A stretch of 36,931 nt of DNA. Origin: Bacillota bacterium. GTDB taxonomy: Bacteria > Bacillota > UBA4882 > UBA8346. Shown in pieces: positions 1 through 36,931 of the stretch. The notes beneath the pieces are model-generated. The model was given only the letters and a program-made list of their open reading frames with translations. It had not been told where the DNA came from and did not search any database. Made by a program: the position numbers and the translations under genes. Location: NCBI GenBank assembly GCA_012735315.1, contig JAAYHS010000032.1:1-36931 (forward strand), written 5' to 3'. Numbering within the stretch: the first letter of the stretch is position 1; each line of letters starts with the position of its first letter.

Positions 1-37
1 ATATATGAATATGAATCTATTAATTTCAGGACAGGAG

Positions 38-104
38 GTGTCAAGAGTAGGTTAAAACGCATATATTTCAGGTCTCCCTGAAATGTGCGCAAAATTCTTG
101 ACAC
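38..104. repeat. Short inverted-repeat element (MITE-like or IS-end remnant)
   Basis: A perfect 9-bp terminal inverted repeat (GTGTCAAGA at 38-46, TCTTGACAC at 96-104) bounds 67 bp. Inside lies a perfect 8-bp hairpin, ATTTCAGG (65-72) and CCTGAAAT (77-84), with a 4-nt loop. There is no room for a transposase. The layout suits a miniature mobile element or a pair of leftover IS ends. It sits immediately before the first open codons of the gene that follows. I see no clear target-site duplication. Confidence 0.45.
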
Positions 105-113
105 TACCCCGAA

Positions 114-1229
114 TTGGCCGACTTACAAAAGAAGGCTGAAGAATTGGATTCCATTAGCAACGTATCTGCCCGGAAATATGTTGACGTCTACTTCGAATTG
201 GCTGAGATTTATCTGAAGACGGGGTTAAAAGAGAAAGCGATGGAATCTTTGCAAAAAGGATTACGGTTGGAGTCTTGGAATTATAAGTACCAATTGCTGT
301 TAGCCAAGTTGGAAATAGACGCCCAACTTTATCTGAAAGCTTATGAACGCTTGCATTTTATAAATCGGTTTTGTGAAGATCGAGAATATTGTAGAATGGC
401 TGATAAGTTGTTGAAAAAGCCGGAGTTCAAAATATACATGAAACAAGATCCGCCGCCGTCCTTACCGGGTTATAAACTATACATAATACAATTTGAAGGC
501 GCTCAGCCAATTTTTATTGATGCGGTCGCTTCGCGAATCTTTCAAGTGTTTGGAATCGAAGTTGAAGTTTTAAATGAGCGGTTAAAACCGGATACCCGAA
601 AAATCAGAAATAATCGTGAGCATTTTTACGATCTAGTTATTAGGAATTATCAAATCCGTTTTGGGATGCATGAATATGATGAATTGTTAAGAAAAACAAA
701 TATTCCCCGGAGTAAAGCGGAAAACTTTAAAAGCAAGGAAACATTGGTTAAAGCGCTTTGTATGCAAGAGCCCAACGGGGGAGAACTTTGGAATTATATT
801 CAAGCGACAATTAGGGATCAATATGACGCCGAAGTCTTATTAAAACAGATTCAACAAAGTTTTAAAAAGAAGCTGGATTTACATGGCACAATAGGTTTAT
901 TAGGTATAACCGCCGATGATATATATTTCGATGATTACAATTATCTATTCGGCAGCGGTGAACCTCGTCTGGGGGTAATAAGCCATGCAAGGTTTTATGA
1001 TAACGAAACATCTTTAGATACAGCGATTAAACGGACGGTTATGCAAGCTTTTTCAACCACCGGTTTTATTATTGGAATACCGAGATGTACTTCACCGACA
1101 TGCGCGCGGGCTTATGCTCATTCTCTCGCGGAACATGATCGGAAAGAAGATCAAATATGCCGGGAATGTAGGGATAATTTAAGGGAAAGATATCGTGAAT
1201 TATCCATAACAAATGAAGAGGATGATTGA
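114..1229 (+). CDS. TPR protein fused to a catalytically dead archaemetzincin-like domain, probably 5'-truncated
   Basis: Residues about 15-105 look like two to three TPR-type helix pairs (LAEIYLKTGLKEKAMESLQKG). Residues about 120-371 match the archaemetzincin (AMZ) zinc-protease fold, including the stretch IGLLGITADDIYFDDYNYLF followed by RLGVISHARF. In active members the core is HExxHxxGxxHC followed by Cx4C and CxxC. Here the aligned core is STTGFIIGIPRC (314-325): all three zinc-binding His and the catalytic Glu are gone. The second, structural zinc site is kept (C325, C330, C349, C352). It is therefore predicted not to be a protease and may act as a binding protein. The frame is open from 102 with only a TTG at 114 and no ribosome binding site, right beside an inverted-repeat element, so the 5' end may be lost. 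Base composition is visibly AT-richer than in dnaB, suggesting transfer. Domain identity is fairly sure; function is unknown. Confidence 0.7.
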   Translation: MADLQKKAEELDSISNVSARKYVDVYFELAEIYLKTGLKEKAMESLQKGLRLESWNYKYQLLLAKLEIDAQLYLKAYERLHFINRFCEDREYCRMADKLLKKPEFKIYMKQDPPPSLPGYKLYIIQFEGAQPIFIDAVASRIFQVFGIEVEVLNERLKPDTRKIRNNREHFYDLVIRNYQIRFGMHEYDELLRKTNIPRSKAENFKSKETLVKALCMQEPNGGELWNYIQATIRDQYDAEVLLKQIQQSFKKKLDLHGTIGLLGITADDIYFDDYNYLFGSGEPRLGVISHARFYDNETSLDTAIKRTVMQAFSTTGFIIGIPRCTSPTCARAYAHSLAEHDRKEDQICRECRDNLRERYRELSITNEEDD

Positions 1230-1460
1230 AATGTCCGGCCCGTTGGGGTTATTTGAGCAGTTGTAAATGGCGGAGTTTTATGACGAAGACGAGAATTTCA
1301 TCGAATTGGAAATTTTGTTATCGTTTTGGTAAAATTCAAATAATATTTCATCCGGATTAACTTTTTAATTTTACTCCCCTCCCGGCAGGTACTGGCCATC
1401 CAAAGCAGAATTAAAATGATGAACACTTTTACCATTAGCCGATAGCCGAGGAGGATCAGG

Positions 1461-2798
1461 ATGAACGGAGCAACGGCTTTAGAACGGATTCCGCCGCAGA
1501 ACCTTGACGCGGAACAGTCGACTCTTGGCTCGATGCTTTTAGAGAAGGAGGCCATTTATAAGGGCGCCGAATTATTGCGGCCGGAGGATTTTTACCGCGA
1601 GGCGCACCGGGTCATCTTTGAAGTGGTAGTCCATTTGGCGAATAAAGGTGAACCGGTCGATATCATCACCGTCTCCGAGGAATTAAAACAACGCGGCCTG
1701 TTGGACAAGGTCGGGGGTCCGGCTTACTTGACTCAACTCGCCAATTTCGTCCCCACCGCCGCCAATGTGGAATATTACGCCAATATTGTGGCGGAAAAGT
1801 CACTGTTGCGTTCGATTATCTCCGTGGCTACCAATATCGTGAAAATGGGTTACGAGGGCGCGGAAGAAGTAGATGTAATCCTGGACCGTGCCGAGAAGGA
1901 GATCTTTGAAATTTCCCAAAAGCGTAACACCAAAGGTTTTGTCAGTCTCCGGAGCATTTTGGTGGAGACTTTCGAACGGATCGAAAAGCTTTATGAGTCA
2001 AAAGGAGGCGTTACCGGTCTTCCCACCGGATATCCGGATCTTGACCGGATCACCGCCGGATTTCAACCTTCCGATCTGATTATTTTGGCGGCCAGGCCCA
2101 GTATGGGGAAGACGACTTTTGCCTTGAATTTAGCCAGTTATGCCGCGGTGGAGCTCAAGATTCCGGCGATCATTTTCAGCTTGGAAATGTCCAAGGAACA
2201 GTTGGCTTTGAAGCTGCTTTGTTCCGAGGCGGGCGTCGATAACCAGCGGATTCGCACCGGCGCTCTCCGGGATGATGATTGGCCCAGGCTTTCCCATGCA
2301 TTGGGGCGGCTTTCGGACGCTACCCTTTTTATTGACGATTCGCCGGGTATCAGCGCGATAGAGATTCGAGCCAAGGCCAGAAGGATTAAAGCCGAACACG
2401 GTTTGGGTTTGGTGATCATCGATTATCTGCAATTAATGCAATCCCGTTCCCGGAGCGAGAACCGGCAACAGGAAGTATCGGAGATTTCCCGCTCCTTAAA
2501 AGCGTTGGCCCGCGAATTGGATGTTCCGGTAGTTGCTCTTTCCCAGCTGTCAAGGGCGGTGGAACAGCGGGCCGATAAAAGACCGGGTTTGGCTGATCTT
2601 CGGGAATCGGGTTCTTTGGAACAAGACGCGGATATTGTCGCCTTTCTTTACCGGGAGGACTATTACAATCCGGAGACGGACCGCAAGAATATCACGGAAT
2701 TAATCATTGCCAAACAGCGGAACGGACCGGTTGGCTCCGTTGATTTCTACTTCCAAAAGGAGTTTAGCAAATTTCAAAGTCTGGCGCGACAAAAATAG
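1461..2798 (+). CDS. dnaB: Replicative DNA helicase DnaB
   Basis: This is the hexameric 5'-3' helicase that unwinds DNA at the replication fork and interacts with primase. The 445 aa length is typical. The N-terminal primase-interacting domain begins with PQNLDAEQSTLGSMLL (about residues 11-26). The RecA-like motor has Walker A ARPSMGKTT (211-219, Lys217), the Walker B region LVIIDYLQLM and the C-terminal motif ALSQLSRAVE. The start is ATG with GAGGAGG just upstream. No intein is visible. The usual Firmicutes upstream neighbours (rplI, gdpP) are not in view; the pseudo-archaemetzincin gene is there instead. A degenerate 9-bp repeat starts directly after the stop codon. Confidence 0.96.
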   Translation: MNGATALERIPPQNLDAEQSTLGSMLLEKEAIYKGAELLRPEDFYREAHRVIFEVVVHLANKGEPVDIITVSEELKQRGLLDKVGGPAYLTQLANFVPTAANVEYYANIVAEKSLLRSIISVATNIVKMGYEGAEEVDVILDRAEKEIFEISQKRNTKGFVSLRSILVETFERIEKLYESKGGVTGLPTGYPDLDRITAGFQPSDLIILAARPSMGKTTFALNLASYAAVELKIPAIIFSLEMSKEQLALKLLCSEAGVDNQRIRTGALRDDDWPRLSHALGRLSDATLFIDDSPGISAIEIRAKARRIKAEHGLGLVIIDYLQLMQSRSRSENRQQEVSEISRSLKALARELDVPVVALSQLSRAVEQRADKRPGLADLRESGSLEQDADIVAFLYREDYYNPETDRKNITELIIAKQRNGPVGSVDFYFQKEFSKFQSLARQK

Positions 2799-2805
2799 GA
2801 CCACT

Positions 2806-2869
2806 GATTACACAGATACCGCAGATGACCACTGATAACGCTGATTTCACTGATATCGCTGATAGCGCT
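2806..2869 (+). repeat. Degenerate 9-bp GATNNCNCN tandem repeat after dnaB
   Basis: About seven units start with GAT at nearly 9-bp intervals (GATTACACA, GATACCGCA, GATAACGCT, GATTTCACT, GATATCGCT, GATAGCGCT; one unit has an extra base). The array begins seven bases after the dnaB stop codon. The same unit recurs at 27456, 35760 and 36596, always on this strand. Confidence 0.8.
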
Positions 2870-2974
2870 GGTTAAATTAGCATTTTCGGGTTTGCTGATG
2901 ACACGGGGCATGGGTTATTCAGGATATTGAAAGTGATAAAAAACATATAAGCTTTTATCTGAGCCTAGGATTGT

Positions 2975-3003
2975 TTGACTTAAAATCCTTAGTGTGCTAA
3001 GAT
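2975..3003 (+). promoter_or_regulatory. Sigma-A type promoter of the thiamine operon
   Basis: TTGACT (2975-2980) and TAAGAT (2998-3003) are separated by exactly 17 bases. Transcription would start at about 3010, directly before the first stem of the TPP riboswitch, which supports the call. Confidence 0.7.
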
Positions 3004-3012
3004 TTATTTTAA

Positions 3013-3093
3013 GATTTGGAGGGGTGCTCCGGGGACCGGGGCTGAGATTAGACCCTTGAACCTGATCCGGGTAATGCCGGCGTAGGGAAATTG
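3013..3093 (+). ncRNA. TPP (THI-box) riboswitch
   Basis: The conserved THI-box blocks are all present: GGGGTGC (3021-3027), GCTGAGA (3041-3047), ACCCTTGAACCTGAT (3052-3066), the GG-TAATGCC segment (3069-3077) and GCGTAGGGAA (3080-3089). A P1 closing stem can form between 3013-3017 and 3088-3092. Thiamine pyrophosphate binding would favour the terminator that follows at 3104-3127 and shut off the transporter operon. Confidence 0.96.
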
Positions 3094-3103
3094 GTAATGG
3101 CTT

Positions 3104-3130
3104 AAAAACCCCTTCGTGGGGTTTTTTGTT
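3104..3130 (+). terminator. Riboswitch-controlled intrinsic terminator
   Basis: AAAAACCCC (3104-3112) pairs with GGGGTTTTT (3118-3126) around the loop TTCGT, and the T run follows. It lies about 110 bases before the thiB start, which fits transcriptional attenuation by the TPP riboswitch. Confidence 0.92.
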
Positions 3131-3239
3131 TATCGGGAAGGAAATTTGCCACAAAGCTTTCGGAGACCAAGGGGGAAAATGCATGTTGCCGTAGGGATCT
3201 CATGCCTTTGTGGTCATTAATATTAAGGAGGGTTGAAAG

Positions 3240-4256
3240 ATGAGGAAAAAACTAGGCATCCTATTTTCCATAGTATTAGCGTTTGTTTTGACATATCAAA
3301 TCTGGGACGGGAATTGCGCCTCTCCCAAACTTACCGTATATACCTACTCCAGTTTTCCGGTCAGTCTGGTGGAAACCATCAAAAACCATTTTTTAAAGGA
3401 GTATCGGACGAAAGTCGAATTTCGCTCCTTCTCGGACACGGGACCGATGTTCAACCAATTATTACAGGAGAAGAGAGCGCCCCGGGCCGATTTGGTAATC
3501 GGGCTGGATAATAACTATTTTGTCAAAGCGGTTGAGCATGACCTTTTCCAATCCTACAAACCGAAAGCCGCAGCCAAGATCCGGCCGGAACTGGTCTTTG
3601 ATCCCCAGTATCGAATAATTCCGTTCGATTACGGTTATGTGGTCTTCAATTACGATCGGGAGCGTTTGGATAAAGTGCCGAGAACGCACATGGATTTATT
3701 GGACCCCTACTATAAAGGGAAGATTATCATTGAGAACCCGATGACATCCTCTCCGGGGCAAGTATTTCTATTGACCACCATCGCCCTTTATGGCGAGGAT
3801 GGGTACCTTGATTATTGGCGCCGGTTGAAAAAGAATTTACTGGCGATCACCCCCGGCTGGGATGAGGCTTACGGTATGTATACCGCCGGGGAAGCGCCGT
3901 TGGTTTTGTCTTACGGGACCAGCCCCGTCTATCATTATCTCTACGACAAAACCGAACGCTATCAGGCCTTAGTCCTTGACGATGCGGCCTATGCCCAGAT
4001 CGAAGGGATGGGTATCGTTAAAGGGACAGCCAATCTCAAAGGCGCGCAGCAACTGGTGGATTACCTACTTACGCCTGAGTTTCAAAGTCTAATCCCGGAG
4101 AGCCAGTTTATGTACCCGGTAACCGGCGACGCTAAATTGCCGGAAAGCTTTAAGGCGGCCGCCAAGGTCAAACGGATTTTGAACCTGCCTCCGGAGCAAG
4201 TCGCCGCCAAGCTGGATAAGTGGCTGAGCGATTGGGAGAAGGCCATTAGCCGTTGA
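3240..4256 (+). CDS. thiB: Thiamine ABC transporter, substrate-binding protein
   Basis: The protein is the periplasmic or extracellular binding component that captures thiamine or its phosphates for import. It is 338 aa. The N-terminal hydrophobic segment (residues 5-22) is a signal peptide with likely cleavage near NCA; the Cys there does not sit in a good lipobox. The body starts LTVYTYSSFPV and contains ADLVIGLDNNYF, FDYGYVVFNYD and the PGWDEAYGMYTAGEAPLVLSY region typical of the ThiB/TbpA family. AGGAGGG precedes the ATG. The TPP riboswitch upstream strongly supports thiamine, rather than iron or putrescine, as substrate. Confidence 0.93.
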   Translation: MRKKLGILFSIVLAFVLTYQIWDGNCASPKLTVYTYSSFPVSLVETIKNHFLKEYRTKVEFRSFSDTGPMFNQLLQEKRAPRADLVIGLDNNYFVKAVEHDLFQSYKPKAAAKIRPELVFDPQYRIIPFDYGYVVFNYDRERLDKVPRTHMDLLDPYYKGKIIIENPMTSSPGQVFLLTTIALYGEDGYLDYWRRLKKNLLAITPGWDEAYGMYTAGEAPLVLSYGTSPVYHYLYDKTERYQALVLDDAAYAQIEGMGIVKGTANLKGAQQLVDYLLTPEFQSLIPESQFMYPVTGDAKLPESFKAAAKVKRILNLPPEQVAAKLDKWLSDWEKAISR

Positions 4257-5881
4257 TGCGCATTTCAATCCGGCGTCAAAGAACTGCGCTCGTATATTGG
4301 GGATTAATAATCCTGTTTTACCTGCCGGTGGTTACGGTTTTGGGAAGAGCGCTCATCAATGCAAAAGTCCTTAAGGAACTGTTGGACTTCGTCGGTTCCG
4401 GGCTTTTCTGGAATACACTCTCCTTCAGCGCAACGGAAGCGTTTTTCAGCGCGGCTTTCAGTTTATGCCTAGCCCTGCCGGGGGCTTATTTCTTTGGCAA
4501 CTTTGATTTTCCCGGCAAAAGATTTTTACGCAACATTATGGTCTTGCCGTTTATGCTGCCCGGAATTTTAGTCGTCTTGGGGATGGTGGTCTTTTACGGG
4601 CGGAACGGGACTCTCAACCATTGGCTAATCCGGTTATTCCCCGAAAGCGGGCTCCGGTTTACGGGGCTTTATGGTTTTTCGGGGATTATCTTGGCCAATG
4701 TTTTTTATAATTTTTCATTTTGCATCCGGGTTTTGGGAGAAAGCTGGGAACGGATCGATCCTAATCTCAGCGAAGCCTCGGCCGTTTTGGGAGCTTCCAG
4801 GCGGCGAACTTTTTGGGGGGTCACTTTTCCGCTGTTGAGGCCGACGCTCAGCTATTTGTTCCTGTTGGTTTTCCTCTATTCCTTCTTAAGCTTTACCGTA
4901 GTATTGGCGCTGGGCGGGTATTTGTATAAGACTTTCGAGGTCTTGATTTATATCGAATACAATAGCAAATTAAATTTCGACCGGGCTACCGTCATTGCCG
5001 GGTTGCAGACGGCTATTTTGGCGGGGGTATTGTTCCTTCAAAACTGGTTGGGCCGGAGAATTAGGACCGGCGGCGGTCTGGGGAGAGTCCTTCCCAGACT
5101 GTCTTGGCGGGAAAAACCATGGCAATCGGTAATTGCTTTAGGCTATGCTTTGCCTGCCGGTTTATTTTTGGCCGGGCCCTTGGGAGCCATTGTGGTCCGG
5201 TCTTTAAAAGAGCGCGGTTTGCCCGAGTCGGGATTCACCTGGAAAAATTATCGGCAATTATTCGATGAAGGGTTCCGTTTTATAGTCGGCAACGACTTAA
5301 CGGAGATACTGGGAGTAAGTATCGCTCTGGCTTTAACCGTGGCCGTAGCTACTACGGGAGTCGCTTATCTCTTGGCCCGGGGCCGCAGGACGCGGCCCTG
5401 GCAAGTGGGCGACCTTTGGCTGCAGCTTCCGATCGGAATATCTTTTTTAACCTTTTCTTTCGGAATCGGCTTGCTGGCGCGGGAATATTTACCGCCGATA
5501 GTCCTGATAATCTGGGCCCAAATGTTTCTGGCTTTTCCATTGGTCTATTCGGTATTGCGAAACGCTTGGCGTGATTTGGGAGAGTATCCGTTGGAAGCGG
5601 CCCGGACCTTGGGGGCTGATCGACGGCGGCTTTTTTGGACAATCGAACTGCCGATGATGCGTAAACCGATCGCTACCGCCGCCGCCTATGCCATGGCCTT
5701 TTCGTTGGGAGATCTGGCGGCGGTCCTGATGTTGGGCCAAGGCGGAATAGTCACGGTATCGGTGGCCATCTACCGCTTAATCGGACATTATCATTTCCCG
5801 CGCGCGATCGCCCTGGGCGTGCTGTTTATGGTGATCTCGGTGTTGCTCTACTCGCTGGCGCAGGAAAAGGCCGATAATTAA
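4256..5881 (+). CDS. thiP: Thiamine ABC transporter, permease
   Basis: This is a fused permease with two binding-protein-dependent transport domains, 541 aa, close to the usual ThiP length. About twelve membrane segments are visible in two halves (residues about 15-270 and 290-535). Each half carries the loop that docks on the ATPase: EASAVLGASRRRTFWGVTFP in the first and EAARTLGADRRRLFWTIELP in the second. ATG at 4256 overlaps the thiB TGA by one base (TGATG), so translational coupling is likely; a TTG one codon upstream is the less attractive start. Confidence 0.93.
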   Translation: MRISIRRQRTALVYWGLIILFYLPVVTVLGRALINAKVLKELLDFVGSGLFWNTLSFSATEAFFSAAFSLCLALPGAYFFGNFDFPGKRFLRNIMVLPFMLPGILVVLGMVVFYGRNGTLNHWLIRLFPESGLRFTGLYGFSGIILANVFYNFSFCIRVLGESWERIDPNLSEASAVLGASRRRTFWGVTFPLLRPTLSYLFLLVFLYSFLSFTVVLALGGYLYKTFEVLIYIEYNSKLNFDRATVIAGLQTAILAGVLFLQNWLGRRIRTGGGLGRVLPRLSWREKPWQSVIALGYALPAGLFLAGPLGAIVVRSLKERGLPESGFTWKNYRQLFDEGFRFIVGNDLTEILGVSIALALTVAVATTGVAYLLARGRRTRPWQVGDLWLQLPIGISFLTFSFGIGLLAREYLPPIVLIIWAQMFLAFPLVYSVLRNAWRDLGEYPLEAARTLGADRRRLFWTIELPMMRKPIATAAAYAMAFSLGDLAAVLMLGQGGIVTVSVAIYRLIGHYHFPRAIALGVLFMVISVLLYSLAQEKADN

Positions 5882-5887
5882 TTTTTA

Positions 5888-5950
5888 CTCTGTGTCTCTG
5901 CGTCTCCGTGGTTAAATCATTATTGGCCACAGAGACACGGAGGCACAGAG
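5888..5950. repeat. Imperfect 24-bp inverted repeat between thiP and thiQ
   Basis: The arms lie at 5888-5911 and 5927-5950 with a 15-nt loop. Twenty of 24 positions pair by Watson-Crick rules; two of the other four are G-U in the plus-strand RNA. The core word is CTGTGTCTCTGCG. No T run follows, so it is not a classical terminator. It could stabilise or process the thi mRNA, or be a dispersed intergenic repeat. Confidence 0.75.
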
Positions 5951-5995
5951 AAATCATTTTCCAAATAGCTGATTATTTAGTTAAGGAGAACTGGG

Positions 5996-7042
5996 ATGTC
6001 GAAACCGATTTTGGACTTGGCTTTGGAGAAAGATTATCCCGAATTTGAGCTCCGAGCGGAACTGGCGGTTGAAAACGGAGAATTCTTTTCGTTACTGGGT
6101 CCGAGCGGATGCGGGAAGACGACTCTTTTGCGTTTGATCGCCGGACTGGAGAGACCGGACGCGGGTAGGATCACTTTGAACGGCCGGGATATTACCGGAC
6201 TCAGCCCGGAGAAACGCCGAATCGGACTGGTTTTTCAGAACTACGCCCTTTTCCCTCATTTAAATGTCTATGAAAATATCGAATACGGTTTGAAGCTGCA
6301 GAGGCGTTCCCAGGTCGAGCGCAAGCGCCGGGTGGGAGAGATGTTGGCTCTTTTTCGGTTGGAGACGTTAGCTGAAAGAACAATCCTCCAATTATCCGGC
6401 GGAGAACAACAGCGGGTCGCCCTGGCAAGGGCTTTGGCGGTTGAACCGGAGGTTTTATTGCTGGACGAACCCTTCGCGGCCTTGGATTATGAGATTCGGA
6501 GCAGGCTACGGGATGAATTGAAACATTTGCAACGCAGTTTGGGATTTACCACTATTTTCGTCACCCACCAGCAAGAAGAAGCGCTTTCAATCTCGGACCG
6601 GATCGCCCTGATGCGGCAAGGGCGGATCATCCAGTCCGGGCGCCCCAGGGATGTCTATGAAAACCCCGTCAACCGTTTCGCGGCCGAGTTTTTGGGCGAC
6701 GCCAACCTGATCCCTTGCAGGTCCGCCGCAGCCGACTCGGAAGATTGTCTCATTCAATTGAATGATGGACGCAGACTGGAATCGGCTCCCGAAGGTTCCG
6801 GCCATGAGGCGGAAAAGTGGTTGATGGTCCGGCCTGAAGATATCGTTCTTAATCCGCAACAGCCCCGATTGGAAGGGGAAATTGTTCGTCTGGAATACCT
6901 GGGGCATTTTTACCGGCTGGAGCTGGACAGCGGCAGGTTTCGAATCAGAGCGATAGCCGGAAAAGAGGTAGGAACTCTTAAAGAAGGAACACGGGTCGGC
7001 TTTGGGTTCAACGCGGAGGCGGTTAGAGTGTTGGAGGGATAA
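5996..7042 (+). CDS. thiQ: Thiamine ABC transporter, ATP-binding protein (long form)
   Basis: This subunit powers the ThiP channel by ATP hydrolysis. Visible motifs are Walker A GPSGCGKTT (35-43), Q-loop VFQNYALFPH (79-88), signature LSGGEQQ (133-139), Walker B LLLDEP (154-159) and switch His191. At 348 aa it is about 115 residues longer than the short ThiQ of enterobacteria. The extra C-terminal part (from about 235, with WLMVRPEDIVL near 280) looks like a TOBE regulatory domain as in the PotA/CysA/FbpC group. The assignment as ThiQ rests on operon position behind thiB and thiP. The gene is 114 bases after thiP, across a hairpin repeat. Confidence 0.88.
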   Translation: MSKPILDLALEKDYPEFELRAELAVENGEFFSLLGPSGCGKTTLLRLIAGLERPDAGRITLNGRDITGLSPEKRRIGLVFQNYALFPHLNVYENIEYGLKLQRRSQVERKRRVGEMLALFRLETLAERTILQLSGGEQQRVALARALAVEPEVLLLDEPFAALDYEIRSRLRDELKHLQRSLGFTTIFVTHQQEEALSISDRIALMRQGRIIQSGRPRDVYENPVNRFAAEFLGDANLIPCRSAAADSEDCLIQLNDGRRLESAPEGSGHEAEKWLMVRPEDIVLNPQQPRLEGEIVRLEYLGHFYRLELDSGRFRIRAIAGKEVGTLKEGTRVGFGFNAEAVRVLEG

Positions 7043-7061
7043 AAAGGAGCCGGTTTTCTGC

Positions 7062-7661
7062 CTAAAAGGTATAAGTTAATCCAAAGTAAACCGTCTCGTC
7101 CCCTTCTTCAGGCATTAGATAATCGAAATAAAACGAGAAGATAGCGATGGGTTTGAATTCGGCCCCCAATAAAAGGTCAATTGCGGCATCCCCTTGATCC
7201 GGCTTGGCGTATTTAAAACCGCCATAAGCGGTAATGGCCTCGTTGAATCCATACTCAGCCTGACCGGTTAAAGCGATGTCTTGGGATTGGTATTCAACCA
7301 GTCCGACCAGACCTAGCCGGTCTTTGAAGTTGAACTTATAGGCAAAACCGTATTTATTTGAACTGTCCTCATCCTTCCATTCATGATCGAACATTACCGC
7401 CATTTTTTCGTTGAAGGCATAACGGCCTCCGATGATATTGCGTTGCACCTCGGTAATATAGCCGCATTTCAACAATAAATGATCATTTAAGCCGAAATTT
7501 CCGGTAAATGTAGCTTGTTCGGAGTCGGAAGGCTCGAGGTATTTTTCGAATGAGACGGAGACGCCTTTGGTGACTTCGATAGGAATGACGCCGGCAATTG
7601 TGGGATGACCAAGGGTCAAAAACAGCAAGAGGTTGCATATTAAAGCAAGGTTCTTTTTCAT
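7062..7661 (-). CDS. Small outer-membrane beta-barrel protein, copy 1
   Basis: The 199 aa protein has a signal peptide (MKKNLALICNLLLFLTLGHP, cleavage near TIA). The mature part consists of alternating amphipathic strands and turns (LLLKCGYITEV, FYFDYLMPEE, VYFGLTYTF). It ends in Phe, the C-terminal signal used by the BAM machinery to recognise outer-membrane barrels. The start is ATG at 7661 with TTGGAGG just before it; a TTG four codons upstream would lie inside that ribosome binding site. It is paralogous to the two genes at higher coordinates. Its stop is only 19 bases from the thiQ stop, in convergent orientation, with no terminator between them. It may be a porin or structural barrel; the substrate cannot be told. 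Confidence 0.75.
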   Translation of the reverse strand: MKKNLALICNLLLFLTLGHPTIAGVIPIEVTKGVSVSFEKYLEPSDSEQATFTGNFGLNDHLLLKCGYITEVQRNIIGGRYAFNEKMAVMFDHEWKDEDSSNKYGFAYKFNFKDRLGLVGLVEYQSQDIALTGQAEYGFNEAITAYGGFKYAKPDQGDAAIDLLLGAEFKPIAIFSFYFDYLMPEEGDETVYFGLTYTF

Positions 7662-7730
7662 TTTATCCTCCAATGAGGTAATCTTTTTGAAGTAAATATT
7701 CGACGTTTCTTAAAATTTACCTATAATAAT

Positions 7731-7756
7731 AAACAAAAAACGCTCTTTTGAGCGTC
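7731..7756 (-). terminator. Intrinsic terminator of beta-barrel copy 2
   Basis: On the minus strand CGCTC-AAAA-GAGCG is followed by TTTTTTG (plus positions 7754 down to 7734). It ends the 7797-8426 gene before copy 1 begins. Confidence 0.85.
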
Positions 7757-7796
7757 TTGTATCAGGCCGGATTTGTTAATTAAACATTTTTTGTGT

Positions 7797-8426
7797 CTAG
7801 AACGAGTAACCAATTCCAAATTCGATCGTATCGTCGGCGCCCTTTGTATCTACAATAGTGTAGTCCAAAAATGCGTAGACCTGTTCAATCGGATATACTT
7901 CAATACCGGCAATTATATCAGTGGCTGAATCATTATCATCCTTGGAATACTTGAAGCCAATATTACCGACGACCATGTCATTGAATCCGTATTCCGCTTG
8001 CCCCTTAATTTCAGTCCAATCATAGTCATCTATTTTATTAAAGTTAAGATCGCCGACTAAAGCGAGTTGATCGGATACACTGTATTTGCCTCTTAATCCA
8101 AACTTAGTACCAGGTTCCTTTTCATAGTCATTATACTCAAAATAAACAGCGATATTCTCTACAAACGCATAACGGGCGCCTAAAGTAAGATAGGCATCAT
8201 CATTATTTTTTTTATCTTTGGTGGTATAGCCAAGAGATAATTGTAGTTGTTCATTTAAACCATAATACCCGGTAATGGTCACGGGATCTACAGAAGGATC
8301 AATTTGTTTATATAATTCCACCGTTAAGCCCTCGGTCGCGCCGATACCGATGGTACTGGCCATTGTTCCGTATCCAACGGAAAGGGTCAACACGAGAGCT
8401 AAAGTAAGTACTAATAATCTTTTCAT
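7797..8426 (-). CDS. Small outer-membrane beta-barrel protein, copy 2
   Basis: The 209 aa protein has the signal peptide MKRLLVLTLALVLTLSVGYG with likely cleavage after TMA. The mature start STIGIGATEGLTVEL and the segments QIDPSVDP, GYYGLNEQLQLSLGYTT and GQAEYGFND are almost shared with copy 3. It ends GIGYSF, again with C-terminal Phe. The ATG at 8426 is chosen because AAAGGAGAAAG lies just upstream; an in-frame start 18 codons earlier would add a non-signal extension. Size and strand pattern suggest an eight-stranded barrel, like the OmpA/OmpW-size class, but I cannot assign a family. Confidence 0.78.
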   Translation of the reverse strand: MKRLLVLTLALVLTLSVGYGTMASTIGIGATEGLTVELYKQIDPSVDPVTITGYYGLNEQLQLSLGYTTKDKKNNDDAYLTLGARYAFVENIAVYFEYNDYEKEPGTKFGLRGKYSVSDQLALVGDLNFNKIDDYDWTEIKGQAEYGFNDMVVGNIGFKYSKDDNDSATDIIAGIEVYPIEQVYAFLDYTIVDTKGADDTIEFGIGYSF

Positions 8427-8560
8427 CGACTTTCTCCTTTCAAAGTTTTTCCAGCCTGATATTAATAAAGATTCCTTCAATTTATCAGTATTCCTGTTGT
8501 TGAAAAGTTAATTTTTTATGACATGATATTTTTTACATTTTGGTAATTATTGAGCGCGAC

Positions 8561-8586
8561 AAAAAACGCCCTTGCGGGCGTTTTCG
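8561..8586 (-). terminator. Intrinsic terminator of beta-barrel copy 3
   Basis: On the minus strand AACGCCC-GCAA-GGGCGTT is followed by TTTTTG. The bases before it contain CCGGCCTGA, which also precedes the copy 2 terminator, showing that the 3' flank was duplicated with the gene. Confidence 0.9.
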
Positions 8587-8610
8587 GTCAGGCCGGTTAA
8601 TGAATTTAAC

Positions 8611-9243
8611 TTAGAACGAGTAGGAAGCTCCGAGAACGATGGTGTTGTCGGCGTTTTTATCATCCACCATGGTGTAGTCGACGTAGGCGGAGATTTGCTC
8701 AACCGGGTAGAACTCAATTCCGGCGATGATGTCGGTGGTGGCGTCGCCTTTATCGGGGCTGGCGTATTTAAATCCGAGATTACCGACGACATTTTCGGCT
8801 AATTTGTATTCGGCCTGGCCCGTGAGACCAATGGCTGAATTTTCCAAAAAAGCATAATCGGAGCTGATTTCGGCATAGCTTAGAATACCGACTAATGCCA
8901 ACTGTTCGTTGAGGTCGGATTTGTAGCGGAGTCCGAGTTCCATAGCATCTGCAGCGTCAGTCGTTTCATAATCGAAGGTTACGGCCATGTTATCCGCAAA
9001 CGCATAGCGGACCCCGAAATTTTTGGCTTCGATTTCAGTGGTGTAACCCAAAGACAGTTGCAGTTGCTCGTTAACTCCAAAGTAGCCGTTGATGGTGGTG
9101 GGATCAACTGAAGGATCGATTTGTTTTACTACTTCGACCGAGAAGCCCTCGCCGGCGCCGATGCCGATGGTACTGGCCATTGTTACGTATCCAAAGGCGA
9201 AGGTCATTACGAGAGCCATAGTGAGTGCGACTAATTTTTTCAT
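8611..9243 (-). CDS. Small outer-membrane beta-barrel protein, copy 3
   Basis: The 210 aa protein has the signal peptide MKKLVALTMALVMTFAFGYV with cleavage after TMA. The mature part starts STIGIGAGEGFSVEV and is strongly similar to copy 2 (QIDPSVDPTTINGYFGVNEQ, LSLGYTTEIE, TDIIAGIEFYPVEQISAYVD). It ends LGASYSF with terminal Phe. ATG at 9243 has ATGGAGG 12 bases upstream. The gene has its own terminator and is read away from yqfC. Role as a porin or abundant surface barrel is inferred from architecture only. Confidence 0.78.
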   Translation of the reverse strand: MKKLVALTMALVMTFAFGYVTMASTIGIGAGEGFSVEVVKQIDPSVDPTTINGYFGVNEQLQLSLGYTTEIEAKNFGVRYAFADNMAVTFDYETTDAADAMELGLRYKSDLNEQLALVGILSYAEISSDYAFLENSAIGLTGQAEYKLAENVVGNLGFKYASPDKGDATTDIIAGIEFYPVEQISAYVDYTMVDDKNADNTIVLGASYSF

Positions 9244-9370
9244 GTGTTATTGCCTCCATAAAAAATTATTTGTCCAGCCTGACGCCGATGTAATTCTACC
9301 TTTAAGCAGGGCTTCCTTTAGGTAATGTTATGCGAAACAGCATCATATTGGCATTTGTGGATAGCTTTAC

Positions 9371-9393
9371 TCAGTGATCAGTAATCAGTAATA
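9371..9393. repeat. CAGTGATCAGTAATCAGTAAT repeat word
   Basis: This short, low-complexity word lies between the divergent beta-barrel copy 3 and yqfC genes. It resembles the CCACTGATTCCTGA type repeat seen near 19690. The whole 9244-9451 gap holds otherwise only the ribosome binding sites of the two genes; I found no convincing promoter. Confidence 0.5.
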
Positions 9394-9451
9394 GTAGTCT
9401 ACTATAGGCCTTAAACTCATCATAAGATATAAATACAAGGAGGGATTTTTT

Positions 9452-9736
9452 TTGAAATTGAAACAAAGCCGGTTGGGAATGAAATTGGCTGAATTTTTAG
9501 AGTTGCCGTTGGATACGGTGATCGATCTCCCTAAAATGATAATCAGCGGCAATCAACAACTAGTGATTGAAAACCACCGGGGTGTGATCGAATATGAATC
9601 ATCGGTAATCAGGGTTGGCACTAAATTGGGAGAGTTAAAAATCACCGGCGCCGGTTTGACGTTGGTTTCGGTTTATAAGGAAGAACTGACGGTTACCGGG
9701 AAAATAGAGCGGGTTGAGATGGTGGATTGGAGGTAA
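9452..9736 (+). CDS. yqfC: Sporulation protein YqfC
   Basis: This 94 aa protein belongs to the YabP/YqfC family: the pattern LELPLDTVIDLPKMIISGNQ and then NHRGVIEYESSVIRV is characteristic. In Bacillus the family is expressed in the mother cell and is linked to spore formation. TTG at 9452 has AAGGAGGG 8 bases upstream. It is followed by yqfD, the standard partner, with which it almost overlaps. Confidence 0.93.
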   Translation: MKLKQSRLGMKLAEFLELPLDTVIDLPKMIISGNQQLVIENHRGVIEYESSVIRVGTKLGELKITGAGLTLVSVYKEELTVTGKIERVEMVDWR

Positions 9737-9741
9737 CCAAA

Positions 9742-10971
9742 TTGTGGTTTAACCGGATTATCTCTTTTTTTACCGGGTATGTGGAAATAGTCGCGCGCGG
9801 CGCTCAATTGGAAAAACTAATCAATTTATTGACCGGCTCCGGTTTATTTTTATGGGATATAAAAAAAATAGCTCCGGAAGTAATCACGGCCAAGCTTCGT
9901 AATCATGGATTTTTAATGATTAGGCCTTTTGTCAGGAAATCCGGGACGATGGTAAAAATTTACCGCAAAAGGGGTTGGCCTTGCTTGCGCCGTAAAATTA
10001 TCAAACGGAAAATGTTTTGGTTCGGCGCGGTTCTGACTGTGGGAACGCTGCTATATTTATCAACCCTGACTCTATTTATTAAGGTCGACGGATTTAGCGG
10101 CGCGGAAAGGGAACAATTAATCCAAACCCTGAAAAGAGCAGGCCTTAAACCGGGGACTCCCACCAAAGAATTGTTCCGGGAAAAACGCCGGATTGAACGG
10201 GATGCGATTATCAAGACTCCGGAGGCTGTTTGGCTGGGGATCAATTTTAAGGGCGTGGTGGCGGAAGTTAAAGTGGTTAAGCGCAAAAATCCGCCTCCCC
10301 CTAGCAGCGGTTGTGACTTGATTGCCGAAAGAGACGGTCTGATTACAAAAGTAGCGGTGATCAGAGGCCGGGCGGTCGTCAAAGAAGGAGATGTGGTAGC
10401 CAGGGGCGATTTATTGATCAGCGGCCGGTTGAGCCGGATCGATCCGGAGACCGGAACGGTGGTGGTGGAAAATATTCCGGCCAGCGGGATAGTGGAAGCG
10501 AGAGTTTGGCATGATTTGGAAGTAATTCAACCGAAAGAGGTGTGGCGCGCACATTTTCTCAACAAGCAAAACGTGGTATACTCGATTCGCTGGGGGAATC
10601 GGACCCGGCGCATTTGGGGAAATGTAAACCGGTTGGAAGGAGAAAGGGTCTGGGAACGCTACCGGAAACGGATCTTTTACGGCAGGAATCCGGATAGGGT
10701 TGTAGAATTTATTAAGGATGTTTGGCAAGCTGTCCGGTGGCGGAAAACAACCTTGTCCCTGGATGAGGTTAAATGGGAGGCCCTTCGGGAAGCGAAGGCC
10801 AAACAAATATTTTTAAAAGGTTTGGTTAACGGGATTCCGAATCAAACCTGGATCGATGAGGGTGATTTCATTAAGCTGATTATGACCTTTGAGATGACCC
10901 AGGATATAGCGATGTTGGCGCCAACGGAAAGGAGAATAAATGATCGATCAGACACAGGAGAAAAAAATTGA
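9742..10971 (+). CDS. yqfD: Sporulation membrane protein YqfD
   Basis: YqfD is needed in the mother cell for engulfment-stage sporulation; its biochemical role is not settled. The protein is 409 aa with an N-terminal soluble part, one membrane segment at about residues 91-112 and a long C-terminal extracytoplasmic part. The TTG at 9742 is chosen because GGAGG lies at 9729-9733, 8 bases before it; a TTG at 9727 overlaps that site. It follows yqfC and its 3' end overlaps phoH by 32 bases, so the three genes are probably one transcript. Confidence 0.9.
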   Translation: MWFNRIISFFTGYVEIVARGAQLEKLINLLTGSGLFLWDIKKIAPEVITAKLRNHGFLMIRPFVRKSGTMVKIYRKRGWPCLRRKIIKRKMFWFGAVLTVGTLLYLSTLTLFIKVDGFSGAEREQLIQTLKRAGLKPGTPTKELFREKRRIERDAIIKTPEAVWLGINFKGVVAEVKVVKRKNPPPPSSGCDLIAERDGLITKVAVIRGRAVVKEGDVVARGDLLISGRLSRIDPETGTVVVENIPASGIVEARVWHDLEVIQPKEVWRAHFLNKQNVVYSIRWGNRTRRIWGNVNRLEGERVWERYRKRIFYGRNPDRVVEFIKDVWQAVRWRKTTLSLDEVKWEALREAKAKQIFLKGLVNGIPNQTWIDEGDFIKLIMTFEMTQDIAMLAPTERRINDRSDTGEKN

Positions 10972-11917
10972 GATCGATCCGCAAATTGCCCCGCGACTCA
11001 TCGGCAAACTGGAGGAGAATATCAAAATCCTCGGAGAGGGTTTCGGGATTGCGATTTTTTCGCGCGGCAACGAGATCCTGCTCTCGGGACGGTCGGAACG
11101 GATAGACCAGGCGGCGGCAATTCTTAATATTTTGGAACAACAGTATCAAAAAGGGTTTCACCCGTCGGCTTCGGAAATTAATTATCTGGTAAGAATGGCC
11201 AAGGAGGGGCAGATCGATAAATTAACCGGATTTGCCGATGAGGTGGTGGCGGTTACCGCGCGGGGTAAAAAAATATTCCCTAAAACTATCGGACAAAAGC
11301 AGTATGTAGATTCGATTAAACGCAACGGAGTAACTTTCGGGATTGGGCCGGCAGGGACCGGTAAGACCTATTTGGCGGTGGCTTTGGCGGTCGCCGCGTT
11401 ACAAGCCAAGGAAGTAAACCGGTTGATTTTGACCAGACCGGCGGTGGAAGCCGGTGAAAAACTGGGATTTCTTCCGGGCGATCTCCAGGAAAAAGTCGAT
11501 CCTTATCTGCGACCGTTATATGACGCGTTATACGACTTGATGGGAATCGATCTTTTCCAAAAATATATGGAACGAGGCATAATCGAGATTGCGCCGCTTG
11601 CTTACATGCGGGGTCGGACGCTGGATGATTCCTTCATTATTTTGGATGAAGCGCAGAACACTACCCCGGAGCAGATGAAAATGTTTTTGACCCGGATGGG
11701 TTTTGGTTCCAAAGCAGTGGTGACCGGAGATATTACCCAGGTGGACCTGGGTAAAGGGGCGGTCTCCGGGTTGGCGAATGTTTCGGAAATATTTGCCGGT
11801 ATTCCCGGAATAGCCACGGTGGTCTTGACTGAACGCGATGTGGTAAGAAACGAATTGGTTCAAAAAATAATTTTAGCTTATGAACGTTATCAACAAAAAA
11901 AGGAAAGTATGGAATGA
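10940..11917 (+). CDS. phoH: PhoH-like ATPase
   Basis: This is a P-loop ATPase of the PhoH/YbeZ family, linked to RNA metabolism and usually encoded beside ybeY. In its 325 aa, a KH-like N-terminal region precedes Walker [10 protein letters not shown] (135-143) and Walker [22 protein letters not shown], the latter being a family hallmark. AAAGGAGAATAA precedes the ATG. It overlaps the end of yqfD and is followed by pgpH and ybeY, the usual Firmicutes order. Confidence 0.95.
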
Positions 11918-12061
11918 AGCGGTTTTCTAAAACAGCTGGAACTAAAACAGCTGAAATAAGTTGAAATAATTCAATAATCTTTCTTTCTTGTCCGGATTTC
12001 GAGGACATGATGCATAGTAAAAATTTGACTCAACTTGTATTAGAAAAAGGGGATGACCCTA

Positions 12062-14260
12062 ATGGAACTGAATGACAATCAGAAATTAGGCAAAAAGGTA
12101 AAAGCCATCAATACTAGTGTTTTAGACTTTTCATCCAAAGTGGTTGGGGTTTTTCGGGTTCCCACCTTCCGGGAAGGACTCCTGGTTGTAACCTGTTTTT
12201 TCTTTTTGATCACTTTGCTCCAAATCAAGCTGTTCCCGAGGACCCTTGACGTCAAAGTGGGACAAGCCAGTAAAATGGATATTTATGCGCCAAGAGCGGT
12301 TGTTAATCCCGAGGCTACCAGATTGGTCCAGCAGGAAGCGATTGACCGCGCCTTGCAAATCGCCAAACTGGACCCGGAATATTACCGGATTGACGAATCG
12401 GTTAATAATTTAGTCAGATTTAATTTAAACCGCGCCTTTGAACTGCTCGATGCGGCGCATGCCCGTTATCTTTCCGAAAGTAAGCCGGTTACCAAGGAGG
12501 ATTTACCGGTAATCAAATTTCAGAAATATTTTTACGAACCGCCGTCTTTTAGTCTATTAAAAGGCATCGTTGAACTAAATGACGCTGATTATCGGGAATT
12601 AAAAGAAAAAACCCATCTCATCCTGGAGGAGATCGAGTTAAAAAATCGGATCAGCGTAGAAAAAGTCGCTGAAACCAAATTGAAAGTTCCGGATCTGATT
12701 TTGCGCCACAAGATATCGACCCAAATTGCTCCTTTAGTCCAGGACTTAGCGGCGATTTCCATCCGGCCCAATTTGGTGCTGGACTCCGCCAAACTCGCCA
12801 AACTGGAGCAACAGGTTCGCGCCGGCGTGCCTGAGGTGATTCATAGAAAAAACGAACTGTTGATCGCCAAGAATCAAGTGGTGACCGAGAATGATTTACA
12901 AATGCTTAAGGAACTGCGGCTGATCGTCGATGAATCGAGCCGGATTAAGGTTTTCTTAAGTTTGGCCTTTTTTGTGCTTTTCCTGACGGGATTGGGATTG
13001 GTTTATATCTTTCAATTTCATCCCGATTTATTGCGGGAAGAACGCTTGCTTTATCTGTTATTATTGCTGTTATTGCTGGTGGTTGGATTAATAAAGGTAT
13101 TGTCGTTGACGGAAATTCCTTCCTTGCCGTACTTGGCTCCGGTCAGTTTCGCGGCGATGCTGGCGGCGATATTAATCAAACGGGAACTGGGTTTGGCTTT
13201 AACCGCCGTCGTCAGCTTGCTGGGCGGGATTATCGTCGAATATAACTTGGCTTTAACCATCTTTTACTTTGTCAGCGGAGCGATCGCCGTTTTTACTTTA
13301 TTCAACTTCAACCGGCAACGGGATTTGGTCCGAAGCGGTTCGATTTTAAGCGTCGCCAATTTGGTGACGGTAGCGGCGCTTAATCTATTGTTCCGTTCTT
13401 CATTCAATTACGAATCGGTTTTACTGGCGGTCGCCAACGGGTTTTTATCGGCGGTGCTCGCCATCGGTTCGCTGCCGTTTATGGAGCATCTCTTTAAAAT
13501 AACGACTCCCATTAGATTACTTGAATTGGCAAATCCCAGCAATCCTTTGCTGCGAAGGTTGCAAATCGAAGCTCCCGGGACTTATCATCACAGTATTATG
13601 GTGGGAAACCTGGCTGAAGCGGCGGCTCAGGGAATTGGCGCCGATACGCTTTGGGTCAGGGTAGGGTCATACTATCACGATATCGGAAAGATTAAACGGC
13701 CTTACTTTTTCGTGGAAAACCAATTTTCTTCGGATAATCCGCATGAGAAATTGAATCCCAGCTTGAGTACGCTGATTATCACCTATCATGTGAAGGACGG
13801 CGTGGAAATCGCCAAGGAACACGGACTACCCGATAAATTGATCGATATTATCGAACAGCACCATGGTACGGATCTGGTTCGCTATTTCTATCAACGGGCC
13901 ACCGAAAACCTACAAGGAGAGAGGGAAATATTAATTGAAGAGGACTTCCGTTACGAAGGCCCCAAACCGCAAACCAAAGAGGCCGCCTTGGTAATGCTGG
14001 CCGATTCGGTAGAAGCCGCGGTTAAGGCGCTTAGTAAACCAACCCCTTCAAAAGTGGAAGGTTTGATTGAAAAAATAATCCGGGAACGTTTGGATGACGG
14101 TCAATTTGACGAATGTAACTTGACTTTGAAGGATCTCAACCATATTAAAAACAGCTTCATTAAAATATTAGGCGGAATGTTCCACAGCCGGGTCGAATAT
14201 CCGGAAACTGTTTTGAAAGAAATGGAAAGGAAGAAGGATAATGCCGGTTCTGATCAATAA
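12062..14260 (+). CDS. pgpH: 7TM-HD cyclic-di-AMP phosphodiesterase (PgpH/YqfF)
   Basis: This family hydrolyses c-di-AMP to pApA with a cytoplasmic HD domain. The 732 aa protein has one N-terminal membrane helix (about residues 30-50), a large extracytoplasmic domain (about 55-300), a cluster of seven membrane helices (about 305-475) and an HD domain. Catalytic features are TYHHSIMVGNLAEAAA and YYHDIGKIKRP with the HD pair at 539-540, then EQHHGTDLV. ATG at 12062 gives good spacing from AAAAAGGGG; ATG at 12053 is also possible but too close to it. Its 3' end overlaps ybeY by 20 bases. Confidence 0.93.
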   Translation: MELNDNQKLGKKVKAINTSVLDFSSKVVGVFRVPTFREGLLVVTCFFFLITLLQIKLFPRTLDVKVGQASKMDIYAPRAVVNPEATRLVQQEAIDRALQIAKLDPEYYRIDESVNNLVRFNLNRAFELLDAAHARYLSESKPVTKEDLPVIKFQKYFYEPPSFSLLKGIVELNDADYRELKEKTHLILEEIELKNRISVEKVAETKLKVPDLILRHKISTQIAPLVQDLAAISIRPNLVLDSAKLAKLEQQVRAGVPEVIHRKNELLIAKNQVVTENDLQMLKELRLIVDESSRIKVFLSLAFFVLFLTGLGLVYIFQFHPDLLREERLLYLLLLLLLLVVGLIKVLSLTEIPSLPYLAPVSFAAMLAAILIKRELGLALTAVVSLLGGIIVEYNLALTIFYFVSGAIAVFTLFNFNRQRDLVRSGSILSVANLVTVAALNLLFRSSFNYESVLLAVANGFLSAVLAIGSLPFMEHLFKITTPIRLLELANPSNPLLRRLQIEAPGTYHHSIMVGNLAEAAAQGIGADTLWVRVGSYYHDIGKIKRPYFFVENQFSSDNPHEKLNPSLSTLIITYHVKDGVEIAKEHGLPDKLIDIIEQHHGTDLVRYFYQRATENLQGEREILIEEDFRYEGPKPQTKEAALVMLADSVEAAVKALSKPTPSKVEGLIEKIIRERLDDGQFDECNLTLKDLNHIKNSFIKILGGMFHSRVEYPETVLKEMERKKDNAGSDQ

Positions 14261-14717
14261 TATTCAAAAGAAAGCGGCGTTGAGTCCCGAAAACCTTACT
14301 TTTCTATCGGATGTCCTGCAATACGGTTTGGAACTGCACCAACAAGCCGCCGCCGAAATGGGAGTTATTTTAGTCGATAATGAGTATATCCAAGAGTTGA
14401 ACTTGAAGTACCGGGGGATCGACCAACCAACCGATGTTCTTTCCTTCGCCATGAATGAGGGTCTCGCCGAAAGTCCGGCTTTTTCAATTCAAGGGGGACC
14501 GATTCTGCTGGGAGATATCTATCTATCGGTGGAGCGGGCGCGGGAACAAGCGGAAAACTACGGGCATTCCCTGAACCGGGAATTATGCTACCTGGGAACG
14601 CACGGCCTATTGCACCTTTTGGGGTTTGATCACCAAACTCCGGAAGAGACCGCATTAATGAGGATTGAAGAAGAAAGAATATTAGCACGGTTTGATTTGG
14701 GGAGGACATCCGGGTGA
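14241..14717 (+). CDS. ybeY: Endoribonuclease YbeY (rRNA maturation factor)
   Basis: YbeY is a zinc-dependent RNase that takes part in 16S rRNA 3' end maturation and ribosome quality control. The metal site HGLLHLLGFDH is intact (His121, His125, His131). The conserved LNLKYRGIDQPTDVLSFAMN lies upstream. The 158 aa length is standard. The start overlaps the end of pgpH, and its TGA overlaps the GTG start of the next gene, so the three are likely translated in a coupled way. Confidence 0.96.
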   Translation: MPVLINNIQKKAALSPENLTFLSDVLQYGLELHQQAAAEMGVILVDNEYIQELNLKYRGIDQPTDVLSFAMNEGLAESPAFSIQGGPILLGDIYLSVERAREQAENYGHSLNRELCYLGTHGLLHLLGFDHQTPEETALMRIEEERILARFDLGRTSG

Positions 14718-15412
14718 AAGCGCGCAGTTTAATCGATTCCTTTAATTATGCCTTTGACGGCGTGGTTTATGCTTTTAAGACTCAACGCAATATCAGGATT
14801 CATTTTTTAGCCGCAGGCCTTGTGCTATTGACATCTTTAGTGTTAAGACTGACTAAGGTTGAAATCTTGGTGCTCTTGGCGGTCATTTGTTTTGTAATCG
14901 TCACCGAAATGATCAATACCGCCATTGAAGTCGCTATTGATTTAATTACCAGGGAGCGCCACCCGCTGGCGGAAATCGTGAAAAACGTCGCGGCGGGAGC
15001 GGTTTTGGTCGCCTCTTTATTGGCGGTGGTCACGGGTTATTTAATTTTTTTCCCCAAGCTTGAGACGATGATCCCCAGGGTAATCGTTTCTTTACAGACC
15101 GCGCCCTCTTATCTAAGCCTGATCGCCATTTTGCTGACGGTAGTCATGGTTATCGCCGGGAAGGCTTTTACCCAAACAGGCCGACCGCTTCAGGGAGGTA
15201 TGCCCAGCGGTCATACGGCAATGGGGACCGCTGCGGCTACAACTATCGCTTTTATCTCGAAGAACGGCTTGCTCACCCTGTTGGCGTTTTTTTTAGTCAT
15301 ATTGGTGGCGGAGAGCAGGTTGGAAAATAAAGTTCATTCGCTGCTGGAAGTTTTGGCCGGCGGTTTGTTGGGATTTTTTTTAACAACGCTAATTTTTCAG
15401 ATAATGATTTAA
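14714..15412 (+). CDS. Undecaprenol/diacylglycerol kinase fused to PAP2 lipid phosphatase
   Basis: Residues 1-115 are a DgkA-type integral membrane kinase (NIRIHFLAAGLVLL, TEMINTAIEVAIDLIT with its catalytic Glu). Residues about 130-232 are a PAP2 phosphatase with all three motifs: KAFTQTGRP (Kx6RP), PSGHT, and SRLENKVHSLLE (SRx5Hx3 with Glu instead of Asp). One protein could thus both phosphorylate and dephosphorylate a lipid such as undecaprenol, recycling the cell-wall carrier. GTG at 14714 overlaps the ybeY stop. Whether both halves are active is not shown by sequence alone. Confidence 0.9.
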   Translation: MKARSLIDSFNYAFDGVVYAFKTQRNIRIHFLAAGLVLLTSLVLRLTKVEILVLLAVICFVIVTEMINTAIEVAIDLITRERHPLAEIVKNVAAGAVLVASLLAVVTGYLIFFPKLETMIPRVIVSLQTAPSYLSLIAILLTVVMVIAGKAFTQTGRPLQGGMPSGHTAMGTAAATTIAFISKNGLLTLLAFFLVILVAESRLENKVHSLLEVLAGGLLGFFLTTLIFQIMI

Positions 15413-15440
15413 GATTTAATGATTTGAAGGGGGCGGAATT

Positions 15441-15842
15441 TTGAAGAACGATACCGAACTTATCCAAGCCGCTATCCAAGCGCGACTGGCGGCATACGCT
15501 CCTTATTCCGACTTTAAAGTAGGCGCCGCCTTACTGGGAAAGTCGGGCCGGGTTTATACCGGCTGTAACGTGGAAAACGCTTCATATGCCGCTACCATCT
15601 GCGCCGAAAGGGCGGCGGCCGTAAAAGCGGTTTCCGAAGGCGAACGGGAATTTGAGGCTTTGGCGGTGGTCGCCGAAGGAGAGGCCCCCGTTTCGCCGTG
15701 CGGGATTTGCCGCCAGTTTTTAGCGGAGTTCGGGACCGGACTGCGCTTAATTTTAATGAACCTTAAAGGGGAACGGATTGATACTACTTTAGAAGCGTAT
15801 CTGCCGCAAGCTTTTTCTTTGAAACAATTTCCCAAAGATTGA
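15441..15842 (+). CDS. cdd: Cytidine deaminase
   Basis: This enzyme converts cytidine and deoxycytidine to uridines in pyrimidine salvage. The zinc site is complete: C54-A-E56 within TICAERAAA and PCGICRQ with Cys88 and Cys91. The substrate segment NVENASYAA is also standard. The 133 aa length fits the homotetrameric class. TTG at 15441 follows GAAGGGGGCGG. Its position between dgkA and era matches many Firmicutes. Confidence 0.96.
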   Translation: MKNDTELIQAAIQARLAAYAPYSDFKVGAALLGKSGRVYTGCNVENASYAATICAERAAAVKAVSEGEREFEALAVVAEGEAPVSPCGICRQFLAEFGTGLRLILMNLKGERIDTTLEAYLPQAFSLKQFPKD

Positions 15843-15853
15843 CGGGGGGAAGC

Positions 15854-16330
15854 ATGGAACCGGGAATTACTAAAATCACGGTGGAAGTCGTTACCCAGGT
15901 CGATGATGAACTCCGTGAGACCATCTTAAGCATCGATGAAGAGGCGTTTGGGCAAGGAAGTTTAAATGAATGGTCATTGCCTCCGTTTCTGAATTACGGC
16001 CGGGTGTATCTGGCGAGATTAAACGGTCGACCGGTGGGTTTTGCGGAGTTAATGCGCGATTGGAGAGATCCGGAATTGGCGTATCTATACGGATACGCGG
16101 TTGCCCGTGAATATCGGGGCCGGGGCATTGGGACCGCGCTGATGCGAGCGATTTTAGAGGCTCTGCCGCGGGCCGGTTTTAAACGACTGCAGCTTACGGT
16201 GCATCCGGAGAATTATACCGCCCTCCATCTTTATCAAGATAAATTCGGAATGAGACCGATCGATTTCATCGTCGGGTATTATGGTCCGGGCGAAGACCGT
16301 TGGCTGTTGGAATGGAGAAGCGATGACTGA
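15854..16330 (+). CDS. GNAT-family N-acetyltransferase
   Basis: The 158 aa protein has the acetyl-CoA binding motif AREYRGRGIGTALM (about residues 85-98), followed by QLTVHPENYTALHLYQDKFGM, the typical beta-bulge and C-terminal strand region. The substrate cannot be deduced; a RimI-like protein or a small-molecule acetyltransferase are both possible. ATG at 15854 is chosen because GGGGGGAAG precedes it. The gene is squeezed between cdd and era, with its stop 8 bases inside era, so it is transcribed with them. An acetyltransferase at this site is not the usual arrangement. Confidence 0.88.
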   Translation: MEPGITKITVEVVTQVDDELRETILSIDEEAFGQGSLNEWSLPPFLNYGRVYLARLNGRPVGFAELMRDWRDPELAYLYGYAVAREYRGRGIGTALMRAILEALPRAGFKRLQLTVHPENYTALHLYQDKFGMRPIDFIVGYYGPGEDRWLLEWRSDD

Positions 16331-17216
16331 TTTTAAATCGGGTTTTGTGGCTTTAGTCGGGCGTCCCAATGTCGGAAAATCCACTTTATTAAATAGCATT
16401 ATCGGGCAGAAGATTACAATCACTTCGGATAAACCTCAGACCACCCGGAACCAATTGCGGGGAATCTTGAACGGTCCGAACTATCAAATAATTTGGGTGG
16501 ATACTCCCGGTTTACACCGGCCTTTGCATCAACTGGGCGTAAAAATGGTTAAGACAGCCCGGAATGCTCTGGCGCACGCGGATCTAATCTTGTGGATTCT
16601 CGACGCCGCCGCCGGGTTCACCTCGGCGGACGGGAAGATCGCTCAATTATTAAGCGGGACCAAGCAGCAGTTGTTTGTGGCTTGGAATAAGATCGACCTG
16701 GTCGCGGCCGGGAAAGAGTTACAGTTGAGCCAATTTGACGGCGAAGTTAAGGGGGTTTTCCGGGTTTCCGCCCTGTCCGGCGCGGGAATCCCGGAATTAA
16801 TCGAGGCCTTGGTCGCGGAATTGCCGTTTGGACCGGCCTATTATCCGCCGGAAATGGTTACCGACCACCCGGAACGATTTTTAGTCGCCGAATATATCAG
16901 AGAACAAGTGTTGCATTTTACCGAGGAAGAAGTACCCCATTCGGTGGCGGTCCGGATCGAGGATTATCAGGAGAGACCGAATGGGATGATTTATATTGCC
17001 GCCACTATTTATGTGGAACGCGATTCCCAGAAAGGAATTATTATCGGCTCCAAAGGCGGCCGTTTGAAAGAGATCGGCGCTCGGGCCAGGGTGGAAATCG
17101 AACAACTGGTCGGCGCTCCGGTATATCTCAATCTTTGGGTCAAAGTTCGTAAAGACTGGCGTAATAGTGAGAAAACGCTCCGTGAATTCGGTTACGGAGG
17201 AGAAGATAATGAATAA
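16323..17216 (+). CDS. era: GTPase Era
   Basis: Era is an essential GTPase that binds 16S rRNA and assists 30S assembly. In 297 aa the G1 motif GRPNVGKS (13-20), the G3 motif DTPG, the G4 motif NKID and a C-terminal KH RNA-binding domain (GIIIGSKGGRLKEIG) are visible. The start at 16323 has TGGAGAAG upstream and overlaps the acetyltransferase gene by 8 bases. recO, the common next gene, is absent; a spoIID-type gene follows with an 8-base overlap. Confidence 0.96.
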   Translation: MTDFKSGFVALVGRPNVGKSTLLNSIIGQKITITSDKPQTTRNQLRGILNGPNYQIIWVDTPGLHRPLHQLGVKMVKTARNALAHADLILWILDAAAGFTSADGKIAQLLSGTKQQLFVAWNKIDLVAAGKELQLSQFDGEVKGVFRVSALSGAGIPELIEALVAELPFGPAYYPPEMVTDHPERFLVAEYIREQVLHFTEEEVPHSVAVRIEDYQERPNGMIYIAATIYVERDSQKGIIIGSKGGRLKEIGARARVEIEQLVGAPVYLNLWVKVRKDWRNSEKTLREFGYGGEDNE

Positions 17217-18540
17217 AGGGTCCGCTGTTTACCGGGGATTGATAATCCTGGCGCTGTTCCTTGTCAGCCTCACTCCCGGACATGCTGCGACCGGGAAGGC
17301 GGCGATGGTTAAAATCGGCCTGGCGCAAAATACCGCAGAGATTAGGCTGGCCGCCGGCGGAGAAACCGCCTTGCTGGACCTGGGCAACGGCGACCCGCGG
17401 GCGCTGCCCTGGCCCGGCGACCAGGCGTTATTTACCGCGATCGGGGAACTGATTTACTTAAATGAGATTCCGGTGGGAAGAGGCCCGCTGTTAGTGGTTC
17501 CCGTCACCGATTTTGTGGTTTGGGACGAGAAGAGATACCGGGGAGAATTAATCATTTTTAATCAAAACGGAACCTTAAATTTGGTTAACCGGCTTTCGCT
17601 GGAGAATTATTTGCGAGGCGTCGTGCCTAAGGAGGTTCCGGCAGGATGGCCGATGGCCGCTTTAAAAGCTCAGGCGATCGCGGCGCGCACCTATACGCTG
17701 GCCAATTCGGAACGGCATCGGAATGACGGTTTTCAGCTATGCGCCACCACCCATTGTCAGGTTTATGAGGGGGTGGACGGGGAACATCCCGAAACCGACC
17801 GGGCGGTTTTGGAAAGCGACGGTTTGGTGATTACTTATAATGGGAGATTAATTTCCGCGGTATACCATGATACTGCGGGAGGCTATACCAAGGACGCCGC
17901 GGAGATCTGGAATTATGAGGTCCCTTATTTAAAACCGGTGCCCGCCTGGGATACCGGTTCCCCCTATAGTCAATGGAACCGGAGCATCGCTTGGGATGAA
18001 TTAAGGACTCAATTGGGCAAGGCTTTTCCGGAATTGGGCAAACTGCGTCAACTGTCGCCGGCCGCCTTCAGCGACGACGGCCGGGTTATCAAACTCAATC
18101 TTCAAGGTGAAGCCGGCGAAAGAGTTATTACCGGGGAGCAGTTCCGGCAGGCAGTCGGGCTGCCCAGTTCGCATATGAAGATCGGGATCGCCTACGGTCT
18201 GGAACCGTTAATCACTTTATGGTGGTTATACGGGCAAAAGAATCCGGCGGCGATTATTTCCGAGCCGGAAGTTCCGGAGCCGGTCATGCAAGAACCGGAA
18301 GCAGCGGGGGAAGTTGCCGATTGGCCCCAGCTGCAGGGAAAGCCGCCGGTCCGGCTGGTAATTAACGGAGCCGGGCGGGGACATGGCGTCGGTTTAAGCC
18401 AATGGGGCGCCAAGCGAATGGCGGAGGCCGGTTATAATGAACGCCAAATTTTGGAACACTTTTATCCGGGCGCTAAATTAAGCAAAATGGGAACCGTTCC
18501 GGATATTGCGGGTGAATTCGTATCAAATGTTAGTAAATGA
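17209..18540 (+). CDS. spoIID: SpoIID/LytB-domain cell-wall protein
   Basis: SpoIID-type proteins are secreted lytic transglycosylases acting on peptidoglycan, best known in forespore engulfment. This 443 aa protein has a signal peptide (residues 1-30, ending PGHAA). The SpoIID domain begins LSLENYLRGVVPKEVPAGWP with KAQAIAARTYTL, and ends with GRGHGVGLSQWGAKRMAEAG and LEHFYPGAKL. A Pro/Glu-rich linker with repeats of EPE, near residues 348-365, interrupts the domain. ATG at 17209 has GGAGGAGAAG upstream. The order spoIID-queA-tgt is familiar in Clostridia. It may be a vegetative LytB-like paralogue rather than SpoIID itself. Confidence 0.88.
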   Translation: MNKGSAVYRGLIILALFLVSLTPGHAATGKAAMVKIGLAQNTAEIRLAAGGETALLDLGNGDPRALPWPGDQALFTAIGELIYLNEIPVGRGPLLVVPVTDFVVWDEKRYRGELIIFNQNGTLNLVNRLSLENYLRGVVPKEVPAGWPMAALKAQAIAARTYTLANSERHRNDGFQLCATTHCQVYEGVDGEHPETDRAVLESDGLVITYNGRLISAVYHDTAGGYTKDAAEIWNYEVPYLKPVPAWDTGSPYSQWNRSIAWDELRTQLGKAFPELGKLRQLSPAAFSDDGRVIKLNLQGEAGERVITGEQFRQAVGLPSSHMKIGIAYGLEPLITLWWLYGQKNPAAIISEPEVPEPVMQEPEAAGEVADWPQLQGKPPVRLVINGAGRGHGVGLSQWGAKRMAEAGYNERQILEHFYPGAKLSKMGTVPDIAGEFVSNVSK

Positions 18541-19549
18541 TTTCGATTATCAATTACCTCCCGAACTGATCGCGCAGCGCCCGGTGGAACCTAGAGACAG
18601 TTCGCGTTTACTGGCGCTTGACCGTTCGACTAAAACCATCTCCGACCGGATCTTTAGCGAGCTTCCCTCCCTATTGGAGTCCGGGGATTTATTGGTCTTC
18701 AACGATACCAAGGTAATTCCGGCCCGCTTATTCGCGACTAAGGAAGGCGGTAGCGCCCGGATCGAAGTTTTTCTGTTAAAACAAGTCGAGGGCTCGCGTT
18801 GGGAATGTTTGGTTCGTCCGGGCAAACGGGTCAAACCGGGCGTCAAATTACAGTTCGAAGATGGGGTTGCCGGATCGGTTCAAGAAACCACTCCGGCCGG
18901 GGGGAGGATTATCGAGTTCCCGCGGGAGATTGATTTCCGGGAGTGGCTGGAGCGCACCGGCCAGGTGCCTTTGCCGCCTTACATCACCGCGCCGATCGCT
19001 GATCCGGAACGATATCAGACGGTTTATGCCCAAGTAGAAGGTTCGGTCGCGGCGCCAACGGCGGGACTCCACTTCACCGAAGCCCTCTTTCAAGAACTGG
19101 AAAGACGCGGGGTTCAGCGTGGTTTTTTAACGCTCCATGTCGGTTTGGGAACTTTTCGGCCGGTAAAGGTGGAACGGGTCGAAGATCATCAAATGCACGC
19201 CGAGGCTTTTACGCTGCCGGCGGAATTGGCGGAACGGATCGCGGCCACCAAAAAAGCGGGTAAGCGGGTAATCGCGGTCGGCACCACCGTGGTCCGGGTT
19301 CTGGAGTCTCAGACCGACGCCTCCGGATGTTTACGCGCCGGTTCCGGAGAGACCGCCGTTTTTATTTACCCCGGCTACCGGTTCAAGACGGTTGACGCCT
19401 TAATCACCAACTTTCATTTGCCGCGTTCCACGCTGTTAATGCTGGTGGCGGCTTTCGCGGGCCGTGAATTCGTGCTGGCCGGTTATGACCATGCGGTAAA
19501 GAATAATTACCGGTTTTTTAGTTTCGGGGATGCGATGATCATTCTATGA
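18527..19549 (+). CDS. queA: S-adenosylmethionine:tRNA ribosyltransferase-isomerase QueA
   Basis: QueA transfers and isomerises the ribosyl part of SAM onto preQ1 in tRNA to give epoxyqueuosine. The 340 aa protein starts MLVNDFDYQLPPELIAQRP, as the family does, and carries LLVFNDTKVIPARLF, SVAAPTAGLHFTE and LITNFHLPRSTLLMLVAAFA. The ATG at 18527 gives this standard N-terminus; the start overlaps spoIID by 14 bases and lacks a strong ribosome binding site, suggesting coupled translation. tgt follows, completing the pathway pair. Confidence 0.95.
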   Translation: MLVNDFDYQLPPELIAQRPVEPRDSSRLLALDRSTKTISDRIFSELPSLLESGDLLVFNDTKVIPARLFATKEGGSARIEVFLLKQVEGSRWECLVRPGKRVKPGVKLQFEDGVAGSVQETTPAGGRIIEFPREIDFREWLERTGQVPLPPYITAPIADPERYQTVYAQVEGSVAAPTAGLHFTEALFQELERRGVQRGFLTLHVGLGTFRPVKVERVEDHQMHAEAFTLPAELAERIAATKKAGKRVIAVGTTVVRVLESQTDASGCLRAGSGETAVFIYPGYRFKTVDALITNFHLPRSTLLMLVAAFAGREFVLAGYDHAVKNNYRFFSFGDAMIIL

Positions 19550-19561
19550 GAGGAGAGAATA

Positions 19562-20852
<1,291 letters not shown>

Positions 20853-20866
20853 TTCGAGGATGTCCC

Positions 20867-20953
20867 GTTCCGGGTTCCGCATTCATCGTTCCGAGTAAAA
20901 CTGGAGCAAGATCGAAGAACCGAAGTTCAAAAACCAAATACGGAACGCGGAAC
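20867..20953. repeat. GTTCCGGGTTCCGC-type inverted repeat between tgt and yajC
   Basis: GTTCCGGGTTCCGCATT (20867-20883) and AATACGGAACGCGGAAC (20937-20953) pair at 15 of 17 positions. A third, half word (TCGTTCCGAG) lies at 20886. No T run follows. It is another short dispersed-repeat type rather than a plain terminator. Confidence 0.6.
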
Positions 20954-21065
20954 TATGGGTCCGGGAACTAGACCCAAAATCATCGGTTTATCCTATTTTA
21001 ATCATTGAAAAGGGAAATAATCTTTAATGTCGAATAAGTGAAGGATTAAAAGGGGGTGTGGAGTG

Positions 21066-21365
21066 ATGAATTGGATTTTAGCCGCTGCGCAGCAGACCGC
21101 GCCTCAAGGCGGCGGGCTTCAGTTTTTGGTTTCCATGGCATTGGTCTTTGTGGTCTTTTGGTTTTTAATGGTTATGCCCCAGCGAAAACAACAAAAGCAA
21201 CGCCAGGCCATGCTCAGCAATTTAAAAAAAGGGGATAAAATAGTGACCATCGGCGGTATTCACGGTGAAATCGTCGAACTCGACGATGAAGACATCAAAT
21301 TGAGAGTCGCCGATAAAACGGAGATTAAATTCACCCGGAACGCCGTCGCTAGAGTAAAGAGCTGA
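21066..21365 (+). CDS. yajC: Preprotein translocase accessory subunit YajC
   Basis: YajC is a small single-span membrane protein that associates with SecDF and the SecYEG channel. The 99 aa protein has one membrane helix (about residues 19-38, FLVSMALVFVVFWFLMVMP) followed by QRKQQKQRQAM and the conserved LKKGDKIVTIGGIHGEI. ATG at 21066 is preferred over GTG one codon upstream, with AGGGGGTG at 21051. It lies upstream of secD and secF, but a terminator and a small gene come in between. Confidence 0.94.
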   Translation: MNWILAAAQQTAPQGGGLQFLVSMALVFVVFWFLMVMPQRKQQKQRQAMLSNLKKGDKIVTIGGIHGEIVELDDEDIKLRVADKTEIKFTRNAVARVKS

Positions 21366-21392
21366 AAAGAGAGTCCAGGCTCTCTTTTTTTG
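21365..21392 (+). terminator. Intrinsic terminator after yajC
   Basis: AAAGAGAG (21366-21373) pairs with CTCTCTTT (21380-21387) and a run of T follows. It would separate yajC from the downstream secDF genes, at least in part. Confidence 0.85.
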
Positions 21393-21574
21393 TGAGAACG
21401 GGCAAAGGTCCGATTAATGATCCGTTTAAAAGTTGATTCGACCGCTACTCCACTGGTTTCGCTTCAACATATACTGCTGAGAAAACACGCGGCCGTTTTT
21501 GGTTGTCGCCTTGCAATCGAAACTAATTATTCCAATAGCGGTTTGAACTACCGTTTCGATAGCATTTACTATAA
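21393..21574. other. Gene-free stretch with nested inverted repeats
   Basis: No gene is seen here. ATCGAAAC (21516-21523) and GTTTCGAT (21553-21560) form an 8-bp inverted repeat. A smaller CGGT/ACCG pair at 21539-21553 overlaps its right arm, so the two are alternatives. The structure ends 15 bases before a perfect-consensus promoter, so an operator role is possible but unproven. Confidence 0.4.
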
Positions 21575-21603
21575 TTGACAAGTGTTATTGAAACCGATAT
21601 AAT
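21575..21603 (+). promoter_or_regulatory. Perfect-consensus sigma-A promoter
   Basis: TTGACA (21575-21580), a 17-base spacer and TATAAT (21598-21603) match the consensus at all twelve positions with optimal spacing. The start of transcription would be near 21610. Confidence 0.85.
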
Positions 21604-21609
21604 AAAATA

Positions 21610-21658
21610 GTCGTTTTGTGAGGATTCCGCCCTAAACTTGGGTCAGGCGGGCTTTTTT
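21610..21658 (+). ncRNA. Candidate short RNA or attenuated leader
   Basis: From the predicted start near 21610, only about 49 nt are made before a GC-rich hairpin (CCGCC 21627-21631, GGCGG 21646-21650) and a six-T run (21653-21658). The product would be a very abundant tiny RNA, or a leader whose terminator controls the 21701 gene and perhaps secDF. It matches no RNA family I recognise. Confidence 0.5.
21627..21658 (+). terminator. Intrinsic terminator of the short leader
   Basis: A five-base-pair GC stem, extended by one T-G pair, encloses a 14-base loop and is followed by CTTTTTT. An alternative smaller CCC/GGG pairing inside the loop region (CCCTAAACTTGGG) could compete with it. Confidence 0.75.
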
Positions 21659-21700
21659 AGTTATCTATCGATGATCATGATCAGCGCGGGGGGATGATCG

Positions 21701-21889
21701 ATGTTTGTAATTATTACGGTTATAGTTATATTGATTATTTTTGCATTTTTGGCTATCATAGCCATTAAAGCTGAAAAGGCGGTTGAAGCAAAAGCGAAAA
21801 GCGAACGGGAAGCGCGGCTTAAGTCCGCCAAGGACGTTAAACCCAAAGAAGTTAAACCCAAGACGGCTGCTAAATCAAAGAAAAAATAG
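21701..21889 (+). CDS. Small membrane protein with Lys-rich tail
   Basis: This predicted 62 aa protein has one N-terminal hydrophobic helix (residues 2-22, rich in Ile and Val). A charged, Ala/Lys-rich tail follows (KAEKAVEAKAKSEREARLKS, then KPKEVKPKTAAKSKKK). By the positive-inside rule the tail would be cytoplasmic. ATG at 21701 has GGGGGGATG upstream. It sits between yajC and secD, downstream of a very strong promoter and a terminator. I do not recognise a family; a role near the Sec machinery is only a guess from position. Confidence 0.55.
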   Translation: MFVIITVIVILIIFAFLAIIAIKAEKAVEAKAKSEREARLKSAKDVKPKEVKPKTAAKSKKK

Positions 21890-22003
21890 CTTGCAGTCAG
21901 CTTGCCGACTACCATCTATTTCTGCTCAAGTTATCGGAGCATTTTGAGATAGTCGGTTTGGAATTATGGGCGACGAAATTTTGTGGATAAGGGGGAGACT
22001 GAT

Positions 22004-23524
22004 TTGAGACACGATTTGCGCTGGAAAGGGGCGCTGATTTTAATCGCGATTTTAATCTTTGCCCTATTAATCAGTCCGGTTGGAACTAAGATTTTTAAGG
22101 GAGCTCCAATTAGACAAGGGTTGGACTTGCAGGGCGGCATCGAGTTGTTGCTAACCCCGGATTACCGGCTGGGGGTGAGCGCTCTTTCCAAATTAAGAGA
22201 CGAATTGTTAACCAAATTAAATGAGGCCAATATTAACGTTCAAGCCTCATATCTCGGTACTTTGGACGGGGATCGTTATGAAGGATTGCGGTTTAGTTTC
22301 GCCAACGAAAGCGACCTCCAACGCGCCAGGAATTTGGGGGTTTTCCCGCAACAATATCAGTTAAACGCCTTTGGGGAGACTAAAAGGCTTAATTTTAAAC
22401 CGGAAATTAAGGGGAACGCTATTGAACTAACTGTGCTGCAAAGCGCCGATGATTTCCCCAAAGATTCCCTGAAGCGATCCTTGGCGATTATCAGCAACCG
22501 GATTAATGAAGCCTCGCATGGGATGGCCGAGGCCGATGTCCGGTTGGACGAAGGCAAGAACCGGATTCATGTCCAGTTGCCCGGCATTAAAACCCTTCAG
22601 GAAGCTAAAAGCCTAATTACGGCTACCGGACGGTTGACTTTCCGGATTAATAACCGGATCGTACTCGACGGTACCTATCTTCAGGATGTGCGGGTGAACT
22701 TCGACCAAACCCGGCGGAGTTGGGTGATCGCTTTTCAATTCAAGGGCGACGGAGCTAAGCAACTGGCAAAGATCACCACTGAAAACCAGAAGAAACAAAT
22801 GGCGGTTTATTTGGATGAAACCTTGTTGATGGACCCGATCATCGACGAACCGATTCCCAATGGGGAAGGGATAATCACTCTGGGCGGCACGCCCAAGAGT
22901 GAAGTTGAACGCTACGCCTTATTAATGAAGTCGGGCGCTCTGCCGATCTCGCTGCGGGTGGTCCAATCGACTCAAGTCGCTCCGACCTTGGGTGATGAAA
23001 TAGTGAAGCAGAGCTTGGTCGCGGGGATAGTGGGAATCATTTTGGTGGTAGCCTTCATGATTCTCTTTTACGGTATACCGGGAATGCTGGCCGATGTAGC
23101 CTTGGGGTGTTACGCGGTTTTCGTTTTGGGACTGATCGCTTTATTGCGCGGCGTGTTAACCCTTCCCGGAGTCGCCGGCGTGGTTTTGGGTGTAGGGATG
23201 GCGGTTGATGCCAATGTGATCATTTTTGAACGGATCAAAGACGAGATCCGCAACGGCAAACGGGTGCGTCCGGCTGTGCAATCCGGATTCGAGCGCGCCT
23301 TTGTCACCATTCTGGACTCGAATATTACCACCTTGATCGTGGCCGTAGTGCTCCTTTTCTTGGGGAGCGGACCGGTTCAGGGTTTTGCGATGACTTTAGC
23401 CATCAGTATTTTGGTGAGTATGTTCACGGCTATCGTCGTCACCCGGTTGTTATTGGAATGGTGGATTGACCACGATCCCGACCGTTACGCCAAATATTTC
23501 GGGGTCAAGGAGGTTGTGGAATAA
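22004..23524 (+). CDS. secD: Protein translocase subunit SecD
   Basis: SecD with SecF uses the proton motive force to complete protein export through SecYEG. The 506 aa protein has one N-terminal helix, the QGLDLQGGIELLL motif, a large periplasmic domain (about residues 55-320) and five more helices with the RND motif GVGMAVDANVIIFERIKDEI. TTG at 22004 is chosen since GGGGGAG lies 6 bases before it; the GTG at 21983 precedes that site. Its stop overlaps the secF start by one base (TAATG). Confidence 0.94.
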   Translation: MRHDLRWKGALILIAILIFALLISPVGTKIFKGAPIRQGLDLQGGIELLLTPDYRLGVSALSKLRDELLTKLNEANINVQASYLGTLDGDRYEGLRFSFANESDLQRARNLGVFPQQYQLNAFGETKRLNFKPEIKGNAIELTVLQSADDFPKDSLKRSLAIISNRINEASHGMAEADVRLDEGKNRIHVQLPGIKTLQEAKSLITATGRLTFRINNRIVLDGTYLQDVRVNFDQTRRSWVIAFQFKGDGAKQLAKITTENQKKQMAVYLDETLLMDPIIDEPIPNGEGIITLGGTPKSEVERYALLMKSGALPISLRVVQSTQVAPTLGDEIVKQSLVAGIVGIILVVAFMILFYGIPGMLADVALGCYAVFVLGLIALLRGVLTLPGVAGVVLGVGMAVDANVIIFERIKDEIRNGKRVRPAVQSGFERAFVTILDSNITTLIVAVVLLFLGSGPVQGFAMTLAISILVSMFTAIVVTRLLLEWWIDHDPDRYAKYFGVKEVVE

Positions 23525-24483
23525 TGGACTTAATGAAATACAAGTGGTTCTATATCGGCGGCTTTTTAGCGATAATGTTATTGTGTGCGGTATTGCTGTT
23601 CGTCAATCCCTATAACGATTGGGGACGAAAACCCGGTTCCGCTTTGAATCTGGGAATTGACTTTACCGGGGGCACCAAGATTTATTTTCCCGTGGACCGT
23701 CCGGTAACCTCGGATGAAGTGGCGCAAGTATTGAAATCGATCGAATTGCCGGATTTCAGATATAACCCGCCTCAACCGAATCAGTACGTTGATTCCAGCG
23801 GGGTCATCCGCCACCAAGTCTTAGTCTACACCAGATTCTTGAACGATACCGAACAAGAAATCGTGGTCGACGCCCTTGAAGCCAAGTTTGGAAAAGCCGA
23901 ACAAGAGCAGGGGCTAGATATTACCAGAGTTGATCCGTTAATCGGCGCGGAATTGTTGACCAACTCCACGATCGCGGTCTTAATCGCCATCGCTTTGATG
24001 CTGGTTTATATCTGGTTTAGGTTTGAATTGCTCTCCGGTTTCGCGGCGATCCTCGCCTTAATACACGACTCCTTGGTGGTGATGGGGGCTTTCGCGCTTT
24101 TCGGCATGGAAGTCAACGCTACAATGATCGCCGCTATTTTAACGGTAATCGGGTATTCGATCAATAATACGATCGTAGTCTTCGACCGGATCCGCGAAAA
24201 TCTCAAATCAAAGCGCCGCGAGACGACTTTTTCGGAAGTGGCCAATGACAGTACCCTACAGACTTTCCGCCGTTCGTTAAATACCAGTATTACAACGGTA
24301 TTGGCGATTTTGGTGTTGTTCATCACTGTTCCGAATTTGCGGGAGTTATTATTCGCGTTAATCGTCGGATTGACCGCCGGAACCTTCTCCTCGCTCTTTT
24401 TGGCCGGTCCCATTTGGGCGGTTATTAAAGATTGGCGGGACAAGAAGCGATATACGCCGAAAACGGCCAACGCCGTTCGTTAA
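23524..24483 (+). CDS. secF: Protein translocase subunit SecF
   Basis: This is the partner of SecD in the export motor. The 319 aa protein has one N-terminal helix, GIDFTGGTKIYF (about residues 45-56), a short periplasmic domain, and five helices with the RND signature IGYSINNTIVVFDRIRENL and the region RRSLNTSITTVLAILVLF. The one-base overlap with secD suggests coupling. A terminator follows at once, closing the operon. Confidence 0.95.
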   Translation: MDLMKYKWFYIGGFLAIMLLCAVLLFVNPYNDWGRKPGSALNLGIDFTGGTKIYFPVDRPVTSDEVAQVLKSIELPDFRYNPPQPNQYVDSSGVIRHQVLVYTRFLNDTEQEIVVDALEAKFGKAEQEQGLDITRVDPLIGAELLTNSTIAVLIAIALMLVYIWFRFELLSGFAAILALIHDSLVVMGAFALFGMEVNATMIAAILTVIGYSINNTIVVFDRIRENLKSKRRETTFSEVANDSTLQTFRRSLNTSITTVLAILVLFITVPNLRELLFALIVGLTAGTFSSLFLAGPIWAVIKDWRDKKRYTPKTANAVR

Positions 24484-24485
24484 AC

Positions 24486-24545
24486 AAAAAAGAGGCTGTT
24501 TCCAAATGAGGAATTTGGCGACAGCCTTTTTTATTTCGATAAATT
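24486..24545 (+). terminator. Intrinsic terminator after secF
   Basis: GGCTGT (24494-24499) pairs with ACAGCC (24531-24536) and, inside, CCAAAT (24502-24507) pairs with ATTTGG (24513-24518). TTTTTT follows directly, and a matching A run precedes, so it may work in both directions. Confidence 0.85.
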
Positions 24546-24628
24546 AGGGGAGCGAACGGATTTTTGGGAAAGGATTATTAATCCGGAGGTGGAATTAGTA
24601 ATCAGGAAATCGAAGGGAGTATCTAATT

Positions 24629-24919
24629 ATGGAAGACAACAAAGTAGCGGTTTTACTTGAACAACTACTTTCGGAGTTTCGGACCTTTGGGGAAGGCCTG
24701 CAAATAGTTCAAAATGAACAGGGAGAACAGAGACGAATTCTTAACGGGTTGGTTGACGACATGGATATTGTTAAACCTACACTTAAGTGCCTAACTTCGG
24801 ATATGGATGTTCTAAAACCATCTTTGGCAAAGATTAATAATCGGCTTGATTCCATTGAGAATGAAATCATCAAACTAAGCCCGGGGTCGGAAGAGGTATT
24901 TTTGAAAGAAGTTAAATGA
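24629..24919 (+). CDS. Small coiled-coil protein of unknown function
   Basis: This 96 aa protein shows heptad-like spacing of hydrophobic residues throughout (LLEQLLSEFRTFGEGLQIVQ, later LAKINNRLDSIENEIIKL). There are two near-repeats in the middle (DDMDIVKPTLKCLTS and SDMDVLKPSLAKINN), suggesting an internal duplication of 16 residues. There is no signal peptide or membrane segment. ATG at 24629 has GAAGGGAG upstream. Flanking terminators on both sides mark it as a single-gene unit. It resembles small coiled-coil proteins common in Firmicutes, without known function. Confidence 0.65.
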   Translation: MEDNKVAVLLEQLLSEFRTFGEGLQIVQNEQGEQRRILNGLVDDMDIVKPTLKCLTSDMDVLKPSLAKINNRLDSIENEIIKLSPGSEEVFLKEVK

Positions 24920-24931
24920 TCTGTGAGAACT

Positions 24932-24964
24932 AAAAAAGAGAGGAATCAACAAGATTCCTCTTAT
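24932..24964 (-). terminator. Intrinsic terminator of the TPR membrane protein gene
   Basis: On the minus strand AGAGGAATC-TTGTT-GATTCCTCT is followed by CTTTTTTAG (plus positions 24932-24962). The same hairpin may also end the coiled-coil gene read from the other side, though with a poorer T run. Confidence 0.85.
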
Positions 24965-24974
24965 CAGTTTCAAT

Positions 24975-25802
24975 TCATTTCTTTCTTTTTTTCAAGGCCC
25001 GTTCCAACCATTCCTCGGCTTCTTCCTTGCTGACGTCGGAGAGGAGAGGGTCTTCGGTGATCCGCTCTACCGCCGTTTGTAAATGGGTGATCGCCGAGTC
25101 GAACTCGCCCAGTTCCAGTTCGGCGCGGCCGAGCCAATAAAAGGATTCCACCGGCCATTTCAAGCGTTCAATCACCCAGAGATAGTCGTCTTTCGCCTGT
25201 TGATATTCGCCCATCAGAAAATGAGTTTTGGCTATAATCAAAACCGGTTCCATGGCGGAGAGATCGCCGGTCCGGGCTTGTTCCGCGTATTCCAAAGCTT
25301 CCTGGAAGCGCTTTTGGTCGAGATGGATTAAAGCCAGATTCGTGAAAACTTTTAGGGGAGCGAACCCTTTTTGACGCAAAACTTCGAAAAGCGGCAGCGC
25401 TTTTTCGACATCCCCCGCGGCGCGGTAGGCCTCGGCAAGCCAAAGCCGATTCTGGTCATGGTTGCGCGGCGGCGCGAGTTCAACGGCTTGCTCCAGTAAT
25501 GGGATGGCCTCCGCCCATTGTTTGCGACGGGCGTAGTTTAGACCGAGCGTTAGATAGGGGTGGTGAACCGACGGCCGGCAAGAAACCGCTTTCCCCAACA
25601 AGCGTTCGACCCAAAGGGGATTGGGCGTGAATAACGCTGCGTAATTCCAGAAAACGCCGGGCGCAGTCAGATAAACCAAACCGATCCAACCCAAAAAACC
25701 CAAGCCGAATATCGGCCAACCCGGCCTGAGAATGACCGCGATTATTATCCAGAGCAATAATATCAGGGACAAGTTGGATTCCCAAATTTTTTTAAGATTC
25801 AT
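24975..25802 (-). CDS. Membrane-anchored TPR protein
   Basis: The 275 aa protein has two N-terminal membrane helices (about residues 11-27 and 29-46) followed by about five TPR-like units: LTLGLNYARRKQWAEAIPLL, WLAEAYRAAGDVEKALPLF, NLALIHLDQKRFQEALEYAE, AKTHFLMGEYQQAKDDYLWV and WLGRAELELGEFDSAITHLQ. TPR units bind partner proteins; the partner is unknown. ATG at 25802 is chosen because GGGAGG lies 9 bases upstream, inside the region of an earlier in-frame ATG. It has its own promoter and terminator, so it is monocistronic. Confidence 0.82.
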   Translation of the reverse strand: MNLKKIWESNLSLILLLWIIIAVILRPGWPIFGLGFLGWIGLVYLTAPGVFWNYAALFTPNPLWVERLLGKAVSCRPSVHHPYLTLGLNYARRKQWAEAIPLLEQAVELAPPRNHDQNRLWLAEAYRAAGDVEKALPLFEVLRQKGFAPLKVFTNLALIHLDQKRFQEALEYAEQARTGDLSAMEPVLIIAKTHFLMGEYQQAKDDYLWVIERLKWPVESFYWLGRAELELGEFDSAITHLQTAVERITEDPLLSDVSKEEAEEWLERALKKRKK

Positions 25803-25825
25803 CGTCAAACCTCCCATCTGAAATA

Positions 25826-25853
25826 ATTATAACAAAACTTGTAATCAACGCAA
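25826..25853 (-). promoter_or_regulatory. Promoter of the TPR membrane protein gene
   Basis: On the minus strand TTGCGT (25853-25848) is followed after 16 bases by TATAAT (25831-25826), with TG one base before the -10 (TGTTATAAT), an extended -10 element. It lies about 25 bases before the start codon. Confidence 0.7.
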
Positions 25854-26070
25854 GTAACGGCAGGTGAAAATAAAAGACCGCCGGGAAGGTAAAATCGGCG
25901 GCGGGACGAATTTAATCAATAGAATCATCGTTAATCGTCGGCCGTTCGGGTGGAACTCGGCGTTATGGAATCATCAAGGCTATAACTTTATGAGTTTCAT
26001 TTAAGCGGGGGAGCGGTTGATCCTGTCACGCGTTCCGAAAACCGGGCGGGGCTATTTTGAGGTGAGTAAA

Positions 26071-27270
26071 ATGATTGAAAAAGGGATCATTGAACGGATT
26101 TACGAAGCAGCCAGCATTCAGCGGTGGAACGACCACGTCCGTCCGGTGGAGCTTACCGAATTGGACAAACAAGCGCATAAGATGTTGATCGCTTTCGTGT
26201 TGGCCAAGTATGAAGCGGATGAACGGAATGCCGCCATTAATTGGCTCGGCTTGATCGAGGGCGGGTTGTTCGAATTCTTGCACCGGTTGATTTTAACCGA
26301 TATCAAACCTCCTGTTTTTCACCAAATGATGCGACGGAAAGGCAGGGAGCTCAATGAATGGGTCCTTGAAAAGCTGGAGCCGGATATCAAAGGGATCAAA
26401 GGGGATTTTTCCGAGAGATTCAGGGAGTATCTGCTGGGAGACCAACAGCGCTATAGAATTGAGAGGAAGATCTTAAGGGCCGCCCATTATCTGGCCACTA
26501 ATTGGGAGTTTAAGATCATCTATACCATGAATCCGTTCATTTACGGGATTGAACGAACCAAAGAGGAGATCGAAAACGAGATTGAAGATTATCTTGATCT
26601 GAGCGGCGTTCAAAAAATACTTTTGGGCAAAAAATCTTTCGGGTTCATTGATCTTTGCGGCCAATTGAGATTTCAACAACGTTGGGCCCAGTCGCCGCGC
26701 CTTCCCAAAACTTCGGTGCTCGGCCACATGTTAATCGTCGCCATCCTGGTTTACTTAAGTTCGCTGGAGATCGACGCCTGCGAGCGGCGCATCTACAACA
26801 ATTATTTCGGCGCTCTGTTTCACGATCTTCCCGAAGTTTTGACCAGGGACATTGTTTCACCGGTGAAAAGTTCAATCAAAGGGTTGCAAGATTTAATCAA
26901 GGAATACGAAGAGATTCAAGTGGAAGAAAGGATCCTGCCTTTGTTGCCGCGGGCTTGGCATGACGAAATCCGTTTCTTTGTGGAGGATGAATTTGAGAAT
27001 AAGATCATCAAAGAGGGGAAGGTGGTTAAAGGCCTGTCCAGCGAGGAGATTAGCGAAAAATACAACCACGACCGGTTTAACCCCTTGGATGGGAAGTTGA
27101 TTAAGGTTTGCGACAATCTGGCGGCTTTCATTGAAGCGTCGTTATCGATTAAGTACGGCGTGAAATCGCCCCACCTCGAGGAAGGGAAAAAGAGGATCCA
27201 AGAGCTTTATCAAGGGCAAACCATCGCCGGGATCGATTTTGAAGGAATCTTTAAATATTTCGCGGAATAA
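26071..27270 (+). CDS. HD-domain hydrolase, YfbR-like, with long N-terminal region
   Basis: The C-terminal half carries an HD phosphohydrolase site: His219 (LGHMLIVAI), His251-Asp252 in LFHDLPEVLTRDIVSPVK and Asp348 in KVCDNLAAF. The block HDLPEVLTRDIVSPVK resembles the HDxxEVxTGDxxTPVK signature of YfbR 5'-nucleotidases, so dephosphorylation of nucleotides is plausible. At 399 aa it is about twice the length of YfbR; the first 190 residues, with RWNDHVRPVELTELDKQAHK, are conserved-looking but unassigned. ATG at 26071 has TTGAGGTGAG upstream, which favours it over an in-frame TTG at 26017. It stands alone, with a terminator and repeats downstream. Confidence 0.75.
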   Translation: MIEKGIIERIYEAASIQRWNDHVRPVELTELDKQAHKMLIAFVLAKYEADERNAAINWLGLIEGGLFEFLHRLILTDIKPPVFHQMMRRKGRELNEWVLEKLEPDIKGIKGDFSERFREYLLGDQQRYRIERKILRAAHYLATNWEFKIIYTMNPFIYGIERTKEEIENEIEDYLDLSGVQKILLGKKSFGFIDLCGQLRFQQRWAQSPRLPKTSVLGHMLIVAILVYLSSLEIDACERRIYNNYFGALFHDLPEVLTRDIVSPVKSSIKGLQDLIKEYEEIQVEERILPLLPRAWHDEIRFFVEDEFENKIIKEGKVVKGLSSEEISEKYNHDRFNPLDGKLIKVCDNLAAFIEASLSIKYGVKSPHLEEGKKRIQELYQGQTIAGIDFEGIFKYFAE

Positions 27271-27357
27271 CTGGGACTGAAATATTCAAGCAAAAAAGTT
27301 TCGCCATTGAAATGTTCATCCGAAAATAACCCTAAACTAATATGACCAAACATACGA

Positions 27358-27449
27358 TATAATGATTGAAACTTAGACCGTACAAGAGGAATACGGAGCG
27401 GACAATTATTTTTTGAGAAACCCGGCTAGGCATGCCGGGTCTTTTTTTT
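27358..27449 (+). ncRNA. Possible small RNA with two hairpins
   Basis: TATAAT at 27358-27363 could start an RNA near 27370. It would contain a hairpin CCGTA (27378-27382) and TACGG (27392-27396) with a purine-rich loop containing AGGA, then end at the terminator at 27421-27449. No -35 box is seen. The simpler view is that this is the 3' untranslated part of the HD gene. Confidence 0.25.
27418..27449 (+). terminator. Strong intrinsic terminator
   Basis: CCCGGC (27421-27426) pairs with GCCGGG (27434-27439) around TAGGCAT, extended by A-T pairs, and is followed by C and eight T. It is the first terminator after the HD-domain gene, 150 bases beyond its stop. Confidence 0.92.
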
Positions 27450-27455
27450 AACGCT

Positions 27456-27608
27456 GATGACGCAGATATCGCAGATGACGCAGATGACGCTGATGACGCA
27501 GATATCGCAGATGACGCAGATGACGCAGATAGCGCTGATGGCGCTGATGACACAGATGACACTGATGACGCGGATAATACGGATTCCGCGGATTATACGG
27601 ATTGCGGG
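27456..27608 (+). repeat. Tandem array of seventeen 9-bp GATNACGCN units
   Basis: Seventeen consecutive 9-base units start with GAT. The first eight form two copies of a 36-bp pattern (GATGACGCA, GATATCGCA, GATGACGCA, GATGACGC then T or A). The last units drift towards GATTATACG and GATTGCGGG. The array begins right after a terminator and ends in the gap before the convergent transglycosylase gene. The open frame across it (Asp/Ala repeats) has no ribosome binding site and is probably not translated. Between 27609 and 27696 I see nothing else. Confidence 0.9.
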
Positions 27609-27696
27609 TTTGGGCGTGGCCTAAACCTTCGTCGGTGATTCAAACAGCTGGAGATGCGGTTAAAGATACTGATTGTTTATTTTTAGATAAGCTTGT

Positions 27697-28287
27697 TTAG
27701 AAGAGCGCTCCGATTCGTTTTTCAGCGGGCGGTTCCGGAGCTTGGCCGGATAATGTTTCATTAAAGGCGATTACCAACCGTTTGGCTTTTTTAATATAGT
27801 TGATCGTTTCCCGATAAGGGGGAACGCCCCGATACTTGGCGACCGCTTCCGGCCCGGCGTTATAAGCGGCGAAAGCGAGTTCCAGATCTCCGAAACGTTT
27901 CAATTGCGCTTCAAGGTAAGCGGAACCGATTTGAATGTTTTTGTGAATATTTTGCCAATCGTCGAGTTTATCGGGGGACAATTGCATTAACCCGCGACAA
28001 CCGGCGCGGCTGATTGCATTAACCTTAAACTCGCTTTCAACGGCAATTACCACCGCCACCAACACCGGGTCGAAGGTATTCATGATTGCCTTATAGATTT
28101 CTTGATCCTCACAGTGATATAGTTTCATAATCCCCCGGACTTTATCGGAGATCGCCTCCCGTTCCCGTTTGTCCGTTTCCCATTGAAAATATTTGCCGAT
28201 CGCAAAGGGAATCAGGCTCACGATTAAGAATAGTAATAAAAGATTTAGATATTTTAATACTTTTTTCAAAAACCCGAACGCCAACAA
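27697..28287 (-). CDS. Membrane-anchored lytic transglycosylase (SLT family)
   Basis: The enzyme cleaves peptidoglycan glycan strands with formation of 1,6-anhydro ends. The 196 aa protein has one N-terminal membrane helix (about residues 12-32). The SLT domain follows with catalytic Glu84 in AVVIAVESEFKVNAIS, then GCRGLMQLSPDK, NIQIGSAYL and AFAAYNAGPEAVAKY. The order and spacing match the Slt70/MltC-like family. The start is uncertain: TTG at 28287 has only a weak TAGGTAA upstream. The conserved QLSP replaces the more usual QLMP/QVMP. Confidence 0.88.
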   Translation of the reverse strand: MLAFGFLKKVLKYLNLLLLFLIVSLIPFAIGKYFQWETDKREREAISDKVRGIMKLYHCEDQEIYKAIMNTFDPVLVAVVIAVESEFKVNAISRAGCRGLMQLSPDKLDDWQNIHKNIQIGSAYLEAQLKRFGDLELAFAAYNAGPEAVAKYRGVPPYRETINYIKKAKRLVIAFNETLSGQAPEPPAEKRIGALF

Positions 28288-28617
28288 TTTCGTTACCTAC
28301 TTTCATTATTGATAATCGATGTTTTTGATTGTCGCACCTGTCGGATTATCGGACAATATCAAAGCGCATAGGAATTTTCCGACTAAATAGACACGTTTTT
28401 GAGTATACCTAAAAAAAAAGAGGGGTGTCAACCGCGCTCAAACATGGTGATTAATATGAAATCAAAATCATAGCAGCTAAACGGGGTTTGAATAATAGGC
28501 GACTTTTTCGTAAAAATTATGTAACAAAAGTCGTTTTTCCCACCGAAAGTTGTATTGTATAAATGGATAATATTAACCGAGGTTTTAAAATTAATATCCG
28601 ATATAATGGAGGAACTC
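28288..28617. other. Gene-free intergenic region before uppP
   Basis: This 330-base AT-rich gap separates the divergent transglycosylase and uppP genes. It holds a run of nine A followed by GAGGGGTGTC near 28410. A TATAATGGAGG at 28602 supplies the uppP ribosome binding site and mimics a -10 box. I found no promoter with both boxes well matched, and no coding sequence. Confidence 0.4.
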
Positions 28618-29403
28618 ATGGAGATAACGCATTCGCTGATTCTGGGGATCCTGCAAGGGTTGACCGAATTTCTGCCGATTAGCAGTTCGGGCCATCTGGT
28701 GGTAGTCCAATCGCTATTGAAAGTCCCGGAAAGTATGGTAATATCCTTTGATATTGCGGTGCATTTAGGCACATTAACGGCGGTGTTAGCTTACTTCCGC
28801 GATGATTTGCTCGGATTGGCCCGGGGGCTGGTCTCCCGGGAGGGACGGTCGCTGCGGCTGACATTTTATTTGATAATCGGCACAATTCCGGCGGTTATTT
28901 TCGGCATCGGCGCCAAGAGTTATTTGGAGGGGCTTTTCGGAAATCCTGCGGCGACGGCGTTTCAGTTATTGATTAACGGATTGATTTTAATAATCGCCGA
29001 CTATTTAACCGGAGAGCGGAACCTCGAACAATTGGGAACCCGGGACGCCTGGTGGATCGGGATCGGGCAGGCAATCGCCATCATCCCGGGAATTTCTCGT
29101 TCCGGCGCCACGATCGCCGCCGGATTATGGCGCAAATTATCGCGGCCGGCCGCGGCCAGGTATTCGTTTTTATTGTCGATTCCGGCCATATTGGGGGCCG
29201 GGTTGCTGGATTCGCCGAATTTAGTAAACGGCGGTTATCAACAGATCGGCGCCGCCGCTTTTTGGACCGGGTTTATCAGTTCGGCGCTGGCCGGGTATTT
29301 GGTAATCAAATTTTTTCTGGCCTATCTACAACACGGGACCTTGAAACTTTTCGGCTACTACTGCCTGGCCTTTGGGGGAATGGCTTTGATCTGGTTTAGC
29401 TAG
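28618..29403 (+). CDS. uppP: Undecaprenyl-diphosphatase (UppP/BacA)
   Basis: UppP removes a phosphate from undecaprenyl diphosphate so that the lipid carrier can be reused in cell-wall synthesis; excess gives bacitracin resistance. The 261 aa polytopic protein starts MEITHSLILGILQGLTEFLP followed by ISSSGHLVV, and has the second motif PGISRSGATIAAGL. ATG at 28618 has TGGAGG upstream and gives the standard N-terminus. Confidence 0.95.
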   Translation: MEITHSLILGILQGLTEFLPISSSGHLVVVQSLLKVPESMVISFDIAVHLGTLTAVLAYFRDDLLGLARGLVSREGRSLRLTFYLIIGTIPAVIFGIGAKSYLEGLFGNPAATAFQLLINGLILIIADYLTGERNLEQLGTRDAWWIGIGQAIAIIPGISRSGATIAAGLWRKLSRPAAARYSFLLSIPAILGAGLLDSPNLVNGGYQQIGAAAFWTGFISSALAGYLVIKFFLAYLQHGTLKLFGYYCLAFGGMALIWFS

Positions 29404-29618
29404 GAAGGGTCGAGTCGCTTCAAGTTTTCTTCCAATATTTAATCATCAGTTTAGATCCTTGGGCCAACCGGGCTTAATCGTCAAAAACCTTAAGCGGGAG
29501 CGGCCGCGAAAGATATTTCCGGCAAAAAGCAGGAAGATAACTAAAAATAACGAATTCTTTAACCTGAGAGAGCCGGGGGAAGATATCCGCCGGCATTTCA
29601 AATTAGGAGCGACGACTA

Positions 29619-31346
29619 ATGCCTAGAAAAGTATGGAAGATAGTGGAACCTCATCTTGATCTGGCCGATGAATTAGCGAAAGAACTGGGAGTATCGTCTT
29701 TATTAGCTCGACTGTTGGTGAACCGTGGAATTACCGATATTGATCAAGCGGATGCTTTTTTAGCCCCAGATCTTACCAGATTGCACGATCCGTTCCTCTT
29801 TCGCTACATGGGACAAGCGGTGGACCGGTTGGAACGGGCGCTCCGAAATCAGGAACGAGTCTTGATATACGGCGACTATGATGTTGATGGGATCACCTCG
29901 GTGGCGCTGTTGATTAGAGTATTAGGGAAGCTGCTTCCTGGGAAAATCTTGTATTATATCCCGAAACGATTGGAAGAAGGCTATGGATTACACCTCAATT
30001 CCTTGGAAAAGGCGGCGGCGAGGGGAGTTCAACTGGTAATTACCGTTGATTGCGGGATTACCGCTTTGGAAGAGAGCGCTTATTTAAGATCCAAAGGCAT
30101 TGATTTGATTATTACCGATCACCACGAGCCGCAAGACGTTCTTCCCGATGCCTGCGCGATCATCGATCCCAAAGTGCCGGGAGAGGAGTACCCTTTCACC
30201 CAATTGGCCGGAGTAGGGGTGGCTTTTAAATTGTTGCAGGCTTTGGCCTCCCGTTTTCCGGAATTAAAGGAACCAATTTATAAGAACTTGGATCTGGTAG
30301 CCTTCGGAACAGTGGCCGATATCGTGCCGCTTTTGGAAGAAAACCGGATCATCGTCAAATACGGACTTGAACAACTGCAAAAAACCGGGAATATCGGGAT
30401 GCAGGCCTTAATCCAAACCGCCGGTTTAGGAGAGCGGATCATTAACACGGGGCATATCAGCTATGTTTTGGCTCCCCGGATCAACGCGGCGGGGCGAATG
30501 GGGAACCCCAGCCTTGGAGTGAAGCTGTTTTTGACTAATGATCCGATTCAAGCTTTGGATTTGGCGAAACAATTGGAGAAGGAAAACCAGCAGCGGCAAT
30601 TGACCGAGAATGAAGTGTTTCAGGAAGCGCTAAGCCAGATAGAAGCCGAACCGGAATTGCTTCAGGATAACGGGTTGGTGCTGGCCGGTGAAGGTTGGCA
30701 TTTGGGGGTTATCGGAATCGTGGCCTCCAAGCTGGTTGAGATCTATCATAAACCGGTGATCTTGGTCGGATTTGAAGGCGACGAGGGGCGGGGATCGGGC
30801 CGAAGTATCGACGGGTTTAATTTATTTACCGCCATTGAGGCCTGCGGCCGGTTTTTGGTAAGATACGGAGGACATGAGTTCGCGGCGGGGTTGACTGTAA
30901 CCAGGGAACAGTTTCGTGATTTTAAAAAAGCGTTTTTAAAAGAAGCTAATGCGAGGTTGAGTCAAGACGATTTGCTTCCGGCGCTGAAAATCGAGGGGAT
31001 GGTGGATTTATCCGGGGTGACGTTGGATTTGGCTCGGGAGCTTGCCCGATTGGCGCCCTACGGTCCGGCGAATCCGACCCCGATTTTGGGATGCCGGGCT
31101 TTAAAGCTGGTGGAATACCGCAATGTGGGAGAAAACGGCAAACATTTAAAACTAAAGGTTTCGCACCGAGATGTAATCCTGGAAGGAATCGGGTTCAACC
31201 TCGGCGATCTGCACCGGGAATTGGCGTCCACCTCCGAAGTGGACTTGGCCTTTTCTTTGGAAGAGAACAACTGGAACGGTTCGGTCAATGTCCAACTCAA
31301 TTTGAAAGATATCGTAACTCGGGGGGACGAGGAAGCGGGGATTTGA
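29619..31346 (+). CDS. recJ: Single-stranded-DNA exonuclease RecJ
   Basis: RecJ degrades single-stranded DNA 5' to 3' in recombination and repair. The 575 aa protein has the DHH-family metal motifs: LIYGDYDVDGITSVALL, VITVDCGITALEE and IITDHHEP. ARINAAGRMG and the DHHA1 region with GSGRSIDGFN, then RYGGHEFAAGLTV, follow, and a C-terminal OB-fold ends the protein. The start is ATG after TTAGGAGCGAC. Between uppP and recJ lie 215 bases with no recognisable gene, including a GCCGG/CCGGC hairpin near 29572-29594. Confidence 0.95.
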   Translation: MPRKVWKIVEPHLDLADELAKELGVSSLLARLLVNRGITDIDQADAFLAPDLTRLHDPFLFRYMGQAVDRLERALRNQERVLIYGDYDVDGITSVALLIRVLGKLLPGKILYYIPKRLEEGYGLHLNSLEKAAARGVQLVITVDCGITALEESAYLRSKGIDLIITDHHEPQDVLPDACAIIDPKVPGEEYPFTQLAGVGVAFKLLQALASRFPELKEPIYKNLDLVAFGTVADIVPLLEENRIIVKYGLEQLQKTGNIGMQALIQTAGLGERIINTGHISYVLAPRINAAGRMGNPSLGVKLFLTNDPIQALDLAKQLEKENQQRQLTENEVFQEALSQIEAEPELLQDNGLVLAGEGWHLGVIGIVASKLVEIYHKPVILVGFEGDEGRGSGRSIDGFNLFTAIEACGRFLVRYGGHEFAAGLTVTREQFRDFKKAFLKEANARLSQDDLLPALKIEGMVDLSGVTLDLARELARLAPYGPANPTPILGCRALKLVEYRNVGENGKHLKLKVSHRDVILEGIGFNLGDLHRELASTSEVDLAFSLEENNWNGSVNVQLNLKDIVTRGDEEAGI

Positions 31347-31861
31347 GCCGGCGGTTTCAGTATTCAGTTCTCAGTTGCCAGTTCACAACTGAAGGTTGGT
31401 TCTGAGGGTTAGTTCCCAGTTCGCAACTGAATGCTGATTCTGAGTGCTTGTTCCCAGTTTTCCAGTTCACAACTGGAAGCTAGTTTTGGATGTTAGTTGC
31501 CAGTTCACAACTTTAGGTTGATTCTGAATGCTAATTACTAATTATCTCGTTCACAAAAACCGGGGAACGAATCTGAAATACACGACCCGAATAAAAACTG
31601 GAAACTGGGAACGAATCTAAAATGTATCGCCTAAGTATAAAAAAACTGGGAACGAGCCTCAAATGTATTACCCTAATTAAACCAACTGGAAACTGAGAAC
31701 GAGACCCAAGGTAATAACCCAAATTATTAAAACTGGGAACGAACCCCAAATACATCACCCAAGTTAACTAACTGGGAACGAATCCCAAATACATCACCTA
31801 CGTATAAAAAACTGGGAACGATACTTGAAAGCATCACCCGAATTGTTCGTAACTGGTAACA
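31347..31861. repeat. Two-polarity array of 38-40 bp repeats between recJ and rel
   Basis: The left part (31373, 31411, 31449, 31495) has four units of about 38 bp, one with an extra 8, carrying AGTTCCCAGTTCGCAACTGA then TGATTCTGAGTG. The right part has copies of AACTGGGAACGAA at 31603, 31644, 31691 (variant), 31731, 31770, 31810 and 31851 (variant), and a further partial at 31559. Its period is 39-41 except one of 47, and the unit continues as CCCAAATACATCACC. The shared core GTTCCCAGTT is read in opposite directions in the two parts. No gene is seen in the 557-base gap. Confidence 0.85.
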
Positions 31862-31903
31862 AAACAGCTTCGAATTATCTCAGGATTAGGGAAGGGTTTA
31901 TCG

Positions 31904-34045
31904 ATGACCATTGAAGAACTAATCCAAAAATTGGAGAATATCAAGCCGGAAGCCGATTTGGCCAAGATTAGGGCGGCTTACGAATTTGCGTATCAAGCGC
32001 ATCAAGGTCAAAAAAGGGATTCGGGAGAGGATTTTATCCAACATCCTTTGGAAGTGGCGGATATTGTCCATGAAATGGGTATGGACACAACTTCGATTAT
32101 CGCCGCTTTGTTGCATGACGTGGTTGAGGATACCGCCGCCGAAGTGGAGGAGATCAAAAAGCGGTTTGGTTCGGAAGTGGCTTTATTGGTCGACGGGGTT
32201 ACCAAATTGAGCCGGCTTGCTTTTCAAAATAAGCAAGAGCAGCAGATGGAGAATTTACGGAAGATGTTTTTGGCGATGACTCAAGATTTGCGGGTAATCA
32301 TCATTAAACTTGCCGACCGTTTGCACAATATGCGGACTTTGAAACATCTTCCGGAAGAGAAGCAAAAACAGATCGCCAGGGAAACCTTGGAGATTTACGC
32401 GCCCCTTACCCACAGATTGGGGATGTGGAAGGTCAAATGGGAGTTGGAAGATCTGGCACTGCGTTATTTGGCACCCGAAGTCTATTATGATTTAGTAAAT
32501 AAAGTGGCTAAGAAACGCCAGGAACGCGAAGGGTATATTGCTGAGGTCAAAAAAACATTGGAACGGGCTTTGGCGGAGATGGAGATCAAAGCGGAAGTCC
32601 AAGGCCGGCCTAAGCATTTTTATAGTATTTATGAGAAAATGCAGGAACAGGCGAAGGATTTTAGCGAGATCTACGACTTAATGGGTTTACGGGTGATCGT
32701 CTCCACGGTGCAGGATTGTTATGAAGTGTTGGGGATAGTGCATACCCTTTGGAAACCGATTCCCGGCCGGTTTAAAGACTATGTGGCCATGCCGAAGTCC
32801 AATATGTATCAATCGTTGCATACCACGCTCATCGGTCCCAACGGAGAACCGCTGGAGATTCAGATTCGCACCTGGGAGATGCACCGGACCGCCGAATACG
32901 GTATTGCCGCTCATTGGATCTACAAAGAGAACCGACCCGACGATCAGGAATTGCGCGAAAAGATCGCTTGGTTGCGTCATCTGATCGAGTGGCAAGGCGA
33001 AATGCGGGATTCCGAGGAGTTTATGGAGACGCTGCGCATCGGTTTGTTCAGGGATGAGGTTTTTGTCTTCACCCCCAAAGGCGATGTTAAGAATTTGCCG
33101 GCCGGTTCCACGCCGGTTGATTTTGCTTACAGCATTCATACCACTTTAGGACATCAATGCACCGGCGCCAAGGTTAACGGTAGACTGGTGCCGCTCGATT
33201 ATCCCCTCAAGAACGGCGACATTGTCCAGATCATCAGTTCCAAAGGGTCGCCCGGACCCAGCCGGGACTGGCTGCAGTTTGTAAAAACCTCCAAGGCCAA
33301 AAATAGGATCCGGCAATGGATCCGCGAACAGCATCGCGAAGAGAACATTCAAATCGGCCGGGACCTTTTGGAGCGGGAAATAAAGAAACAGGGCTTTGAT
33401 TTTCAGGAAAATACCAAGTTGGAGCAATTGACCGAGGCCGCCAAAAAGCTCGGTTTCACTAATGTGGACGATTTGCTGGCGGCGATCGGCGATTTGAAAG
33501 TCACTCCCAGTCAGGTTTTGGGTAAACTCGGAGGGGAGAAGGAAGCGGTTAAACCCTTAATCTCCGAGGTTGACGAGAAGAAAAGACCCCGTCGCCAGGG
33601 CCAGGGAGTTAAAGTTCGCGGCGTTGAAAATCTGTTGGTGCGGTTCTCCAAGTGCTGCAACCCGGTTCCGGGCGACCAGATTATCGGTTTCATCACCAGA
33701 GGTAAAGGCGTCTCGATTCACCGGATCGATTGTCCCAATATTTTAGCGGAGAATAAGGAAAGAATAATCGAGGTTGAGTGGGACCAAAACGTGTCGGGCG
33801 TTTATTCGGTGGACATTGAGATTGAGGCGGAGGATCGGGTTAATCTATTGACCGATGTCTTAAACGCTATCGCCGAATTGAAACTATATCTGTCCGCAGC
33901 CAAGGCGCGAACCAAGAAGGGAACGGCCTATATCAACCTGACCTTGGAAATCGCCAACTCCGATCAGATTCAGTCGATCTTTAAACGAGTCGGCCGGGTG
34001 GAGGGCGTCCAACGGGTTTACCGGGTTAGCCGGCTGGTGCGTTAA
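31904..34045 (+). CDS. rel: Bifunctional (p)ppGpp synthetase/hydrolase Rel
   Basis: Rel makes and degrades the alarmone (p)ppGpp in the stringent response. The 713 aa protein has an intact hydrolase domain (His47, HD at 71-72, Glu-Asp at 75-76). The synthetase domain contains RFKD (289-292), the RxKD form found in bifunctional enzymes rather than the ExDD of synthetase-only RelA, then YQSLHTTLIG. TGS (about 390-450), a zinc-finger region (FSKCCNPVPGD) and a C-terminal ACT domain follow. ATG at 31904 has GGAAGGG about 11 bases upstream. dtd follows, as in many Firmicutes. Confidence 0.96.
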   Translation: MTIEELIQKLENIKPEADLAKIRAAYEFAYQAHQGQKRDSGEDFIQHPLEVADIVHEMGMDTTSIIAALLHDVVEDTAAEVEEIKKRFGSEVALLVDGVTKLSRLAFQNKQEQQMENLRKMFLAMTQDLRVIIIKLADRLHNMRTLKHLPEEKQKQIARETLEIYAPLTHRLGMWKVKWELEDLALRYLAPEVYYDLVNKVAKKRQEREGYIAEVKKTLERALAEMEIKAEVQGRPKHFYSIYEKMQEQAKDFSEIYDLMGLRVIVSTVQDCYEVLGIVHTLWKPIPGRFKDYVAMPKSNMYQSLHTTLIGPNGEPLEIQIRTWEMHRTAEYGIAAHWIYKENRPDDQELREKIAWLRHLIEWQGEMRDSEEFMETLRIGLFRDEVFVFTPKGDVKNLPAGSTPVDFAYSIHTTLGHQCTGAKVNGRLVPLDYPLKNGDIVQIISSKGSPGPSRDWLQFVKTSKAKNRIRQWIREQHREENIQIGRDLLEREIKKQGFDFQENTKLEQLTEAAKKLGFTNVDDLLAAIGDLKVTPSQVLGKLGGEKEAVKPLISEVDEKKRPRRQGQGVKVRGVENLLVRFSKCCNPVPGDQIIGFITRGKGVSIHRIDCPNILAENKERIIEVEWDQNVSGVYSVDIEIEAEDRVNLLTDVLNAIAELKLYLSAAKARTKKGTAYINLTLEIANSDQIQSIFKRVGRVEGVQRVYRVSRLVR

Positions 34046-34130
34046 AATGGATTGATTCGGAATTTTTTGACCGATACAAAATATAAATGAATTAAATTTC
34101 GTGACAAATATTGGTGGAGGATGTTAATTA

Positions 34131-34577
34131 ATGCGCGTTGTCATTCAGCGGGTCTCGCGCGCCAAAGTAAGCGTGGGGACGGAAACCGTGGGCGAAATCG
34201 GTCCGGGGTTGGCGGTTTTATTGGGCGTCGGCGTCGGGGATACTGAGGCCGACCTTCGTTATTTGGCCGATAAGCTCGTTAATTTGAGAATATTTGAAGA
34301 TGATTCCGGCAAGTTAAACTTATCCGCGTTGGACCTTCGGTTGCCGGTGCTGGTGGTTTCCCAATTTACCTTGTACGGGGATTGCCGGAAAGGGAGGCGT
34401 CCCAGTTTCACGGAGGCGGCGCCGCCGGAAATCAGCGAGCCGCTCTATGAGGAGTTTTGCCGGGAGATTGAGAATTACGGGCTTCAGGTAGCCAAGGGGC
34501 GGTTCCGGAGTCATATGGTGGTTGAGATTTTTAATGACGGCCCGGTAACGATCGTTCTTGACAGCCGGCAACGTTGA
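34131..34577 (+). CDS. dtd: D-aminoacyl-tRNA deacylase
   Basis: Dtd removes D-amino acids wrongly attached to tRNA. The 148 aa protein has the two conserved motifs [17 protein letters not shown] and [11 protein letters not shown] and the standard start [26 protein letters not shown] lies upstream of the ATG. It stands 85 bases after rel. Confidence 0.96.
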
Positions 34578-34679
34578 CGCCGACGGGCGTCCGGCAAAGG
34601 ATTCGATGTCGGCTCGTTCGGGTTGGGGATTTCATTTTTTGATTCAACTAGTGATTGCTCAAAGAATCCCGGAATTGGG

Positions 34680-35753
34680 GTGAGCGAAATCAGACTGCTA
34701 TCGGTTGATAATCTGAAAGACGGCATGCATCTCGCCAAAAACGTATATCGGAACGACGGCAATGTTTTATTGGCCAAGGGAGTCTGTTTACACCGCGGGT
34801 ATATCGAAAAGTTGAAAGATTTCGGGATCGCTTCCGTCTATATTGTCGATGATTCGGTGGGCAGGGTTGAAATTGATGAATTGGTTACCGAGCAGACAAG
34901 AAACGAGGCGACTCGAATCGTTCGGGAAACCATGCAAAATATTAAAAATGCCCGGACTCCGGAAGGGGAAAAAGTAATCCGGATCGTCGACAGCATTACC
35001 GAGGAATTGATTCACAATCCGAACATCATCGTCAATTTGGTGGAGATCCGGGCGATGAACGATTATACTTTCGCCCATTGTCTTGGGGTGGGCATCTTGG
35101 CGATGGTGACCGGGATCGGCTTGGGGTATGACTATAAACGTTTAAAGGAATTGGGAATCGGCGCGCTCTTACATGATGTCGGCAAAGCGCTCATCCCCGA
35201 TGAAATCCTCTATAAACCGGGACAGCTTTCCCAAGCCGAATATGAAGCGATCAAGTCCCATACCAAACTGGGTTATGAAATTATCCGGGATTGTAAACAA
35301 TTTAGTATGTCTTCGGCTTATGTGGCCTGGCAGCATCATGAAAAATATGACGGCGGCGGGTATCCATGCGGCTTAAAGGGGGAAGCGATTCATGAGTATG
35401 CGAGGATCACCGCGTTAGCCGATGTCTATGACGCTTTAACCACCAGCCGTTCATACCGGGAACAGATTATGCCCCATGAGGCCATTGAATATTTGCGGGA
35501 TGCGGAAGGTATCGCGTTTGATCCGAATATTGCCGAGGTTTTTTTGGAAAAGATCGCTCCTTTTCCGGTGGGCAGTCTGGTTTTGCTTAACAATGGCGAA
35601 AAGGCGGTAGTTGTCAGGATCAATCCGGAATTTCCGGGCCGGCCGGTAGTGGCCGCGGTGATCGACAGTTCGGGGAGCAGATTGGAAACACCGGTGGAAC
35701 GGGATCTGAAGAAGGATCTGACGCTTTTTATTACGAAGGTGTTGGATGACTGA
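34680..35753 (+). CDS. HD-GYP domain phosphodiesterase
   Basis: HD-GYP proteins hydrolyse cyclic-di-GMP. The 357 aa protein has an N-terminal domain of about 115 residues (DNLKDGMHLAKNVYRNDGNV) and the full HD-GYP signature: HD at 165-166 in LLHDVGKALIPDEIL, HHEKYDGGGYP (219-229, GYP at 227-229) and RITALADVYDALTTSRSYR. A short C-terminal PilZ-like or sensor strand region follows. GTG at 34680 is chosen since it gives an N-terminus that starts with the conserved domain; an upstream in-frame TTG at 34623 is not excluded. No output or receiver domain is attached. Confidence 0.87.
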   Translation: MSEIRLLSVDNLKDGMHLAKNVYRNDGNVLLAKGVCLHRGYIEKLKDFGIASVYIVDDSVGRVEIDELVTEQTRNEATRIVRETMQNIKNARTPEGEKVIRIVDSITEELIHNPNIIVNLVEIRAMNDYTFAHCLGVGILAMVTGIGLGYDYKRLKELGIGALLHDVGKALIPDEILYKPGQLSQAEYEAIKSHTKLGYEIIRDCKQFSMSSAYVAWQHHEKYDGGGYPCGLKGEAIHEYARITALADVYDALTTSRSYREQIMPHEAIEYLRDAEGIAFDPNIAEVFLEKIAPFPVGSLVLLNNGEKAVVVRINPEFPGRPVVAAVIDSSGSRLETPVERDLKKDLTLFITKVLDD

Positions 35754-35759
35754 CGACCG

Positions 35760-35926
35760 CAGATTACGCAGATAACACCACTGACGACCACTGATTGACC
35801 GCTGATTACACAGATTACACGGATTATACTGATAACAACGCTGATTGACCGCGGATTACGCAGATTACGCTGATTGCGCTGATAACACCACAGATTACGC
35901 GGATTGGGCTGATAATATGGATTAAG
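35760..35926 (+). repeat. Degenerate GATTACNCN repeats after the HD-GYP gene
   Basis: Starting seven bases after the stop codon, about 165 bases consist of imperfect words such as GATTACGCA, GATTACACA, GATTACACG and GATTGCGCT, interrupted by GACCACTGATTGACCGCT. It is the irregular relative of the arrays at 27456 and 36596, in the same orientation. Confidence 0.85.
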
Positions 35927-35948
35927 AGATTCCCGACGGTTGGTTTAT

Positions 35949-35957
35949 TGTTATAAT
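35949..35957 (+). promoter_or_regulatory. Extended -10 promoter of lemA
   Basis: TGTTATAAT (35949-35957) is a perfect -10 with the TGN extension. No good -35 is found 17 bases upstream, which is usual for extended -10 promoters. The lemA start is about 60 bases further. Confidence 0.5.
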
Positions 35958-36017
35958 TGTAATTTTAACGAAACAATTGTTTTGGTTTGACGTTAATTTA
36001 ATTGAGGAGGGATTTGT

Positions 36018-36590
36018 TTGAAGAAGTCTTATATTTTTTTGGGAATCGTTGCGGTTTTGATTCTTTTATTGGTGATTCCCCTCGGCATGTTTATTTCTTA
36101 TTCCAATAGTTTTAAGGCTTTGAACAATGAAATCGAAGCGCAGATGAAGCAGATCGACAATATTCTATTGCGGCGGCACGATCTGATTCCGAATCTGGTG
36201 AATTCGGTGAAAGGTTATCTGGCCCATGAAAAAGAGATCTTTACCAATCTGGATAACGCCCGGAACCGGCTTTTGGAGGCCAATACCGTCCAAGAGAAAG
36301 CCGCCGCCAGCAACGCTCTGGGATCGGCCCTTAACCGGCTGCTGATGGTGGTTGAAAACTATCCGCAATTAAAAGCCAATGAACAAGTCAACCGGTTAAT
36401 GGACAGTCTGGAAGGGACCGAAAACCGGTTGGCGGTAGAAAGAAAACGTTATAATGATCTGGTTAAGGAGTATAACAATAAAGTGGAATTATTCCCGGGG
36501 AATATTTTCGCGGTAATGGTAGGCGCCACCAAGAAAGATTATTTTGAAGTTCCGGAAACGGTGAGGGAGAATCCGGAAGTCAACCTTTGA
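36018..36590 (+). CDS. lemA: LemA family protein
   Basis: LemA proteins are small membrane-anchored helical proteins of uncertain function, thought to display their helical domain at the cell surface. The 190 aa protein has one N-terminal membrane helix (about residues 5-27), then the family signature NEIEAQMKQIDNILLRRHDL, IPNLVNSVKGY, and the C-terminal VERKRYNDLVKEYN and FPGNIFAVMVG. TTG at 36018 has GAGGAGGG upstream. A further secreted or membrane protein gene follows, the common arrangement for lemA. Confidence 0.94.
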   Translation: MKKSYIFLGIVAVLILLLVIPLGMFISYSNSFKALNNEIEAQMKQIDNILLRRHDLIPNLVNSVKGYLAHEKEIFTNLDNARNRLLEANTVQEKAAASNALGSALNRLLMVVENYPQLKANEQVNRLMDSLEGTENRLAVERKRYNDLVKEYNNKVELFPGNIFAVMVGATKKDYFEVPETVRENPEVNL

Positions 36591-36595
36591 CCGCT

Positions 36596-36748
36596 GATTA
36601 CGCTGATTACGCTGATTACACTGATTACACTGATTACACTGATTACGCGGATGACGCAGATGGCGCAGATATCGCAGATGACGCAGATGACGCTGATATC
36701 GCAGATGACGCAGATGACGCTGATGACGCTGATGACGCGGATGGCGCT
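36596..36748 (+). repeat. Second tandem array of seventeen 9-bp GATNACGCN units
   Basis: Seventeen consecutive units of 9 bases begin five bases after the lemA stop. Units 1-6 are GATTACGCT/ACT/GCG; from unit 7 on they are GATGACGCN, with two copies of a 27-bp pattern (GATATCGCA, GATGACGCA, GATGACGCT). The array lies inside the lemA to next-gene spacer. The Asp/Ala frame through it lacks a ribosome binding site. Confidence 0.9.
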
Positions 36749-36820
36749 GATGGGAAGGCGGGGGGCAATACTCTGGATATTTAATACTTTTCGCCGTATT
36801 TGGATGATGGAGGGAAATTC

Positions 36821-36931
36821 ATGAATAAGCGATGGTTCGGTCTGATCATCGCCCTTTTTTTAATGGGGCGGTTTGCGGGCGCGGCTTTTGGGTTGGAACC
36901 TTTTAAAATCGATCAATATGTGATTGATCGG
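36821..36931 (+). CDS. Secreted or membrane protein, cut by the window end
   Basis: Only the first 37 codons are present. ATG at 36821 has GGAGGG 8 bases upstream. The start is a clear signal peptide (MNKRWFGLIIALFLMGRFAG then AAFG), and the mature part begins with LEPFKIDQYVIDR. Next to lemA one expects either a DUF2207 (YciQ-like) membrane protein or a TPM-domain (YgcG-like) protein. The FKIDQYVID start fits DUF2207 somewhat better, but this is a guess. Confidence 0.6.
   Translation, partial: MNKRWFGLIIALFLMGRFAGAAFGLEPFKIDQYVIDR

Follow-up and report, generated by a model that had tools for sequence, protein, structure and literature searches.

Rare, apparently secreted pseudo-archaemetzincins with a TPR-like region, and their probably disrupted copy in a Bacillota genome

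Archaemetzincins are poorly understood, and the need of catalysis for their biological role is still open. The subject here is an open reading frame at 114-1229 (plus strand) of the stretch of DNA analyzed here (the window, which is the entire contig C165 of 36,931 bases), described in an earlier note as a TPR protein fused to an archaemetzincin that had lost its protease site and kept its structural zinc site, and credited with a non-enzymatic binding role. With a probability of roughly 0.7, this gene is part of a rare, apparently secreted lineage of pseudo-archaemetzincins that may act by non-enzymatic binding, and in this genome it has most likely become a pseudogene recently. The features are collected in Table 1.

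Table 1. Features of the disrupted gene and its 5' border in the window
Feature	Position	Strand	Basis and remarks
Right end of insertion sequence, terminal ...TTGACACTACC	1..108	+	Contig starts within the insertion sequence; matches four other genomic places
5'-truncated gene, TPR plus inactive archaemetzincin	109..1229	+	Ends with the stop codon 1227-1229; lacks its natural start
TPR-like helical region, residues 16-109	159..440	+	TPR_8 match and helices in the first model
Archaemetzincin-like domain, residues 121-357	474..1184	+	PF07998, NF033823, AlphaFold, Foldseek; includes a helical insert around residues 158-225
Dead metzincin motif STTGFIIGIPRC, residues 314-325	1053..1088	+	Translation and alignment
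Cys4 site C325-x4-C330-x18-C349-xx-C352	1086..1169	+	Translation and alignment with live members; R332 in place of the Met-turn Met

The loss of the catalytic machinery stood up well when live archaemetzincins of the same phylum, whose catalytic stretch reads HEVGHLLGLQHC, were aligned with the window protein. The core HExxHxxGxxHC is replaced by STTGFIIGIPRC, with the three zinc-binding His and the catalytic Glu all gone, and the alignment places CHEVGHLLGLQHC over FSTTGFIIGIPRC, which corresponds to changes of H to S314, E to T315, H to F318, and H to R324. As the HExxHxxGxxH catalytic zinc site is absent (the window reads STTGFIIGIPR), the protein is an inactive homologue and does not belong to the peptidase proper. 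The CxM methionine of the Met-turn is likewise replaced, by Arg332, a change that the earlier note had missed. Retention of the structural zinc site holds for the window copy, which has all four Cys, and not as a conserved trait: one relative (G318) retains two of the four (Cys1 and Cys4 are missing) and another (G400) three (Cys4 is missing), so that a complete Cys4 site is not a feature of the family.

The protein is rare: of 398 genomes sampled from the phylum, three have it, the window's own included. Further relatives were found neither in the family, the class, or the class of G318, nor among plasmid and phage records, and scans of 84,980 genomes and of viral contigs with the protein or the alignment returned none by a pattern method with little sensitivity for a family this divergent. 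Twelve further profile matches were rejected as relatives, being weak and directed to the TPR part or an adjoining stretch. The sole intact relative found, in G318 (protein P0002, from a genome of one contig of 3.8 Mb), has an unbroken reading frame of some 400 codons and aligns over its full length at 28% identity; the region matching the dead motif (QSLSSVVMILGVERA) is equally dead. It has about 45 additional N-terminal residues with the leader VRVITRALVGTTLAFLLTSAPIAQA, which, judged by eye, is likely a Sec signal peptide. In G400, 46 C-terminal residues remain, which are 63% identical to the window protein and adjoin a Mutator-family (IS256-type) transposase. Homologues sharing both the dead motif and the TPR-like part, for which the earlier note had proposed a search, are thereby represented by one intact and likewise dead protein, G400 being a C-terminal remnant.

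In the window, the frame comprises 371 codons with no internal stop and is open from the junction with an insertion sequence (IS) onward, with an in-frame TGA at 99-101. Bases 1-108 match four other places in the same genome (C47, C10, C196, and C201), and in an alignment of the five copies in total, all four diverge from the window directly after TTGACACTACC at base 108; this shared point of divergence marks the end of the IS. A similar IS end adjoins the G400 remnant. The transposase frame neighboring the C10 copy does not seem to resemble the Mutator-type frame of G400, although the IS ends are similar. The other side of the insertion was not found in a search by the expected target duplication. 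The 5' end of the gene was removed by an IS, and position 114, taken previously as the start of the gene, does not hold as a natural start: with the TGA and the end of the IS (base 108) just ahead of it, this TTG is simply where a start codon first becomes available past the junction, and the N-terminus is missing. No stop or frameshift has accumulated across the 371 codons, which suggests a recent disruption; most likely, the gene has lately turned into a pseudogene from which no exported protein is made.

The truncated gene could still yield a cytoplasmic protein from a downstream start. An internal start would then give a cytoplasmic TPR-pseudoprotease with a Cys4 zinc site, analogous to CarG as a zinc-stabilized protein-binding subunit; the unbroken 371-codon frame and the retention of all four Cys agree with this, as does CarG itself, a non-proteolytic archaemetzincin that needs each of its four Cys (PMC3427221). 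However, the frame starts right at the IS junction and no ribosome-binding site was seen upstream of the TTG at 114, the intact relative is apparently secreted, and no CarD-like gene is present among the nearest genes, which are dnaB and an ABC transporter gene, making such a product unlikely. A recently disrupted gene remains the preferred interpretation of the window copy.

The G+C content of the gene is 38.5%, versus about 50% in neighboring genes; three relatives in the same family have different genes upstream of dnaB, the same-genus genome G002 has unrelated sequence there over the 390 bases until its contig ends, and a protein search of the family found no other copy. Together, these observations suggest horizontal gain. 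Elsewhere in the window, two proteins encoded on the minus strand (7797-8480 and 8611-9243) have weak outer-membrane beta-barrel matches, and the genome also has YqfD and SpoIID, which suggests that the host is a diderm spore-former.

The loss of catalysis is old. In each of the three copies (window, G318, and G400), Arg stands in place of the third His and the Met-turn has lost its Met, implying that catalytic loss predates their split. Decay of a recently active protease was rejected, as no copy of the lineage has HExxH and the live archaemetzincins of the phylum (G269 and G472) are stand-alone proteins of 22-25% identity. Live archaemetzincins that stand alone are rare in the phylum, and two of them (L012, 1468-1968, and L032, 1459-1962) each adjoin a gene resembling an MFS-type transporter. 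A comparison of 46 codons of the window copy with the G400 remnant, short and spanning the Cys region to the exclusion of the HExxH stretch, gave pS=0.94 (synonymous change saturated) and pN=0.23 (Fisher p=2e-12, from rounded counts). Saturated synonymous change with modest pN points to past purifying selection on an already dead protein, and the protein, at least its C-terminal part, was long kept by selection.

This pattern also bears on the idea that the whole lineage is in decay, its genes having persisted by chance from an old protease and serving no function in any of the three genomes. Such a view would fit the extreme rarity of the protein, the breakage of two of the three copies beside IS ends, and the different erosion of the Cys site in each copy. 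Nevertheless, the selection signal just described, the intact frame of G318, and the conservation of TPR-part and fold residues across distant classes render general decay quite unlikely, and a lineage of maintained pseudo-archaemetzincins is favored.

Several lines of evidence place the domain in the archaemetzincin fold, in agreement with the earlier assignment. Peptidase_M54 (PF07998) matches residues 233-357 significantly (E=2.2e-11, 44.6 bits, cut-off 24.4), the NCBIfam archaemetzincin model NF033823 gives E=1.8e-19, with a score (70 bits) short of its cut-off of 145, and there are matches to four archaemetzincin sequences from PDB structures, among them 2x7m (E=3.7e-11 by sequence). An initial AlphaFold model, built from two sequences and without the live archaemetzincins used later, had a low mean pLDDT of 60.7 and a poor M54 part, and was usable for the TPR part only. 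A second model of residues 113-371, built from seven alignment rows, reached a pLDDT of 88.1 and a pTM of 0.80, and its five best PDB matches in Foldseek were all archaemetzincins, with a TM of up to 0.85 on target 3zvs_B; two of these rows were fragments of live archaemetzincins, which may pull the model toward that fold, although the matches by sequence do not depend on these rows. An extra helical segment (about residues 158-225) separates the second strand from the RDQY helix; it is also present in G318 and is termed an insert from the length of 2x7m ahead of the match. That the domain has another fold and resembles archaemetzincins only superficially, as the partial coverage by PF07998 and the NF033823 score under its cut-off might suggest, is largely refuted by the independent PDB sequence matches and the confident model, and retains hardly any probability.

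TPR-like helices precede this domain in the first model (block pLDDT mostly 71-93), and a TPR_8 match at residues 24-53 lies just below the cut-off (E=4e-5, 23.8 versus 25.7 bits); a relative gives 23.2 bits for TPR_19, with a cut-off of 25. A separate many-repeat TPR protein is encoded in the window at 24975-25817 (minus strand). The coupling was presented before as an arrangement with no known description, and none was found in the literature searched, where absence is no proof; the words archaemetzincin and tetratricopeptide occurred together in one structure paper, which deals with another zincin family.

The intact protein would consist of a signal peptide, about three TPR-like helical pairs, and an M54 fold from which the catalytic zinc site and the Met-turn have been erased. 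Beyond the cytoplasmic membrane it may bind other molecules without enzymatic activity or serve as a scaffold, with partner proteins or peptides possibly held by its TPR part and by what was once the substrate cleft, a functional interpretation that draws on a single intact sequence (G318). In the genome studied here, the IS has cut away the 5' end, and an exported protein is most likely no longer made. The binding role proposed earlier is plausible for the lineage, in view of the dead site, the archaemetzincin fold, and the loss shared with relatives, and doubtful in this genome, where the IS broke the 5' end and the region bearing the likely signal peptide in G318 is missing. The broader proposal, that Firmicutes-type bacteria share a conserved family of TPR-pseudoproteases that are exported and use the archaemetzincin fold without its catalytic metal site as a binding module, is tentative, with somewhat less than an even chance. 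The window copy matters less, as it is probably disabled; of wider interest is that a lineage has kept the fold minus every catalytic residue (and, in the relatives, minus part of the structural zinc site), which shows that this fold can be retained for non-proteolytic use.

Compared with known archaemetzincins (Peptidase_M54; AfAmzA, 3zvs/4axq, and MkAmzA, 2x7m), the window protein is predicted by the model to be alike in fold (TM 0.85, 3zvs_B) and shares the Cx4C...CxxC element, whereas it lacks the zinc-binding His, the catalytic Glu, and the Met-turn Met, and has in addition a TPR-like region in front and a helical insert following the second strand. Another parallel is CarG of Myxococcus xanthus, a non-proteolytic archaemetzincin in which the catalytic Glu is changed to Gln and each of the four Cys is needed (PMC3427221; PMC8156234); with its three His kept and the Glu lost (HQxxHxxExxHC), it is a transcription factor partnering CarD (PMC8156234). 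Both are of an inactive archaemetzincin type with a Cys4 site, but CarG keeps two zinc sites and has no TPR part, whereas the window protein lacks the first zinc site and has a TPR-like part. NF033824 (Myxo_non_zincin, 'non-proteolytic archaemetzincin-like protein') matches weakly (E=5e-12, 46 bits versus a cut-off of 250), so the window protein is not a member by score, and its existence means that dead archaemetzincins are already a named family. Inactive archaemetzincins are therefore known from CarG and NF033824, and what looks new here is the TPR fusion combined with total loss of the catalytic ligands.
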